A DNA stretch of 64,000 nt from Plantactinospora soyae (GTDB taxonomy: Bacteria; Actinomycetota; Actinomycetes; Mycobacteriales; Micromonosporaceae). Where the stretch lies: NCBI RefSeq assembly GCF_014874095.1, contig NZ_JADBEB010000001.1, positions 2,914,001 to 2,978,000 of the forward strand, read 5' to 3'. A program made the translations under genes and the position numbers. Below are positions 1 through 64,000 of the stretch, in pieces. Each line of letters opens with the position of its first letter. Position 1 is the first letter of the stretch. The notes beneath the pieces were generated by a model, which worked only from the letters and a program-made list of their open reading frames with translations, had not been told where the DNA came from and searched no databases.

Positions 1-515
1 AGGTGCTGGCGTACGAGACGGACCTGACGGCCACGGTGGACCCGTTCGCCGGCTCGTACGTCGTGGAGGCGATGACCGACGAGATCGAGGCCGGGGTACG
101 GGAGCTGATGGAACGGGTCGCCGGGTACGGCTCGGCGGTGGGCGCGATCGAGGTCGGCTTCCAGAAGCGTGAGATCGAGACGTCCGCGTACCGGATCGCG
201 CAGGAGATCGACTCCGGCGAGCGGGTGGTCGTCGGGCTCAACCGGTTCGCCGTCGACGAGGAGGAGCCGTACGAGCCGCTGCGGGTCGATCCGGCCATCG
301 AGGCGGCCCAGGCGGGCCGGTTGGCGCGGCTGCGGGCCGACCGGGACGCTGGCGCCGTCGAGCGGTCCCTGACCGACCTGCGGACGGCGGCCTCGGGTAC
401 GGAGAACGTGCTCTACCCGATGAAGGAGGCGCTACGGGCCCGGGCCACCGTCGGGGAGGTCTGCGGCGTGCTGCGGGAGGTCTGGGGGACGTACCGCCCG
501 AGCGACCGGTTCTGA
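1..515 (+). CDS. acyl-CoA mutase (methylmalonyl/isobutyryl-CoA mutase family) large subunit, C-terminal part
   Basis: Cut by the left edge; the frame is open from base 3 and ends with TGA at 513-515. The visible 170 residues match the end of the adenosylcobalamin-dependent mutase catalytic barrel (DPFAGSYVVE, GLNRF) and finish in the typical large-subunit tail (EVWGTYRPSDRF). No B12-binding domain follows. This suggests the two-component type (IcmA/MCM-large) with the cobalamin domain on a separate small protein, rather than the fused mutase. Such enzymes rearrange branched and linear acyl-CoA thioesters in the cytoplasm. The partner subunit is not in the window, so the exact substrate is undecided. 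Confidence 0.85.
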   Translation, partial: VLAYETDLTATVDPFAGSYVVEAMTDEIEAGVRELMERVAGYGSAVGAIEVGFQKREIETSAYRIAQEIDSGERVVVGLNRFAVDEEEPYEPLRVDPAIEAAQAGRLARLRADRDAGAVERSLTDLRTAASGTENVLYPMKEALRARATVGEVCGVLREVWGTYRPSDRF

Positions 516-994
516 GCCGGGCCGACCCCTGCCGAGCGGGCTTCTCCCCGGGGGCGGGGGCGGGTCGGGAATGTCGGAGTGGTTTTCCGGGTATCGGAAG
601 TAGATGCCTCCGACTGGCGCGTTGACGGACACGCTGTGCGTGGTCGTTCTGACACCATCTGTCACCCTGAAGGTCCCCGCCACCCCGCACGGCGGTGATC
701 GATTGCCGTTCGAACCCGAAGGTGGCCGGATGGTGCGACCATTCGGGCTGGCGGCGCCCCTGCTGGGAGCCGCGATCGTGACCGGCGAAACCGTCACGCG
801 TTGTAGGAGGTGTGGGACAGATGGCGGCGTCTGATGGTGGGCTAGGTAGCGCTCCGTACGCTGCCGAACGCTCCTACCAGGGCTTTCGTGACGCTGTGCT
901 GTCTGATCGCTACCAGAACGAGGTTGCGCAGCGTCACCGTCGGCGGTCTAGGCTGTCCGAGTCCCATCCCATCCACAGTGATCGAGAATTCGAC
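516..994. promoter_or_regulatory. intergenic and leader region before the M20 amidohydrolase
   Basis: There is no convincing gene here. Three things are visible. A perfect inverted repeat TGACA-CCATC-TGTCA lies at 650-664. A strong SD (AGGAGG, 805-810) stands ten bases before an ATG at 821 that is in frame with the downstream enzyme; the 58 codons it would add are T-rich in third position and resemble no family. A promoter-like pair TTGCGC (924-929) and TAGGCT (949-954) has a 19-bp gap. Either the enzyme has a poorly conserved N-terminal extension starting at 821, or transcription starts near 961 and translation at 995. Confidence 0.4.
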
Positions 995-2248
995 GTGACG
1001 AGTGCGTTGCAACTGCCGACCGGCAGCCAGCCGGCGTCGTCAAAATCCGAGGCGGCGCCCGGGGCGGAGCCCCTGCCCTTCGGGCTCGACCAGGCACTGG
1101 ACTTCCGGCTGCCCGAGCTCATCGCGACCCGCCGGTTCCTGCACGCCCATCCGGAACTGTCCGGGCAGGAGTTCGACACCGCCGCGCTGATCGCCCGGGA
1201 GCTCTCGGTCGCCGGTCTCGCACCGCGCCTGCTGCCCAAGGGCAACGGGGTGATCTGCGACATCGACGGGCGACCCGACGGGCCGGTGGTCGCGCTCCGC
1301 GCGGACCTCGACGCGCTTCCGCTGGCCGATGCCAAGGACGTTCCGTACCGCTCCACTGTGGAAGGGGTCTGCCATGCCTGCGGACACGACGTGCACACCA
1401 CGATCGTGCTCGGCGTCGGCCTGCTCCTCGCGCAACTGGCGCAACGTGGCCAGTTGGACGGGCGGGTCCGGCTGATCTTCCAGCCGGCCGAGGAGATCCT
1501 GCCCTGCGGCTCGCTGGAGGTCATCGAGGCCGGCGGCCTGACCGACGTCACCCAGATCTTCGCCCTGCACTGCGACCCCAACCTGCCGGTCGGACAGGTC
1601 GGGCTGCGGGTCGGACCGATCACGGCGGCGGCGGACAACATCACCGTCCGGCTGACCGGGCCGGGCGGCCACACCGCCCGCCCGCACCTGACCGTCGACC
1701 TCGTCGACGCGCTGGGCCGGCTGGTCACCGAGGTGCCGGCGCTGGTGAACCGGCGGGTACCGGCAAACAGCGGGCTGCTGCTCGTCTTCGGACAGGCCTC
1801 GGCCGGCACCCAGTACAACGTGATCCCGAACGAGGCGATGGCGGCCGGAACGCTCCGGGTGCTCGACCGCGACACCTGGGAACTGGCGCCCAAGATCGTG
1901 GCCCAGGTGGTCCGGGACGTGATCGCACCTACCGGTGCCACCGTCGACGTCGAGTACCTGCGGGGGCGACCGCCGGTGGTCAACGACGCCCGGGCGATCC
2001 GGGTACTGACCGCCGCCACGGCGGCGGCCGCCGGCCCGGCCGGGATCGCGGAGACTCCGCAGAGCATGGGGGGCGAGGACTTCTCCTGGTACCTGGAGCA
2101 CGTGCCCGGGGCACTGGCCCGGCTCGGCGTGGGCCGGACGGCGGCCAACGTCGACCTGCACCGGGCGGCGTTCGACGTCGACGAGCGGGCCATTCCGGTG
2201 GGCGTACGGGTTCTGCTCCAGACCGCGCTCAAGGCGCTGGCCGAGTAG
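995..2248 (+). CDS. M20-family amidohydrolase (IAA-amino acid/hippurate hydrolase type)
   Basis: Predicted cytoplasmic metallo-amidohydrolase that removes N-acyl groups from amino acids or related amides. Metal ligands are visible: CHACGHDVH near residues 126-134, the catalytic EE with PCGS near 163-170, and the conserved AGIAETP-QSMGGEDFSWY stretch near the end. The dimerisation lid lies in the middle (GPGGHTARPH). With the GTG at 995 it is 417 aa, the usual length, and G/C third-position bias sets in exactly there. An upstream in-frame ATG at 821 has a good SD and would give 475 aa, so the start is uncertain. The substrate cannot be told from sequence. Confidence 0.85.
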   Translation: MTSALQLPTGSQPASSKSEAAPGAEPLPFGLDQALDFRLPELIATRRFLHAHPELSGQEFDTAALIARELSVAGLAPRLLPKGNGVICDIDGRPDGPVVALRADLDALPLADAKDVPYRSTVEGVCHACGHDVHTTIVLGVGLLLAQLAQRGQLDGRVRLIFQPAEEILPCGSLEVIEAGGLTDVTQIFALHCDPNLPVGQVGLRVGPITAAADNITVRLTGPGGHTARPHLTVDLVDALGRLVTEVPALVNRRVPANSGLLLVFGQASAGTQYNVIPNEAMAAGTLRVLDRDTWELAPKIVAQVVRDVIAPTGATVDVEYLRGRPPVVNDARAIRVLTAATAAAAGPAGIAETPQSMGGEDFSWYLEHVPGALARLGVGRTAANVDLHRAAFDVDERAIPVGVRVLLQTALKALAE

Positions 2249-2285
2249 CGGAGCGGGCCGGTACCGGGTGGTGGGGCATCCGGCA

Positions 2286-2319
2286 CCGGCACCGCCATCC
2301 GCGCGGGACGCGGTGCCGG
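2286..2319. terminator. hairpin terminator between convergent genes
   Basis: Perfect 9-bp arms CCGGCACCG (2286-2294) and CGGTGCCGG (2311-2319) with a 16-base loop lie between the 3' ends of the amidohydrolase and the DUF4349 gene. There is no U tract, as is usual in high-GC actinobacteria. It probably works in both directions. Confidence 0.55.
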
Positions 2320-2321
2320 GG

Positions 2322-3302
2322 TCAGCTCGTCGAGGCCGGCGCCTGGGCCGGAACCGAGGGCGTGGCCGGAATTGGCCGGGACCGCCGCCCGCGCAGCCGC
2401 CGGACCGCCCAGAGCACCCCGACCAGCGGCAGGCCCAGCCCGATGATCCAGGGCAGCAGCGCACCCAGCACGGTCAGCAGCACCCGCAGCGAGGCGACGA
2501 ACGCCTCCCAGCCACCCTTCAGACCGGCCAGGAACCCGCTCGTCGACTCCTCGTCGTCCTCCCGAGCGTTCGGGCCGAGCAGGACGGCGGTGATGGTCGA
2601 CAGTGCGGTCAGATCGGCCAGCCGGCGCTTCTTCGCCTCCAACGAGGCCAGGTCCGCCTCCCGCTTGGCCAGTTCGCCCTCCAGCATCACCAGGTCGGTC
2701 AGGGACTTCGCCTGGGCCAGCAGCCGCCGGCCGCTGTCCACCCTGGCCCGCTGGGTCGCGATCCGGGCGTCCAGATCCAGGGTCTCCTCGGTGACGTCGT
2801 CGGTCTTGAGGTCCCGGCTCACCGTGTCGCCCAACCCGGCGAGCTGGTCCACCACGCCGGCGAACCGGTCGGCCGGAACCCGCAGTTGGAGGGTCGCCTC
2901 GGCGGCGGACTCGTTGCTGCTGCGGCTGTCGCCGCCGACGAAACCACCCGCCCCGGTGGCGATCCTCGCCGCCTCGGCGGCCTTTCCGTCGACGTCCTGC
3001 ACCCGTACCGTGATGGAGCCGGTGTAGACGATGGCCCGCTGGCCGACCCCCGGGTCGGTCGCCGGATCCTGGACCGGCTGGCCGAGCAGCCCCACGCCCT
3101 GCTGCCCGCCGGACTCGTCCTTCGCCACCGCCGGCGCCTCGGCCGGAGCCGCCGCCGGCGCACCGTCCGACGTGCTCGCCGCGTCGCGGCTGCCGGCGCC
3201 GCCACAGCCGGCCAGTGCCAGCCCGGCCGTCACCGCCCCCACGCCGAGAAGTCCCGCGATGGACCGTCTGGACCTGATCATGGTTCCGCTCCGCCCGCTC
3301 AT
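2322..3302 (-). CDS. DUF4349-domain lipoprotein
   Basis: A 326-aa exported lipoprotein. The signal peptide ends in the lipobox LALAGC with the lipidated Cys at about residue 33. A Ser/Ala/Pro-rich linker follows, then the DUF4349 core (RAIVYTGSITVRV near 88, a two-stranded coiled coil around residues 165-235) and one C-terminal membrane helix (about 268-292) followed by basic residues. DUF4349 proteins sit at the outer face of the membrane and have no established biochemical role. The ATG at 3302 follows GAGGGG; a second in-frame ATG at 3281 would shorten the signal peptide to a more normal length. Confidence 0.8.
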   Translation of the reverse strand: MSGRSGTMIRSRRSIAGLLGVGAVTAGLALAGCGGAGSRDAASTSDGAPAAAPAEAPAVAKDESGGQQGVGLLGQPVQDPATDPGVGQRAIVYTGSITVRVQDVDGKAAEAARIATGAGGFVGGDSRSSNESAAEATLQLRVPADRFAGVVDQLAGLGDTVSRDLKTDDVTEETLDLDARIATQRARVDSGRRLLAQAKSLTDLVMLEGELAKREADLASLEAKKRRLADLTALSTITAVLLGPNAREDDEESTSGFLAGLKGGWEAFVASLRVLLTVLGALLPWIIGLGLPLVGVLWAVRRLRGRRSRPIPATPSVPAQAPASTS

Positions 3303-3416
3303 GTCCCCTCCGCTCTCCCTGCCCCGTCGAGGCGTTCCGTCAGACGTGCCGCGAAGTCGTCCCGGTTCCGGCAGACTGCGCGTGGGACATCACGATTCGG
3401 TAGCCGAGGAGTCTCG

Positions 3417-4046
3417 ATGCGACTGACCAAGTACGGCCATGCCTGCGTACGGGTGGAGGAGGACGGGGCCGTGCTGGTCATCGATCCCGGTACGCTCACC
3501 GAACGCGGCGCCCTCGACGGCGTCGACGCGGTGCTGATCACCCACGAGCACGCGGACCATCTCGACGTGGACGCCCTCGCCGACGCGCTCGGCAAGCGCC
3601 CGTCGGTGACCGTGTACACCCACCCGGACGTCGCCTCCAAACTGGACGCGTTGGACGGAGTGGTGCGAACGGTCCAGTCCGGAGATTCCTTCGAGGCGGC
3701 CGGGTTCGCCGTACGGGCGTACGGAGGGTGGCACGCCGTGATCCATCCGGACCTGCCCCGGGTGGTCAACCTCGGCTTCCTGGTGAACGACTCGGTGTAC
3801 CACCCCGGCGACTCGTTCGACGTACCGGAGGGGGCGCAGGTCGACACGCTCTTCGTACCGATCTCGGGCCCCTGGCTCAAGGTGTCCGAGTCCGTCGACT
3901 TCGTCCGGGCGGTCAACCCGCGCCGGGCGTACGCCCTGCACGACGGACTGCTCGCCCCCGCCGGGCTAGCGGTGTACGACGGCAGCATGACCCGCCTGGC
4001 CAATTGTGAGTACGCCCGCCTGGCGCCCGGGACAGCCGTCGACTGA
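3417..4046 (+). CDS. MBL-fold metallo-hydrolase (UlaG-like)
   Basis: A 209-aa member of the metallo-beta-lactamase superfamily with the zinc motif THEHADHLD at residues 42-50, a third His in GGWHAVIH (about 104) and the distal Asp in YHPGDSF. It starts like the UlaG/L-ascorbate-6-P lactonase-like group (MRLTKYGHACVRVE). The start at 3417 is set by CGAGGA six bases upstream. Proteins of this compact group are predicted hydrolases of phosphoester or lactone substrates; the real substrate is unknown. The next gene begins about 30 bp downstream on the same strand and may be co-transcribed. Confidence 0.8.
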   Translation: MRLTKYGHACVRVEEDGAVLVIDPGTLTERGALDGVDAVLITHEHADHLDVDALADALGKRPSVTVYTHPDVASKLDALDGVVRTVQSGDSFEAAGFAVRAYGGWHAVIHPDLPRVVNLGFLVNDSVYHPGDSFDVPEGAQVDTLFVPISGPWLKVSESVDFVRAVNPRRAYALHDGLLAPAGLAVYDGSMTRLANCEYARLAPGTAVD

Positions 4047-4074
4047 GCGGGTCGGCGACGCGAAGATGGCAGGT

Positions 4075-5082
4075 ATGCCCCGTGACCTCGTCGAACGGCT
4101 CTACTCGGCACCACCGGACGGATTCGTCGCCGCCCGTACCGAGGCGGCCCGGGAGGCCCGGGAGGCCGGCGACGCCGCCGGAGCCCGGGAGATCGCCAAA
4201 CTGCGGAAACCGACGGTGGCGGCCTGGTTGGTGAACCTGCTGGCCCTGCGGCGCCCGGACCTGATGGCCGAACTGGTCGAACTCTCCACCGCGCTCCGTT
4301 CCGCCCAGCGGGAGTTGCGTGGGCCGCGACTGCGCGAGCTGTCCGCCCAGCGGCGCGGCGTGGTGACCGCGCTGGTCGGCCAGGCCCGGGAGTTGGCCCA
4401 GGCCGCGGATCCGAGGCTGGCGGCCGGAAAGTTGCCGCTGGCCGAGGTGGAGGCCACGCTGAACGCCGCGCTCTCCGACCTGGACGTCGCCGAGCAGGCC
4501 CGGTCCGGCCGGTTGGTCCGGGCGGCCAGCTACGCCGGATTCGGCGAGGTGCCCCGGCCGAACCTGCGGTTGATCGTCGGCGGCCCGGACGAGACCGCGC
4601 CGGACGAGCCGGTTCTTGACGAGATCACGCCCGACGAGATCACGCCCGACGAGGCCGCGCCGGACGAGGGTGGCGGAGCCGGGCCGGGCCGCCCCGGCCG
4701 GAAGGGCACGGCGGTGGAGCCGGGCGCCCGGCTGGCGGCGGAGCCGAGGGGCGGCCCCCGGGCAGCCCCGGCCCGCGAGTCGGCCCTCGCCACTCGACGC
4801 CGGGCACTCGACCGGGCGCTGGCCGATGCGCGTACCCGGCAGGAGCGGGCGGAGGCGGAACTCGCCCGGGCCACCGAGGCCGAGCGGGACGGCGCCGCCG
4901 CGCTGACCGAGATCGAAACCGCGCTGGCCGACCTGGAGCGGCGGCGGGCCGCCGCCGAGCGGGAGGTCGGCCGGCGCAAGCTGGCCCGGAAGACGGCCGA
5001 GCGGGGCGCGGTCGCCGCACGACGGCGGGTCGGCGACGTGGAAGCCGCCGTGGAGGCGACGGCGGCGGAGAGTGGACGGTAA
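4075..5082 (+). CDS. conserved actinobacterial protein with coiled-coil C-terminus
   Basis: About 335 aa with no recognised enzymatic motif. The N-terminal half is helical (MPRDLVERLYSAPPDGFVAAR, then KLRKPTVAAWLVNLLAL), a pattern seen in uncharacterised actinobacterial proteins. The middle is acidic and low-complexity, with a short repeat (DEITP twice, then related PDE units, near 4620-4665). The last 100 residues are charged heptads rich in Ala, Glu and Arg, a predicted coiled coil. ATG 4066 is an alternative start three codons earlier. It lies downstream of the metallo-hydrolase and before the next unknown gene. Function not recognised. Confidence 0.7.
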   Translation: MPRDLVERLYSAPPDGFVAARTEAAREAREAGDAAGAREIAKLRKPTVAAWLVNLLALRRPDLMAELVELSTALRSAQRELRGPRLRELSAQRRGVVTALVGQARELAQAADPRLAAGKLPLAEVEATLNAALSDLDVAEQARSGRLVRAASYAGFGEVPRPNLRLIVGGPDETAPDEPVLDEITPDEITPDEAAPDEGGGAGPGRPGRKGTAVEPGARLAAEPRGGPRAAPARESALATRRRALDRALADARTRQERAEAELARATEAERDGAAALTEIETALADLERRRAAAEREVGRRKLARKTAERGAVAARRRVGDVEAAVEATAAESGR

Positions 5083-5091
5083 CGGCAGGAG

Positions 5092-5940
5092 GTGGGGCTG
5101 CCGAAAGGGCGGCACGACAGGCAGACTCAAGCGGGAAACGTGGGAACCGTGCCCGCGGGCCCGGATCGGAAGGCGGTGTCGTTGACCCCCGAGCAGGCCG
5201 CTGGCGCGGCCAGGCCGAGCGTGCTGCAGTTGGGCGGCGCCTTCATCGAGTGCCCCCGGACGTTGCGCCGGGCGCGGCAGATGGGCATCTCCGGCTGGGC
5301 GTTCTTCGTGACGGGTCGCGGCGCGGTGCTCGGCGACGTACGGACCGAGACGGTGGCCGCCGCGATCGGCATCCTCGCGCCGGACGCCGTGGCCGACGGC
5401 TGGGAGAGCGCCGTCCGGGTGGCGTCCCCGTGCCAGGTGGCCGAGGTCGCCCGCGCCGAGTGCTGTCGCTGGGGCATCGACTACCTGGCCGGCTTCCCGC
5501 CGGTGGGGCGCCTGATCGAGCTGGTCGAGCCGGTGGTGGCCGCCGCCGACGTGACCGGGATGCCACTCTTCGCCGCCTGGCGGGGCATGCCGGTGCCGGC
5601 CGACGCCGCCCCGGCATCCCGGGCGGCGGTGCTGCTGCATCTGCTCTTCGAGTACTACTCCGGGGCGAGCCTGATGGCGGCGCGGGCCGCCGGCATGTCG
5701 CCGATGGAGATCATCCTGGCCGGTCCCGAGGGCGAGTCCGGTGCGGTGGCGTACGGCTGGTCGCCGCCGTACCCGCCGGTGGGGCCGCTGGTACGACGGC
5801 GGCTGTGGGCCGAGTCGGTGGGTGACCGGATCGTGGCGCAGGCGTTCGGCGTACTCACCGCGGCGCAGCGGTCGGAACTGGTCAACCTGTTGGGTACGGC
5901 GTCGACCGGCGTCCGGATGGCACCCCCCGTACCGGACTGA
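5092..5940 (+). CDS. conserved actinobacterial protein, SCO6745-like
   Basis: Up to 282 aa, predicted soluble. The first part (PSVLQLGGAFIECPRTLRRARQMGISGWAFFV) and the later ARAEC-CRWGIDYLAG and LMAARAAGMSPMEII segments suggest the helical SCO6745-like family, which has no known function; this assignment is from memory of the family's look. The start is unclear. GTG 5092 sits on top of its own AGGAGG, and the first 28 residues look unconserved, so GTG 5140, 5149 or 5176 are as likely. Only ten bases separate it from the upstream coiled-coil gene, so they probably share a transcript. Confidence 0.6.
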   Translation: MGLPKGRHDRQTQAGNVGTVPAGPDRKAVSLTPEQAAGAARPSVLQLGGAFIECPRTLRRARQMGISGWAFFVTGRGAVLGDVRTETVAAAIGILAPDAVADGWESAVRVASPCQVAEVARAECCRWGIDYLAGFPPVGRLIELVEPVVAAADVTGMPLFAAWRGMPVPADAAPASRAAVLLHLLFEYYSGASLMAARAAGMSPMEIILAGPEGESGAVAYGWSPPYPPVGPLVRRRLWAESVGDRIVAQAFGVLTAAQRSELVNLLGTASTGVRMAPPVPD

Positions 5941-5962
5941 GACCGCCGCCGCGCCGGACGGG

Positions 5963-6005
5963 CGAAGCCGTGGCCCCGCCCGACTGTGGCGGAACCACGG
6001 CTTCG
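5963..6005. terminator. bidirectional hairpin terminator
   Basis: Perfect 11-bp arms CGAAGCCGTGG (5963-5973) and CCACGGCTTCG (5995-6005) around a 21-base loop, in the gap between convergent genes ending at 5940 and 6033. Confidence 0.6.
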
Positions 6006-6032
6006 AGTCTGACGCCCTTCGGCGTCGGGGAC

Positions 6033-6848
6033 TCAGCTCCAGCGGAACAGTTTCGTCGCCAGCCCGCCGAAAACCACGGTGAAGCCGAGCATGACCACCA
6101 GGTGCAGCGGCTGGGGCCAGTCGCCGGCCCAGCTGTCCTGGAGGGCCTGGGAGGCGGCGCCGAGCGGGGTGAAGTCGGAGATCCGGCGTACCGCCTCGGG
6201 CATCAGCGGGCCGGGCGTCCAGACCCCGGCCGCGAAGAGCATCGGGTAGTAGATCAGGCTGCCGAGTCCGACCGCGGCGCGACTGGTGGGGGTGAAGGCG
6301 GCGAGGAGCACGGCGAGCGACACCATCGAGGCCGCGCCGAGCACGAAGGCGATCAGCAGTCCGGGCACGTTCGGGTGGGCGGAGATCCGGAACGCGCCCC
6401 AGGCCGCGAGCAGGGCCAGCCCAGAGCCGACGATCAGTGCGATCACGTTGACCACGAGTTGGGCCACCAGCAGTCTGACCGGCGGGACGGGGGTGGTGGA
6501 GAGCCGGCGGAGCACTCCCTTCTCGCGGTTGGCGGCCAGCGTGTTCAACAGGTTGACCAGGGCGACGGTGCCGATCGCCAGGGCCAGGGTGATCGGTAGG
6601 TAGACCTCCACCGGTATCCGGCCGCCGACGTCCGCGCTCGGCTCGTTGAAGCCCGGCATGGCGCTGCCCAGGATCAGGATCAGGGCGGCCGGAAAGATGA
6701 TCCCGAAGAACGCGCCGAGGGGCTCCCGGACGAACAGCTTCGCCTCGGTGACGACCAACTTCGCGGTGCTCCGTACGGCGATCCGACCCGGCGTCGCCCG
6801 GATGCTGCTGACGGGCCGGTCGGTCTGGCGGGAGGCGGTGGCGTTCAT
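6033..6848 (-). CDS. ABC-2 type exporter permease
   Basis: A 271-aa integral membrane protein with about six helices, of the DrrB/ABC-2 family: a cytoplasmic N-terminus, EAKLFVREPLGAFFGIIFP entering helix 1, then the family signature region NREKGVLRRLSTTPV in the first long loop. The ATG at 6848 has GAGGA seven bases upstream. It lies 47 bp after the ATPase gene on the same strand, so the two form a two-gene exporter operon. Such exporters move drugs, lipids or polysaccharide precursors; the cargo cannot be told. Confidence 0.85.
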   Translation of the reverse strand: MNATASRQTDRPVSSIRATPGRIAVRSTAKLVVTEAKLFVREPLGAFFGIIFPAALILILGSAMPGFNEPSADVGGRIPVEVYLPITLALAIGTVALVNLLNTLAANREKGVLRRLSTTPVPPVRLLVAQLVVNVIALIVGSGLALLAAWGAFRISAHPNVPGLLIAFVLGAASMVSLAVLLAAFTPTSRAAVGLGSLIYYPMLFAAGVWTPGPLMPEAVRRISDFTPLGAASQALQDSWAGDWPQPLHLVVMLGFTVVFGGLATKLFRWS

Positions 6849-6895
6849 GATGTTTCCTCGATCCTCTGGATTGTCGGAGCGGCGGCGGTCGGTGC

Positions 6896-7633
6896 TCAGG
6901 CGGCGGCGCGGGACGGGTTGCTCAGGGCGAGGACCGCGTCCTCCAGGGTGGGGCGCTCGACCCGGGGCACCTCGGCGCGGGCGACCAGGTTGGCCGGGGT
7001 GTCGATCGCGACGACCTCGCCGGCCCGGATGACCGCCAGCCGGTCGCAGAGCCGCTCGGCCTCGTCCATGAAGTGCGTGACCAGTACGACCGTGACGCCC
7101 CGGTCCCGGACGTCCCGGACGAGTTGCCAGGTGTCCCGACGGGCCTGCGGGTCGAGCCCGGTGGTCAGCTCGTCGAGCACCGCGATCCGGGGGTTGCCGA
7201 CCAGGGCGAGCGCGATCGACAGCCGCTGCTTCTGCCCACCGGAGAGCTTGGCGAACACGGTGTTCCGCTTCTCGGTGAGTCCCATGTCGGCCATCAGGGC
7301 CCGCCAGTCGGCCGGCTCGGCGTAGAACGAGCTGTACAGGTCGAGCGCCTCCCAGACCTTCATCCGGTCCGGCAGCTGGCTCTCCTGGAGCTGGATGCCG
7401 ACCTGACGGCGGAGTTCGGTACGGGCCAGCTCGGGGTCCAGGCCGAGCACCCGGATCGTTCCGCCGTCGGCCCGGCGCAGCCCGGTCAGGCACTCCACCG
7501 TGGTGGTCTTGCCGGAGCCGTTAGGGCCGACGATCCCGAAGATCTCGCCGGCACGTACCTCGAACGAGACGTCCCGGACCGCGACCTGGGTGCCGTAACG
7601 CTTCTGAAGCTTGCTGACCTCGATGACTGTCAT
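6896..7633 (-). CDS. ABC exporter ATP-binding protein
   Basis: 245 aa with Walker A GPNGSGKTT (about 36-44), signature LSGGQKQRLS, Walker B IAVLDELTTGLD and the switch His in VTHFMDEAE. The Walker B glutamate is followed by L rather than P (DEL, where most relatives read DEP). It powers the permease encoded just downstream. There is no SD; TACCGT (7641-7646) is seven bases before the ATG, so the mRNA is probably leaderless. The gene is divergent from the histidine kinase at 7765, with a 131-bp shared promoter region. No response regulator is adjacent. Confidence 0.9.
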   Translation of the reverse strand: MTVIEVSKLQKRYGTQVAVRDVSFEVRAGEIFGIVGPNGSGKTTTVECLTGLRRADGGTIRVLGLDPELARTELRRQVGIQLQESQLPDRMKVWEALDLYSSFYAEPADWRALMADMGLTEKRNTVFAKLSGGQKQRLSIALALVGNPRIAVLDELTTGLDPQARRDTWQLVRDVRDRGVTVVLVTHFMDEAERLCDRLAVIRAGEVVAIDTPANLVARAEVPRVERPTLEDAVLALSNPSRAAA

Positions 7634-7764
7634 GGGGAAAACGGTAGAAATTCCGGCCGGTCGCGGGAATGCGTCCACGTACCGGACCGGGGTGGGGGTA
7701 ACTACACCCCGGTCCGGGCTCCAGCAACAGTCCGCCGGGAACGCCGACCGACGACACTGAACGC

Positions 7765-9720
7765 ATGTTGCGCCGACAGGGGATCGCGTTCGTTCGGAAC
7801 CTCGCCCTACTCGGGCTGGGCCTCGTCGGCCTGGCGATGTCCGTGCTGCTGATTGTGGCGGCCACCCTGGTCGTGCCGTACCTGCCCGCGGCGCGGGTCG
7901 CCAAGCGGCTGGCGGATCTCGGTCGGCGGTTGACCGGGAGCTGGGGCGGACTGCCGGTGGAGGTCGAGCGGCGGCCCGGCCCGCCGGCACCCGAGCGCTG
8001 GGCCGACGGCTGGTACGTCCACGAGAACGAGCTGTACAAGTCGCCGAGGCTGCCCGCGTACCTCCTGGAACTGGCCTGGCGCTCGGAGGACCCGGCGCTG
8101 CTGCGCGAGTGGCTGTGGCTGCACCTCACCCCGTTCGTCGGGGGTCTCGCGGTGCTGGTGCCGCCGACGCTGGCCACGGCCGGGGTCGGGCTCGGCACGC
8201 TCGGGCTGGCCGGTGGCGCGGCTCCGGTCGTCGGGGCACCGTCGCCGGCCTGGGCGGTACCGGTCGGACTGGCGCTGGTCGCCCTGGGCTTCGCGCTCGC
8301 GCCGATGGCGCTCCGGCTGCACGCCCGGTGGAGCCGGCTGCTGCTCGGGCCGTCGGCGCAGTTCTGGTGGACCGGGTCGAGAGCGGCCCGCTGGCTGCGG
8401 AAGGGGTCCGACGACACCTGGCACGGCGGCGGGCTCAGCGGCCTGGGTTTCGCCGCCCTCGGTGGCACCCTGCTCAACCTCGTGACGTTGCTGGTCGCCT
8501 GGGGCGGGCTCTCGCCGCAGGTGTCGCACCTGACCCGACCCCTGGTCAGCCGGTACCGCAGGTACGCCGGGACGTGGGCCGGCGTGACCATCGCGGAGCC
8601 GTACCGGCCGCTGCCGGAACTGCCGGTTCCGGACGAGGACGGCCGGTACCGGATCGGCCGTACCCTCTACACCGATCGCGAGGCGGCGGTCCGGGTCCAG
8701 CGGTACCAGTGGTGGTTCGGCGATCCGGCGACCTGGCGGGACCAGCTCTGGGCGGCCACCAGTCCGCTGCTCGGGGTGCTCGGGCTGGTCCCGGCCGCGC
8801 TGGTCGGGCTGGGCCTGTACGGGCTGGTCGGGCAGCCGCTGTCCTGGGTGCCCTGGGCGGTGCCGCTCGGCGTGTTCAGCGGGGAGTGGATCACCCCCTG
8901 GTACCTCTGGTACGGCGTCACCCGCCTCTGGCCCGACCTCGGGTGGATTCCGGGTTGGGCGAGCCCGTTCGTCGGCCTGGCGATGGCCGGCCTCGGGATG
9001 CTGCTCGCCCCGGCGATGCTCCGGCTCCGGCTCCGGTACGACCGGCTGCTGCTCGCCCCGACCCGGTCGGCCTCGCTCGCGCACCGGGTGGACCAGCTCA
9101 CCGAGACCCGGGCCGACGCGATCGACAGCCAGGCGGCCGAACTGCGCCGGATCGAGCGGGACCTGCACGACGGGGCGCAGGCCCGGCTGATCGCGGTCGG
9201 GCTCAGCCTGGCCGGCGTCGAGCGGCTGATCGAGGAGGATCCGGCCGCCGCGCGGGCGCTGGTCGCCCAGGCCCGGCAGGCGTCGGCCACCGCCCTGACC
9301 GAACTGCGTGACCTGGTACGCGGCATCCATCCGCCGGTACTCGCCGAACGGGGACTGCCGGACGCACTCCGGGCGGTGGCACTGGACAACCCGGTGCCGG
9401 TACGGGTGACGGGTCAGTTGCCCGGCCGGCTCGAGCCGCCGGTGGAGTCGGCGGCGTACTTCTGCGCGCTGGAGGCACTGGCCAACGCGACCCGGCACGC
9501 CGGCGCGAGCACGGTGGAGATAGACATCACGTACACCGGCACGGCGCTGCGGATCACCGTCGCCGACGACGGCCGGGGCGGTGCCGATCCGGCCCGGGGC
9601 AGCGGGCTGCGGGGCGTCCAGCGCCGGCTCGGCACCTTCGACGGCGTACTCAGGCTGGACAGCCCGGTCGGTGGCCCGACGCTGGTGACCGTGGAGATCC
9701 CGTGCCCGATGCCGGGCTGA
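7765..9720 (+). CDS. membrane sensor histidine kinase, NarL/HisKA_3 type
   Basis: A 651-aa membrane kinase. The N-terminal 430 residues hold two similar blocks, each a run of hydrophobic helices followed by an arginine-rich stretch ending in LLLGPSA or LLLAPTR. This suggests an internal duplication of a sensor module. The dimerisation helix carries the phospho-acceptor in ERDLHDGAQARL (His near 470), followed by a HATPase domain with EALANATRHAG (N box), DDGRGGAD and GSGLRGVQRR (G boxes). Such kinases phosphorylate LuxR-type response regulators, but none is next to it, so it is an orphan here. The divergent ABC exporter is the obvious candidate target. Confidence 0.88.
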   Translation: MLRRQGIAFVRNLALLGLGLVGLAMSVLLIVAATLVVPYLPAARVAKRLADLGRRLTGSWGGLPVEVERRPGPPAPERWADGWYVHENELYKSPRLPAYLLELAWRSEDPALLREWLWLHLTPFVGGLAVLVPPTLATAGVGLGTLGLAGGAAPVVGAPSPAWAVPVGLALVALGFALAPMALRLHARWSRLLLGPSAQFWWTGSRAARWLRKGSDDTWHGGGLSGLGFAALGGTLLNLVTLLVAWGGLSPQVSHLTRPLVSRYRRYAGTWAGVTIAEPYRPLPELPVPDEDGRYRIGRTLYTDREAAVRVQRYQWWFGDPATWRDQLWAATSPLLGVLGLVPAALVGLGLYGLVGQPLSWVPWAVPLGVFSGEWITPWYLWYGVTRLWPDLGWIPGWASPFVGLAMAGLGMLLAPAMLRLRLRYDRLLLAPTRSASLAHRVDQLTETRADAIDSQAAELRRIERDLHDGAQARLIAVGLSLAGVERLIEEDPAAARALVAQARQASATALTELRDLVRGIHPPVLAERGLPDALRAVALDNPVPVRVTGQLPGRLEPPVESAAYFCALEALANATRHAGASTVEIDITYTGTALRITVADDGRGGADPARGSGLRGVQRRLGTFDGVLRLDSPVGGPTLVTVEIPCPMPG

Positions 9721-9736
9721 TCCGCCAGTCCGGGGC

Positions 9737-10192
9737 TCAGGCGGAGGCGGTGCCGGTGGGCCGGGCGCGCAGTTCGGCCACGTAGTCGTCCGGGGCACCG
9801 GCCTTCTCCGCCGCGTTGGCGATCTCCGACAGGTACCAGGCGGTCGGCAGGCCGCCCTCGTAGCCGGCGAAGACGTACACCCAGGCGGTCACCTCGCCGT
9901 CCAGAGTGACCACCCGGACGTGCAGCTTCCGGTAGGTGCCCGAGACGACGCCCTCGACCTCGTCGAGTTGGGCGGCGTCCCAGGAGTGCACGTCGTAGAG
10001 TGCGACGAAGACACGATCACCAGGAGATTCGACGACGGTGGTGACCGCGCCCTCCCAGCCGATCACCCCCTCGCCGGCGAAGGTCAGCCGCCAGCCTTCC
10101 AGCCAGCCGGTGCCGACCATCGGCGAATGCGGGCAGTAGGCACGCATTCGGGCGGGATCGAGGTTTGAGCCGTACGCGGCGTAATGACGCAC
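9737..10192 (-). CDS. gamma-glutamylcyclotransferase-like protein
   Basis: 151 aa with the AIG2/GGCT fold signature: YGSNL at residues 7-11 (glycine-rich substrate loop), the catalytic acid in LDEVEGV near residue 80 and YVFAGYEGG later. Members cyclise gamma-glutamyl groups to 5-oxoproline or are housekeeping proteins of unknown substrate. GTG 10192 is preceded by TATCGT (10200-10205) at seven bases and no SD, so it is probably leaderless. It is divergent from the flavoprotein gene at 10299. Confidence 0.8.
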   Translation of the reverse strand: MRHYAAYGSNLDPARMRAYCPHSPMVGTGWLEGWRLTFAGEGVIGWEGAVTTVVESPGDRVFVALYDVHSWDAAQLDEVEGVVSGTYRKLHVRVVTLDGEVTAWVYVFAGYEGGLPTAWYLSEIANAAEKAGAPDDYVAELRARPTGTASA

Positions 10193-10298
10193 GGCGATGA
10201 CGATAGCCCGGCGGAGGGGTGGTGGAGAATACGACCGTGCGTGTCGTACGGGTTCTGGGCAAGATTGTCACTGTGAGCACTGACGGAGGACGAGAGTT

Positions 10299-11702
10299 GT
10301 GAGCCGGATTGTGATCATCGGCGGGGGGCCGGCCGGCTACGAGGCGGCCCTGGTCGCCGCCCAGTTGGACGCCGACGTCACGGTCGTCGAGACCGATGGC
10401 GCCGGGGGCGCCTGCGTGCTGCACGACTGCGTCCCCTCGAAGACCTTCATCGCGAGTTCCGAGGTCGTCACCGGATACCGCGACACCGATGAGTTCGGGG
10501 TCCACTCCGACGGCCTGGCGGCGATCACCGTCGACGCGGCGACGGTGTACGGGCGGGTCAAGCGCCTCGCGTTGGCCCAGTCGGCCGACATCCAGGCCAA
10601 ACTGATCAAGGCTGGCGTGACGTTCGTCGCCGGCCGGGCCAAGCTGGGCGTGGACACGCTCGGTCACACCCACCAGGTGCTGGTGACGCCGTCGGACGGT
10701 GACTCCACGTACTCGATGGATGCCTCGACGGTACTGATCGCAACCGGCGCCACCCCCCGGGTGCTGCCCACCGCCGTACCGGACGGCGAACGGATCCTGG
10801 ACTGGCGCCAGGTGTACGACCTGCCGGAGCTGCCCGAGAGCCTGATCGTCATCGGCTCCGGCGTCACCGGCGCCGAGTTCGCCAGCGCCTACCTGGCGAT
10901 GGGCGTGAAGGTGACCCTGGTCTCCAGCCGGGACCGGGTCATGCCGCACGAGGACCCCGACGCCGCGACGGCGATCGAGCAGGTGTTCCGGTCCCGGGGC
11001 ATGACCATCCTGAACAACAGCCGGGCGAACGAGGTCCGCCGGACCGGCGACGGGGTCGAGGTGGAACTCTCCGACGGCCGGCTGGTGCACGGCTCGCACG
11101 CGCTGATGGCGGTCGGCTCGGTGCCGAACACCGCCGACCTCGGCCTGACCGAGTACGGCGTCGCGGTCGCTCCCGGCGGCTACGTCAGCACGGACCGGGT
11201 CTCCCGGACCAACGTGCCCGGGATCTACGCGGCCGGCGACTGCACCGGCGTACTGCCGCTGGCCAGTGTGGCCGCCATGCAGGGCCGGATCGCCATGTGG
11301 CACGCCCTGGGCGAGGCGGTGTCGCCGCTGCGGCTGCGTACGGTCGCCGCCAACGTCTTCACCGACCCGGAACTGGCCACCGTCGGGGTGTCGCAGAACG
11401 AGGTGGACTCCGGCAAGGTGCCGGCCCGCCAGGTGATGCTGCCGCTGGCCGGCAACGCCCGGGCCAAGATGGCCGACCTGCGGGACGGCTTCATCAAGCT
11501 CTTCTGCCGGCCCGCCTCCGGCCAGGTCGTCGGCGGTGTGGTGGTGGCGCCGAAGGCCAGCGAGCTGATCCTGCCGATCACGATCGCGGTGGAGAACAAC
11601 CTCACGGTCGACCAGTTGGCGCTGACCTTCACCATCTATCCGTCGCTCTCCGGTTCGATCACCGAGGCGGCCCGGCAGCTGATGTTGCACGAGCTGGAGT
11701 AG
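10299..11702 (+). CDS. lpdA: NAD(P)H-quinone dehydrogenase, LpdA-type flavoprotein disulfide reductase homologue
   Basis: 467 aa. It has an FAD-binding IIGGGPAGYEAA at the N-terminus, a second Rossmann motif IGSGVTGAEFASAY, AAGDCTG near 320 and a C-terminal dimerisation domain. The CX4C pair C39/C44 (CVLHDC) is present. The segment that in lipoamide dehydrogenases carries the catalytic His-Glu pair (HPTLSE) reads YPSLSGS instead. That is the pattern of mycobacterial LpdA (Rv3303c), which reduces quinones rather than lipoamide. GTG 10299 is chosen for GGAGGA at 10285-10290, eight bases upstream. Confidence 0.85.
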   Translation: MSRIVIIGGGPAGYEAALVAAQLDADVTVVETDGAGGACVLHDCVPSKTFIASSEVVTGYRDTDEFGVHSDGLAAITVDAATVYGRVKRLALAQSADIQAKLIKAGVTFVAGRAKLGVDTLGHTHQVLVTPSDGDSTYSMDASTVLIATGATPRVLPTAVPDGERILDWRQVYDLPELPESLIVIGSGVTGAEFASAYLAMGVKVTLVSSRDRVMPHEDPDAATAIEQVFRSRGMTILNNSRANEVRRTGDGVEVELSDGRLVHGSHALMAVGSVPNTADLGLTEYGVAVAPGGYVSTDRVSRTNVPGIYAAGDCTGVLPLASVAAMQGRIAMWHALGEAVSPLRLRTVAANVFTDPELATVGVSQNEVDSGKVPARQVMLPLAGNARAKMADLRDGFIKLFCRPASGQVVGGVVVAPKASELILPITIAVENNLTVDQLALTFTIYPSLSGSITEAARQLMLHELE

Positions 11703-11724
11703 CGCTGCCCCGGCCGCCGGGGGA

Positions 11725-11744
11725 CGACGCTCCGGGGAGCGTCG
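11725..11744 (+). terminator. hairpin terminator after lpdA
   Basis: 8-bp stem CGACGCTC / GAGCGTCG with a four-base loop (CGGG), 22 bases after the lpdA stop. Confidence 0.55.
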
Positions 11745-11888
11745 GCGTACCGTTGTCGGCGCGCGAGCCGTACCCCCAGGTCCCCCGTTCCTGGTGGTGA
11801 AGCGGTTCGCCACCAGGGCCGCCGGCGGGTCCCGCGCCGGCGGCCCGCCTCACGGATGCTTACCAGGGGCGCCGTTGGCGCAACCGGG

Positions 11889-12064
11889 TCAGTCGATCGG
11901 AATCCGGTACAGCAGGTCGTACCGGTCGCCGGGGAAGTCGATGTCCGCCGACCTTCGCGCTCGGGCTGGTGCTGCCGCGCTGGCGGGAGCAGACGCTCCG
12001 GCTGGTGGCCCTGGGCCGGGACATCGACCGACATCGTCCAGATTCGCCGTCGCCGGGCCGCTGA
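11889..12064. pseudogene. possible scar: 3' tails of two deleted divergent genes
   Basis: Two short stretches with strong coding bias meet head to head near 11948. On the minus strand the last ~19 codons of a protein (ending GDRYDLLYRIPID, stop at 11889-11891) show almost pure G/C third positions. On the plus strand, codons from about 11949 to the TGA at 12062-12064 (TFALGLVLPRWREQ, then TLRLVALGRDIDRH) do the same. Neither has a start or a plausible upstream continuation. The simplest reading is that a divergent gene pair lost both 5' halves and the shared promoter in one deletion, leaving only the tails. I do not recognise either family. Confidence 0.35.
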
Positions 12065-12134
12065 CCTGGGGGCGGGACCCAGATTTCGCGATCATGCGGT
12101 GTCGTCGTGTTACGCGGGCGCAACGAGATCGGCG

Positions 12135-12140
12135 TAACGT
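12135..12140 (+). promoter_or_regulatory. leaderless -10 box (TAACGT) of the ATP-grasp operon
   Basis: TAACGT is followed by six bases and then the ATG at 12147. No SD precedes the ATG, so transcription and translation probably start at the same base. Confidence 0.55.
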
Positions 12141-12146
12141 CAGGCC

Positions 12147-13799
12147 ATGGCGGACTTGTTCGAGGACTACCGCCTCGGCCCTGGCTGGGACGAGATGTTC
12201 GGCGCGCCGGGCATGCCCCGGGAGACGTACGAAGCCCTGCACGCCACCCTGCAACCGTTGTCCAGTGTCGAACTCCGGGTTCGGGCGGAGGTACTGGCCC
12301 GGGCGTTCCTCGACCAGGGGATCACCTTCGCACTCAAGGGTGTCGAGGGGCCGTTCCCGCTCGACATCGTGCCCCGGATCATCGCCGCCGGCGAGTGGCG
12401 GGTGGTCGAGGCCGGAGTCGCCCAGCGGGTGAAGGCGCTGGAGGCCTTCCTCGCCGACATCTACGGCGCCGGCCAGGTCCTCGCCGACGGCGTGGTACCC
12501 CGCCGGGTCGTGGTCACCAGCGCGCACTTCCACCGCGAAGCCGCCGGCATCAGCCCACACAACGGGGTACGGATCCACGTCGCCGGAGTCGACCTGGTCC
12601 GTGACGAGGAGGGCGCCTTCCGGGTGCTGGAGGACAACGTCCGGGTCCCCTCCGGGGTTAGTTACGTGATGGAGAACCGCCGGGCGATGGCCCACGTACT
12701 GCCCGAGGTCTTCGCCGCGACCCGGATCCAGCCCGTGGAGTCGTACCCGGGGGAGTTGTTGCGGGCCCTGCGCGCGGCGGCGCCGGTCGGGATCACCGAT
12801 CCGACGGTGGTGGTCCTGACCCCCGGCGTGCACAACTCGGCCTACTTCGAGCACGCCCTACTGGCCCGCGAGATGGGCGTCGAGCTGGTCGAGGGCCGGG
12901 ACCTGGTCTGTGTGGGCAACGAGGTCGCCATGCGGACCACCGGCGGCGAGCAGCGGGTCGACGTCATCTACCGGCGGATCGACGACGAGTTCCTCGATCC
13001 GGTGCATTTCCGGGCCGACTCGGTGATCGGGGTCGCCGGGCTGTTGAACGCGGCCCGGGCCGGTCGGGTGACCATCGCCAACGCCGTCGGCAACGGCGTC
13101 GCGGACGACAAGCTCCTCTACTCGTACGTCCCGGACCTGATCCGTTACTACCTGGGCGAGGAGCCGACGCTGTCCAACGTCGAGACGTACCGGCTGGAGG
13201 ACCCGGACGTGCTCGACCACGTCCTCGACCAGTTGGACCGGCTGGTGTGCAAGCCGGTCGACGGGTCCGGCGGGGCGGGCATCGTGATCGGCTCCCAGGC
13301 ATCCGACTCCGAACTGGCCGAGCTGCGGACCCGGATCACCGCCGACCCGCGCGGCTGGATCGCCCAGCGCGAGGTGGCGCTCTCGATGGTGCCGACGCTG
13401 ATCGGCAACCGGCTGCGGGCCCGGCACGTCGACCTGCGCCCGTTCGCGGTCAACGACGGCCAGCGGGTCAGCGTGCTGCCGGGCGGGCTGACCCGGGTCG
13501 CGCTGCCCGAGGGCGCGTTGGTGGTCAACTCCAGCCAGGGCGGCGGGTCCAAGGACACCTGGATCCTCGCCGAGCCGCCGTCCGAACTCAGCCCGGTGGA
13601 CCTGAGCACCGGCATCGACCCGGCCGAGCCCGTCGATCCCGCCGAGCTTTCCGAGCCTGACGCTCCGGTGCTGCCCCGGGTACCCACGCCGCGCAGCCCC
13701 GATCCGGGACCGGGTGGCGGGCAGGTCGCCGAACAGCAGCAACAGCAGCAACAGTCCACTCGGGACGCCGGTGCCGACCAGGGGTGGTCGAGATGCTGA
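12147..13799 (+). CDS. circularly permuted type 2 ATP-grasp protein
   Basis: 550 aa, homologous to Rv2411c-type proteins. Visible core motifs are GVEGPFPLDIVPRII, HNGVRIHVAGVDLVRDEEG, VLEDNVRVPSGVSYVMENR, RADSVIGVAGLLNAAR, GNGVADDKLLYSYVPDLIRYYL and VCKPVDGSGGAGIVIG. These provide nucleotide and metal contacts of the permuted ATP-grasp fold. The family is predicted to form amide bonds in a peptide-modifying system with the next two genes. The last 60 residues are disordered and end in seven consecutive Gln (CAG/CAA run near 13734-13754). The stop overlaps the next start (ATGCTGA), so the two are translationally coupled. Confidence 0.9.
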   Translation: MADLFEDYRLGPGWDEMFGAPGMPRETYEALHATLQPLSSVELRVRAEVLARAFLDQGITFALKGVEGPFPLDIVPRIIAAGEWRVVEAGVAQRVKALEAFLADIYGAGQVLADGVVPRRVVVTSAHFHREAAGISPHNGVRIHVAGVDLVRDEEGAFRVLEDNVRVPSGVSYVMENRRAMAHVLPEVFAATRIQPVESYPGELLRALRAAAPVGITDPTVVVLTPGVHNSAYFEHALLAREMGVELVEGRDLVCVGNEVAMRTTGGEQRVDVIYRRIDDEFLDPVHFRADSVIGVAGLLNAARAGRVTIANAVGNGVADDKLLYSYVPDLIRYYLGEEPTLSNVETYRLEDPDVLDHVLDQLDRLVCKPVDGSGGAGIVIGSQASDSELAELRTRITADPRGWIAQREVALSMVPTLIGNRLRARHVDLRPFAVNDGQRVSVLPGGLTRVALPEGALVVNSSQGGGSKDTWILAEPPSELSPVDLSTGIDPAEPVDPAELSEPDAPVLPRVPTPRSPDPGPGGGQVAEQQQQQQQSTRDAGADQGWSRC

Positions 13800-14746
13800 G
13801 CCGGATCGCGGAATCGCTCTACTGGATCGGCCGGTACGTCGAACGGGCCGAGGACACCGCGCGGATCCTCGACGTACACCTGCACCGGATGCTCGCCGAC
13901 CCGTGGGTCGACGAGGCGACGGCCTGCCGGTCGCTGCTCGGCGTGATGGGAGTCGGAGAACTGGAACAGCCGGTCACCGCCGCCCGGGTCGTCGGGCTGC
14001 TCGGCCTCGACGAGGAGAACCCGAGTTCCGTGGTCGGCGCCCTGGCCGCCGCCCGGGAGAACGCCCGGGGCGCCCGGGAAACCATCTCGGCCGACATGTG
14101 GGAGTGCCTCAACTCGACCTGGCACGGCCTGCCGGGCGCCCGGCGCCGCGCCGAGGAGCAGGGCGTACACGCCTTCTTCCGCTGGGTCCGGGAACGCTGC
14201 GCGGTGATGGCCGGCCTCACCGACGCCACCATGAGCCGGGACGAGGGCTGGCTGTTCCTGGTGCTGGGCCGCAACGTGGAACGGGTCGACATGACCGCCC
14301 GACTGCTCTCCACCCACGTACGCGCCGGCGGCAGCATTCCGTCCTGGCTGACGCTGCTGCGCTCCTGCGGCGCCTGGGAGACGTTCCTGCGGACGTACCG
14401 GGGATCGCTCGACGACCGGCACTCGGCGGAGTTCCTGCTGCTCGACCGGCTCTTCCCCCGCTCGGTCTTCGCCGCGCTCTCCCGGGCCGAGGGCTGCCTC
14501 GCCGAACTGGAGCCGTACGGCGGCCCGGGTCAGCCCGGCCGGACCGGAGTGGCCACCGACGCGCAGCGGATCATCGGTCGGGCCCGGACCGGCCTGGAGT
14601 TCCGGGCCGCCGACGAGCTGATCGGTGACCTCGGCACGGTCCTCGCCGGCCTGGAACGGACCTGTTCCCAGGTGAACGACGCGGTCTCCCGCCGCTACTT
14701 CCGGCAGACCTCCGCCGTCGCCTGGGTGCCGGAGGCGGTCGCGTGA
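13793..14746 (+). CDS. alpha-E domain protein (DUF403)
   Basis: 317 aa, almost entirely helical. It opens with the family hallmark MLSRIAESLYWIGRYVERAEDTAR and also has ARENARGARETIS, LGRNVERVDMTARLL and RTGLEFR. Alpha-E proteins accompany circularly permuted ATP-grasp enzymes and a transglutaminase-like protein in one operon in many bacteria (Rv2411c-Rv2409c in M. tuberculosis), probably as an accessory subunit. ATG 13793 lies inside the previous stop region and is served by GGGGTGG at 13781-13787. Confidence 0.9.
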   Translation: MLSRIAESLYWIGRYVERAEDTARILDVHLHRMLADPWVDEATACRSLLGVMGVGELEQPVTAARVVGLLGLDEENPSSVVGALAAARENARGARETISADMWECLNSTWHGLPGARRRAEEQGVHAFFRWVRERCAVMAGLTDATMSRDEGWLFLVLGRNVERVDMTARLLSTHVRAGGSIPSWLTLLRSCGAWETFLRTYRGSLDDRHSAEFLLLDRLFPRSVFAALSRAEGCLAELEPYGGPGQPGRTGVATDAQRIIGRARTGLEFRAADELIGDLGTVLAGLERTCSQVNDAVSRRYFRQTSAVAWVPEAVA

Positions 14747-14768
14747 CCCGGTGTTGGAGGAGGTTCCG

Positions 14769-15632
14769 GTGACGGTGGGCAGTTGGCGGCTGAAGATCAG
14801 ACACCAGACCGGTTTCACCTACGCCGGGGCGGTCGCCGGGTCGTACAACGAGGCCCGGATGTCGCCGCGCAACGATGCCCGCCAGGCGGTGCTGGACGCG
14901 CGGGTGGAGGTGTGGCCGTCGGCCCGGACCTACCGGTACGAGGACTACTGGGGGACCGTGGTGACCGCCTTCGACCTGCACGAGGCACACGAGTCGCTGC
15001 GGGTCACCGCCTCCTCCACTGTGGAGACGCTGGGCCCCGGTGACCAGTCGGCCGCGACCGACGGCGCCGGCTGGGCGGACCTGCGCGGACTCCAGACCCG
15101 GGACCGCTGGTACGAACTGCTGCTGCCCACCCCGCGTACCGCGCTCGACGAGGAGCTGACCGACCTGGCCGAGTCCGTCCGGGCCGCCCGGCCGACCCCG
15201 CACGCGGCCGCGATGGCGCTCTGCGAGCAGGTACGCGACGAGGTGGCGTACACCTCGGGCGCGACCGGGGTGCAGACCGACGCCGTACAGGCCTGGCGGC
15301 AGCGCAAGGGTGTCTGCCAGGACATCAGCCACCTGGTGGTCGGGCTGCTGCGCAGCATCGGCATCCCCGCCCGGTACGTCTCCGGATACCTGCACCCGGT
15401 ACCGGACGCGGGGATCGGGGAGAGCATCGTCGGGCAGAGTCACGCCTGGGTCGAATGGTGGGTCGGCCGGTGGGCGGCCTTCGACCCGACCAACGGGGTA
15501 CCGGTCGGCGAGCGGCACGTCGTGGTCGGCCGTGGCCGGGAGTACGGCGACGTACCGCCGTTGAAGGGCGTCTACGCCGGGCCGGCCAACACCGGGCAGG
15601 GCGTCGAGGTGACCATCACCCGGCTGCGCTGA
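14769..15632 (+). CDS. transglutaminase-like cysteine protease family protein
   Basis: 287 aa: an N-terminal beta domain typical of bacterial transglutaminase-like proteins (LKIRHQTGFTYAG, then SYNEARMSPR) and a papain-like core. The catalytic triad is visible as Cys in RKGVCQDISHL (about 183), His in QSHAWVEWW (about 224) and Asp in FDPTNG (about 239). GTG 14769 has an excellent SD (GGAGGAGG, 14756-14763). It is the third gene of the ATP-grasp/alpha-E operon, where it is thought to cleave or transfer amide bonds. Confidence 0.9.
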   Translation: MTVGSWRLKIRHQTGFTYAGAVAGSYNEARMSPRNDARQAVLDARVEVWPSARTYRYEDYWGTVVTAFDLHEAHESLRVTASSTVETLGPGDQSAATDGAGWADLRGLQTRDRWYELLLPTPRTALDEELTDLAESVRAARPTPHAAAMALCEQVRDEVAYTSGATGVQTDAVQAWRQRKGVCQDISHLVVGLLRSIGIPARYVSGYLHPVPDAGIGESIVGQSHAWVEWWVGRWAAFDPTNGVPVGERHVVVGRGREYGDVPPLKGVYAGPANTGQGVEVTITRLR

Positions 15633-15670
15633 CCGGCGGATATTCGCTGGGCGGGACGCGGGTGGTGGCG

Positions 15671-15676
15671 TACCGT
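15671..15676 (+). promoter_or_regulatory. -10 box (TACCGT) of the ThrRS-paralogue leader transcript
   Basis: TACCGT is seven bases before the ATG of the leader peptide at 15684, so the RNA should begin with that ATG. No clear -35 hexamer is visible. Confidence 0.5.
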
Positions 15677-15683
15677 GGCCGCC

Positions 15684-15737
15684 ATGCGCAGTGCGAACGA
15701 GACGACCACGCCGGGCGACCCCGGCGTGCCGCACTGA
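15684..15737 (+). CDS. leader peptide with three consecutive Thr codons
   Basis: A 17-codon ORF reading MRSANETTTPGDPGVPH, with ACG-ACC-ACG (Thr7-9) at 15702-15710, upstream of a threonyl-tRNA synthetase paralogue. It appears leaderless. A run of the cognate amino acid placed just before a hairpin is the layout of ribosome-mediated attenuation leaders. The peptide itself is probably without function; ribosome progress over the Thr codons would be the sensor. Too short to be confident from sequence alone. Confidence 0.6.
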   Translation: MRSANETTTPGDPGVPH

Positions 15738-15824
15738 CGCGAACTCTTCGTCGACAGGCCCCGGGGCGATCCGCTCCGGGGCTTCGTCGTACTCCGGGAC
15801 CGGGATCGTCCCAGCCAGATCCCG
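15708..15824 (+). promoter_or_regulatory. predicted threonine attenuator (competing hairpins)
   Basis: Hairpin 1 has perfect 7-bp arms ACGCCGG (15708-15714) and CCGGCGT (15721-15727), beginning at the third Thr codon. Hairpin 2, terminator-like, has a 10-bp stem (15758-15767 with 15773-15782, one G-U pair, five-base loop). A competing pairing, CCCCGG (15719-15724) with CCGGGG (15761-15766), would use the 3' side of hairpin 1 to break hairpin 2. A third stem (15801-15807 with 15818-15824) stands just before the SD of the synthetase. A ribosome waiting at the Thr codons would block hairpin 1 and favour the antiterminator. Confidence 0.55.
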
Positions 15825-15841
15825 ATCTCCAGGAGAAGACC

Positions 15842-17053
15842 ATGGTTGACCACCGCAGGCTCGGCCGCGAGCTCGAGCTGTTCCACGCCGATCCGCTCTC
15901 CGGCGCCGGCCTGCCGATCTGGCTACCGGCCGGCGCCGCCGCCCGGCACAGCGTCGAGTCCTACGTCCGGGAGTTGGAGCGCCAGGCCGGCTACCAGCAC
16001 GTCTACTCGCCTCCGCTGGGCAAGCGCGAGCTGTTCGAACTCTCCGGGCACCTCGGCTACTTCGCCGACGACATGTTCCCGGTGCTGCGGCTCTCCGCCG
16101 ATGACGAGTTCGTGCTCCGTCCGGCACTGTGTCCGCACCACGCCCTCGTCTACCGGGCCCGGGGCCGGTCCTACCGGGAACTGCCGCTGCGGATCGCCGA
16201 GCTGGGCGGGATGTACCGGTCCGAGCGGTCCGGGGTGCTCGGCGGACTCAGCCGGGTCCGGGCGATCTCGCTCAACGACGCGCACAACTTCTGCGCCGTC
16301 GAGCAGGTCGGGGCCGAGGTCGCCGAGATCCTCGACCTGATCCGGGTCGCGCACGCGGCGCTCGGCGTACGACCGGCGGGGTTCCGGCTCTCCCTACGCG
16401 GCCCAGGGGAGAAGTACGTCGGCGACGACGAGATGTGGCAGCACGCCGAGAACCTGCTCCGGGAGGCGCTGTCCGGACTGCCGTACGTCGAGGCGCCCGG
16501 GGAGGCGGCGTTCTACGGGCCGAAGATCGATATCCAGATCCTGGACGGGGCGGGCCGGGAGTCGACCATCTCCACCATCCAGCTCGACTTCGACAAACCG
16601 GCCCGGTTCGACCTCTCCTACACCGACTCCTCCGGCGGGCGCAGCCGACCGGTGATGGTGCACCGGAGTCTGGTCGGCAGCATGGAACGGCTGTTCGCGT
16701 ACCTGATCGAGGTGCACTCCGGCGCCTTCCCGGCCTGGTACGCGCCGGTGCAGGTGCAGGTCCTGCCGGTCGGGCCGGAGCAGTTGGCCGCGGCGGAGGC
16801 GTTCCGGCAGGAGTGCGTACGGGCCGGGCTGCGGGCTGAACTGGTCGGCGATGGCTCGTTGGGCGCCCGGGTCCGGGGTGCCGCCCAGCGCCGGGTCCCG
16901 TACGCGGCCGTGCTGGGTGCCCGGGAGGTGGCGGCCGGTCAGGTGGCGCTGCGGCTGCGGGACGGCCGGGCGGTGGAGCCGATGGCGGCGCCGGACGCGC
17001 TGCGGATGATCAGCGGGATCGTGGCCGCCCACTCGGCGGAACTCCTGCCCTGA
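15842..17053 (+). CDS. short threonyl-tRNA synthetase paralogue (catalytic and anticodon domains only)
   Basis: 403 aa, against about 640-690 for housekeeping ThrRS: the TGS and editing (N2) domains are absent. The class II core is intact. The zinc ligands Cys (RPALCPHH, about 97), His (NDAHNFC, about 147) and His (MVHRSLVGSMER, about 273) are all present, motif 2 has the R-x-E of YRSERSG, and motif 3 ends in GSMER. FYGPKIDIQI and TIQLDF match the active site. The last 95 residues are an anticodon-binding-like domain. It could charge tRNA-Thr without proofreading, be a threonine-starvation or inhibitor-resistant isoform, or activate threonine for something else. ATG 15842 has AGGAGAAG upstream. 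Confidence 0.85.
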   Translation: MVDHRRLGRELELFHADPLSGAGLPIWLPAGAAARHSVESYVRELERQAGYQHVYSPPLGKRELFELSGHLGYFADDMFPVLRLSADDEFVLRPALCPHHALVYRARGRSYRELPLRIAELGGMYRSERSGVLGGLSRVRAISLNDAHNFCAVEQVGAEVAEILDLIRVAHAALGVRPAGFRLSLRGPGEKYVGDDEMWQHAENLLREALSGLPYVEAPGEAAFYGPKIDIQILDGAGRESTISTIQLDFDKPARFDLSYTDSSGGRSRPVMVHRSLVGSMERLFAYLIEVHSGAFPAWYAPVQVQVLPVGPEQLAAAEAFRQECVRAGLRAELVGDGSLGARVRGAAQRRVPYAAVLGAREVAAGQVALRLRDGRAVEPMAAPDALRMISGIVAAHSAELLP

Positions 17054-17110
17054 TCCGGCGAGGGTCGGGACAGGAGTTGCAGCGGCTCCCCGAGGGCCGG
17101 CGTCGCGCAC

Positions 17111-17140
17111 GCGGGCTTACGCAGGCTCAGGCGGGCTCAC
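17111..17140 (-). repeat. three tandem decamers each beginning with a stop codon, at the DoxX gene end
   Basis: Read on the gene's strand, the stop starts the run TGAGCCCGCC, TGAGCCTGCG, TAAGCCCGCG. The 10-bp period puts a stop codon in each of the three frames. Confidence 0.7.
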
Positions 17141-17586
17141 GCCGGAAGGAAGAGTACGAGCAGGGCGGCGGTGACGAAGACCACCTGGATCGCGGTCCGG
17201 ATGCCGAGTGGCTCCACGGGGCGGCCGGCCAGGGCCAGTTTTCGGCGTGCGGCGTGGACGTTGGCCGGAAACATGGCGAGCATCATCAGCGCGAGCCCGG
17301 CCGCCGCCCAGCGGGCGGTGGCCGGGACGAGCAGGCCGACCGCGCCGACCAGCTCCAGCACACCGGTCACGGTCACCAGCAGATCCGGTCGCGGCAGTTT
17401 CGGGGGCACCATCGCAATGAGATCGCGGCGGTGCGTGGCGGCGAAGTGTGCGTAGCCGGCGAGCAGGAACATCAGGGCCAGCCCGAGCCGGAGCGCGGGG
17501 TGCCAGCCGTCCAGGGCATCGACGCCGAGGAAGCCGACGATCCGGGCGACGAACGTGCCGGCGAGCAGGGCGATCAGCGGAATCAT
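17137..17586 (-). CDS. DoxX-family membrane protein
   Basis: 149 aa, four membrane helices, small basic loops (AGYAHFAATHRRDLIAMVP, then a PANVHAARRKLALAGRP loop), typical of the DoxX-like family. These proteins have been linked to membrane redox or detoxification roles, but the activity is generally unproven. The frame is open to a GTG/ATG at 17649, but the extra codons lack G/C third-position bias, so ATG 17586 is preferred. It is divergent from a TetR regulator with a shared operator-like dyad between them, so it is probably that regulator's target. Confidence 0.75.
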   Translation of the reverse strand: MIPLIALLAGTFVARIVGFLGVDALDGWHPALRLGLALMFLLAGYAHFAATHRRDLIAMVPPKLPRPDLLVTVTGVLELVGAVGLLVPATARWAAAGLALMMLAMFPANVHAARRKLALAGRPVEPLGIRTAIQVVFVTAALLVLFLPA

Positions 17587-17649
17587 GTCGGTGTCCGTTC
17601 GGCGAGGGGGAGAACTTGACGTCGCCAAGACTGCGTGCTGGGAGGACAT

Positions 17650-17664
17650 CTTGTCAATGGCAAG
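17650..17664. promoter_or_regulatory. probable TetR operator between DoxX and TetR genes
   Basis: CTTGTCAATGGCAAG matches its own reverse complement at 12 of 15 positions. It directly precedes the TATGCT -10 box (17666-17671) of the regulator and lies upstream of the DoxX gene, the usual place for a shared TetR site. Confidence 0.5.
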
Positions 17665-17677
17665 TTATGCTGGCCGC

Positions 17678-18307
17678 ATGATCGAGGAGACTGCCGCAGG
17701 GCGGCCGTACCATCACGGAGATCTCCGACGCGCGCTGCTGACCGCCGCCGCCGAGGCGATCGAGGAGTCGGGACCGACGGCGCTCAGTCTGCGCGATCTG
17801 GCCCGTCGGGCCGGTGTCTCCCACGCCGCGCCCGCGCATCATTTTGGCGACAAGGCCGGCCTGCTCACCGCGTTCGCCACCGAGGGCTTCGGAATGCTGG
17901 CCGACAGCCTGAACGGAATCCGTGCCGAGAACGACAGCCTGCTGGAACTCGGGGTCGGCTACGTCGGATTCGCCGTCGCGCACCGGGCCCACTTCGAGGT
18001 GATGTTCCGGCCGGAACTCTTCGACAGCGAAGATCCGGCACTGGCGGCGGCGAAGCAGCAAGCCTCCGACGCACTCCGGGCCGGCGTCGCCACGCTGCCC
18101 GAGACGACGGCCGGGCCGGAGGCGGCGAACGCCCAACTGGCCGCCTGGTCGATCGTGCACGGCTTCGCCACGCTCTGGCTCGGCGGGGCGCTCCCGGCCG
18201 AGGTCGGCACCGACCCCGAGGCGGCATCCAGGGCGGTGATCCGGCTGCTCTTCGCCCCGGGCCAGGACGCCTCCGGACGGAACGACGAGCCGGGCCGGCC
18301 CCGGTAA
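17678..18307 (+). CDS. TetR/AcrR-family regulator
   Basis: 209 aa. The N-terminal helix-turn-helix is clear: YHHGDLRRALLTAAAEAIEE, then LSLRDLARRAGVSHAAPAHHFGDKAGLL. The helical ligand-binding half carries a TetR_C-type pattern (FEVMFRPELFDSEDPAL). ATG 17678 has TATGCT six bases upstream and no SD, so the mRNA is probably leaderless. It likely represses itself and the divergent DoxX gene. Ligand unknown. Confidence 0.88.
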   Translation: MIEETAAGRPYHHGDLRRALLTAAAEAIEESGPTALSLRDLARRAGVSHAAPAHHFGDKAGLLTAFATEGFGMLADSLNGIRAENDSLLELGVGYVGFAVAHRAHFEVMFRPELFDSEDPALAAAKQQASDALRAGVATLPETTAGPEAANAQLAAWSIVHGFATLWLGGALPAEVGTDPEAASRAVIRLLFAPGQDASGRNDEPGRPR

Positions 18308-18338
18308 GCGGGGTGTCACGGCTAACGCCGCGTGCCGG

Positions 18339-21658
<3,320 letters not shown>

Positions 21659-21810
21659 GCGGCTGCTCCTCCTCAGGTTGTCCCGCCGGCGATGGGCGCC
21701 GGTACGGCTGTCGGAACCGGCCGGCGTGGTCACCGGGGCCCGAGACACCCACTGCCCGCCTCTCGGCCGGCGCTCTTGCAGGAACATTGTCGACGACGGC
21801 GCTGGTCCCG

Positions 21811-21970
21811 CCGACGGGCGGGGGCGGTCCGTCCCGGTCCTCGCGGACGGGCGGGGCGGTCTGTCCCGGGGTCCTGCGACGGGCGGGGCGGTCTGTGCCG
21901 GAGGCCTGCCACGGGCGAGGTGGTCTGTTCCCGGGGTACTGCGACGGGCGAGGCGGTCTGTCGGGCCCGG
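21811..21970. repeat. five tandem copies of a 32-33 bp degenerate repeat
   Basis: The core ACGGGCG recurs at 21814, 21847, 21879, 21911 and 21944, each followed by G(A/G)GGCGGTCTGT-like sequence and a CCGGGG-like tail. It lies in the 449-bp gap between the carboxylase alpha chain and the PadR gene. Copies abut one another without spacers. The rest of the gap (21659-21810, 21971-22078) shows nothing else clear. Confidence 0.75.
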
Positions 21971-22078
21971 CGGGCGGCGGTGGCGAACCGGACGACGACG
22001 GCGCCTGGCCGGCCGGCGGGTGGCTGGGCAGCGCCAGTGGGGTGAACCCGGCCGCGCCACGAGGGTGCCGTTGGGCGT

Positions 22079-22097
22079 TAGTCAATTTTGGTTATTA
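22079..22097. promoter_or_regulatory. PadR operator copy 1 (own promoter)
   Basis: On the minus strand this reads TAATAACCAAAATTGACTA. It matches the site at 22819-22837 at 16 of 19 positions and overlaps the TACGCT -10 box (22096-22101) of the padR-like gene. Confidence 0.55.
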
Positions 22098-22107
22098 CGC
22101 TTCATCT

Positions 22108-22821
22108 GTGTCAGCTACTCGAATGATGATTCTCGGCCTGGTCCGGTGGATGCAGCCGGTGCACGGCTACGACGTACGTCGTGAGCTGTTGAGCTGGAAC
22201 GCGGACAAGTGGGCGAACGTCCAGCCCGGCTCGATCTACCACGCGCTGCGCAAACTGGCCGAGGAGGGGCGGTTGCGGGAGGTGGCCACCGAGCAGGTGG
22301 GTGCCCGGCCGGCGCGGATCACGTACGAGATCACGCCGAAGGGCGAGGACGAGTTCCAGAACCTGCTGCGCGGCCTGTGGTGGAACATCGGCGAGGTGGT
22401 CGACCCCTTCTTCGCCGCCTTCTCATTCCTGCCGGCGCTGTCCCGGGACGAGGCGTCGGCGGCGCTCCGCAACCGGGCTCGCTCGCTGCGCTCCGTCAAC
22501 GACAGCCTGCGGTCGGCGATGGAGTCCGGGTGGATGAAGCAGGGCAGGCCGACCCACGTCGCCTGGATGTGGCAGCTGTCGATCGCCCGTGCGGAGGGCG
22601 AGATCGCGTGGTGCGAGCGGATCGCCGATCTCATCGACGCCGGGGTGCCGTACATCCCGGAGGAGTTCGTGCAGATGCCCGGGTGGAAAGAGTTCGGCAC
22701 GCTGATCGGTGAGAACGCGGCGAGCACCGGGTCCGGGGAGGGCGAGCCGCCGAGTCGGGTCCAGCGTTCGGAGCGGACGAAGCCGTCCGACGCTGCCGAG
22801 GAGTCCTCGGCTGACGAGTAA
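22108..22821 (+). CDS. PadR-family transcriptional regulator
   Basis: 237 aa. It begins MMILGLVRWMQPVHGYDVRRELLSW, followed by VQPGSIYHALRKLAEEGRLREV and ARITYEITPKGEDEF, the standard PadR winged helix. A longer C-terminal helical domain (Vir_C-like region) and an acidic tail follow. GTG 22108 has TACGCT six bases upstream (leaderless pattern); ATG 22123 is the alternative. It stands immediately before a two-gene ABC exporter, and both promoters carry the same 19-bp dyad, so it very likely represses itself and the exporter. Confidence 0.88.
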   Translation: MSATRMMILGLVRWMQPVHGYDVRRELLSWNADKWANVQPGSIYHALRKLAEEGRLREVATEQVGARPARITYEITPKGEDEFQNLLRGLWWNIGEVVDPFFAAFSFLPALSRDEASAALRNRARSLRSVNDSLRSAMESGWMKQGRPTHVAWMWQLSIARAEGEIAWCERIADLIDAGVPYIPEEFVQMPGWKEFGTLIGENAASTGSGEGEPPSRVQRSERTKPSDAAEESSADE

Positions 22822-22860
22822 TAATCAACGTTGACTAGATGCGCTATATCGCGTTAGCCT
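22819..22860 (+). promoter_or_regulatory. exporter promoter with PadR operator copy 2
   Basis: TAATAATCAACGTTGACTA (22819-22837) starts on the regulator's stop codon and holds the perfect palindrome TCAACGTTGA. Its end is the -35 box TTGACT (22831-22836); TAGCCT (22855-22860) follows at 18 bp as the -10 box. Operator binding would block the -35 region. Confidence 0.6.
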
Positions 22861-22945
22861 CCGGGAAGCGTTGGGGTGGGCGCCTTCTGGCGGACCCCGG
22901 GGGGCGGGTCGGTGGGGATGCCGATCCGGTAGACCAGGAGCAGGC

Positions 22946-23902
22946 ATGATCGAGACAAAAGGGCTGCGGAAGTCGTTCCGCTCCCGACAGGGCGGAAGTA
23001 AAAAGGCGGTCGACGCGGTCCGTGGCGTCGACCTCATCGTCGCCGAAGGGGAGATCTTCGGGTTCCTCGGGCCGAACGGCGCGGGCAAGACCACCACCCT
23101 GCGGATGCTCGCCACCCTCATCGAGCCGGACGGCGGTGAAGCGAACCTCGCGGGCGTCGACCTCAGGACCAACCCCGGTGAGGTACGACGCAAGATCGGC
23201 TACGTGGCACAGGGCGGCAGCACCTGGGACGAGTCGACCGCCCGGGAGGAACTCGTACTGCACGCCCGGATGTACGGCATCAGCAAGGTGGAGGCGCGGC
23301 AGCGTGCCGAACGCGCCCTGGCGGCGTTCCAGCTCACCGAGTACGCCGACCGGAAGTGCAAGACGTACTCCGGTGGCCAGCGCCGTCGGGTGGACATCGC
23401 CCTCGGCATCATCCACGAGCCGAAGATCGTCTTCCTGGACGAGCCGACCACCGGCCTCGACCCGCAGAGCCGGGCACACATGTGGGACGAGATCCGCCGG
23501 CTGCGCTCCGAGGGCATGACCGTCTTCATCACCACGCACTACCTCGACGAGGCGGACGCGCTCTGCGACCGGATCGCGATCATGGATCACGGCGAGATCG
23601 TGGCCGAGGGCACCCCGGCCGAGCTGAAGCGGGAAATATCCGGAGACGTGGTGCTGGTCACCGTCGAAGGAACGGCACAGGACGCCGCCAAGGTGCTGGA
23701 AACCGAGCCGTACGTCACCAAGCTGGAGACCTCGGACGAGAGCGGACTGCGCCTCTACGTCAACGACGGTGCCCGGGACATGCCCCAGATCCTGCGCGCC
23801 CTCGACACCGCCGGCATCGGGCTCAGCTCCATCGAGCTGCACCGCCCCAGCCTCGACGACGTGTTCCTCACCAAGACCGGCCGCTCGCTGCGCGAGTCCT
23901 GA
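22946..23902 (+). CDS. DrrA-type ABC exporter ATP-binding protein
   Basis: 318 aa with Walker A GPNGAGKTT (about 43-51), signature YSGGQRRRVDIA, Walker B IVFLDEPTTGLD and the switch His in THYLDEADALCD. A C-terminal domain of about 85 residues (ending DDVFLTKTGRSLRES) is typical of the daunorubicin-resistance subfamily. ATG 22946 is preceded by AGGAG. It is the first gene of an exporter operon under the upstream PadR-type regulator, a layout common for drug or lipid efflux. Confidence 0.92.
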   Translation: MIETKGLRKSFRSRQGGSKKAVDAVRGVDLIVAEGEIFGFLGPNGAGKTTTLRMLATLIEPDGGEANLAGVDLRTNPGEVRRKIGYVAQGGSTWDESTAREELVLHARMYGISKVEARQRAERALAAFQLTEYADRKCKTYSGGQRRRVDIALGIIHEPKIVFLDEPTTGLDPQSRAHMWDEIRRLRSEGMTVFITTHYLDEADALCDRIAIMDHGEIVAEGTPAELKREISGDVVLVTVEGTAQDAAKVLETEPYVTKLETSDESGLRLYVNDGARDMPQILRALDTAGIGLSSIELHRPSLDDVFLTKTGRSLRES

Positions 23903-23938
23903 CCGCCCCGCCGCGCACGCCGAACAGGAGACTCTGCA

Positions 23939-24694
23939 ATGAAATTCGCCCGCGACACCTGGCTGATCTTCCAGCGGCAGTTCCTGCTGCTGATCCGCCA
24001 GCCCGTCTGGCTCTTCGTCGGCATCTTCCAGCCGGTGATGTACCTACTGCTCTTCGCGCCGCTGCTCAAGCCCGCGTTGCAGGCGTCGAGCAACGCCGAG
24101 GCGTACCGCATCTTCGTTCCCGGCCTGCTGGTGCTGCTCGCCATCTTCGGCGGGCTCTTCCAGGGCTTCGGCCTGATCGCCGAGCTGCGCGCCGGAGTGA
24201 TCGAACGATCCCGGGTCACCCCGGTCAGCCGACTCGCCCTGCTACTCGGCCGGTCACTGCGGGACGTGGTGTCGCTGATCGCCCAGGCGATCATCATCAC
24301 CCTGCTCGCGCTGGGCTTCGGGCTCTCCGTGTTCATCGGGGACCTGCTGCTCGCGTACCTGCTGCTGGCCCTGATCGCGCTGATGACGTCCGCGCTGTCG
24401 TACGGCATCGCCCTGGTCGTGAAGAGCGAGGACGCGCTCGCGCCGCTGATGAACACGATCGCCCAGCCGGTGCTGCTGCTCTCCGGGATCCTGCTGCCGT
24501 TGACCTTCGCGCCGGGCTGGCTGCAGGGGATCGCCGACTGGAACCCCTTCTCCTGGGCCGTGGACGGTGCTCGGGCGCTCTTCGCCGGTGACCTGGGCAA
24601 CGACGCCGTCTGGCAGGGGTTGTCGGTGATGACGGTGATCACCGCGCTGGCGGTGGCCTGGGCGGCCCGCGAGTTCGCCCGCAGCGTCCGCTGA
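23939..24694 (+). CDS. DrrB-type ABC exporter permease
   Basis: 251 aa, six predicted membrane helices, ABC-2 family: FQRQFLLLIRQPVWLFVGIFQPVMYL at the N-terminus, GVIERSRVTPVSRLALLLGR in the first loop, and PLTFAPGWLQGIADWNPFSWAVDGAR near the end. ATG 23939 has AGGAGA upstream, 36 bp after the ATPase gene. It forms the membrane part of the PadR-controlled exporter. Substrate unknown. Confidence 0.9.
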   Translation: MKFARDTWLIFQRQFLLLIRQPVWLFVGIFQPVMYLLLFAPLLKPALQASSNAEAYRIFVPGLLVLLAIFGGLFQGFGLIAELRAGVIERSRVTPVSRLALLLGRSLRDVVSLIAQAIIITLLALGFGLSVFIGDLLLAYLLLALIALMTSALSYGIALVVKSEDALAPLMNTIAQPVLLLSGILLPLTFAPGWLQGIADWNPFSWAVDGARALFAGDLGNDAVWQGLSVMTVITALAVAWAAREFARSVR

Positions 24695-24832
24695 GCAGGG
24701 CCAGCGCGAGAGTGGTACGGGTGGGGTCGGCATCGACCAGCGGTGGCGGGCTGCGCGTCCGTCATCGAGGTCGAGCCGACGCCACCCGCCGCGTCTTCTC
24801 ATTCCGGCACGACGTGCCGCCCGCCCCGGCGA

Positions 24833-24863
24833 GACGGATGTGCTCAGGGACGGATGTGCTCAG
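24833..24863 (-). repeat. 16-bp tandem duplication spanning the O-methyltransferase stop codon
   Basis: On the gene's strand: TGAGCACATCCGTCCC followed by TGAGCACATCCGTCTC. Each copy begins with TGA, the first being the real stop (24860-24862). The period of 16 places the second stop in another frame. Confidence 0.7.
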
Positions 24864-25513
24864 CGGCGGCGGGCCAGGGTCAGCCCGTCCGCGATCGGCA
24901 GCATCACCAGATCGACCCGGTCATCCTTGAGAACGGCATCGTTGAACTCGGCGATCGCCCGGTCACCCGCGTTCTTCGGGGCCAGGACCCGGCCGACCCG
25001 CAACACGTTGTCCACCACGATCAGCCCGCCGCTACGCATCCTCGGCACCAACTCGGTCCAGTAGTTCAGGTAGCCCGTCTTGTCGGCGTCGATGAACGCC
25101 AGATCGAGGTACGGCTCCGTCGGCAACGACCGCAGGTTCTCGGCCGCCGGACCGATGCGGAGATCGATCCGGTCGTCGACCCCGGCCCGCGCCCAGTACC
25201 GCCGGGCGGTCGCGGTGTACTCCTCCGAGATGTCGAAGCAGGTCAGGTGGCCGTCCGCCGGCAATCCGCGGGCGATGGCCAGCGAGGACAGGCCGGTGAA
25301 GGTGCCGATCTCGACCGCCTGCCGGGCGTTCACCAGGCGGGTCAGGAAGGTGAGCAGCCCGGCCTGCTCCGGGGCGATCTGCATCTCGGCGTCCGCCGGT
25401 AGGACCGACAACGTCTCGTCGATCAACTCGCGGACGAGGTCGTCCGGCGGAGAGCCGTGCGCCAGCACGTACGCGGACAGGTCTTCGGTGAGTGGAATCG
25501 ATTTTGTGGACAC
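24860..25513 (-). CDS. class I SAM-dependent O-methyltransferase (CCoAOMT-like)
   Basis: 217 aa. The SAM site is VEIGTFTGLSSLAIARGL (about 66-83), the acidic loop is TCFDISEEY, and DLAFIDADKTGYLNYW with GGLIVVDNVL carries the metal-binding residues (D-A-D-K and D-N). This is the cation-dependent caffeoyl-CoA/catechol O-methyltransferase family found across actinobacteria. GTG 25513 has TAGCGT six bases upstream (25520-25525), so it is probably leaderless. Substrate unknown. Confidence 0.9.
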   Translation of the reverse strand: MSTKSIPLTEDLSAYVLAHGSPPDDLVRELIDETLSVLPADAEMQIAPEQAGLLTFLTRLVNARQAVEIGTFTGLSSLAIARGLPADGHLTCFDISEEYTATARRYWARAGVDDRIDLRIGPAAENLRSLPTEPYLDLAFIDADKTGYLNYWTELVPRMRSGGLIVVDNVLRVGRVLAPKNAGDRAIAEFNDAVLKDDRVDLVMLPIADGLTLARRR

Positions 25514-25612
25514 GTCCCGACGCTAGCCCATCATGGTCAGCGGACCCGATGGTTCATCAATGTGCCCGGTGGGCAGGCGTCACCGATGTTTCTGTCACCG
25601 GTCGGCGACACT

Positions 25613-25670
25613 TGACCACCGCTCGGGGCGATCAGTTCGGCGACTCTGACCACCGCTCGGGAAGATCAGT
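25613..25670. repeat. 24-bp direct repeat, two copies
   Basis: TGACCACCGCTCGGGG-CGATCAGT (25613-25636) and TGACCACCGCTCGGGA-AGATCAGT (25647-25670), identical at 22 of 24 positions, 34 bp apart. They lie between the O-methyltransferase and maf genes, beside the maf tail repeats. Confidence 0.7.
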
Positions 25671-25750
25671 GGCTGGTCGACGAGGCAGGAGCGCTCAGGC
25701 GTTGGCCGACGAGGCAGGGGTGTTCACTTGCTGGTCGACGAGGCAGGGGT
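25666..25750 (-). repeat. maf gene tail repeated three times with its stop codon (29-bp period)
   Basis: On the maf strand, CCTGCCTCGTCG recurs exactly 29 bp apart (plus-strand 25736-25747, 25707-25718, 25678-25689), each followed by a TGA (25724-25726, 25695-25697, 25666-25668). The copies would read PASSTSK-stop, PASSANA-stop and PASSTSH-stop. The 29-bp period gives stops in all three frames. Confidence 0.8.
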
Positions 25751-26395
25751 CGCCGTCCAGAGGTCAGTGATCCGCAGGTCGAGTTCGCCGAGCAGGCCGC
25801 GCAGCAGCGGCAGGGACAGCCCGATCACGGTACCGGGGTCGCCGTCGACCCGGTCGACGAACGGGCCACCCAGACCGTCGATCGTGAAGGCACCGGCCAC
25901 CTGCATGGGTTCACCCGTCGCCACGTACGCGGCGATCTCTTCGTCGCTGATGGCCGCGAAGTGTACGGCCGTCTGGGCGACCGCGCCCACCTCACGCCCA
26001 CTGGACAGGTCGATCAGGCAGTGCCCGGTGTGCAGCACCCCACTCCGGCCGCGCATCTCCCGCCAGCGCCGGGTCGCCTCGTCGGCGTCGACCGGCTTAC
26101 CCAGGATCTCCCCGTCGAAGGCGAGTACGGAGTCGCACCCGAGTACGAGAGTCTGGCGATCGGCGGACTCGGGCGCCGACCCGTTGACGCTCGGCTGGCC
26201 GAGTCGTTCGGTCACCGTCCGTGCCTTGAGTTGGGCCAGCGTGAGGCTGAGCGCCTCCGGCGTTGAATGGTCTACCGTCGACTCGTCAACGCCGCTGACC
26301 AGTACCTCCGGCTCGATCCCCGCAGCGCGGAGGAGCTTACGGCGGGCCGGGCTTGCCGAGGCGAGTACCAGGTGCAGTCGCTTTGTCGTACGCAC
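25724..26395 (-). CDS. maf: Maf-like nucleoside triphosphate pyrophosphatase
   Basis: 223 aa. The Maf signature is at the N-terminus (LVLASASPARRKLLRAAGI), with VLGCDSVLAFDGEILGKP, GVLHTGHCLID and the conserved DGLGGPFVDRVDGDPGTVIGLSLPLL. It hydrolyses non-canonical or canonical NTPs to NMP and PPi in the cytoplasm. TAGCGT (26404-26409) is eight bases before the GTG. In mycobacteria maf lies between accE5 and accA3, and the same order is seen here with insertions on both sides. The C-terminal eight residues belong to a tandem repeat. Confidence 0.92.
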   Translation of the reverse strand: MRTTKRLHLVLASASPARRKLLRAAGIEPEVLVSGVDESTVDHSTPEALSLTLAQLKARTVTERLGQPSVNGSAPESADRQTLVLGCDSVLAFDGEILGKPVDADEATRRWREMRGRSGVLHTGHCLIDLSSGREVGAVAQTAVHFAAISDEEIAAYVATGEPMQVAGAFTIDGLGGPFVDRVDGDPGTVIGLSLPLLRGLLGELDLRITDLWTATPASSTSK

Positions 26396-26453
26396 GGCGA
26401 CTTACGCTACCCGGCCCGGTCCTGATGTCCCGCGTGCGGGCGCCGAGCCGCAC

Positions 26454-27602
26454 TCAGTACGGGCCGGGCCGTTGTTGCTGACGTCGCCGAAGGAGTAGCA
26501 CTACCAGGAGTGTGACCAGCAACCCGAGGACGACGAACGCGACGAGGACGACGATCAGGACGGTCGAGGCGGTGTTCGACCTGTTCTCAGGGTTCGGGGC
26601 GGCGTTGCCGTCGGCTTGGCTCGGGGTCGGGTTGGCGGTGGCGCTCGGACTGGCAGCCCCTTCCAACGGAGGTACGTCTGCCGTCAGCGCCGCAACCAGG
26701 TTGACTACCCCGTAGCCGTACTCCTCGTCCCGGCCAGGCGCGCCCTTGTCATCTGCGGTCGCCGTGAGCCGATGTACGACTTCCTCCGCCGACAGGTCGG
26801 GGAACTTGCTGCGTACCAGAGCCGCTGCTCCGGCGACAATGGCCGTCGAGTCCGATGTTCCGGTTCCCTTACGATAGCGCCCGTCGACAGATGTGCTGTA
26901 AATATCGACGCCCGGCGCAGCTATAACCACCCTATTGCCTGTTACCGAGACGTCGGCATGATCTCCTTTGCGGTCAGTTGCTCCAACCGCTAGGACCCCA
27001 GGGAATCCTGCAGGGAACCCTACTAACAGGCTCTTTGGTCGGTTACCAACGCCGGCGACGACAATGATATTAGCCTTGATTGCAGCCTCTACCGCTGCTC
27101 GAAGGCGAGGAGTCCCACCAGCATTGGACGAGATGCTGATTACATCCACGCGCTTCGAAGTTGCCCACTCGACCCCCTTGGCCAGGTCGTCGGCAGAGCC
27201 CCCGTCGCCCCTCTCATCTTGAATGGGAACGATTTTGGCTTGCGGAGCAATACCGAGCGCGCCGTTCGCGCCTCGACCATGTGCGGCGATGAGGCCGGCC
27301 ATTCCGGTTCCGTGGCCGTTTGGATCGCCGTCTTGTTTTCCGTTGCCGGAACCGCCAGCGTAGGTCACGGTTCCCGTCAAAAGATTGTTCCGCAGGTCTG
27401 GGTGAGGATCGACGCCGGTGTCAATGACCGCGACGGTCACGCCAGCACCTTGGCTGATCCTGTGAGCTTCCGCAACCTTAAGGAAGGGTAGATGCCATTG
27501 GTTATCACGAGCCTGATCGGCATATGCGGGCACGGCCGGTAGCACGGCAACGGCCGTGACGCACAGGAGCGCCACGGCCGCGCGGGTCGTGCGAGACGTC
27601 AC
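26454..27602 (-). CDS. mycP: type VII secretion mycosin (subtilisin-like membrane protease)
   Basis: 382 aa: signal peptide (to about AYA, residue 28), subtilase domain with catalytic Asp in VAVIDTGVDPHPDL, His in GHGTGMAGL and Ser in GTGTSDSTAIVAG, a Ser/Pro/Ala linker and one C-terminal membrane helix ending in arginines and QQQ. This is the MycP layout: a protease anchored outside the membrane beside an ESX translocon. Its GTG overlaps the upstream gene's stop (GTGA). Part of the gene (about 26800-27480) is visibly AT-richer than its surroundings. No EccB/C/D/E genes are in the window. Confidence 0.9.
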   Translation of the reverse strand: MTSRTTRAAVALLCVTAVAVLPAVPAYADQARDNQWHLPFLKVAEAHRISQGAGVTVAVIDTGVDPHPDLRNNLLTGTVTYAGGSGNGKQDGDPNGHGTGMAGLIAAHGRGANGALGIAPQAKIVPIQDERGDGGSADDLAKGVEWATSKRVDVISISSNAGGTPRLRAAVEAAIKANIIVVAGVGNRPKSLLVGFPAGFPGVLAVGATDRKGDHADVSVTGNRVVIAAPGVDIYSTSVDGRYRKGTGTSDSTAIVAGAAALVRSKFPDLSAEEVVHRLTATADDKGAPGRDEEYGYGVVNLVAALTADVPPLEGAASPSATANPTPSQADGNAAPNPENRSNTASTVLIVVLVAFVVLGLLVTLLVVLLLRRRQQQRPGPY

Positions 27603-28972
27603 CGGTTGTAGCCGATCGCCGGGCCAGGGTCGATCCGGCGGTTTTCGCGGCCCGGCATCATGACCGGCGCTACTCCCTCGTCGGTCTCCCAGGGGTTGTC
27701 AGGGTCCCAGTGCTGGACGCCCTGCTCTTCCTTGCTGCGATCGCCACTACGTCCGCCCGCCCCCATCCCGAGGGTTTGGCCGCTACCCATTGGACCCCGA
27801 CCCATTCCGGAGCCTGGTCGCTGCCCGGCGCCGCCAAGTGGCGTCGTGCCTGCGCCTCCGCTGGCGCCACCGATGACGCCACCTACCGGGTTGATCCGCC
27901 GGGCTGCTCCGGCTCCCGAGGCCGGTTGCGACAGTCCGGATCCAGGAGCCCCACCGATCATTCCACCGGGAGGCATCGCCCGTGGCGTCACACCAGCGTT
28001 GGGTCCATACCCTGGCGCCTTGTTCAGGCCCGTGTTAGTAGACGAAATGGGGTAACCGCTAACCGGAGGCTTGGTTCCAGGTGGCAGTCCGGGGGGTGCG
28101 ATCGGAGGAGGTAGTCCAGGGCCAGTGGTAGGCGGAGGGGCGGGTGGTATGACGCTTGGCGGCGTCGGCGTGACAGGCGGAGGCGCTACCGGCGCCGTGG
28201 TGCCCAGGATCGGACCTGTTCCGGGCGGGGGCGTTGTCGTAACGACGGTCTGAATGGCCGGCGACGGCGAAGCTGTGTAGCTTGCACCGCCACCACTGCT
28301 CGAGATCGGCACGACCGGAGGAAAGACAGGTGGTGTCGAACCACCCATCGCTTCGCTTCCGCCTCCACCGCCCGGAGGGTCATCAACGCGGCCCTTTTCG
28401 TTCCGGTACTTCGGCGGTTGCCGGAGTTGCATCTGGGCCGTGGCAAGCTCGCTGCTCAGCCCGTACATGACGTGGCGGGCCTGCCAGTTCAGATCTTCCA
28501 GGTCGGCGTCGGTCGTTGGCGTCGTGCCGGCCGGCGGCTTTCCCTGATTTGCCGCGACGTCGGCGTCGTACCGGAGCTTGGCCTGCTTCTTGACCTGGTA
28601 ATCGTTGTAGATCTTTTCGAGGTTGCCACGCGATTCCCAGATTGCCTGAGTGACACTCTTGAAGGTCTGGTGGTTGGCGACCGCCGTGTCGTGGACGCCC
28701 TGCACGGTGCCGATGAGGAAGTCGAGCCGAGCGACGTACGCTCGCGAAGCCTCGCTCTTCTCCGGGGGCCAGGCTTCGATCAGGCTCTCGCGGTACTGCT
28801 TAAGACGCGACAGGTGTATCGAGCTCAGTTCCGACGTCTTCTGCCAGCCGCTGACGTGCTGCCAGTGTGTGTCGGTCTGCTGGTTGGCGAGCTTCGGCCA
28901 CATATCGTCGACGTTCTGCCCGACCCAGTTGGTCGTGCCAGCGACCCCGCCGGTTCCGCCTCCGTCAAGCAT
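27599..28972 (-). CDS. type VII secretion-associated protein with helical N-terminus and Pro/Gly-rich tail
   Basis: 457 aa. The first ~190 residues are helical (NWVGQNVDDMWPKLANQQTD, then EAWPPEKSEASRAYVARLD) and resemble the helical hairpin of WXG/PPE-type secreted proteins. The rest is low-complexity: proline-rich (TPPPGTGPILGTTAPVAPPP) then glycine-rich (GGMIGGAPGSG). Many small proteins encoded next to mycosins look like this and are presumed substrates. Its ATG overlaps the previous gene by eight bases and its stop overlaps mycP by four, so the three genes are tightly coupled. Exact family not recognised. Confidence 0.75.
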   Translation of the reverse strand: MLDGGGTGGVAGTTNWVGQNVDDMWPKLANQQTDTHWQHVSGWQKTSELSSIHLSRLKQYRESLIEAWPPEKSEASRAYVARLDFLIGTVQGVHDTAVANHQTFKSVTQAIWESRGNLEKIYNDYQVKKQAKLRYDADVAANQGKPPAGTTPTTDADLEDLNWQARHVMYGLSSELATAQMQLRQPPKYRNEKGRVDDPPGGGGGSEAMGGSTPPVFPPVVPISSSGGGASYTASPSPAIQTVVTTTPPPGTGPILGTTAPVAPPPVTPTPPSVIPPAPPPTTGPGLPPPIAPPGLPPGTKPPVSGYPISSTNTGLNKAPGYGPNAGVTPRAMPPGGMIGGAPGSGLSQPASGAGAARRINPVGGVIGGASGGAGTTPLGGAGQRPGSGMGRGPMGSGQTLGMGAGGRSGDRSKEEQGVQHWDPDNPWETDEGVAPVMMPGRENRRIDPGPAIGYNR

Positions 28973-29426
28973 CCGAACCCCCCGAGTTGTCCGTGCCGCC
29001 CTGCGGAGGCGTTGCAGTCTGGGTCCCAGCCGGTGGCGGTGGCGCCGCAGTGGTCTGGTCCAAGGCGTTCTCGACGTCGCGCACCCGGGCGTGCGAGAAC
29101 GCGTCAGCCTGGCCGTAGTTCTTGCTGACGGTCTCGGCCGCAGTGGCGAGTCCACCCGTGCCGTCACCGACCTCCCAGACCCGGGTGGAGGTGTCCTGCT
29201 GCACGGTCCGGTGTGCTGTCATGAACTCGAACAACTCCGGGAAATCGACCGGCCCGGGCAGGTCGGGCAGCATGTCCGCCTGGACTTCCTCCATGTGCGG
29301 GACATAGTTCTTCTGCACCTCGGCCGTCAACTGCTTGGCGAACTCTTCCATCCGCTGGATGTCGGCCTCGATGGAGCCGCCATAGTCTCGCAACCACGCA
29401 GGGCCGCGGTCTTCCTCAGGTATCAC
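28965..29426 (-). CDS. small WXG-like type VII secretion-associated protein
   Basis: 153 aa, predicted helical with a disordered Pro/Gly/Thr tail. It starts MIPEEDRGPAWLRDYGGSIEADIQRMEEFAKQL and later has VWEVGDGTGGLATAAETVSKNYGQADAFS, an ESX-substrate-like pattern. GTG 29426 has a good SD (GGGGAGAAG). It is the first gene of the three-gene operon with the proline-rich protein and the mycosin. TTGACG is visible on this strand upstream (about 29450), a possible -35 box. Function inferred from context only. Confidence 0.7.
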   Translation of the reverse strand: MIPEEDRGPAWLRDYGGSIEADIQRMEEFAKQLTAEVQKNYVPHMEEVQADMLPDLPGPVDFPELFEFMTAHRTVQQDTSTRVWEVGDGTGGLATAAETVSKNYGQADAFSHARVRDVENALDQTTAAPPPPAGTQTATPPQGGTDNSGGSDA

Positions 29427-29517
29427 GTCTTCTCCCCAGGTACTACGTACTGCCCCACGTCAAGGTTAGTGGGTGCAGGCCCGCGAGGGCAGCCCCGTTC
29501 CAAGGCCTGAGGACGGG

Positions 29518-29745
29518 TCAGCGGGGAAGGCCGGCGACCCGCCAGCCATCACGGCCACCTCGGGCCGGCATGCCGGACACCGTACCGGGCCGGGCGCGTT
29601 GTGCCCAGGTTGACACGGGAGCCGGTTGGGCCGATGTGTCCGGTCGGGTACGGGTACGGAGGAAGATCGCCCCGACCAAGGCAGCCAGCTCCTCCGGGGA
29701 GGGCGTACCTCGGACCACCCGAAGCAGCCTCTCGTCGTCAACCAT
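29518..29745 (-). CDS. acyl-CoA carboxylase epsilon subunit
   Basis: 75 aa, the small AccE/PccE type that stabilises actinobacterial carboxylase complexes. The family core LLRVVRGTPSPEELAALVGAIFLRTR and the C-terminal W-x-x-G-LPR (GWRVAGLPR) are both present. The ATG at 29745 has TACCCT (29753-29758) seven bases upstream and no SD. It normally follows the beta-chain gene directly; here the beta chain is about 5 kb away on the same strand, and the alpha chain about 8 kb away on the other side. Confidence 0.8.
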   Translation of the reverse strand: MVDDERLLRVVRGTPSPEELAALVGAIFLRTRTRPDTSAQPAPVSTWAQRARPGTVSGMPARGGRDGWRVAGLPR

Positions 29746-29836
29746 GGGCTTGAGGGTACGTCGTTATCGGTTGGCCGACGTCTCAGATAGGCGTGCCGCA
29801 GGTGTGACTCAGGTTGCCGTTGGGTACCGTCCACGG
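29746..29836. promoter_or_regulatory. divergent leaderless promoters, epsilon subunit and Ser/Thr kinase
   Basis: TACCCT (29753-29758, minus strand) lies seven bases before the epsilon-subunit ATG. TACCGT (29825-29830, plus strand) lies six bases before the kinase GTG. Neither start has an SD. Confidence 0.5.
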
Positions 29837-31864
29837 GTGTCCAGTGCGCCCCCACAACTCATCGCTGACCGATACCGGCTTGTTGAGCCGCTAGGCCAGG
29901 GCGGGATGGGTCGTGTCTGGAAGGCACGCGACGAAGTCCTGCACCGGGATGTTGCGATCAAGGAGTTGGTCCCCCCACCAGGCCTGACCGAGGACGAGCG
30001 TCGCGAAATGCGTGAGCGTTCGTTACGTGAGGCCCGAGCCATCGCCCGACTCAACCACGCGAACGTGGTACGCGTCTTCGACGTGCTGCGTACGGACGGT
30101 GATCCCTGGATCGTCATGGAGTACGTCCCGTCACGTTCGCTACAGGACGTACTCGCCGCTGACGGGCCGGTTCCCGCCACCCGGGCCGCCGAGATCGGGC
30201 TCGGGGTGCTCGGCGCGTTGAACTCGGCGCACCGGGCCGGAGTCATGCACCGGGACGTGAAGCCCGGCAACGTTCTTCTCGGCGACGACGGTCGGGTCGT
30301 ACTGACCGACTTCGGGTTGGCGACCGTGCCGGGCGACCCGAACGTGACCCGTACCGGCCTGGTGCTGGGTTCGCCCGCCTACATCGCTCCCGAGCGGGCG
30401 CGGGACGGCACCGCCGGGCCCGAGGGCGACCTCTGGTCGCTGGGCGCGACGCTCTATGCCGCCGTGGAGGGGCAGTCGCCCTTCGCCCGGCCGTCCGCGA
30501 TCGCGACCCTGGCGGCGCTGGCCACCGAGCCGCCGCCCGTGTCGCGGCGGGCCGGGCCGATGAAGGCGGTGCTCGCCGGACTGCTACGCAAGGACCCGGC
30601 GAACCGGATCACCGCGGACGTGGCGGAGCGGCTACTGCGCCGCGCCTCCGGTCGCCGTCGTAGCCCCGGGATGTCACTGCTTGATGGCGTACGGCGACCC
30701 GGGCCGAACGGTCCGCGTGAACCGGGTGAGCCGCGTACGAGGATCGTGCCGTTGCCGGCGCCCCGCCCCGCGCAGGAGCAGCCGCCGATCGCACCGCCTC
30801 CGCCACCTCCGGCCGCTCCACCAGCGGCGGAGACGACGAAGTTGCCCGCCTCGTCGGCCAGTGCCGCCGCCGCATCGGCAGCAACACCGGAATCGCCGCC
30901 GACGGAGTCCGTGGCCGAATCCGTAACCCCGGACGTTGCGCCCGCGCCGGCCGAACCAACCGTCGTCGTCGTACCCGGTGACGGCGATGAGAAGGCGGCG
31001 CCGGAGCCGACGGCGGTGCAGCCAGGGGTGCAGCCGCAGCCTGAGGCGGCGCCGACCCAACTGGTCGCGCCGGTGGCACAGCCGGCGGGCCGGGCGACGG
31101 TTCCCGCCGACCGCGGTGCCGTGCACGACGGTGACCGGGCCAGCTCCGGTCCGCTGGCTGCGCTCACCGCCGGCAACCGCAGGCTGTGGTTGATCGGGGG
31201 CGTGGTCGTCCTGCTCCTCGGCGCCCTCTTCGTGATCGTGCCGCTGGCCAACGGCGGCTCGGATGAGGATCCCGGCGCCGGGCCGGGCCCCAACCCCACC
31301 AGCCAGCCAGCCGCCACCCCGCCGGCAGCCGCCACCAGCACACCGCCGCCCACACCGGCTCCGACGACCGCCGCAGCGACCCAACCCGCCACCACGCCCA
31401 CCGGTCAAGCAGCCCAGCCGCCGCTACCGAACGGCTGGAAGATTCATCGGGACAACACCGGCTTCTCGGTGCCGGTGCCGAGCAACTGGACGATCAGCCG
31501 GGAGGGTCCGCGCGTCAAGTTCAACGATCCCAACAGCAGCCGATTCCTGATGATCGACCAGACGAACAGTCCCCGACCGGACCCCGTCGCGGACTGGAGA
31601 AGCCAGGAGGGGTACCGCAAGGGCGACTACAGCAACTACCAGCGAGTGAAGATCGTAGAGGTCAAGAACTACTGGCTGAAGGCCGCCGACTGGGAGTGGC
31701 TGCACACCGAGGGTGGCGTGCGGATGCACGTCCGCAACCGGGGATTCGTCACGTCGAGTAAGAAGGCGTACGCGATCCGCTGGGACACCGCGGAGAGCGA
31801 TTGGGCCAAGAACCTCCCGACCTTCGAGATCATCGCTACCGGCTTCAAACCCGCTGGAAGTTGA
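29837..31864 (+). CDS. membrane Ser/Thr protein kinase (PknB type)
   Basis: 675 aa. The kinase domain is at about 8-285, with GQGGMGRVWKA (P-loop), VAIKEL (Lys), HRDVKPGNVLL (catalytic loop), DFGLA and GSPAYIAPE. A 180-residue Pro/Ala/Thr-rich juxtamembrane segment follows, then one membrane helix (LWLIGGVVVLLLGALFVIVPL), a Pro/Thr-rich stalk and an extracellular domain of about 140 residues (NGWKIHRDNTGFSVPVPSNW to the end). It resembles other actinobacterial kinases with PsbP/LpqN-like sensor domains. It lies next to the type VII cassette. The frame runs on upstream, but GTG 29837 has TACCGT at six bases and starts right before the kinase fold. Confidence 0.9.
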   Translation: MSSAPPQLIADRYRLVEPLGQGGMGRVWKARDEVLHRDVAIKELVPPPGLTEDERREMRERSLREARAIARLNHANVVRVFDVLRTDGDPWIVMEYVPSRSLQDVLAADGPVPATRAAEIGLGVLGALNSAHRAGVMHRDVKPGNVLLGDDGRVVLTDFGLATVPGDPNVTRTGLVLGSPAYIAPERARDGTAGPEGDLWSLGATLYAAVEGQSPFARPSAIATLAALATEPPPVSRRAGPMKAVLAGLLRKDPANRITADVAERLLRRASGRRRSPGMSLLDGVRRPGPNGPREPGEPRTRIVPLPAPRPAQEQPPIAPPPPPPAAPPAAETTKLPASSASAAAASAATPESPPTESVAESVTPDVAPAPAEPTVVVVPGDGDEKAAPEPTAVQPGVQPQPEAAPTQLVAPVAQPAGRATVPADRGAVHDGDRASSGPLAALTAGNRRLWLIGGVVVLLLGALFVIVPLANGGSDEDPGAGPGPNPTSQPAATPPAAATSTPPPTPAPTTAAATQPATTPTGQAAQPPLPNGWKIHRDNTGFSVPVPSNWTISREGPRVKFNDPNSSRFLMIDQTNSPRPDPVADWRSQEGYRKGDYSNYQRVKIVEVKNYWLKAADWEWLHTEGGVRMHVRNRGFVTSSKKAYAIRWDTAESDWAKNLPTFEIIATGFKPAGS

Positions 31865-31872
31865 CACGCATG

Positions 31873-31916
31873 ACCTCCCTTCCGTCGGGGTAGTGATGAT
31901 CTCGACGGAAGGAGGT
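31873..31916 (+). promoter_or_regulatory. hairpin burying the Shine-Dalgarno of the small membrane protein
   Basis: ACCTCC-C-TTCCGTCG (31873-31887) pairs with CGACGGAAGGAGGT (31903-31916): 14 bp with one bulged C and a 15-base loop. The 3' arm contains the complete SD AAGGAGGT for the ATG at 31924. The 5' arm begins nine bases after the kinase stop, so a terminating ribosome would open it. It could instead serve as a kinase terminator. Confidence 0.6.
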
Positions 31917-31923
31917 ACGACTG

Positions 31924-32184
31924 ATGCGTTTCCGACATCGCGCGACGAAGCCGAGCATTGCACTGTGGATGGTGGTCGCCATCGGCGACCTGGCCCTGCT
32001 CGTCGCGAGCGTTGGCATGGTTGCGCTGGTCGCGCTCGCTAGCGTCGTGATCGTGGCCGTCGCTACGGTCGGCGGTTGGCTGTTGCTGCGACGAGGCATG
32101 CAGGACCGGAACATGGTGCCGGCCCGGATGGCGGTTCCGGTGACGGCCCGACCGAGGACCGGAGCCGCACGTCAGTATCGGTGA
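31924..32184 (+). CDS. small membrane protein
   Basis: 86 aa with two adjacent hydrophobic segments (IALWMVVAIGDLALLVASVGMV, then VALASVVIVAVATVGGWLLL), a basic N-terminus (MRFRHRATK) and a basic tail. No family recognised. It has the best SD in the window (AAGGAGGT), but this is sequestered in a hairpin. It probably shares a transcript with the kinase and may be its partner; that is inference from position. Confidence 0.65.
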   Translation: MRFRHRATKPSIALWMVVAIGDLALLVASVGMVALVALASVVIVAVATVGGWLLLRRGMQDRNMVPARMAVPVTARPRTGAARQYR

Positions 32185-32197
32185 ATCGGCTTGCGAC

Positions 32198-32259
32198 GTT
32201 AGCGGCAGCCGGATCAGTTATCGACCGCGTAGGTGATGACAGGTCCCGCTGCCGCTAAC
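32198..32259. repeat. 12-bp perfect inverted repeat with 38-base spacer
   Basis: GTTAGCGGCAGC (32198-32209) and GCTGCCGCTAAC (32248-32259) lie just after the small membrane protein gene. It may be a long hairpin terminator or a protein site. Confidence 0.5.
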
Positions 32260-32262
32260 TCG

Positions 32263-32294
32263 TGGCCATCCGCATGACTTCACGGGGATGGCCA
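32263..32294. terminator. hairpin terminator between convergent small genes
   Basis: Perfect 9-bp arms TGGCCATCC (32263-32271) and GGATGGCCA (32286-32294) with a 14-base loop, at the 3' end of the minus-strand gene that follows. Confidence 0.5.
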
Positions 32295-32486
32295 TCGGGT
32301 GTTGGGGCGGCGGACGAGGGCAGCGATGTCGGCCCGGTCGTGGGACAGCAGGCCGCTGCGGGCGTCGCGGTAGCGCGGACAGGGCCAGCGGCGTCGGCAG
32401 GCGGCGCATCGCCACATCCCCAGTAATCGCCACAGGGGCGCGGGACGGTGCTGCTCGACGATCACCATTGCCCGATCCCGTTCCAC
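32280..32486 (-). CDS. small cysteine-containing (putative zinc-binding) protein
   Basis: 68 aa: VIVEQHRPAPLWRLLGMWRC, then AACRRRWPCPRYRDARSGLL. The H..W..WRCxxCxxxWPC pattern is common in small uncharacterised actinobacterial proteins and looks like a zinc knuckle. GTG 32486 has GGGAGGT five bases upstream; an internal ATG lies six codons in. It is divergent from the GntR gene, with a palindromic operator between them. Function unknown. Confidence 0.6.
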   Translation of the reverse strand: MERDRAMVIVEQHRPAPLWRLLGMWRCAACRRRWPCPRYRDARSGLLSHDRADIAALVRRPNTRWPSP

Positions 32487-32640
32487 GAGGCACCTCCCGG
32501 AGTAGGCGGACGCGCGGCGACCTGCCGACTCGCCGGGGGAGGCAGGCCGCCGCGCGGGAACCGACCTCCACCAGCTGCGGACCAGAGGGAATCGGTTGTC
32601 AGCAACTTAATGCATAAGGTAGAGCAAGGCAAGGCTATGT

Positions 32641-32662
32641 GCATCATGATGCCTCGTGATGC
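32641..32662. promoter_or_regulatory. probable GntR operator
   Basis: Perfect 12-bp palindrome GCATCATGATGC (32641-32652) followed by a further half-site GTGATGC (32656-32662), in the 224-bp gap shared by the divergent zinc-knuckle and GntR genes. Confidence 0.5.
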
Positions 32663-32710
32663 TTGTGGCTCTTCGGTCCGCCGTGATCAAATGTCAGTGC
32701 GGACCAGGGG

Positions 32711-32932
32711 GTGCCCTTGCCTACCTCGAAGACCCAAAAGATCATCAATGACATCACTGCCCAGATCGAGTCCGGGAAGCTCGCTCCGGGTGATCAGTTG
32801 CCGAGTACGGCGGAACTGCGTGCCCAGTACGGCGTTTCCGTAACGGTGGTGCGGGGCGCGGTGAACTGGCTCAAAGCCAAGGGCCTGGTGGAAGGCCACC
32901 CCGGGCTCGGGGTCTTCGTCACCGAGGAATGA
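32711..32932 (+). CDS. short GntR-family regulator (DNA-binding domain only)
   Basis: 73 aa or less: KIINDITAQIESGKLAPGDQLPSTAELRAQYGVSVTVVRGAVNWLKAKGLVEGHPGLGVFV, a complete GntR winged helix with no effector domain. GTG 32711 lies too close to AGGGGG; TTG 32717 is better spaced and may be the real start. Such mini-GntR proteins are frequent in actinobacteria and probably dimerise on palindromes such as the one at 32641-32652. The stop overlaps an ATG (ATGA at 32929) that is in frame with the next gene. Confidence 0.8.
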   Translation: MPLPTSKTQKIINDITAQIESGKLAPGDQLPSTAELRAQYGVSVTVVRGAVNWLKAKGLVEGHPGLGVFVTEE

Positions 32933-32955
32933 CGTCAGGGCTAGGCTCGCTCGCT

Positions 32956-33696
32956 GTGTCGATGGATGGACTGACAGACCTCTGGGACCGGCTCCTCGGA
33001 GCGCAACCGGATCCACCCCCGCTGCTGGTCCTGATCACTGGCCTGGTGGCGCTGACCGTGGTGCTGACCCGGCTGCCCTGGCGGATCGGGCGGAACGCCA
33101 TCACCATCGCCCACGAGGGCGGGCACGCGCTGGCGGCGTTGCTCACCGGCCGACGGCTACAGGGCATCCGGCTGCACTCGGACACCTCCGGGCTGACCCT
33201 CTCGGCCGGCCGACCGACCGGTCCCGGGATGGTGTTCACACTGCTGGCGGGCTATCTCGCGCCGTCGCTGATCGGGCTGGCCGGTGCCTGGGTACTCGGC
33301 GGAAACCGGATCACCCTGCTGCTCTGGGTAGCGGTCGCGCTCCTGCTCGCCATGCTGGTGATGATCCGCAACGTCTTCGGGATCGTCTCGATCGTCGTCA
33401 CCACCGCGGTCGTACTCGGGGTGTCCTGGATGGCGTCGCCGCAGGTGCAGGCCGCGTTCGCGTACACCGGGGTGTGGTTCCTGCTGCTCGGCGGGGTACG
33501 GCCGGTGGGTGAGCTGCAGACGCTGCGCCGGCGCGGGCAACTGCCGCAGTCGGACGCCGACCAACTCGCCTGGCTCACCCGGGTACCGGGGCTGGTCTGG
33601 GTCGGACTGTTCGGAGCGATCAACCTGATCGCGTTGCTGGCCGGCGCGGCCCTGCTCACCGGGCCGATACTCAGTACCGCGAGCCTGCCCGGGTGA
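32956..33696 (+). CDS. M50-family membrane metalloprotease-like protein
   Basis: 246 aa with about six membrane helices and the zinc motif HEGGH in ITIAHEGGHALAALLTGRRLQG (about 56-60). The rest follows the small M50B-like actinobacterial family (SDTSGLTLSAGRPTGPGMVFTLLAGYLAPSLIGL). Members are presumed intramembrane or membrane-bound proteases. GTG 32956 has TAGGCT (32942-32947) eight bases upstream. ATG 32929 overlaps the GntR stop but has its GAGG directly against it, so it is less likely. Confidence 0.8.
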   Translation: MSMDGLTDLWDRLLGAQPDPPPLLVLITGLVALTVVLTRLPWRIGRNAITIAHEGGHALAALLTGRRLQGIRLHSDTSGLTLSAGRPTGPGMVFTLLAGYLAPSLIGLAGAWVLGGNRITLLLWVAVALLLAMLVMIRNVFGIVSIVVTTAVVLGVSWMASPQVQAAFAYTGVWFLLLGGVRPVGELQTLRRRGQLPQSDADQLAWLTRVPGLVWVGLFGAINLIALLAGAALLTGPILSTASLPG

Positions 33697-33721
33697 GCGG
33701 CGGGGAGAGCGGGGGAACAGC

Positions 33722-34801
33722 ATGCGGTACGTGATCATCGGTGCGGGCGCGGTCGGCGGCACCATCGGCGTACGACTGAGCGAGGCCGGCCACGACGTGA
33801 CCCTGGTGGCCCGGGGACCGCACCTGGACGCGATCCGCGCGCACGGGTTGACCCTGACCACCCCCGACGGGGAGTACACCGCCCGGCTGCCGGCCATCGG
33901 CGATCCGGCCTCCGCTGGGCCGGCATCCACCGGCGTCGCGGCATCCGGATCGGCGGCCGGTGACGTCGCCGGCAACGGGAAGCAGCCCGGATTGCGGCTC
34001 ACTCCGGACACCGTCCTGATCCTTGCGGTGAAGTCGCAGGACACCGAGGCAGCCTTGCGGAGCTGGGCGGACCTGCCGGTGGCCGGGGGCGGGACGGCCG
34101 CACAGCGCCTGCCGCTGTTGACCGCGCAGAACGGGGTGGCGAACGAGCGGGCCGCCGCGCGGCTCTTCGACCGGGTCTATCCGGTCACCGTCTGGCTGCC
34201 GGCGACGCATCTGGAACCCGGCCGGGTCGTGGCCAGCGGGCATCCGTACTCCGGCATGTTGCACCTCGGGGTCTTCCCGTCCGGTACGGATGAGACCGCC
34301 GAACGGATCGCGAAGGACCTGGTGGCCAGCCGGATTCTCGCGCCGGTCCGGGCCGACGCGATGCGCTGGAAGTACGGCAAACTGCTCCGCAACCTCGGCA
34401 ACGGGATCGAGGCGCTGTTCGGCCGGCCGACCGGTGCCGGGCCGGGGCCGCATGCCGACCTTCTCGAGGCGGTACGGGTCGAGGGCGAGGCCGTGTTGAC
34501 AGCGGCCGGCATCTCGTACACCTCGGGGGCGGAGGAGGCGGCCGAACGTGGTGACCGGGTCCAGTCGGTCCCGGTGGGCGGAGGACAGCGGCAGGGCGGC
34601 TCGACCTGGCAGAGCCTGGCCCGGGACGCGGGTTCGGCCGAGACGGACTACCTCAACGGCGAGATCGTGCTGCTCGGCCGGTTGCACGGGGTGCCGACCC
34701 CGGTCAACGCGGCGGTGCAGCGGGCGGTGCGTCGGGCCGTACGGGAGAAGATCCCGGCCGGCGCCTTCCCGAGGGCGGAACTGACCGAGTCGCCGCGCTG
34801 A
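33722..34801 (+). CDS. 2-dehydropantoate 2-reductase (ApbA/PanE family)
   Basis: 359 aa. The NADPH-binding motif is at the N-terminus (MRYVIIGAGAVGGTIGVRL), with AVKSQDTEAAL, LLTAQNGVANE and the C-terminal ApbA domain containing MRWKYGKLLRNLGN (catalytic Lys) and DYLNGEIVLLGRLHGVPTPVNA. Canonical members reduce ketopantoate in pantothenate synthesis. The enzyme is longer than usual because of an Ala/Gly-rich insertion (about 62-90), so another 2-oxo acid may be the substrate. It follows the M50 gene by 25 bp. Its stop codon seeds the 8-bp repeat that follows. Confidence 0.85.
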   Translation: MRYVIIGAGAVGGTIGVRLSEAGHDVTLVARGPHLDAIRAHGLTLTTPDGEYTARLPAIGDPASAGPASTGVAASGSAAGDVAGNGKQPGLRLTPDTVLILAVKSQDTEAALRSWADLPVAGGGTAAQRLPLLTAQNGVANERAAARLFDRVYPVTVWLPATHLEPGRVVASGHPYSGMLHLGVFPSGTDETAERIAKDLVASRILAPVRADAMRWKYGKLLRNLGNGIEALFGRPTGAGPGPHADLLEAVRVEGEAVLTAAGISYTSGAEEAAERGDRVQSVPVGGGQRQGGSTWQSLARDAGSAETDYLNGEIVLLGRLHGVPTPVNAAVQRAVRRAVREKIPAGAFPRAELTESPR

Positions 34802-34813
34802 GCCGGCGACCTG

Positions 34814-34866
34814 CTGAGCCGCTGAGCTACTGAGCTACTGAGCTACTGAGCTGCTGAGCTGCTGAC
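34814..34866. repeat. 8-bp tandem repeat (CTGAGCTA type), about 6.5 copies
   Basis: Units CTGAGCCG, CTGAGCTA (three times) and CTGAGCTG (twice), ending in CTGAC, lie in phase with the panE-like stop at 34799-34801, which is 16 bp before the first unit's TGA. Every unit contains TGA, and the period of 8 cycles it through all frames. The array fills the gap between convergent genes. Confidence 0.85.
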
Positions 34867-34875
34867 TCGGGACGG

Positions 34876-36468
<1,593 letters not shown>

Positions 36469-36581
36469 GTCCGCGATCGTAACGACGACCGGTGACCAGG
36501 CCGCCGCCGGTGGTGCACGGCTGTGCCGTACCACCCGGCGGGGTCGTCGGTGCGCCGGTGTCGAGCCCGTACGCTGGGCTG
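36469..36581. promoter_or_regulatory. divergent promoters, carboxylase beta chain and birA
   Basis: TACGAT (36476-36481, minus strand) and TACGCT (36570-36575, plus strand) lie seven and six bases before the two starts. Both look leaderless. Confidence 0.5.
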
Positions 36582-37526
36582 ATGCCGGGATCGCCGTACA
36601 CCGATCTGGACCGCCCGCCGCTTGACGCGCGACGGCTGGAGCGGGCCCTGATCACCCCGGACGGCCTGTGGAGCCGGTTGGCCCTCCGCGTCGAGACCGG
36701 ATCGACCAACGCGGATGCGGCGGAGGCCGCCCGGTCCGGAGAGCCGGAGGGGCTGGTGGTGGTCGCCGAGCGGCAGACGGCCGGGCGCGGCCGGCGCGGG
36801 CGCTCCTGGGAGTCCCCGGCGCGGGCCGGGATCGCGGTCAGCGTGCTGCTCCGACCGGGCCTGGCCGACCCGGAGCGCGACTGGCCGGCGGCGCCACCGC
36901 ACCGGTACGGCTGGCTGCCGTTGCTGGCCGGTGTCGCGCTGGTGGAGGCGGTGGACCTGCTCGCCGAGCTGGATGCCGCGCTCAAGTGGCCCAACGACCT
37001 GCTGGTCTGGCCCGACCCGAAGCCACCGGACCGGCCGCCCCTACCAGCCACCCCGGCCGACGGGCCGGACTGGGCTCCGGGCGAGGCGAAGTGCGCCGGC
37101 ATCCTGGCCGAGGGGGTGGCCGGAACCGGCGGGGAGCCACCGGCGGTGGTGCTCGGGGTAGGGGTGAACGTGACGCTGCGGGCCGACGAGTTGCCGGTCA
37201 ACCCCACCGGCCTGCCCGCCACCTCGCTGCAACTGGCCGGGGCGGCGGCCACCGACCGGGATCCGCTGCTACGGGCGCTGCTGCGCGGCATCGCCCGCTG
37301 GTACGACCGCTGGCGTACCGCGGGCGGCGACGCCGAGGCGTGTGGGCTGCACGAGGCCTACCTGCGGCACTGCGCGACGCTCGGCCGGGAGGTACGGGTG
37401 CTGCTGCCGGGCGGGAACGACCTGGTCGGTACGGCGCGCACGATCGACCCGGACGGTCAACTGGTGCTCGACAGCGCGGCCGGAGAGCGCCGGATCGCCG
37501 CCGGCGACGTCCTGCACCTGCGCTGA
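36582..37526 (+). CDS. birA: biotin--[acetyl-CoA-carboxylase] ligase
   Basis: 314 aa, class I BirA without an N-terminal DNA-binding domain. Visible: [13 protein letters not shown], the biotin/AMP loop [34 protein letters not shown] and a C-terminal SH3-like lobe ([28 protein letters not shown]). A proline-rich insertion interrupts the domain after [10 protein letters not shown]. It joins biotin to the carrier Lys of the carboxylase alpha chain. ATG 36582 has TACGCT six bases upstream; the frame is open further upstream but without a start signal. Confidence 0.92.
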
Positions 37527-37682
37527 CCCTTCCCCGGTGACCGATCCGTGAGGCATCCGGCACGACCGCCCGATGAAGATCGGTATGACCGGCCGGTAAA
37601 GAGTCGATACCGGATGCCGCTTTCGTAGCCTGCAACCGCTACGGTCACCGGCGGATATTCGTGTTTGGACGAGGAGGTTGGG

Positions 37683-38261
37683 GTGGCTTTCCCTGAGGAC
37701 GTGCTCACCAAGGACGAGCATGTCGTATCGCACCTGCACCCGCACTGGAAGGCGCTGATCCGGCCGGTCGCGGTGCTGGTCCTGGCCATCGCAGCCGTGG
37801 TCGTCGGCCTCGTCCTGCTGCCGTCGACCGGTGCGGGCACCATCGGCGGCTGGGTGATCGCGGCGGTCGCGCTGGTACTGGTGGTGGTGTTCAGCGTCTG
37901 GCCGTACCTGGTGTGGCGGACCACACACTATTTGTTCACGAACGAGCGGGTGCTGTTGCAGCACGGCGTCTTCTCCCGGGACCGCCGGGACATTCCGCTG
38001 GGCCGGATCAACGACCACTCGATGAACCAGCGTTTCCTTGAGCGGCTGCTCGGCTGCGGCACGCTGACCATCGAATCGGCCGGCGAGCGCGGGCAGTCCG
38101 TGCTGGCCGACATCCCGGACGTGGAGAAGGTGCAGACCACCCTGTACGAGCTGGTGGACGCGAACCACGACAAGCACTCGCTCGGCGACGGCGAGATGCG
38201 GGAGTTGCTCGCGGACATGAGTGAGGGTAAGCCGCTGCGCGAGGAACAGCCGAAGAAGTAG
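37683..38261 (+). CDS. PH-domain (bPH2) membrane protein
   Basis: 192 aa: a short N-terminus, two close membrane helices (PVAVLVLAIAAVVVGLVLL, then GWVIAAVALVLVVVFSVW) and a bacterial PH domain (THYLFTNERVLLQHGVFSRDRRDIPLGRINDHSMNQ). In actinobacteria this family sits beside birA and the carboxylase genes; its role is unknown. GTG 37683 is set by GAGGAGG at 37670-37676. Confidence 0.85.
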   Translation: MAFPEDVLTKDEHVVSHLHPHWKALIRPVAVLVLAIAAVVVGLVLLPSTGAGTIGGWVIAAVALVLVVVFSVWPYLVWRTTHYLFTNERVLLQHGVFSRDRRDIPLGRINDHSMNQRFLERLLGCGTLTIESAGERGQSVLADIPDVEKVQTTLYELVDANHDKHSLGDGEMRELLADMSEGKPLREEQPKK

Positions 38262-38284
38262 GCGCCGCCCCGGTGGCGTTCCGG

Positions 38285-38312
38285 ACGCCGGCCCGAGCGA
38301 TCGGGCCGGCGT
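38285..38312. terminator. strong hairpin terminator
   Basis: Perfect 12-bp stem ACGCCGGCCCGA / TCGGGCCGGCGT with a GCGA tetraloop, between convergent genes ending at 38261 and 38327. Confidence 0.75.
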
Positions 38313-38326
38313 GGACGGGTGCCCGG

Positions 38327-38839
38327 TCAGTCGAGCGTGTCGGGATCCCGCATGACGAACCAGCCGCGGAAGCGGGTCCGTAGCACCTCGCGTTCCGGCT
38401 GGTTCATCGCGCCCAGCCGATCCATGCTGGCGCTGAACGTGACCGTGCCGAACCCGGGCCGGGCGGTGGACGGCTTGTTGGCCAGTACGACGAGTCGGAC
38501 CGCGAGCCGGTCGCCGGGGCGTACCGGGGCCAGCCAGCGCAACTCCTCCAGACCGGGTGAGGCGTCACCGGCGGCCTGGGACAGCACGTGGTCGACGTAG
38601 GCACGCATGAACAGGCTCACGGTGAAGAAGCCGCTGGCGATCAGGCCACCGTGATGGCTCTGCCGGGCCATCTCCTCGTCGACGTGGTACCACTGCGGGT
38701 CGAAGCGCCGGGCGAAGTCGAGCATCTCCTGCCGGTCGACGACGGTGACGCCGAGGTCGAACGACCGGCCCGGGGTCAGGTCCTCGAAGAACAACTCGGC
38801 GGTCGCGCCGGTTCCCGAGCGCGACACGGTGAGGCTCAA
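38327..38839 (-). CDS. MaoC-like hot-dog dehydratase family protein
   Basis: 170 aa. The hydratase pattern is visible in ARRFDPQWYHVDEEMARQSHHGGLIASGFFTVSL (Asp and His of the MaoC active site) with VRPGDRLAVRLVV downstream. Members hydrate enoyl-CoA thioesters or are related thioesterases. The likely start is TTG 38839, overlapping the upstream gene's stop (TTGA); GTG 38827 is an alternative. Co-transcription with the GtrA-like gene upstream is likely, though a functional link is not obvious. Confidence 0.8.
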   Translation of the reverse strand: MSLTVSRSGTGATAELFFEDLTPGRSFDLGVTVVDRQEMLDFARRFDPQWYHVDEEMARQSHHGGLIASGFFTVSLFMRAYVDHVLSQAAGDASPGLEELRWLAPVRPGDRLAVRLVVLANKPSTARPGFGTVTFSASMDRLGAMNQPEREVLRTRFRGWFVMRDPDTLD

Positions 38840-39621
38840 CGGGCCGAGGAACGCCGAGGGGCGGCGTTCAGCTCGGCGGCGAGTTCCGTCTCCAGCGCGA
38901 CATCGATCGTCTCGGCGAACTGGACTTCGAGCGACTGCCCGGTACCGGTCGGCTGATGGTCGGCTGTCGGCTGTCGGGCGTCGGTTGGCTGTCGGGTCTC
39001 CGCGACGGCGTTCCCGGTCGCCGCCTTCCGGTCCCGGTCGTGGTCGTCGTCCGCCTCGGTCAGCTCGGTGACCGCCTCGGCCAGCTCGGCGACCGGATCC
39101 AGCCCGGCCAGGAACTCCCCGTCCGGATGGGGCCCGCTCGTCGTCTTGCGCACCGCCCCGTTCGAGGCGGGGTCGGACAAGTCTTCCGGAGCACTCCGGA
39201 AGACGAAGGTGCGGTACGACCAGAACCGGAAGATGGTGGCCAGCCCCACGCCGACGGTCTTCGCGACGTTGAGCGCGAGGAGTCCGCTGATCCCGAGCCC
39301 GTACTTCGCGATCGCCAGCACCCCCAGCTCGATGGCGAGGCCGGTGGCGTTGAAGACGAAGAAGAGGAAGTATTCGCGCCGCATCGCCGATTTGGGCCGG
39401 TCGCGGTACGTCCAGTGCCGATTCAGCAAATAGGACGAGCAGGCGGCTACCACGGTAGCGATGACGTTCGCCTTCAGCTGCCCGTCGGCGAACACGGTGA
39501 GCGCAAGGGCGTTGAACACCGCGTAGTTGATGACGGCGTTCACGCCACCCACGGCGCCGAATTTCAGCACCTCGCGGAGGAGCCTCTGCCAGCGTTCAGG
39601 CAACAGACGGACGAAACGCAT
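38836..39621 (-). CDS. GtrA-family membrane protein with long acidic tail
   Basis: 261 aa. The first 145 residues are a GtrA domain: four helices with KFGAVGGVNAVINYAVFNAL, LLNRHWTYRDR and ATIFRFWSYRTFVF. GtrA proteins are thought to flip polyprenyl-linked sugars or support cell-wall polysaccharide assembly. The C-terminal 115 residues are disordered and acidic, with a short QPT repeat (RQPTDARQPTADHQPTG). ATG 39621 has TAAGGT six bases upstream (39628-39633). It overlaps the MaoC-like gene by four bases. Confidence 0.85.
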   Translation of the reverse strand: MRFVRLLPERWQRLLREVLKFGAVGGVNAVINYAVFNALALTVFADGQLKANVIATVVAACSSYLLNRHWTYRDRPKSAMRREYFLFFVFNATGLAIELGVLAIAKYGLGISGLLALNVAKTVGVGLATIFRFWSYRTFVFRSAPEDLSDPASNGAVRKTTSGPHPDGEFLAGLDPVAELAEAVTELTEADDDHDRDRKAATGNAVAETRQPTDARQPTADHQPTGTGQSLEVQFAETIDVALETELAAELNAAPRRSSAR

Positions 39622-39684
39622 TCGAACACCTTAGGGCAGACGGGCGGGCGAGGTGCGCCGACCGTTCGACGGGTGGGTTCCCGG

Positions 39685-40233
39685 TCACGGCCTCTTGTGA
39701 CTCTGCGTGATCACATCGGGCGCATCCGCCGCCGCGGGTCCGACGAAGACGAACCGCCGGTACGACCAGAACCGGAAGAACGTGCCCAGCGCGGCGCCGA
39801 CGAAGTTCGCCGCGATGTTGTCGGCGACCAGTGACTTGAACACGTCGGGCCAGATGCTGCCCAGCCCGTAGTGGCTGATGGCCAGGCAGGCCAGGCCGAT
39901 CCCCAGGCCGACGGCGTTGAAGAGGAAGTACAGCGAGTATTCGCGGGCCATCCCGGACCGTTCCCGGTGTCGCCAGGTCCAGAACCGATTGCCGACGAAC
40001 GCGACGGTCGCGGCGATGACGGTGGAGAACGTCTTCGAGGTCAGCGTCTCCCAGCCGAGGCTCGCGTTGGCGTAGTTGAACAGCGCGAAGTCCACCGCGA
40101 AGGCCACGCCGCCGACCGTCCCGAACTTGCCCAACTCATGGATGAGGTGGCCGAAACGGTCCAACAGGGTTCGAAAGAAGCCGTGCCGTGCGCCCGGAGG
40201 GGAGGGTTGTTCGCCGGTGGCGGTCGAGGACAC
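39685..40233 (-). CDS. GtrA-family membrane protein
   Basis: 182 aa, four helices with the same landmarks as its neighbour (LGKFGTVGGVAFAVDFALFNY, FVGNRFWTWRHRE, GTFFRFWSYRRFVF), so the two are probably paralogues from a tandem duplication. GTG 40233 has TAGGCT six bases upstream (40240-40245) and no SD. Probably a lipid-linked sugar flippase or its partner. The 63-bp gap to the next GtrA gene contains that gene's own -10 box. Confidence 0.87.
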   Translation of the reverse strand: MSSTATGEQPSPPGARHGFFRTLLDRFGHLIHELGKFGTVGGVAFAVDFALFNYANASLGWETLTSKTFSTVIAATVAFVGNRFWTWRHRERSGMAREYSLYFLFNAVGLGIGLACLAISHYGLGSIWPDVFKSLVADNIAANFVGAALGTFFRFWSYRRFVFVGPAAADAPDVITQSHKRP

Positions 40234-40668
40234 GGGTTGAGCCTACCGGCTGCGGGTCGTCCTCACGGCCCGCTACGAGCGACTCGCGGGTGTCGCCGCC
40301 GGCCGGACGAACCGGTCGTACGGGCGGAAGTGGCGATCCCGGTCCGTCCACGGACGACGACGGGGTCGGCCCGAAGTTTCGGGTGTGACGCCCGGGTCCT
40401 TTGGCGCCGATGAAAACCGTGAGGGCGCCGTGACGCAATGCAATAACCCGGAAGGATTTGCGTGAAACTGCGCGTGGGAGCGGGGAAAAAATCGAATTGC
40501 CGCAGCGCACCCGCATCTTGTGCAGTTCTTCACAACCAGTCTCGCTGCCGTCAACCTCCAATCGGTTTACGCTGACGGAAATCCCAGGCTTTCAACGGCG
40601 ACGCGGTCGCCGGCCCGCAGGCACCGCGCGCCCTGGAATCGGTCAGCGTCGACCAAAGGAGATATGTC
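40234..40668 (+). promoter_or_regulatory. upstream region of pckG
   Basis: 435 bp with no gene. It holds the 14-base near-palindrome CCCGAAGTTTCGGG (40370-40383), paired hexamers ACGCAA (40433-40438) and TTGCGT (40458-40463), and a possible -10 box TACGCT (40568-40573) giving a 5' UTR of about 90 bases. The SD AAAGGAGAT stands before the pckG ATG. One or more of the dyads may be sites for carbon-source regulators; none is recognised. Confidence 0.4.
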
Positions 40669-42528
40669 ATGGCCGCTCCGGCTACCATCCGGGGTCTAGA
40701 TCAAGCTCCGACAAGGCACTCGAAACTACTCGCCTGGGTCAAAGAGGTCGCCGAGCTAACCAGCCCTGACCAGGTCGTCTGGGTCGACGGCTCGGATGCG
40801 GAATGGAAGCGGCTGACCGACGAACTGGTCGACGCCGGCACCCTGGTACGACTCGACCCGGACCGCAAGCCCAACTCGTTCTGGGGACGTACCGATCCCT
40901 CCGATGTGGCCCGGGCGGAGGACCGGACGTTCATCTGTTCCGTGGACGAGGCGGACGCCGGTCCCACCAACAACTGGATGGCCCCGGCCGAGATGAAGCG
41001 CGTCATGACGGACCTCTACCGAGGTTCGATGCGTGGCCGCACGATGTACGTCATCCCGTTCTGCATGGGGCCGCTGGAGGCGGAGAAGCCCATGTTCGGG
41101 GTGGAAATCACCGACAGCCCGTACGTGGTCGCGGCCATGCGCATCATGACCCGGATGGGCACGAAGGTGCTGACCGGGATGGGGGAGAACGCCGACTTCG
41201 TCCACGCCCTGCACTCCATCGGTGCCCCGCTGGAGCCGGGTCAGGCGGACGTCGCGTGGCCCTGCAACGACACCAAGTACATCTCGCACTTCCCGGAGAC
41301 CCGGGAGATCTGGTCCTTCGGCTCCGGCTACGGCGGCAACTCGCTGCTCGGCAAGAAGTGCTACTCGCTGCGGATCGCCAGCGTGATGGCCCGGGACGAG
41401 GGCTGGCTCGCCGAGCACATGTTGATCATGAAGCTCACCTCGCCCGAGGGCCGGGTGCACTACATCGCGGGCGCGTTCCCGTCGGCCTGCGGCAAGACCA
41501 ACCTGGCCATGCTGGAACCGACCATCCCGGGCTGGAAGGTCGAGACCATCGGCGACGACATCGCCTGGATGCGGTTCGGCTCCGACGGTCGGCTCTACGC
41601 GGTCAACCCGGAGTTCGGGCTGTTCGGTGTCGCGCCGGGCACCGGCTGGAAGACCAACGCCAACGCGATGCGCACCATCGACCAGGGCAACTCCATCTTC
41701 ACCAATGTGGGGCTGACCCCCGACGGTGACATCTGGTGGGAGGGCATGAGCGAGCCGCCGGCCCACCTGATCGACTGGAAGGGCCGGGACTGGACGCCGG
41801 ACAGCGGCGAACTCTCCTCGCACGCCAACAGCCGGTTCTGCACCCCGCTGCTGCAGTGCCCGATCGTGGCCGACGAGTTCAACGACCCGCACGGCGTACC
41901 GATCGACGCGATCCTGTTCGGCGGGCGGCGCAAGGACACCGTCCCGCTGATCACCGAGGCCCGGGACTGGGTGCACGGCGTCTACATGGGAGCCACGCTC
42001 TCCTCGGAGACCACCGCCGCCGCCTCCGGCGAGGTCGGCGTGGTGCGCCGGGACCCGATGGCGATGCTGCCGTTCATCGGCTACCACGCCGGGGACTACT
42101 TCCGGCACTGGATCGAGATGGGCAAGGGCGCCGGCGGCGACGAGGCCAAGCTGCCGAAGATCTACTACGTCAACTGGTTCCGCAAGAACGCCGACGGCGA
42201 CTTCATCTGGCCCGGGTTCGGAGAGAACTCGCGGGTGCTCAAGTGGGTCGTCGAGCGGCTGGAGGGCCGGGGCGACGCGGTCGAGACGCCGATCGGGTTC
42301 GTACCGACGGCCGACGCGCTGGACGTCGACGGGCTCGACATGGACATGGAGGACCTCCGGATCGCCATGCGGGTCGACGTCGAGGAGTGGCGCGACGAGC
42401 TGCCCATGATCAACGAGTGGTTCGAGAAGTTCGGTGACAAGCTGCCGGGCGTGCTCTGGGCCGAACTGGACGCGCTCCGCGCCCGCCTGGACGACGAGGC
42501 CATCCGCGTCGGCGTGGACCAGAGGTAA
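40669..42528 (+). CDS. pckG: phosphoenolpyruvate carboxykinase (GTP)
   Basis: 619 aa, full length for the GTP-dependent enzyme. It converts oxaloacetate + GTP to PEP + CO2 + GDP. Visible: [12 protein letters not shown], the substrate loop [22 protein letters not shown], the P-loop [15 protein letters not shown] with the reactive Cys, metal-site [12 protein letters not shown], and [15 protein letters not shown] 40669 is served by AAAGGAGAT. It is a single-gene unit closed by a palindromic element directly after the stop. Confidence 0.96.
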
Positions 42529-42575
42529 GGAAGGGCCCCTTCTTATCGTTTTCTGTAGAAGAAGGGCCCCTTCCT
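42528..42575. terminator. large palindromic element / terminator after pckG
   Basis: Arms AGGAAGGGCCCCTTCTT (42528-42544) and AAGAAGGGCCCCTTCCT (42559-42575) pair over 17 positions with one central mismatch around a 14-base loop. The left arm begins on the last base of the pckG stop codon. The arms resemble dispersed palindromes I recall from Micromonospora genomes; this was not checked. Confidence 0.7.
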
Positions 42576-42625
42576 AACACCTCGCCCGGGTGTGCGGGTC
42601 GCACCCGGCGGGCATCATCGAGGGC

Positions 42626-43687
42626 ATGACGACGGCCGCCGAGACCACTGTCCGGCGGCCGTCCGCCGTCCGCGTCCTGACCTGGCTGCTCGCGGCGACC
42701 GCCACGGCCACCGTCGCGGTCGACCTGCTCAACTGGTGGTACGCCCCGGACCGGGGCTTCGGGCTGGCGGTACGCAGCGGCTGGGCCCTGCTGCGTACGC
42801 TCGGCTTCCTGGTCCTCATCTGGCACGTCCGGCGGGCCCGGGCCGGGGCTCGTCCGCTCGGGCTGATCCTGGCGGTGACGACGGTGTTCGCGGTCGGCCG
42901 GTTGATCGTGCCCCGGGCCGGTGTGCCCGCCCTGCCGGGGCTGCTCGGCTTCGCCGTACTGACCGCGCTCTGCGCCGCCGTGGTGTGCCTGCTGTACCGG
43001 TCGACGTCGGTGCGGGAGCATCTGGTCCGGCACCCGAACCGGCTGGTGGTGGACCGGCGGGGCCTGTCGTGGCGGGAGGTCGCCCCGCGTCGGCCCCCGG
43101 TCGCCGGCTGGCTGCTCACCGCCCGGGTCGCGGCGTTCACGTACGCCCCGCTGACCCTGGTGCCCGCGCTGGTGGCAATCGGGACGATCCTCGACGGCCG
43201 GCTGGTCGCCGCGCCTACCGTGGTGCTGTGGTTCGTCGTCGGCATCGGGGTCAGCTACGCGGTGCTGTTCAGCACCTTTTTCCTGCTCCGGGGCAAGCGC
43301 TGGGCCGGCGGGCTGCTGGTGCTGATCACCGTACTGGTGCTGTTGGTCGACCTGCCGCTGTGCTGGGCGCTGCTCGGCGTCGACGGCCTGGTCCGGGACG
43401 GTGGACCGCTGGTGGCCGCCGCCGCGCTGACGCTGTACGCGCTGCGCCGGGCCAACCGGGCCAGCCGGGTGGACGGGACGGACGGCACCGCGAACGGATC
43501 GCCGGGCCCGGGCTCACCGGACGGTGCACCAGGTGCCGCCGCGCCAGGTACCGGGAGGCCAGGTGCGGGGAGGCCGGGTGCCGCTGCGACAGGTGCCGGC
43601 TCGCCGGGTGCCGGGAGGCCAGGTGCCGGCTCGCCGGGTACCGGCGCGGTGTCGACGGATCCGCCGGTCGCCGCCCGGCCGGGATGA
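42626..43687 (+). CDS. multi-pass membrane protein with repetitive Gly/Pro tail
   Basis: 353 aa, about eight predicted membrane helices (residues 15-290), no recognised domain. The last 65 residues are low-complexity Gly/Ala/Pro/Ser built from units such as GAGRPGA and GAGSPGT. The DNA there (about 43540-43650) is a degenerate tandem repeat in which CCGGGTGCCG-like and CCAGGTGCCG-like blocks alternate. ATG 42626 follows a weak GAGGG. The next gene starts 11 bp downstream, so they are co-transcribed. Function not recognised. Confidence 0.7.
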   Translation: MTTAAETTVRRPSAVRVLTWLLAATATATVAVDLLNWWYAPDRGFGLAVRSGWALLRTLGFLVLIWHVRRARAGARPLGLILAVTTVFAVGRLIVPRAGVPALPGLLGFAVLTALCAAVVCLLYRSTSVREHLVRHPNRLVVDRRGLSWREVAPRRPPVAGWLLTARVAAFTYAPLTLVPALVAIGTILDGRLVAAPTVVLWFVVGIGVSYAVLFSTFFLLRGKRWAGGLLVLITVLVLLVDLPLCWALLGVDGLVRDGGPLVAAAALTLYALRRANRASRVDGTDGTANGSPGPGSPDGAPGAAAPGTGRPGAGRPGAAATGAGSPGAGRPGAGSPGTGAVSTDPPVAARPG

Positions 43688-43698
43688 GGTGAGCGACC

Positions 43699-44847
43699 GT
43701 GGAGACGGTCGACGTCGCGGTGGTCGGTGCGGGCCCGGCCGGGGCCAGCGCCGCGCTGGCGGCCCGTCGGGCCGGGGCGGACGTGCTGCTGCTGGACCGG
43801 GCCGACTTCCCCCGGGACAAGGCCTGCGGGGACGGCATCGCCGCGCACGCGCTCGACGTACTGGCGGAACTGGGGGTGTCCGACGCGGTGGCCGGCTACC
43901 GGCCGGTGCCGGCGCTGCGGCTGGTCGCGCCCGGCGGTGGCCAGGTTGCCCGGGCGCTGCCCCGCCCGGCGTACACGGTGCCCCGGCGGGTCTTCGACGC
44001 CCGGCTGGTGGCGGCGGCGCTGGCGGCCGGGGCCCGGTTGCGCCGGCAGGTGGTACGCCGGATCGAGTGCCGCGCCGGCCTGGTGGTACTCGACGGCACG
44101 CTGGCGGCCCGGGTCGTGGTCGGCGCCGACGGCGCCGGTTCGGTGGTCCGCCGGGCGCTGGGCCAGGGCGCGAACCCGGACGGGCATCTGGCGCTGGCCA
44201 TCCGGGGCTACGCGCCGACGGTCGACGGCCCGGTGGAGCAGAAGATCGTCACCTCGGCGGCGCACTGGCCGGGATATGCCTGGTCGTTCCCGATCGGCGA
44301 CGGTCGGGCGAACGTCGGCTACGGCGAGGTGCTGGCCGGTCGGCCGCTGCGCCGGGCCGAACTGCTGGACCGGTTGGCCGCCCTGCTGCCCGAGGTGGAA
44401 CCGGACACCGTCGCCGAACTTCGGGCACACCACCTGCCGCTGTCCACCCGCCGTCCGGTACCGGGCCGGGGTCGGATCCTCCTGGCCGGGGACGCGCTGT
44501 CGTTGATCAACCCGTTCACCGGGGAGGGAATCTTCTACGCGGTCCTCTCCGGCTCCCTGGCCGGGGCGGCCGCGGCGGGCTTTCCGGACACGGCGGCCGA
44601 CCGGTACGCCAGCACGCTGCACCAACGGCTGGGCCAGCACCTGCGGCACAGCTCGGCGGTGGCCTGGCTGGCCCGTCGACGACCGGTCGTCGACGCGGTC
44701 GTCCGCTCTGCGGACCGGGACGCGCGGGTCTTCCGGGTCCTCGTCGAGCTGGGGCTGGGCGACGGCCGGCTGGACGCCCGGACATTGACCAGGATCGCCG
44801 GTGTCGCGGCCGGCTCGGCCGGCCGGCACTTCCGTCCACGAATTTGA
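43699..44847 (+). CDS. geranylgeranyl reductase-family FAD oxidoreductase
   Basis: 382 aa. FAD motif at the N-terminus (VDVAVVGAGPAGASAALAARRAG), PRDKACGDGI (family signature with Cys), VVGADGAGSVVRRAL and LAGDALSLINPFTGEGI. It belongs to the GGR/PHBH-like group that reduces prenyl chains or hydroxylates aromatic substrates. GTG 43699 has GAGGTGAG six bases upstream. A short-chain Z-prenyl diphosphate synthase follows 17 bp later, so a role in saturating polyprenyl or menaquinone side chains is plausible. Confidence 0.85.
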   Translation: METVDVAVVGAGPAGASAALAARRAGADVLLLDRADFPRDKACGDGIAAHALDVLAELGVSDAVAGYRPVPALRLVAPGGGQVARALPRPAYTVPRRVFDARLVAAALAAGARLRRQVVRRIECRAGLVVLDGTLAARVVVGADGAGSVVRRALGQGANPDGHLALAIRGYAPTVDGPVEQKIVTSAAHWPGYAWSFPIGDGRANVGYGEVLAGRPLRRAELLDRLAALLPEVEPDTVAELRAHHLPLSTRRPVPGRGRILLAGDALSLINPFTGEGIFYAVLSGSLAGAAAAGFPDTAADRYASTLHQRLGQHLRHSSAVAWLARRRPVVDAVVRSADRDARVFRVLVELGLGDGRLDARTLTRIAGVAAGSAGRHFRPRI

Positions 44848-44864
44848 TCGGTACGCTGCAGGGG

Positions 44865-45635
44865 ATGAGTTTCCGGGACCTTATCTACTCGGTGTATGAG
44901 CGACGTCTCACGGCGAAGCTTGCCGGCAAGCCCGTGCCGAAGCACGTCGGGGTGATGTGCGACGGCAACCGGCGGTGGGCCAGGGAGATGGGGTACGTCG
45001 ACCCCAACGACGGACACCGGGTGGGCGCAGCCAAGATCAAGGACGTGTTGGGCTGGTGCGACCAGGCCGGCGTCGGCCACGTCACGCTCTACCTGCTCGC
45101 CACCGACAACCTGCGTCGCCCGGCCAGCGAGCTGGATCCGCTGGTGCAGATCATCGAGGACCTGGTGGTCGAGCTGGCCGAGGAGGGCAACCCCTGGCGG
45201 CTGCGGATGGTCGGCGCGCTTGACCTGCTGCCGGCCCAGACCGCCATCGCGCTCAAGTCGGCCGAGGAACGGACCCAGACCCGGGTCGGCGGGGCCCAGG
45301 TGAACATCGCGGTCGGCTACGGCGGCCGGCGGGAGATCGCCGACGCGGTGCGGTCGCTGCTGTACGAGCACGCGGCGTCCGGCGGCACCATCGAGGAACT
45401 CGCCGAGGTGCTGGACGTCGAACACATCGCGGAGCACCTCTACACCCGGGGACAGCCCGATCCCGACCTAGTCATCCGGACCAGCGGTGAACAGCGGCTC
45501 TCCGGCTTCCTGCTCTGGCAGTCGGCGCACTCCGAGTTCTACTTCTGCGAGTTGAACTGGCCCGACTTCCGGCGCGTCGACTTCCTCCGCGCCCTGCGGT
45601 CGTACGCCAACCGACAACGCCGGTACGGCGCCTAG
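44865..45635 (+). CDS. cis-prenyl diphosphate synthase (UppS family, short Z-type)
   Basis: 256 aa. VGVMCDGNRRWAREMGYVDPNDGHRVGAAKIKDVL holds the catalytic Asp and substrate arginines; TLYLLATDNLRRP, VAVGYGGRREI-like (IAVGYGGRREIADA) and PDLVIRTSGEQRLSGFLLWQSAHSEFYFCELNWPDF complete the signature. It is closest in appearance to Rv1086-type Z,E-farnesyl diphosphate synthase rather than long-chain UppS. ATG 44865 has TACGCT (44852-44857) seven bases upstream. Confidence 0.92.
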   Translation: MSFRDLIYSVYERRLTAKLAGKPVPKHVGVMCDGNRRWAREMGYVDPNDGHRVGAAKIKDVLGWCDQAGVGHVTLYLLATDNLRRPASELDPLVQIIEDLVVELAEEGNPWRLRMVGALDLLPAQTAIALKSAEERTQTRVGGAQVNIAVGYGGRREIADAVRSLLYEHAASGGTIEELAEVLDVEHIAEHLYTRGQPDPDLVIRTSGEQRLSGFLLWQSAHSEFYFCELNWPDFRRVDFLRALRSYANRQRRYGA

Positions 45636-45730
45636 CCGGTCGGACGGCCGTACCCGTCGGCTCGGCCCCCGCGTGCACGGCCGGCAACCGGGGTCAGATC
45701 GGCGGTGCCCGGCCGGCCGCCGGCGTGAGA

Positions 45731-45807
45731 TCAGTCCGCGCACAGCCTCGGGTTCGGGTCAGCCGGGTGCACGGCCTCGGGTCACGTCAGTCGGTGCACG
45801 GCCTCGG
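45731..45807 (-). repeat. otsB gene tail repeated three times
   Basis: On the otsB strand, CCGAGGC(C/T)GTGC recurs at plus-strand 45801-45807, 45774-45780 and 45745-45751 (first seven bases), each copy followed by a CTGA. The TGAs at 45787, 45759 and 45731 are 28 bp apart, one in each frame; the real stop (45782-45784) lies in the first copy. Confidence 0.7.
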
Positions 45808-46606
45808 TGAGGAAGTCGCCGAGCGCCTCCGGGGACTCGATGGTCAGGTCGGCCGCGGTGGAGACATCGTCACCGGTCTCCGGGTTGGCGACGGCGACGC
45901 AGACCCCGAAGAAGTCCGGATCGGCCGCCTCGCGGGCCCGTAGCGCCGCGAACGCCTTGATGTCGGAGACGTCGTCGCCGAAGTACCACGCGCAGCCGGC
46001 GGAGCGGACCGCCTCGCCGATCACCATGCCCTTGTCCCGGTCGACGGGTGGCTTCAGCTCCAGCACCATCCGTCCGACCTGCACCCGCAGGCCGAGCCGG
46101 TCCGCCTGGATCCGGCCCCACCGCTCGATCTCCTCGGCCAGGTGCGGCGCGGTCCGGTAGTGCAGGGCCACGGAGAGCCGCTTGTACTCCACCAGCGCGC
46201 CCGCCGGCAGTTCGGCGCGAGCCCGGTCGGAGAGCTCGGCCATCGTGGGTACGAACGGCAGCGCGGCCGCTTCGGTGATCGTCTCACCCGAGGCGTGCAG
46301 GTGTTCGAGGCCGTACAGCCCGTAGAGGTCCACCCCGTCGAGACCGGCGAAGCGGTTCTGGAGGAACTCCACCGGCCGGGCCGAGACGATCGCCACCCGT
46401 TGCACCACGTCGGTGAGCGCGCTGATCGCGGCCAGTGCCTTCGGCGCCGGCTCGACCTTTGTCGGATCGTCTCTGACCGGGGCGAGAGTGCCGTCGAAGT
46501 CGAAGAAGAGGACACAGCGCTCGGCCCGTTCGGCGGTCGCCCGCCATGCCTGCTCAGCAGTCAGGGGACGAGTCAGGGGCGGGTTCCCCGGGTTGATCGG
46601 CGGCAC
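45782..46606 (-). CDS. otsB: trehalose-6-phosphate phosphatase
   Basis: 274 aa, HAD superfamily. Motif I LFFDFDGTLAPV (about 33-44, nucleophile Asp), motif II IVSARP, the Lys of motif III within VDRDKGMVIGEAV and motif IV YFGDDVSDIKAF are all present. It dephosphorylates trehalose-6-phosphate. No otsA is in the window. GTG 46606 has TACGCT seven bases upstream (46614-46619). The last codons belong to a tandem repeat that continues past the stop. Confidence 0.9.
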   Translation of the reverse strand: MPPINPGNPPLTRPLTAEQAWRATAERAERCVLFFDFDGTLAPVRDDPTKVEPAPKALAAISALTDVVQRVAIVSARPVEFLQNRFAGLDGVDLYGLYGLEHLHASGETITEAAALPFVPTMAELSDRARAELPAGALVEYKRLSVALHYRTAPHLAEEIERWGRIQADRLGLRVQVGRMVLELKPPVDRDKGMVIGEAVRSAGCAWYFGDDVSDIKAFAALRAREAADPDFFGVCVAVANPETGDDVSTAADLTIESPEALGDFLTEAVHRLT

Positions 46607-46725
46607 GGGCGTCAGCGTACCTCGGTGGATTGCCGCCGCAGATGTCGACGCGAAAACCTCTCATCCGTCGAGGCGGCAACCTCGGCCGTGGCGGCGGCAA
46701 TCCTCCGTGGTCGAAGCGGTTCCGT

Positions 46726-47097
46726 TCAGTCGTCGCCGCCGAGCACGGCCCGTCGTCCGTGCAGCCTGGGGCCGATCGGCACGACGGCGGACTCTTGGCC
46801 GCGGCTGAGCAGATAGCCCTCGACGAAGCCCGTGTTGCGGTCGCCGGCGTTGTGGTCGAGTTCGTTGAGCCGGGTGATGAGAAATTCGGTGAGCGCGGTG
46901 ATCCGGGCGTTGAGCCGTTCGTGAAGTTCGGCGACGACGGCCAGCACGGTGGCGGTGCCGGCCGCGGTGATCGTGAGGGCGTTCACGAGGAACGGCACCT
47001 GGTCACCGCCCTGCACCGTTCCGACCACGACGTTCGCGGTCACGCACAGGGTCAGGGACACCGCCGCCACTACAACTGCCATCCATTTCAGGGTCAT
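46726..47097 (-). CDS. small membrane protein with two helices
   Basis: 123 aa: MTLKWMAVVVAAVSLTLCVTANVVVG forms helix 1, LVNALTITAAGTATVLAVVAEL helix 2, followed by a helical amphipathic region (HERLNARITALTEFLITRLNELDHN) and a polar tail. No family recognised. ATG 47097 has AAGGAGGGG seven bases upstream. The stretch to otsB (46607-46725) contains only otsB's -10 box. Confidence 0.65.
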   Translation of the reverse strand: MTLKWMAVVVAAVSLTLCVTANVVVGTVQGGDQVPFLVNALTITAAGTATVLAVVAELHERLNARITALTEFLITRLNELDHNAGDRNTGFVEGYLLSRGQESAVVPIGPRLHGRRAVLGGDD

Positions 47098-47259
47098 GGC
47101 TAGACCCCTCCTTCTGTCCCGCAGGGCTGGGTTCGGCCTTGTCCCGTCCCCCCGCCGACGACGAGCCCAAGCAGTACGAAAAGGCACGTTAGCGCGTGAT
47201 TTGGCTCCCGGGAGTCGAGATGGATGAGTGGCATGCACGAAGTCGCGCCATTTGTGTAA

Positions 47260-47820
47260 CTACCCGACTTGCTTCCGCCCTTTTCGGACTTCCAGTGGCA
47301 ACACCGGACGATATGCCAGATAACGGATCGTCTCTCGAATGTGGAACTTCTCCGCGTCCGACACGTTCGGATTCACCAGTCGGCGGAGCAGCGCCTCGAC
47401 GTCCGGATCCATCGGCGGAGCAGTGGGAGTCGGCCGGGACGGGGTCGCGCGGTCCCAACCGAGCACTCCGAAGGGGACGGTCGGATCCAGTCCCAGGCCC
47501 TCGCAGAACGCGACCACCCGCTCGGCCTCCGGGTCGCTGGCCCACTCGCCGCGTACCCAGCGGTTGATCGTTTGGCGCGACACGCCGGTACGCCGGGAGA
47601 CCTCCGTACCCGTCCAGGCACGGGTGGTGCGGGCGTCGTCGAGTGCCTTCCGTACGAAGGCGGCGAAGGCGAGCTTCCGTCCGTGGGCGCGGTCCGGCAC
47701 GCGGTGACGGTACGACCACGCGCCCGATTTCGGGGGGACCGGCAGTGATTTGTACTGCGCGCGTGACAATGGCTCATGTTTCCCGGCCGCACCGTTGCTG
47801 CTTGTGTCGAGGGGTATCAC
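47260..47820 (-). CDS. XRE/Cro-type HTH regulator
   Basis: 186 aa. The helix-turn-helix lies in the middle: FVRKALDDARTTRAWTGTEVSRRTGVSRQTINRWVRGEW, then DPEAERVVAFCEGLGLDPTVPFGVLG. The tail (DPDVEALLRRLVNPNVSDAEKFHIRETIRYLA) is helical. GTG 47820 has TATTGT six bases upstream (47827-47832), so it is chosen over the open frame to 47880. It is divergent from the operon at 47965 across a region with two inverted repeats, so it probably controls that operon. Possible immunity-type or stress regulator. Confidence 0.75.
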   Translation of the reverse strand: MIPLDTSSNGAAGKHEPLSRAQYKSLPVPPKSGAWSYRHRVPDRAHGRKLAFAAFVRKALDDARTTRAWTGTEVSRRTGVSRQTINRWVRGEWASDPEAERVVAFCEGLGLDPTVPFGVLGWDRATPSRPTPTAPPMDPDVEALLRRLVNPNVSDAEKFHIRETIRYLAYRPVLPLEVRKGRKQVG

Positions 47821-47903
47821 GGGGCAACAATAGGTGTACCCAGGTGTGGGGGTAATCAGACGAAGAGCTGATACTGTCACGCGTGTGGGACTATTTACGG
47901 TAT

Positions 47904-47951
47904 GTCTCGTGTGTGAGACGTTTCGTGCTCACGAGGGTCACGTCCTCGTGA
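47904..47951. promoter_or_regulatory. two inverted repeats between the XRE gene and the 47965 operon
   Basis: GTCTC-N6-GAGAC (47904-47919) and TCACGAGG-N7-CCTCGTGA (47929-47951, perfect 8-bp arms). CTCGTG/CACGAG occurs in both. Likely operators of the divergent HTH protein; the second ends nine bases before the AGGAGG-type SD region of the 47965 gene. Confidence 0.5.
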
Positions 47952-47964
47952 CAGGAGGAGTCCG

Positions 47965-48309
47965 GTGACCGAACTAGCAACCCGGGCCCAGGCATTCGGT
48001 CTGATCGCCGACGGCGTGGCCGCCGGCCTCAGCGCGCCGTGGCGGTTGTACCTCGCCCGCGGCTGTCGCTACCTCTCGCTCAACGTCGGTGACCGGGCGG
48101 AGTGGAACTCGTGGCGTACCCATCTCGGCTGTCCGGAGTTGAGCGTTCGGGTGTACGACGCGGGCGGCGAGATCCGACGGGCCTCCGTCGCGGAGGTCGT
48201 ACTCGACGGTTGTCGGATCAGCGTGGAGTTGGTGGAGGAGGTGGGCACGGACGATCTCGACCGGCTGCTCATCACCGACCCGACCTCCCTCGACCCGGAG
48301 GAGACATGA
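47965..48309 (+). CDS. conserved small protein of unknown function
   Basis: 114 aa, predicted soluble alpha/beta: LIADGVAAGLSAPWRLYLARGCRYLSLNVGDRAEWNSWRTHLGCPEL, then RRASVAEVVLDGCRISVELVEEV. No family recognised. GTG 47965 has AGGAGGA upstream. It is the first gene of an operon facing the XRE regulator. Its stop overlaps an ATG (ATGA at 48306) that begins a chain of very short ORFs leading to the membrane protein at 48506. Confidence 0.65.
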   Translation: MTELATRAQAFGLIADGVAAGLSAPWRLYLARGCRYLSLNVGDRAEWNSWRTHLGCPELSVRVYDAGGEIRRASVAEVVLDGCRISVELVEEVGTDDLDRLLITDPTSLDPEET

Positions 48310-48509
48310 GCGAGCGCGGCGAGGCGGCGGCATGAGCCGGCGCCCCGGTCAGCTCGGTGGATGACGACCCACGACGACGAGCGCAGCGAGGACGACGAGC
48401 GCAGCGAGGAGATGGCGTGAGCAGGACTGGCACAGCGGCGGCCTGGAGAGGAGATGCGCCCGGTGACATGCGGTACGTCGACCGGCACCAGGGTGGGGTG
48501 AGCGGGTGA
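48306..48509 (+). other. chain of four micro-ORFs joined by 4-base ATGA/GTGA overlaps
   Basis: ORFs at 48306-48335 (MSERGEAAA), 48332-48364 (MSRRPGQLGG), 48361-48420 (MTTHDDERSEDDERSEEMA) and 48417-48509 (30 aa). Each starts on the previous stop and the last ends on the GTG of the gene at 48506, so there is no untranslated gap from 47965 to 48838. The third contains a perfect 18-bp tandem duplication (48373-48390, 48391-48408). GAGCGCAGCGAG-like sequence recurs. The peptides may have no function; coupling may be the point. Confidence 0.45.
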
Positions 48510-48838
48510 GTCCGTTCTTCGTGGTATTCCTCCTGTTGCTGCTCGCCTCGTCCAGCTACGCGGTGGGGCGGCTGCACGGTCAACTCAGCTACCGGCTCGG
48601 TTACCGCTTCGGGTACCGGCAGGGCTATTTCGACGGCGACCGGGGGGCTTGGAACCGTCGGCGTCGGGAGGCGCAGGCGGCTATCGCCTCGGTGTTGGCG
48701 GTGCCATCACCCACCACACCGCACAACGTCCACACCGTCGTAGGTCAGGGAACGACGTATACGGGCGCCTCTTTCGCGGGGACCGCGACCAACGGCGGAC
48801 GGCACTCCACCGACGCCCTCGCCGGCCGAAATGTCTGA
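48506..48838 (+). CDS. small membrane protein with Tyr/Gly/Arg repeat
   Basis: 110 aa: one N-terminal membrane helix (SPFFVVFLLLLLASSSYAVG), then a striking stretch SYRLGYRFGYRQGYFDGDRGAW made of Y-R-x-G units, then a Thr/Gly-rich tail. No family recognised. It is the last member of the 47965 operon and is reached only through overlapping start/stop signals (GTGA at 48506); it has no clear SD of its own beyond GGTGGGG. Confidence 0.6.
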   Translation: MSPFFVVFLLLLLASSSYAVGRLHGQLSYRLGYRFGYRQGYFDGDRGAWNRRRREAQAAIASVLAVPSPTTPHNVHTVVGQGTTYTGASFAGTATNGGRHSTDALAGRNV

Positions 48839-48908
48839 CCGGTGGCGCGGTGGGGTGAGCGGTCACCCGCGAACACGGTGCGCAGGTCCGTTCCGGACCC
48901 GCACCGTC

Positions 48909-49013
48909 GGGATCACCTCAGACCGGTGATGGTGATCCCACCGGCCGGGATGCGCGCAGGGGGCATGCATCCCGGCCGGTCCACCCGGTGCCGGACGGCG
49001 AGCCGCCGTCCGG
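48909..49013. terminator. block of three strong hairpins
   Basis: GGGATCACC/GGTGATCCC (48909-48917, 48931-48939); a 14-bp pair ACCGGCCGGGATGC with GCATCCCGGCCGGT (48940-48953, 48967-48980); and CCGGACGGCG/CGCCGTCCGG with a three-base loop (48991-49000, 49004-49013). All arms are perfect. They probably terminate the 47965 operon; three in a row within 105 bp is unusual. The rest of the 403-bp gap holds only the leader described next. Confidence 0.55.
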
Positions 49014-49099
49014 AAACCCGGACGGATCCGGCCCTCAGTGCCGATTCGCACAGCCGTTCGCCCTAGCCCAAGCCGGCATTTCCCGGTTAGCGTCTACCC

Positions 49100-49306
49100 A
49101 TGGCACGGGGTCATCCCGGGCCAGCCGGCCGGCCCGGACCTTGCGACAGCACGCCACGGGGCCCGCATCCGACCCCGTGTCTCCGGGCACCGGACGAGGC
49201 GGAACGCGGGTGTACGGGTGCACATCCGCCGGAGCAGGCCTGTGACGACTCGCCGTACCAACCCTCGGGCCGACGACCAGAACCCGACCGCCAGCGGAGC
49301 ACCTAG
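49100..49306 (+). CDS. possible leaderless upstream ORF overlapping the phoH-like start
   Basis: 68-codon ORF whose ATG follows TAGCGT (49088-49093) at six bases, the leaderless pattern. It runs past the PhoH start at 49242 in another frame. Composition is Pro/Arg-rich and third-position bias is only moderate, so it may be untranslated leader. In mycobacteria a small ORF (phoAT) overlaps the start of phoH2 in the same way; no sequence similarity is claimed. Confidence 0.3.
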
Positions 49307-50660
49307 CCGAGCCAGGGGCGGACGCCGGACCCGGACGGCGGCACCGGCCGCCAGTGCGGAGCCCGCACCAGCTACCCGGGCGTACGTTCTGGACACCTCG
49401 GTCCTGCTGTCCGATCCCGGCGCCTTCCGCCGGTTCGCCGAGCACGAGGTGGTGGTGCCACTCGTGGTGATCTCCGAGTTGGAGGGGAAGCGGCACCATC
49501 CGGAACTGGGTTGGTTCGCCCGGCAGTCCCTGCGGATGCTCGACGACCTGCGGGTCCAGCACGGGCGGTTGGACCAGCCGGTGCCGGCGAACGAGGTCGG
49601 CGGCACGATGCGGGTGGAGCTGAACCACGCCGATGACGGGGTACTGCCGCCAGGTTTCCGCAACGAGTCCAACGACACCCGGATCCTGTCGGTGGCGCTC
49701 AACCTGGCCGCGGAGGGCCGCTCGGTCACCCTGGTCAGCAAGGACATGCCGCTGCGGGTCAAGGCCGCGTCGGTCGGCCTGACCGCCGACGAGTACCGGC
49801 ACGGCCAGGCCAGCGACCCGACCTGGACCGGGATGGCCGAGCTGGAGCTGGGGGAGGAGCAGGTCAACCGGCTGTACGACGACGCGGCGCTGGACCTGGA
49901 CGCCGCCGCCGGCCTGCCCACGCACACCGGTCTGGTGCTGCACTCGCCACGCGGTTCCGCGCTCGGTCGGGTGCTGGCCGACAAGACCGTACGGCTGGTG
50001 CGCGGTGACCGGGAGGCGTTCGGGCTGCGCGGCCGTTCGGCGGAGCAGCGGGTGGCGCTCGACCTCCTGCTGGACGAGTCGATCGGCATCGTCTCGTTGG
50101 GTGGCCGGGCCGGTACCGGAAAGTCGGCGTTGGCCCTCTGCGCCGGCCTGGAGGCCGTGATGGAGCGGGGCCGACACAAGAAGGTCATCGTGTTCCGCCC
50201 GTTGTACGCGGTCGGCGGCCAGGAGCTGGGCTACCTGCCCGGCTCGGAGGCGGAGAAGATGTCGCCCTGGGCCCAGGCGGTCTTCGACACCCTCGGCGCG
50301 GTGGTGCACGGGAACGTGATGGACGAGGTGTTGTCCCGGGGGATGCTGGAGGTCCTGCCGCTGACCCACATCCGGGGGCGCAGCCTGCACGACGCCTTCG
50401 TGATCGTCGACGAGGCCCAGTCGCTGGAGCGTGGGGTGCTGCTCACCGTGCTGTCCCGGGTGGGTCAGGGCTCCCGGGTGGTGCTCACCCACGACGTCGC
50501 CCAGCGGGACAACCTGCGGGTCGGCCGGCACGACGGCGTGACGGCGGTTATCGAGGCGCTGAAGGGGCATCCGATCTTCGCGCACGTCACGCTGACCCGA
50601 TCGGAGCGGTCGCCGATCGCCGAGGTGGTTACGGATCTTCTGGAGGACATCCCGCTGTAG
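49242..50660 (+). CDS. PIN-PhoH (PhoH2-like) RNA-processing ATPase
   Basis: 472 aa. After a basic disordered N-terminus comes a PIN nuclease domain ([18 protein letters not shown] near 46, with further acids in [13 protein letters not shown] and [12 protein letters not shown]). A PhoH ATPase domain follows, with Walker [15 protein letters not shown] (about 286) and Walker [14 protein letters not shown]. PhoH2 proteins unwind and cleave RNA. GTG 49242 has GGAG seven bases upstream; the frame is open to 49038 without a better start. Confidence 0.88.
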
Positions 50661-50950
50661 GAGCCCACCTAGCGGTTTTTGCCCATTCCGGTGGTGTTTT
50701 GTGGCGTGATGCAAGTCACAAAATTCCCGTCTGGTTTCCCAGGGGTCTCACCTTGCGCAATGGTGTCCATCGAGCGTCCAACGTCCTTTCGGCATCGTCA
50801 CCGACGCATGGCCGAGGAGACGGCGGCACCGATCGGTAAGCAGCCGGTCGGGGCCACGGCCCGGCAGGGTCGGGGCGCTCGCGGCGTGACCAGGGGACCT
50901 TTCCGGGTCCCACCGCGCCGTGTCCTTGCCCCCGACGAAGGGACCACTTC
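50661..50950 (+). promoter_or_regulatory. leader of the transglycosylase gene with CRP-like site
   Basis: CGTGATGCAAGTCACA at 50705-50720 matches the CRP/GlxR consensus TGTGANNNNNNTCACA at all but the first base. TTTTGTG (50697-50703) and CACAAAA (50717-50723) form an overlapping dyad. The remaining ~230 bases form a long leader with a small hairpin (GGGACC/GGTCCC near 50897-50914). The SD AAGGGA precedes GTG 50951. In M. tuberculosis CRP controls the resuscitation factor rpfA, a related cell-wall hydrolase gene. Confidence 0.5.
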
Positions 50951-51640
50951 GTGAGTCGGCCGTGGAGCCGGTTCGGTGTCCGGGGACTTGCCGTCGCGTT
51001 GCTCCTTGGGGGCGTCGGAGGCGGCTACTACCTGGGTGAAGACCGCGAAGCGCAGCAACACAGCATCGAGGCCGAGGCGGTCGCCGACGCGCAGCAGGCC
51101 GAGTGGGACCTGCTGCGCCAGCGGCACGCCGCACACATCGTCGCCACCGCGGAGCAGCGGGCCGCCGCGGCCGAGGCTGCCCGCAAGGCGGACGAGATCG
51201 CTCGGGCCGCCGCCGCGCGGGCCAAGAAGGCGGAGGAAGCGGCGAGCCGAAAGCGGGAACGCGAGAAGCAGAAGAAGGAGGAGGCCGAGTCGGCGACCAA
51301 GCCGTACACCGGGCCGATCCCCGCGTCCTGCAACGAGTACAGCGGCAACCGGAAGATCGGTTGCGCGCTGATGCTGGAGAAGGGCTTCAAGATCGCTGAG
51401 ATGCCCTGCCTGGAGAAGCTCTGGGACCACGAGAGCGGCTGGAACCACAAGGCAGAGAACAAGTCCTCCGGGGCGTACGGCATCCCGCAGGCGCTGCCGG
51501 GCAGCAAGATGGGCTCGATCGCCTCCGACTGGCGGACCAGCCCGGCGACCCAGATCAAGTGGGGGCTGGGCTACATCAAGGGCAGGTACAAGACGCCCTG
51601 TGGCGCCTGGACGTACTTCCAGGACAAGGGCTTCTACTGA
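50951..51640 (+). CDS. exported lytic transglycosylase-like protein
   Basis: 229 aa: N-terminal signal or anchor helix (GVRGLAVALLLGGVGGGYYLG), a coiled coil rich in Ala/Glu/Lys/Arg (about 35-118), then a lysozyme-like C-terminal domain with catalytic-type Glu in LWDHESGWNHKAENKSSGAYGIPQALPGSKM, and WGLGYIKGRYKTPCGAW. This is the aggregation-promoting-factor/transglycosylase type. It acts on peptidoglycan outside the membrane. Regulation by a CRP-like protein is suggested by the upstream site. Confidence 0.88.
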   Translation: MSRPWSRFGVRGLAVALLLGGVGGGYYLGEDREAQQHSIEAEAVADAQQAEWDLLRQRHAAHIVATAEQRAAAAEAARKADEIARAAAARAKKAEEAASRKREREKQKKEEAESATKPYTGPIPASCNEYSGNRKIGCALMLEKGFKIAEMPCLEKLWDHESGWNHKAENKSSGAYGIPQALPGSKMGSIASDWRTSPATQIKWGLGYIKGRYKTPCGAWTYFQDKGFY

Positions 51641-51653
51641 GCCTGATCGTCGC

Positions 51654-51687
51654 GAAGGGGTGTGAACCGACCGGTTCGCACCCCTTC
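51654..51687 (+). terminator. strong hairpin terminator after the transglycosylase gene
   Basis: 15-bp stem (51654-51668 with 51673-51687, one G-U pair) and four-base loop, 14 bases after the stop. It is the strongest single hairpin in the window. Confidence 0.8.
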
Positions 51688-51726
51688 GGTGCGTCCAGGC
51701 CCGGAGCGGGCCTTTCGCGGCCGGCG

Positions 51727-51770
51727 GGCGGCTGACTGGCGTTCGGCGGGGCGGCTGACTGGCGGTCGGC
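51727..51770. repeat. 21-bp direct repeat, two copies
   Basis: GGCGGCTGACTGGCG followed by T/GTCGGC at 51727-51747 and 51750-51770, differing at one base, 23 bp apart, between the transglycosylase terminator and the rhomboid gene. Confidence 0.65.
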
Positions 51771-51789
51771 CCGCAGAGCTGATAGCAAC

Positions 51790-52455
51790 ATGGGGGTGAC
51801 GTTCGATCCGATGTCCCGTGGCAGCGATCCCAACCAGTTCGGCACCGAGGCGTTCTACGCCGCGCTCGGCCGCGCCTTCGTGGCCATGTGTGCCGTCGTG
51901 CCGTTGCTCTTCGTGATCGAGGCGCTCGACCTCTGGCTGAAGGCCGGATTCGACACCACGGCCGGGATCATCCCCCGCGACATCGAAGGGCTCGACGGCA
52001 TCTTCTTCGGGCCGTTCCTGCACCACGGCTTCGACCACCTGTACAGCAACAGCGTGCCGCTGATCCTGCTCGGCACCTTCGTGCTCTCCACCGGCGCGCG
52101 GCGGTTCCTCTACTCGACCCTGCTGATCATGTTCGTCAGCGGGCTCGGGGTGTGGATCACGGGTTCGCCACATTCGATCGTGGTCGGTGCGAGCGGCGTG
52201 ATCTTCGGGTACCTGGGCCTGCTGCTCATGCGCGGCATCGTCGAGCGGAGCTGGTGGAACCTGGGCGTGGTCGTACTGGTCGGCCTGCTCTACGGCTGGC
52301 AGCTGCTGGGGGTGCTGCCCACCGACGAGCCGATTTCCTGGCAGGGACACCTCTTCGGATTCTGCGGCGGACTGGTGGCCGCGATCCTGTTCCGGCGGCG
52401 CCGGCCGCGCGACGACGATCCGTACCGGTCGGAGTCCACGTTGACTCTTCCCTGA
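51790..52455 (+). CDS. rhomboid-family intramembrane serine protease
   Basis: 221 aa, about six helices. The catalytic Ser lies in VVGASGVIFGYLGLL (about 139) and the His in WQGHLFGFCGGLVAA (about 186). HHGFDHLYSNSVPLILLG is the conserved helix 2 region. It cleaves membrane proteins within the bilayer; substrates unknown. ATG 51790 has no SD and no perfect -10 box; ATG 51811 is an alternative. Confidence 0.9.
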   Translation: MGVTFDPMSRGSDPNQFGTEAFYAALGRAFVAMCAVVPLLFVIEALDLWLKAGFDTTAGIIPRDIEGLDGIFFGPFLHHGFDHLYSNSVPLILLGTFVLSTGARRFLYSTLLIMFVSGLGVWITGSPHSIVVGASGVIFGYLGLLLMRGIVERSWWNLGVVVLVGLLYGWQLLGVLPTDEPISWQGHLFGFCGGLVAAILFRRRRPRDDDPYRSESTLTLP

Positions 52456-52566
52456 CCGGGGGACACCCGCCGGTGGGACGGCTATTGCTTCGATGCCCGT
52501 TGTCCGCCTACGGTCGGATCAGCACAGCTGTTGATCAGTCCGTAAGCGGAGAGCGACGGTGGGCAC

Positions 52567-53535
52567 ATGCGTGAGGTCGATGTCGCCATAATCGGGGCCG
52601 GCCCCACCGGGCTCTTCGCGGCGTACTACGCGGGCTTCCGTGGCCTCTCGGTGGCCGTCATCGACGTGCTTCCCGAGCCCGGTGGGCAGGTCACCGCGAT
52701 GTACCCGGAGAAGATGATCTACGACGTCGCCGGGTTCCCGTCGATCAAGGGGCGCGACCTGGTCGCCAACCTGGTCAGCCAGGCGGCGACGTTCGGGCCC
52801 GAATACCTGCTCGGGGTACGGGCGGAGAAGCTGTCGTACCTGGACGGCAAGCCGGTGCTGAGCCTCGCCAACGGCGACATGCTGCGCTGTGGCGCGATCA
52901 TCGTCACCGCCGGCCTGGGCAGTTTCACCCCACGCCCGCTGCCGGCCGCCGAGAACTTCGTCGGGGGCGGCATCGTCTTCTTCGTACCGCACCTCGCCGA
53001 TCTCGCCGGGCAGGACGTACTGATCGTCGGCGGCGGTGACTCGGCGTTCGACTGGTCCTTGGCCCTGCAACCCCTGGCCAGGTCGGTCACCCTGGTCCAC
53101 CGTCGGGAGAAGTTCCGGGCCCACGCGGCCACCGTGGACCGGGTACGGGACCTGCCGGTACGCATCATCGTCAACGCCGAGGTGACGAAGCTGCACGGCG
53201 ACGGCGCGGTGACCGGGGCCGACATCGCGGCCAAGGGCGCCGAGGTCGAGAGCATTCCGGTCGACACCGTGGTCGCCGCGCTGGGCTTCACCGCCGACCT
53301 TGGCCCGCTGACCGAGTGGGGTCTCGCGCTCGACAAGCGACACATCCTGGTCGACAGCACGATGGTCACCAACCTGCCGCGGATCTTCTCGGCCGGTGAC
53401 ATCACCGAATACCCGGGCAAGGTACGGCTGATCGCCACCGGCTTCGGCGAGGCCGCGACCGCGGTCAACAACGCCGCCGTGGTGATCAACCCCGCCGCCC
53501 ACCTGTTCCCCGGTCACTCCTCCGACGCGGGCTGA
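52567..53535 (+). CDS. ferredoxin--NADP(+) reductase, thioredoxin reductase-like type
   Basis: 322 aa. FAD motif at the N-terminus (VDVAIIGAGPTGLFAAYYAG), PEPGGQVTAMYPEKMIYDVAGFP, NADPH motif VLIVGGGDSAFDWSLAL, and ITEYPGKVRLIATGFGEAATAVNNA at the end. It lacks the CxxC of thioredoxin reductases, the mark of FNR2 enzymes that pass electrons between NADPH and ferredoxin. No ferredoxin gene is adjacent. Its 3' end overlaps the convergent TetR gene by 22 bp. Confidence 0.88.
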   Translation: MREVDVAIIGAGPTGLFAAYYAGFRGLSVAVIDVLPEPGGQVTAMYPEKMIYDVAGFPSIKGRDLVANLVSQAATFGPEYLLGVRAEKLSYLDGKPVLSLANGDMLRCGAIIVTAGLGSFTPRPLPAAENFVGGGIVFFVPHLADLAGQDVLIVGGGDSAFDWSLALQPLARSVTLVHRREKFRAHAATVDRVRDLPVRIIVNAEVTKLHGDGAVTGADIAAKGAEVESIPVDTVVAALGFTADLGPLTEWGLALDKRHILVDSTMVTNLPRIFSAGDITEYPGKVRLIATGFGEAATAVNNAAVVINPAAHLFPGHSSDAG

Positions 53536-54233
53536 CCGGGCTCGTCCGGCAGGCCGGCGAGGTCGGCCATCAACCGCATCTGGTGGTCGAAGTACGGCTC
53601 GTGGTCCTCGATCACGTGCTCCAGCCGGCCGAACACCTCGAAGTTGACCAGGCCGAAGAGTTGGCTCCACGCGGACATGCAGCGGGACAGGTGCTCCTCG
53701 TCGAGGGCGCCGGGTCGGGCCTGGAGCAGTCGGTGCAGGTCGGCGCGGACCGGCGGTGGTGCCGTGGTGCCGACCGGTGTGGCGAGCCGGCCGGCGGCGG
53801 CCCCGTCGATCAGGACCTCCACCAGTGCGAAGACCACCCGCTGCGCCGGAACCACGGTCTCGTCCGGTGCGGCGTACCCGGGCACCGGGCTGCCGTAGAG
53901 CAACGCGTACTCGGCGGGGTTGGCCAGCGCCCAGGTCCGGACCGCGTGGCTGACCGCCAGCCAGCGACCGCGTAGGTCGTCCCGGGCCACGGCCCCGTCG
54001 GCGGCCTCGGCGGCATCGCCGAGCGCCTGGTACGCCTCGACGATCAGCGCGGTGAGCAGCGCGTCCCGGCTGGGGAAGTACCGGTAGACGGCGGACGAGA
54101 CCATTCCCAGGTCCCGGGCGACGGCCCGGAGTGAGAGGTTGGCGCCGTCGGTCGCGAGATGCCGCCGGGCGACGGCCTTGATCTCCTGGGTCAGTTCGGC
54201 GCGGACCCTGGCCCGGATCGATGGTGCGGACAT
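53514..54233 (-). CDS. TetR-family regulator
   Basis: 239 aa. The N-terminal HTH is clear: IRARVRAELTQEIKAVARRHLATDGANLSLRAVARDLGMVSSAVYRYFPSRDALLTALI. The C-terminal half is a TetR ligand domain of the TetR_C_33/WHG type (AVRTWALANPAEYALLYGSPVPGY). ATG 54233 has no SD. It is divergent from the epimerase gene, and two copies of a GAGAGCACTGCTCT palindrome lie between them, so it probably represses both. Ligand unknown. Confidence 0.9.
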   Translation of the reverse strand: MSAPSIRARVRAELTQEIKAVARRHLATDGANLSLRAVARDLGMVSSAVYRYFPSRDALLTALIVEAYQALGDAAEAADGAVARDDLRGRWLAVSHAVRTWALANPAEYALLYGSPVPGYAAPDETVVPAQRVVFALVEVLIDGAAAGRLATPVGTTAPPPVRADLHRLLQARPGALDEEHLSRCMSAWSQLFGLVNFEVFGRLEHVIEDHEPYFDHQMRLMADLAGLPDEPGQPASEE

Positions 54234-54283
54234 GCCGCAACCCTGCCACATCCCGGCGATTAATGAGAGCGCCTGTTTGAAAC

Positions 54284-54352
54284 GAGAGCACTGCTCTTGA
54301 CAGCGACCCGTTCCTGAGGCAGTCTGGACGACGTCGAGAGCACTGCTCTCGA
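54284..54352 (+). promoter_or_regulatory. epimerase promoter flanked by two TetR operators
   Basis: Operator 1, GAGAGCACTGCTCTT (54284-54298), overlaps the -35 box TTGACA (54297-54302). The -10-like CAGTCT follows at 17 bp (54320-54325). Operator 2 is the perfect 19-bp palindrome TCGAGAGCACTGCTCTCGA (54334-54352). A further half-site GAGAGC lies at 54265-54270 beside the TetR gene. Confidence 0.7.
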
Positions 54353-54382
54353 ATCAGACGGTCGATCCGGGGAGCAGCAGAA

Positions 54383-55303
54383 ATGGCATTACAGGTGATC
54401 ATCGGCGCCGGTCCGGTCGGGCGGTCCGTCGCCCGGCTGCTCGTCGAGCGGGGCGACCGGGTGCGACTCGTCAGCCGGCGGGGGGCCGGGCCGGACCATC
54501 CGGGGATCGAGCGGATCGCCGCCGACGCCGCCGACCGGGAACGGCTGACCGAGTTGGCCGACGGTGCCGCCACGCTCTACAACTGCGCAAATCCCGCGTA
54601 CCACCGCTGGCCGACCGACTGGCCGCCGATCGCCGCGGCGGTGCTGGCCACGGCGGAACGTACCGGTGCCGTGCTCGCGGTCACCAGCAACCTCTACGGC
54701 TACGGGCCGGTGGACGGGCCGATGACCGAGGACACCCCGATGCGTCCGGTCGGCGCGAAGGGGCAGGTCCGGGCGCGGATGTGGCAGGACGCGTCGGCCG
54801 CGCACGAGGCGGGCCGGATCCGGATGACCGAGGTACGCGGTTCGGACTACCTCGGCGCCGGGGCACAGACGCCGTTCACCGTTCTCGTCGTACCGAAGGT
54901 CCTGGCCGGCCGACGGGTGTCGGTACCGGCCGACCTGGACGCCCCGCACAGTTGGACGTACGTCGGCGACGTGGCCCGGACCCTGGTCGCGGCCGCCGAC
55001 GACGAGCGGGCCTGGGGGCGTCCCTGGCACGTGCCCAGCCAGCCGCCAGCGTCGTTCCGGCAGTTGGCGGTCCGGCTCGCCGAGTTGGCCGGCGCGCCCG
55101 CGCCCCGGCTGGCCTCGATGCCGGCGCCGCTGCTCTGGCTCGGCGGGCTGTTCGATCCGATGGCGCGGGAACTGCGGGAGACCGCGTACCAGTTCCGCCG
55201 GCCGTTCGTGCTGGACTCCTCGGCGGCCACCGCGACCTTCGGCATCACGCCGACCGACCGGGACGACGCGCTCCGGGCGACCGCCGGGCTCACCCCGGCC
55301 TGA
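54383..55303 (+). CDS. NAD(P)-dependent epimerase/dehydratase-like SDR protein
   Basis: 306 aa, extended-SDR fold: LQVIIGAGPVGRSVARLLVERGD (NAD(P) site; GxGxxG), TSNLYGYGPVDGPMTEDTPMRP with the Ser/Tyr region, TEVRGSDYLGAGAQ, and HSWTYVGDVARTLVAAADDE. The catalytic Tyr lacks the usual Lys three residues on (YGYGP), so it may be an atypical SDR or NmrA-like binder. ATG 54383 is preceded by a weak GGGGAG. Under strong TetR-type control, so a detoxification-like role is plausible. Confidence 0.82.
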   Translation: MALQVIIGAGPVGRSVARLLVERGDRVRLVSRRGAGPDHPGIERIAADAADRERLTELADGAATLYNCANPAYHRWPTDWPPIAAAVLATAERTGAVLAVTSNLYGYGPVDGPMTEDTPMRPVGAKGQVRARMWQDASAAHEAGRIRMTEVRGSDYLGAGAQTPFTVLVVPKVLAGRRVSVPADLDAPHSWTYVGDVARTLVAAADDERAWGRPWHVPSQPPASFRQLAVRLAELAGAPAPRLASMPAPLLWLGGLFDPMARELRETAYQFRRPFVLDSSAATATFGITPTDRDDALRATAGLTPA

Positions 55304-55338
55304 CCTCGGCCGGCGGCGCCCGGCGATCGCTTCACGCC

Positions 55339-56370
55339 CTAGTCCTGCTCGGCCAGGGGGCGGCCGTCGAAGTCGACGGCGGAGTAGAGCGCCAACTTCT
55401 CCAGCCGGTGGTAGGAGTCGATCACCCGGATGGTGCCGCTCTTGGAACGCATCACGATCGACTGGGTGTACGCCCCACCGGCGCGATAGCGCACCCCACG
55501 CAGCAGGTCGCCGGAGGTGACCCCGGTGGCGACGAAGAAGGCGTTGTCCCCGGTGACCAGGTCGTCGGTGCTGAGTACCCGGTCGAGGTCGTGTCCGGCG
55601 GCGATCGCCTTCTCCCGCTCCTCGTCGTCCCGGGGCCAGAGCTTGGCCTGCATCGCCCCGCCCATGCACTTGAGTGCGCAGGCGGCGGTGATGCCCTCCG
55701 GCGTACCGCCGATCCCCATCAGCACGTCGACGTCCGACTCGCCCCGGGCGGCGGCGATGGCACCGGCGATGTCACCGTCGCTGATGAACCGGATGCCGGC
55801 GCCGGCCCGCCGGATCTGCTGGATCAGCTCCTTGTGCCGGGGGCGGTCCAGGACGCAGACCGTGACGTCGGAGATGTCGGACTTCTTGACCTTCGCGATC
55901 CGGCTGAGGTTCTCCGAGACCCCGGCGTTGATGTCGATGACGTCCGCGTAGACCGGGCCGACGGCGAGCTTCTCCATGTAGAAGACGGCGCTCGGATCGA
56001 ACATGGCTCCGCGTTCGGCCACGGCCAGCACGGCCAGGGCGTTCGGCATGCCCTTGCTCATCAGCGTGGTCCCGTCGATCGGGTCCACCGCGACGTCGAC
56101 CTCCGGCCCGCTGCCGTCGCCGACCTGCTCCCCGTTGAACAGCATCGGGGCGTTGTCCTTCTCGCCCTCGCCGATCACCACGACGCCGCGCATCGGGATC
56201 GAGTTGATCAGCTTGCGCATGGCGTCGACGGCGGCTCCGTCGCCGCCCTCCTTGTCGCCCCGGCCGACCCATCGGCCGGCGGCCATCGCCGCCGCCTCGG
56301 TAACCCGGACCAGGTCGAGGGCCAGGTTGCGGTCCAGATTCTGCGGCACCCGGGTTCTGGTGTTGGTCAT
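55339..56370 (-). CDS. glpX: class II fructose-1,6-bisphosphatase
   Basis: 343 aa, full length. Metal-site motifs: [49 protein letters not shown]; substrate-side [20 protein letters not shown]. It dephosphorylates fructose-1,6-bisphosphate in gluconeogenesis, together with pckG elsewhere in the window. ATG 56370 has GAGGAGG upstream. It is divergent from a DUF4245 gene, an arrangement also seen in mycobacteria (Rv1099c/Rv1100). Confidence 0.95.
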
Positions 56371-56531
56371 GTCGGCTCCTCCTCGCGACACTGCGGGGTG
56401 GCCCGGCACACAGCGCGGCGCGCGCCGCAGCCGGCTTTGTCAGGGATCCTGACACGCTGGTCAACTTAACGCCGGTTCGGGGGGCCGGTAGCCCAGATCG
56501 CGGTAACCGGCGAGGCTGTCAAGATAGGTGG

Positions 56532-57197
56532 GTGAACTCCGCACAGTCTGCCGGACCTGCCCCGGATGATCGACTCCCGGACGTGGCCGCCCCGGCGGAC
56601 CCGTCCCGACCGGGAGAACCCGCGTCGGGCGGCGACGGCGAGCCGGACGATCCGGACCGGCTCGCCGAACAGGTGGTGCCGACCGCGATCCGATCGCAGC
56701 GATCGACGAAGGACATCGTCATCTCGCTGCTGGTGCTGCTGGTGCCGATCGCCCTCGTGCTCGGCTTCGGGCGGGTCTTCCTCAACGCCGACCAGCCGAC
56801 CGTGGTCGACCCCGCCCCGGCGATCCAGCAGGCCAGGGCGGCAAACGCCTTCCCGGTCAGCGAGCCGACCGGCCTGGGTGACCAGTGGCGTACGGTCCGG
56901 GCCGACTACACCCGGGGCGACGCCGGTGCGAGCCTGCGGATCGGATATCTGAGCCCGGACGACAGTGGCCTGCAACTGGTGCAGAGCAACATCCCGGCCG
57001 AGCAGTTGCTGCCGGCCGAGTTGACCAGGAGCGGACAGCCGCAGGGGGCGACCGAGCTGGGCGGGCGGAGTTGGCAGCGTTACACGGCCCGTCCCGGCGA
57101 ACTGGCACTCGTCCTGTTGGAGCCGGACCGCACGGTGATCGTCGTCGGTCAGGTGCCCGAGGGGGATCTTCGTCAGATAGCGCTTTCCCTGCGGTAG
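56532..57197 (+). CDS. DUF4245 membrane-anchored protein
   Basis: 221 aa: a disordered acidic/Pro-rich cytoplasmic N-terminus, one membrane helix (DIVISLLVLLVPIALVLGFGRVFL, about 60-83) and an extracytoplasmic domain (WRTVRADYTRGDAGASLRIGYLSPDDSGLQLVQSN, then ELGGRSWQRYTARPGELALVLLEPDRTVIVVG). DUF4245 has no known function; it is regularly found beside glpX in actinobacteria. GTG 56532 has CAAGAT six bases upstream. Confidence 0.85.
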   Translation: MNSAQSAGPAPDDRLPDVAAPADPSRPGEPASGGDGEPDDPDRLAEQVVPTAIRSQRSTKDIVISLLVLLVPIALVLGFGRVFLNADQPTVVDPAPAIQQARAANAFPVSEPTGLGDQWRTVRADYTRGDAGASLRIGYLSPDDSGLQLVQSNIPAEQLLPAELTRSGQPQGATELGGRSWQRYTARPGELALVLLEPDRTVIVVGQVPEGDLRQIALSLR

Positions 57198-57281
57198 TCG
57201 TACCGCGACGGTAGGCTGCGGCGGCTGTGAGATATCGGTGGGTTTCAGTCCCGCCGCGCCGTTTTCTGGGGAGGATCGACC

Positions 57282-58088
57282 GTGACTATCCGACGGTGGG
57301 GCGTGGCCACGCTTGTTGCCGCGACCCTGTTCGTGCCGGGCCTGGCGGCCTGTGGGACGCAGGGCGTCGACCAGGGCTCGTCCGGTTCCGAGGCCCCGGC
57401 CATTCCGGACGACGCCAAGGAGGCGCTGCTCGCCTCCACCAAAGAGATCACCAAGGGCAATTTCCGGTTCACCATGAAGGGCGCCGAGCTGGACGGCGAG
57501 GGCAGCGTGCACCTGCCCAGCAAGAGCGCCCAGATCAACATGAAGGCCGGTGACGGCGAGTTCTCCATGGACATGGAGATCATCTACATCGAGCCGGACA
57601 GCTGGGTGAAGCTGAGCATCAAGGGAGCCGACGGGGTGCCCGGCCTGGAGAAGCTGAACTCCGGCAAGTACCAGCACCTCGACCAGTCCAAGATCAAGAA
57701 CGCTGACGGTCTGGGCTTCGACTTCAAGGACGTCGACCCGGCCGGCAGTGAGGCGCTGACCAGGGCGGTCGTCGACGTACAGAAGACCGGTGCGGGCGCC
57801 TACAGCGGCACCATCGACCTGACGAAGGCGACCGAGGCGGGCATGGTCGACGCGGAGGCGGTCAAGGGCATCGGTGCGGATGCGGCCAAGCTGCCGTTCG
57901 AGGCCAAGCTCGACGCGCAGGGTCGGCTCGCCTCGATGACCATCAAGATGCCGGCGGTCGGCGGCGGCACCCCGCAGGACCTGACGGTCGGCTACACCGA
58001 CTACGGATCGTCCGCCCCGGCCAAGGCGCCGCCGGCCAGCGAGACCGTCGAGGCGTCCCCCGAGACGTACGAGCTGTTCAACAAGTGA
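57282..58088 (+). CDS. LppX/LprAFG-type lipoprotein
   Basis: 268 aa, signal peptide with lipobox LAACG (Cys at about 24), then the long curved beta-sheet family pattern (LLASTKEITKGNFRFTMKGAELDGEGSVHLP, YIEPDSWVKLSIKG, VVDVQKTGAGAYSGTIDLT). LprG/LppX proteins carry lipids across the periplasmic space; whether this one does is inference. GTG 57282 has GGGAGG upstream. It lies 84 bp after the DUF4245 gene, possibly in one transcript. Confidence 0.82.
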   Translation: MTIRRWGVATLVAATLFVPGLAACGTQGVDQGSSGSEAPAIPDDAKEALLASTKEITKGNFRFTMKGAELDGEGSVHLPSKSAQINMKAGDGEFSMDMEIIYIEPDSWVKLSIKGADGVPGLEKLNSGKYQHLDQSKIKNADGLGFDFKDVDPAGSEALTRAVVDVQKTGAGAYSGTIDLTKATEAGMVDAEAVKGIGADAAKLPFEAKLDAQGRLASMTIKMPAVGGGTPQDLTVGYTDYGSSAPAKAPPASETVEASPETYELFNK

Positions 58089-58094
58089 CCGGTG

Positions 58095-58129
58095 CCGGGT
58101 GGGGTGGCCGCCGAGGCTGCTCCACCCGG
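58095..58129. terminator. hairpin terminator
   Basis: CCGGGTGG (58095-58102) pairs with CCACCCGG (58122-58129) between the lipoprotein gene and the convergent xseB. Confidence 0.5.
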
Positions 58130-58152
58130 TGCACCACCGACGACACCATGGC

Positions 58153-58392
58153 TCAGGTGGAGGTGGCGGACTCCCGGGCCTGCCGTACGGCGTCGATCCG
58201 TTGCCGGGCGCCGTCCAGCCAGCCCTGACAGATCTCCGCGAGGCGCTCACCGCGCTCCCACAGTGCCAGCGACTCCTCCAGCGAGGTTCCGCCGGCCTCC
58301 AGCCGCTCTACCACCGAGGCAAGCTCCGCCCGGGCCTGCTCGTAGCTGGGTCCGTCACCCGGTCCGCTCGCCCGCTTTTCCGCATCAGTCAT
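58153..58392 (-). CDS. xseB: exodeoxyribonuclease VII small subunit
   Basis: 79 aa with the family core [45 protein letters not shown]. It forms the multi-subunit coat around XseA in the single-strand-specific exonuclease. It lies 68 bp after xseA on the same strand; GGGATCACC precedes its ATG. Confidence 0.93.
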
Positions 58393-58460
58393 GGTGATCC
58401 CATCTCAACACACCGCCCCGTGGTGCACCGCCGCGACATCGGCGAAGTCCAGGCCCGGGG

Positions 58461-59681
58461 CTACGGCTCGACGATCGCGGTGAGCTCGCCCTCGGCGAGG
58501 CGTACCCGCAGCGGGTCACCGGCGGCCACCTCGGCGCTGGCCCGTACGACGTGTCCGTCGGCGCGCTGCACGATGGCGTACCCCCGATGCAGGGTGGCGG
58601 CGGGCGAGAGTGCGCGCAGCCGTGCCACGGTGTGCCGCAGGTCTCCGGCCGCGGTGCCGAGCCGGTGGTCCACACAACGCCCGGCACGGTCCCGCAGCGC
58701 CGTCACCTCGGTGTTCCGCTGGTCGATCAGCACCTCGGGGCGGGCCAGCGCCGGACGCGACCGCGACGCGTCGAGGCGCTGCGACTCCCGCTCGACCAGC
58801 CCGGTGACCGCCCGGTCCAGCCGGTCGCGGGCCATCCGGATCAGCCGGGTCTCCTCGCCGAGGTCGGGCACGATCCGTTTGGCGGCGTCGGTCGGGGTGG
58901 AGGCGCGCAGGTCGGCGACGTAGTCGACCAGCGGGATGTCGGTCTCGTGACCGATCGCGCTGACCACCGGGGTCCGGCAGCCGAAGACCGCCCGGCACAG
59001 GGCCTCGTCCGAGAACGGCAGCAGGTCCTCCACGCCGCCACCACCCCGGGCCAGCACGATCACGTCGATCCCCGGGTCCGCGTCGAGGACCTTCAGCGCG
59101 TCGAGGATCTGCGGTACGGCGGTGGGGCCCTGCACCGCCACGTTGACCGTACGGAACTGGACGGCAGGCCAGCGGCGCTGGGCGTTGGTCAGTACGTCCC
59201 GTTCGGCGGCCGACGCCCGACCGGTGATCAGCCCGATCCGGTTGGGCAGGAAGGGCGGCCGGCGTTTGCGGGACCGGTCGAACAGCCCCTCGGCGGCGAG
59301 CAGCTTCTTGAGCTTCTCCAGCCGGGCCAGCAACTCGCCGAGACCGACCTGGCGGATCTCGTCGGCGCGCAGACTCAGCGTGCCGCGCGCGGCGTAGAAC
59401 TCCGGCTTGGCGTGCAGCAGCACCCTGGCTCCGTCGGCCAACTCCGGAGCACCGGCGTCCAACACGTCCCGGTTGGTGGTGACGGTGAGGCTGAGGTCGG
59501 CCGACGGGTCGCGCAGCGTGAGGAACACCGTCGCGGCTCCGGGCCGTCGGCTGATCTGCGCCACCTGACCGTCGACCCACACCCAGCCCAGCTTGCCGAT
59601 CCAGGCGCTCAGCTTCTGGCTGACCACCCGAACCGGCCACGGCTCTTCGGGCGTGCTGCGCGGGGCACCGGAATCGGTCAT
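58461..59681 (-). CDS. xseA: exodeoxyribonuclease VII large subunit
   Basis: 406 aa: N-terminal OB fold ([24 protein letters not shown]), the catalytic core with [36 protein letters not shown] and [27 protein letters not shown], followed by a coiled coil. It degrades single-stranded DNA with XseB. ATG 59681 has TAGGCT six bases upstream (59688-59693) and is probably leaderless. Confidence 0.95.
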
Positions 59682-59848
59682 CCGGTCAGCCTACGACCGG
59701 CGCCGACCGCTCCGGCGCCGCCGGTCCCGGCGCCGGACCGTCGAACCCGGAGATCACCGGGTACGACGGACCCGCTCCGGCCACGCCGGGAACCGGGTGG
59801 AAGAACTGGCCGGCGGGCGGTACGACGGGCGGAACGTAGACTGGGCGG
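59682..59848. promoter_or_regulatory. divergent leaderless promoters, xseA and ispH
   Basis: TAGGCT (59688-59693, minus strand) and TAGACT (59837-59842, plus strand) each stand six bases from the start codon. Neither start has an SD. Confidence 0.55.
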
Positions 59849-60877
59849 GTGACCGAGGCTCAGGCGACTCCCCAGACCGGCAAACGTGTCCTGTTGGCCA
59901 AGCCCCGCGGCTACTGTGCCGGCGTCGATCGTGCCGTGCAGACCGTGCAGGAGGCCCTCAAGCTGTACGGGGCACCGATCTACGTCCGGAAGCAGATCGT
60001 GCACAACAAGCACGTCGTCTCCACCCTGGAGCGGCAGGGCGCCGTCTTCGTGGAGGAGAACGAGGAGGTGCCGGAGGGCTCGACCGTGATCTTCTCCGCG
60101 CACGGCGTGGCGCCGGAGGTCTACGAGCAGGCGAAGTCCCGCTCGCTGAAGGCGATCGACGCCACCTGCCCGCTGGTGACCAAGGTGCACCACGAGGCCC
60201 GGCGGTTCGCGGCGGACGATTACGACATTCTGCTCATTGGTCACGAGGGGCACGAAGAGGTCGTCGGCACCGCCGGTGAGGCGCCCGCGCACATCCAGCT
60301 CGTGGACGGCCCGGACGACGCCGACAAGGTGACCGTACGGGACCCGGAGAAGGTGGTCTGGCTGTCCCAGACGACCCTGTCGGTGGACGAGACCATGGAG
60401 ACCGTGGCCCGGCTCAAGCGCCGGCTGCCGCTGCTCCAGTCGCCGCCCAGCGACGACATCTGCTACGCCACCCAGAACCGGCAGCACGTGGTCAAGGAGA
60501 TCGCCGCCGACTGTGACGTGGTGATCGTCGTCGGATCCCGCAACTCGTCGAACTCGGTCCGGCTGGTCGAGGTGGCGGTGGACGCGGGCGCCCGGGCCGG
60601 CTACCTGGTCGACTACGCCTCCGAGATCTCCGACGAGTGGCTGGCCGGCGCCGAGACGGTCGGTCTGACCTCCGGGGCGAGCGTCCCCGAGGACCTGGTC
60701 ATGGAGGTGCTCGACCACCTCGCCGCACGCGGCTTCGCCGACGTGACCGAGGTGACCACGGCGGACGAGCGGCTGACCTTCGCGCTGCCGCAGGAACTCC
60801 GGCGCGACATGAAGGCGGCGGCCCGGGCGGCGGCACAGCAGACCGACGCGCTCGCGGCGAGCGGCGCGAACGGCTGA
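59849..60877 (+). CDS. ispH: 4-hydroxy-3-methylbut-2-enyl diphosphate reductase
   Basis: 342 aa. The three [4Fe-4S] cysteines are in [23 protein letters not shown] and [11 protein letters not shown]; the proton-donor Glu and [14 protein letters not shown] are present. It makes IPP and DMAPP in the last step of the MEP pathway. GTG 59849 has TAGACT six bases upstream and no SD. It is divergent from xseA, a conserved actinobacterial neighbourhood. Confidence 0.96.
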
Positions 60878-60965
60878 TCGGGTACCCGTGCCGGCGTCGA
60901 CCACGGCAGGCCGTGGCCCCGGGGACGGACGGAACGGGCGGGCACCCGTACCCGTCGGATCTGTC

Positions 60966-61403
60966 ATGACAACGCGGTGGATCGCCGGCGTCGTACTCGC
61001 CACCGGGCTGGCCCTCGGCGCCTGCGCGGACTCCGGCTCGACCCCACCGAACGGATCGGAAGGAAGTCCGGTGACCCTGCCCGCCTCGCCCGAACCGACC
61101 TCGTCCGGTCCGGCCGGCCCCGACCCGACGACGCCCGGCGCTCCGACAACGCGTCCGGTCATCCCGACGAAGCCCCCGCGCGGCGGGGCGGCACCGAGCG
61201 GTACGACCACGCTGAGCGGGACGGTCCAGGCCGGCGTCGAGGCCAACTGCCTGCTGTTGGACGGCTATCTGCTGGTTGGCGGCCCCCGGGACGTGCTCAC
61301 CGTGGGCGCCCGGGTGACGGTCGTCGGCGAGGTACGCGCCGGCCTGATGACCACCTGCCAGCAGGGCACCCCGTTCCAGGTGCAGAGCGCGACCCGGAGC
61401 TGA
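60966..61403 (+). CDS. small lipoprotein of unknown function
   Basis: 145 aa: signal peptide with lipobox LALGAC (Cys at about 20), a long Pro/Ser/Thr-rich linker (about 24-78) and a compact C-terminal domain with one Cys pair (EANCLLLDGYLLVGGPRDVLTVGARVTVVGEVRAGLMTTCQQGTPFQV), probably a small beta barrel. No family recognised. ATG 60966 lacks a good SD. Only hairpins, no gene, lie between ispH and this ORF. Confidence 0.7.
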   Translation: MTTRWIAGVVLATGLALGACADSGSTPPNGSEGSPVTLPASPEPTSSGPAGPDPTTPGAPTTRPVIPTKPPRGGAAPSGTTTLSGTVQAGVEANCLLLDGYLLVGGPRDVLTVGARVTVVGEVRAGLMTTCQQGTPFQVQSATRS

Positions 61404-61488
61404 CCGGTCAGCACGGCGGTACCGACGTCGGCGGGCGCTCGTCCGGGTCCCGTCGGACCGCCGGCACCCCGCGACTGTGGACGGTACG

Positions 61489-61527
61489 CCGAACGGGGCC
61501 TGCCCCGGCTGGACGGACCCCGTTCGG
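61489..61527. terminator. bidirectional hairpin terminator
   Basis: Perfect 10-bp arms CCGAACGGGG (61489-61498) and CCCCGTTCGG (61518-61527) between the convergent lipoprotein and subtilase genes. Confidence 0.65.
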
Positions 61528-61545
61528 TTCAGTGGATCGTCGGAC

Positions 61546-64000
61546 TCAGCTCACCGCGTCGACCTTCACCAGGGCGCTGGCGACCACGGCACCCTCGACG
61601 GTGACGACCCGCATCTCGCCGGAGAGCTGCCGACCGGCGGCCGGAACCGACAGCGCGGTCACCGATCCGGTGATGCTCGTCGACTCCTGGTACGCCAGCG
61701 ATTCGTAGCCCGCCGGCGTCGACAGGTTGCCGAGGGCGGGGGAGAAGAACACGTCCCGGTAGTCGAGCTGGGTGGTGCCGGCCGGAACCGAGTACCCCTC
61801 GACCTCGATCACGTAGGTTCCCGCCGGCGGGTTCGCCAGCGAGACGGACTCCTCCGAGTCACCGTCGGCGTTGTACGCCATCCGTACGCCGTCCTTGTAG
61901 ACGTACAGGTCGAGGTCGGCACCGGCGTCGCTGGTGTTGCCGATCGCCACGTCGAGCCGGCTGGCCCCGGCCGGTACCGCCACCTCGTAGGAGAGCACCT
62001 CGTGGTGGGCGATGCTCGGCCGGGTCTCCCGCGTGCTGCCGAGCGGCCCGCCCGAACCGGTGATGACGACCGGACCGAAGGTGTTGGTCAGGTCCCAGGT
62101 GACCGGAGTCGGCTCCCCGGCCGTCACGCTGAGCAGCTCGATCTCGTCCGGGGTGACCTCGACGCCCTGGACCCGGGCCTGGACCTGGTACGGGTTGCCG
62201 AGCAGCGGAGACGTACGCCGCGACTCGACCTCGATCTCCCAGACCCCCGGGATCGGGTTGTCGTACGACCGTTCCTCCGGCTTGCAGACCGCGGCGTCGG
62301 AGAAGTTGGTGAAGCAGGCCGTGCTGGCGGTGGGGTCGACCGGAATGCCCCACGGGTTGATCGCGATGAACCGGGTCTGCGAGCCGGGGGCGACACCGGT
62401 CAGGTTGACCTGCAACGACCCCGCGCCCGCCGGCACGGTGACGAAGTAGGTCCGGAACAGGTTGCGGTCCACGTTGCCGCCGGCCGAGAAGGAGAAGTTC
62501 TTCTTCTTCGGCACCTCGGCGACGGTGACGGCGTTCATGAACTCGAAGTCCACCGCCGGGGTCGCCGGATCGTCGACCTCGACGATCGCGCTGTGTACCC
62601 CGACGCCCGCCTTCGCCTCGACGCTGAACGTGACAGTCTTGCCCAGCGGCAGGTCCAGGTGGTCCGGCACCTTGCCGAACACGTTGCCGGTGTTGCCGAC
62701 CAGGCGCAGGTCGTGCCGGACGGACCCCTTCGGCCCGCTGTTCCGGGTCACCTTGACCTTGTACGTCTTCGCCACGTTCGGCTTCTGCCCGCCCGCGCTG
62801 ACCGCGCACCGGTTGTAGATGCCGGTGCCCCGGTACGGCGTGGACAGCATGCTCGCCAGCGGCGTGCAGACCGGCGCGTCGACCGTGTAGTCCCGGGTTT
62901 CCAGCGCGGCGCCGGCCAGCAACTGCCAGGCCCCCGGCACGTTGAGCTGGCCGTTGCCCTGGCCGTGTGCCGGTACCCCGTCGATCCAGGACGCCGACGA
63001 GTACATCGCCCGGCGCAGCTCGGCGCTGGTGACCAGCTTGCGGTTCGCCTTGGCGGCCGAGAGCAGCAGCGCGATGCCGCCGGTCACCTGCGGCGCGGAC
63101 ATCGAGGTGCCGTTGATCATCTGGTACCCCGGCGGCAGCGGGTAGCCCGCCTCGGCCACCGGGCCGCCGGGCAGCCACAGCGGGGTGGTGGAGATCGCCG
63201 ACCCCGGTGCGGTGATGTTCGGCTTGAAGCCGCCGTCCTCACGGGGACCGCGCGAGGAGAAGTAGAGGAGCTGGTACGGCGTGCGGGTCTCCGAGCCGTA
63301 GTTGGCCAGGTAGGTCTCCTGGCTGATCCCGGCGGCGACGCTGACGATGTCGGTGACCGTGGACGGGTCGCCGATGGTGTTGATGCCGGGGCCGGAGTTG
63401 CCGGCCGAGAAGACGAGCTGGACGCCGAGTTCGTTGACGATCCGGTTGTACAGTTCGGCGCGCAGGTCACTGCCGTCGTTCATCGGGCCGAGGCCGCCGA
63501 TCGAGATGTTGACGACGTCCACGTCCCGGTTGACCACCAGCTCGACCATGCCGTCGGTGAGCGCGGCGAAGGTGCAGCCGCCGCCCCAGGAGCAGGCCCG
63601 GGCGGAGACCAGCTTCGCGCCGGGTGCGCCGCCGTCCAGGTTGGCGTTGCCGAACATGTCGTTCGCGGCGGTGATGCCGGCGACGTGTGAGCCGTGCGCG
63701 TCCTCGACGATGCCGATGTTGACGAAGTCGTACGCGCCGGGCAGGCCGGCCGGGGTGGTGTCGACGTCCTCGCGGAACTCGACCACGAACGGCGTCTGGT
63801 CGCGTACGTCGGTGTCCGGCTTGTCGGTGCCGAAGTGGCCCACGTCGTACCGCTGGCCGTACGGCCGCATCACCGGGTCGTCGGTGAAGTCCTGGTTCAG
63901 GTTGGCGTCCACCCGGACGTCGTTGGTCGTCGGGTCGTAGAGGATGCCGTACAGGTCGCTGGTGTCGCCGTCCCGGTTGACGTCACCGGCCGGCGCGCTG
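61546..64000 (-). CDS. secreted S8-family (subtilisin-like) serine protease, 5' end outside the window
   Basis: More than 815 residues are visible and the frame stays open through base 64000, so the start and probably the catalytic Asp lie beyond the edge. Visible catalytic motifs: His in EDAHGSHVAGITAA, the oxyanion Asn in VFSAGNSGPG and Ser in INGTSMSAPQVTGG. Long beta-rich domains follow, including a C-terminal PPC-like domain (LDVAIGNTSDAGADLDLYVYKDG). An acidic, Asn-rich stretch at the window edge (DVNRDGDTSDLYG) may bind calcium. The size and domain order suggest a large extracellular protease. It ends with a terminator shared with the convergent gene. Confidence 0.9.
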   Translation of the reverse strand, partial: SAPAGDVNRDGDTSDLYGILYDPTTNDVRVDANLNQDFTDDPVMRPYGQRYDVGHFGTDKPDTDVRDQTPFVVEFREDVDTTPAGLPGAYDFVNIGIVEDAHGSHVAGITAANDMFGNANLDGGAPGAKLVSARACSWGGGCTFAALTDGMVELVVNRDVDVVNISIGGLGPMNDGSDLRAELYNRIVNELGVQLVFSAGNSGPGINTIGDPSTVTDIVSVAAGISQETYLANYGSETRTPYQLLYFSSRGPREDGGFKPNITAPGSAISTTPLWLPGGPVAEAGYPLPPGYQMINGTSMSAPQVTGGIALLLSAAKANRKLVTSAELRRAMYSSASWIDGVPAHGQGNGQLNVPGAWQLLAGAALETRDYTVDAPVCTPLASMLSTPYRGTGIYNRCAVSAGGQKPNVAKTYKVKVTRNSGPKGSVRHDLRLVGNTGNVFGKVPDHLDLPLGKTVTFSVEAKAGVGVHSAIVEVDDPATPAVDFEFMNAVTVAEVPKKKNFSFSAGGNVDRNLFRTYFVTVPAGAGSLQVNLTGVAPGSQTRFIAINPWGIPVDPTASTACFTNFSDAAVCKPEERSYDNPIPGVWEIEVESRRTSPLLGNPYQVQARVQGVEVTPDEIELLSVTAGEPTPVTWDLTNTFGPVVITGSGGPLGSTRETRPSIAHHEVLSYEVAVPAGASRLDVAIGNTSDAGADLDLYVYKDGVRMAYNADGDSEESVSLANPPAGTYVIEVEGYSVPAGTTQLDYRDVFFSPALGNLSTPAGYESLAYQESTSITGSVTALSVPAAGRQLSGEMRVVTVEGAVVASALVKVDAVS

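Follow-up and report, generated by a model that had tools for sequence, protein, structure and literature searches.

The auxiliary tryptophanyl-tRNA synthetase TrpRS1 of Streptomyces coelicolor is controlled by ribosome-mediated attenuation, and its link to indolmycin resistance is established. The thr operon leader of E. coli (Thr_leader in Rfam) carries Thr codons in a leader peptide and controls biosynthesis. T-boxes sense tRNA by direct binding, without a leader ORF, and E. coli threonyl-tRNA synthetase (ThrRS) binds operator hairpins that mimic tRNA.

Two studies of actinobacteria bear on the locus described here. According to the portions of a survey used here (PMC1262725), the LEU element of actinobacterial leuA contains a pseudoknot that competes with a hairpin, and its base stem lies at the Shine-Dalgarno (SD) box; these portions give SD-sequestering layouts at leuA and ileS and no structures for threonine genes. 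In Streptomyces lividans TK24, a leaderless thrL (MKRVRPFLETTPGFVPAR) lies before thrS SLIV_19410 (PMC8079986, 2021; Table 4), and the excerpts of that paper used here describe one hairpin without a U tract, with termination unclear. The metL leader of S. lividans in the same table, MSTTSDRTPATEATTTPGARCMCRRMCAF, also contains TTTPG.

The present element lies in a 64,000-nucleotide stretch of DNA (the window, whose coordinates are used throughout; all features are on the + strand) from the genome of Plantactinospora soyae, a single contig of 9.7 Mb. The initial annotation had placed a Thr-sensing attenuator before a truncated ThrRS paralogue, and all the sequence features that it named were found in the window. 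In two genomes (loci L394 and L397), the truncated paralogue follows a leader peptide identical to S. lividans thrL, and the thrL–thrS pair in the excerpts of PMC8079986 is therefore very probably, judging by sequence, an orthologue of the window element. The annotation's unverified claim that no Thr leader of such a kind had been described is thus not supported. A DNA pattern written for the S. lividans leader gave no matches in 61 genomes; it was too strict at the Val and Leu codons (as L397 illustrates) and is no evidence of absence. Elsewhere in the window, a long ORF (12147–13799) ends in a C-terminal run of seven glutamines (13734–13754), a simple repeat that may differ among strains.

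Leader ORF and truncated ThrRS paralogue

As the initial annotation had noted, the window contains a leaderless-looking ORF of 17 codons with three Thr codons. It encodes MRSANETTTPGDPGVPH and extends with its TGA from 15684 to 15737, with the Thr codons ACG-ACC-ACG at 15702–15710. A -10 box, TACCGT (15671–15676), lies 7 nt 5' of the ATG, and a leaderless transcript would start near 15684. The SD sequence AGGAG (15831–15835) precedes the ThrRS coding sequence (15842–17053; 403 aa).

The encoded protein matches the NCBIfam thrS profile from position 171 onward, and its Pfam matches are restricted to tRNA-synt_2b and HGTP_anticodon, from which it follows that the N-terminal TGS/editing part is absent. 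The gene thus reads, as proposed, as a truncated ThrRS paralogue with predicted catalytic and anticodon-binding domains only, and a full-length thrS is also present in the P. soyae genome. The closest titled relative among 80 loci is from Plantactinospora mayteni, at 89% protein identity. When 138 paralogues were compared with 72 housekeeping ThrRS sequences at what we take to be the zinc ligands and class II motif positions, these were retained in >90% of the paralogues. The only strict difference between the clades is found beside the Cys of CPxH, where 128/138 paralogues have Leu and 63/72 housekeeping enzymes have Asn.

Conservation was assessed in 139 orthologous loci (9 from the first set, 69 from a family search and 61 from a class search), with some species repeated. 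The first set comprised 80 loci, nine of them at 57–89% identity and the remainder at ≤46%. The family search detected the paralogue at E ≤ 1e-120 in 222/300 genomes, from which 69 loci were read, one of them twice (L093/L147). The class search detected it at E ≤ 1e-110 in 62/394 genomes, and 61 loci were read, with G589 left out.

A TTTP/TTP leader was found in 138/139 loci, spanning 55–100% protein identity, which bears out the Thr runs that the annotation had proposed to look for in related genomes. The sole exception, L207, lies at a contig end with just 103 nt upstream. A TAnnnT -10 box stands 4–10 nt before an in-frame leader start in all 138 (6–7 nt in 131), against a background of 23/2420 random positions. 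Conservation of the leader and its -10 box is far above chance. The first Thr codon is ACG in 108 loci, ACC in 26, ACT in one and non-Thr in three; it lies outside the hairpin, and 27 of its 30 changes from ACG are synonymous. At the second Thr codon, 135 loci have ACG and three have ACC. The N-terminal part of the leader varies in length and sequence, and TTTP and the stem-coded C-terminus alone are retained.

In genus g70, taken to be Streptomyces, the paralogue was present in 116/246 genomes and the leader in 47 of 50 stretches scanned. The three without it are L404, which is not an upstream stretch, L411 and L388. In L388 (G930), a truncated ThrRS is preceded by T (the terminator-like hairpin described below) and an S-like stretch, without Thr leader or the P1 hairpin; the sensor may have been lost naturally here. 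L411 (G903) is a second ThrRS copy in a Streptomyces-like genome, with a core 57% identical to the window paralogue; this core is part of a longer open frame, preceded by sequence that resembles an editing domain, and no leader was found.

Ordinary full-length thrS genes were examined at 70 loci from 141 matching genomes, 64 of them with 330 nt upstream. None of these 64 upstream regions had a TTTP leader plus a -10 box or SD; two contained unrelated ORFs with Thr pairs. Run against 394 genomes, a covariance model, R1, gave 59 matches at E ≤ 6e-6; 58 lay directly upstream of the paralogue and one (G531) near a contig end. Including G506 (E 4e-5), R1 finds 59/62 paralogue genomes; G497 was missed, and G450 and G589 have no upstream sequence. 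As 43 of the 47 training rows came from the 394-genome sample, this search tests specificity, not sensitivity. At E ≤ 0.01, matches were found in 107/394 genomes. Ten matches below the strong 59 were sampled (L232–L241): L237 is a true leader before a full-length thrS, and the alignments of L232, L233, L234 and L238 resemble terminator-only matches. Further true leaders may be present among the remaining weak matches.

One genus, g180 (family f19), has a TTTP leader before its only thrS, which is full-length, in 19/20 genomes (loci L325–L329, L334, L335, L338 and L340–L359). As read from these sequences, the putative Thr sensor also occurs upstream of a ThrRS that has its editing domain. Beyond the class, truncated genes with a leader were found in G729 and G839, and G825 has a full-length gene without one. 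In G839, from another class, the ThrRS (L331) is 50% identical, reads as truncated and has the leader VAHLVHVPTTTPERSGVHV; by this reading the element extends past the class.

RNA helices, covariation and folding

The hairpin P1 begins on the third Thr codon, and the 7 bp reported by the initial annotation were confirmed: CGCCGGG (15709–15715) pairs with CCCGGCG (15720–15726), and the helix grows to 9 bp (15707–15728) in the fold of the full leader. The GC-rich terminator-like hairpin T was likewise recovered, here extending over 15756–15784 (15756–15768 with 15772–15784), in the sequence and in relatives. It is followed by CGTCGTAC, with no real U tract. The 6-bp alternative pairing of the annotation stood in part: CCCCGG in the 3' arm of P1 (15719–15724), the antiterminator strand, can pair with CCGGGG in the 5' arm of T (15761–15766), but T was not excluded at equilibrium folding.

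The annotation overlooked two helices: S, a hairpin that sequesters the SD, and K, which covaries and links S to the terminator. S (15792–15835) pairs GGAG of the SD (15832–15835) with CTCC (15792–15795) and has the inner stem CGGGATC/GATCCCG. Helix K has 10 pairs, one of them G-U, between GGGGCGATCC in the 5' arm and loop of T (15763–15772) and GGATCGTCCC (15803–15812); in relatives, K is conserved and shows covariation. Segment D, which forms the S 5' arm, is partner to the SD region in S and to the 5' arm and loop of T in K. An Rfam search of 15400–16100 gave no match at E ≤ 1, including T-box and Thr_leader.

Covariation was counted in alignment A1, with 47 sequences from outside Micromonosporaceae (12 of 59 were dropped for long indels or divergence); a second alignment, A2, was too gapped and was excluded from the counts. 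For P1, T and S together, 89.7% of cells were paired, compared with ≤54.4% when the strands were slid. The annotation had proposed a search for compensating changes in both hairpins. The six counted P1 pairs are invariant in all 47 rows; for P1, T and S together, double-change cells number 26, compared with 14.2 in shuffles (0/500 shuffles as high). The number of double-change pairs was not above shuffles (139/500). In K, 96.9% of 423 cells were paired (≤60.5% when slid) and 13 were double-change cells (0/500 shuffles); further pair types were not above shuffles (489/500). RNAalifold, unaided, selects K and P1, not T or S.

An own-versus-swapped test was carried out on 128 distinct sequences (69 from Micromonosporaceae and 59 others) with 2000 random re-pairings. 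For both K (T 5' arm and loop with D) and S (D with SD), the mean pairing of own strands beats all 2000 re-pairings in both groups, a test that kinship within groups can inflate. Compared with single-sequence shuffles the excess is modest, with 14 to 23 sequences per test reaching 0.05. In Micromonosporaceae and in the others alike, the SD is sequestered in S. For P1 with the T 5' arm, own strands had no advantage over swapped ones (equalled by 1947 and 1851 of 2000 re-pairings); 96.1% of the antiterminator cells are paired in A1 and invariant, and it is owing to this near-invariance that the pairing has no covariation support.

Folding was used to simulate the states of the leader. With a ribosome stalled on the Thr codons and the transcript truncated just past the T loop, so that T is incomplete, at least 4 antiterminator pairs are expected in 134/138 sequences, compared with just 17/138 when the leader is unoccupied. 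Own antiterminator pairing was above that of shuffled leaders in 58 of the 69 sequences tested, and the shuffled leaders also pair (7.5 pairs versus 9.7 for own). T begins at least 10 nt past the leader stop codon in 135/138.

Equilibrium folds of 135 sequences (75 Micromonosporaceae, 60 others) did not switch. T wins with the ribosome stalled or at the stop codon, with mean P(T) of 0.87 and 0.83 in Micromonosporaceae and of 0.92 and 0.95 in the others; the antiterminator can therefore act only kinetically. The SD was equally hidden in every state (0.27–0.30 unpaired across the 135 sequences). It stayed so (0.27–0.30 unpaired) with the greater part of the T 5' arm excluded from pairing, which means that S outcompetes K in these folds. 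In the window's stalled fold, the outer part of S yields to pairing with the P1 3' arm while T stays; this was not so in L119, the other fold inspected. Together, K and the lower half of T may make up a pseudoknot.

Proposed mechanism and alternatives

The element is real and conserved, and very probably senses Thr-tRNA. The reading that we favour, and hold with good though not full confidence, is that of a ribosome-mediated attenuator that responds to threonyl-tRNA and controls a spare, editing-free ThrRS. The leader and hairpins are retained across many actinobacteria, and the spare enzyme is therefore probably made when Thr-loaded tRNA runs low. S and K suggest that translation would be controlled too.

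Transcription would probably start at or just 5' of the leader ATG. With ample Thr-tRNA, the ribosome would reach the stop codon and cover the P1 3' arm, and T would form; transcription would be stopped where T is a working terminator, and S would be left hiding the SD. With scarce Thr-tRNA, the ribosome would stall on the Thr codons and cover the P1 5' arm. The 3' arm, now free, could capture the T 5' arm while T is still incomplete and prevent T; the segment of the T loop may bind the S 5' arm as helix K, exposing the ribosome-binding site. In this scheme we infer the stalling, the termination, the signal for induction and the step from K to a free SD; the last is not reproduced by equilibrium folds.

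On class assignment, the TTTP/TTP run in 138/139 loci, with synonymous variation at the first Thr codon, and the cognate amino acid of the gene downstream, a ThrRS paralogue by NCBIfam and Pfam, point to a leader-peptide attenuator, a kind that also includes translational ones. The conserved SD-pairing hairpin of a translational attenuator is present in S. The window element is not classed as a proven transcription-terminating attenuator because its T has no U tract, as would mark an intrinsic terminator.

If the proposed mechanism is true, many actinobacteria hold a spare ThrRS without proofreading that is released only at threonyl-tRNA shortage, and one RNA would connect the quality of translation with the supply of threonine and perhaps with natural inhibitors of ThrRS. 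The S and K layer would be a compact case of one stalled ribosome governing both transcription and translation of its target, and the leader on the sole full-length thrS of genus g180 would offer a natural comparison of one sensor on two enzyme kinds. A tentative extension, which we regard as doubtful, is a double-locked switch: one leader ribosome would set both the transcription hairpin and, through K as a covarying alternative helix or pseudoknot, access to the ribosome-binding site. An error-prone, editing-free ThrRS would thereby be kept dependably silent until the charged tRNA-Thr pool collapses, as it might under a natural ThrRS inhibitor, and in one genus the same leader would have been transferred to, or retained on, a full-length thrS that is the only copy.

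Each of the two layers could also act alone. If attenuation is purely transcriptional, T would act as the terminator, with S and K arising as by-products of GC-rich sequence; the layout is classical, a real U run follows T in some relatives such as L013, and blocking T in silico does not free the SD. Classical attenuators were found at trpS and leuS in the 2005 Actinobacteria survey, in the portions used here (PMC1262725). The covariation of S and K, which beat slid and swapped controls, and the missing U tract at several loci including the window make this account rather unlikely. In purely translational attenuation, T would not terminate but merely withhold the K strand, and the switch would act on the ribosome-binding site. 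This fits the hiding of the SD by S in both groups, the covariation of K and the frequent lack of a U tract after T, and the same portions of the survey describe SD-sequestering hairpins at actinobacterial ileS T-boxes (PMC1262725). It sits poorly with a long GC-rich T at the terminator position, with a real U run in a few relatives, and with an SD that stays hidden in silico when T is blocked, and we judge it unlikely.

Compatible with the favoured attenuator is the idea that the gene encodes an inducible, inhibitor-resistant ThrRS, so that the leader would in effect detect inhibitors of the borrelidin or obafluorin type. Ribosomes stalling on the Thr codons would signal Thr-tRNA loss of any kind, there is a precedent in Streptomyces TrpRS1, and the Leu beside the CPxH Cys distinguishes the clade. 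On the other side, the glycine equivalent to E. coli Gly463 is retained in >90% of the truncated clade; a change of Gly463 confers resistance, and this glycine is the route to obafluorin and borrelidin resistance described in the sections of PMC11252418 used here, so this known route does not apply. The borrelidin-pocket positions named in the excerpts of PMC4389257, compared by eye, were not distinctive in the truncated clade either. We consider inhibitor resistance possible but doubtful; a starvation enzyme and a stress enzyme are further candidate roles.

Autogenous control, with ThrRS binding the leader hairpins as tRNA mimics in the style of the E. coli operator, would suit an element that belongs to a ThrRS gene, and the part of PMC2965389 used here cites E. 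coli ThrRS as regulating its own expression. The T loops (ATC, GAGT, GAGC and others) are unlike a Thr anticodon loop, and a coding Thr run with synonymous variation would have no role; an E. coli-type operator was rejected on these grounds as very improbable. Even less probable is a functional micropeptide encoded by the short ORF, with the hairpins merely an intergenic terminator. TTTP is conserved as it would require, but the N-terminal part varies while TTTP and the stem-coded C-terminus alone persist, and the element is tied to thrS genes; this reading was also rejected.

Comparison with known systems

With S. coelicolor TrpRS1, the element shares a spare synthetase behind a leader with cognate codons in actinobacteria. 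The amino acid is threonine here and tryptophan there, and drug resistance, established for TrpRS1, is here a candidate role only. Like the E. coli thr operon leader it has Thr codons, but it precedes a synthetase gene rather than biosynthesis genes, and it gave no match to that family at E ≤ 1.

As in the translational ileS T-boxes of the survey portions used here (PMC1262725), a synthetase gene lies under an SD-sequestering hairpin; unlike those, the window has a leader ORF and no Rfam T-box match in 15400–16100. The LEU element, as given in the same portions, is alike in its leader peptide with cognate codons and its pairing at the SD box. It serves leucine biosynthesis and its codon run pairs with the SD, whereas here a separate segment, D, does so (PMC1262725).

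The closest likeness is to S. lividans thrL: in both, a Thr leader that looks leaderless lies immediately upstream of a ThrRS gene, with a hairpin without a U tract (PMC8079986, excerpts). Its leader ends in VPAR and a stop codon, the window's in VPH. The account of thrL in those excerpts does not include an editing-free paralogue, conservation beyond the strain, an SD-sequestering hairpin or an alternative helix. In the open-access literature, to the extent of the texts used and with subscription papers outside its scope, no account of the S/K layer or of a wide distribution was found. The element is a variant of leader-peptide attenuation with prior art in one species, going by those excerpts of PMC8079986; its wide conservation, its association with the truncated clade and the layer formed by S and K appear to be new.
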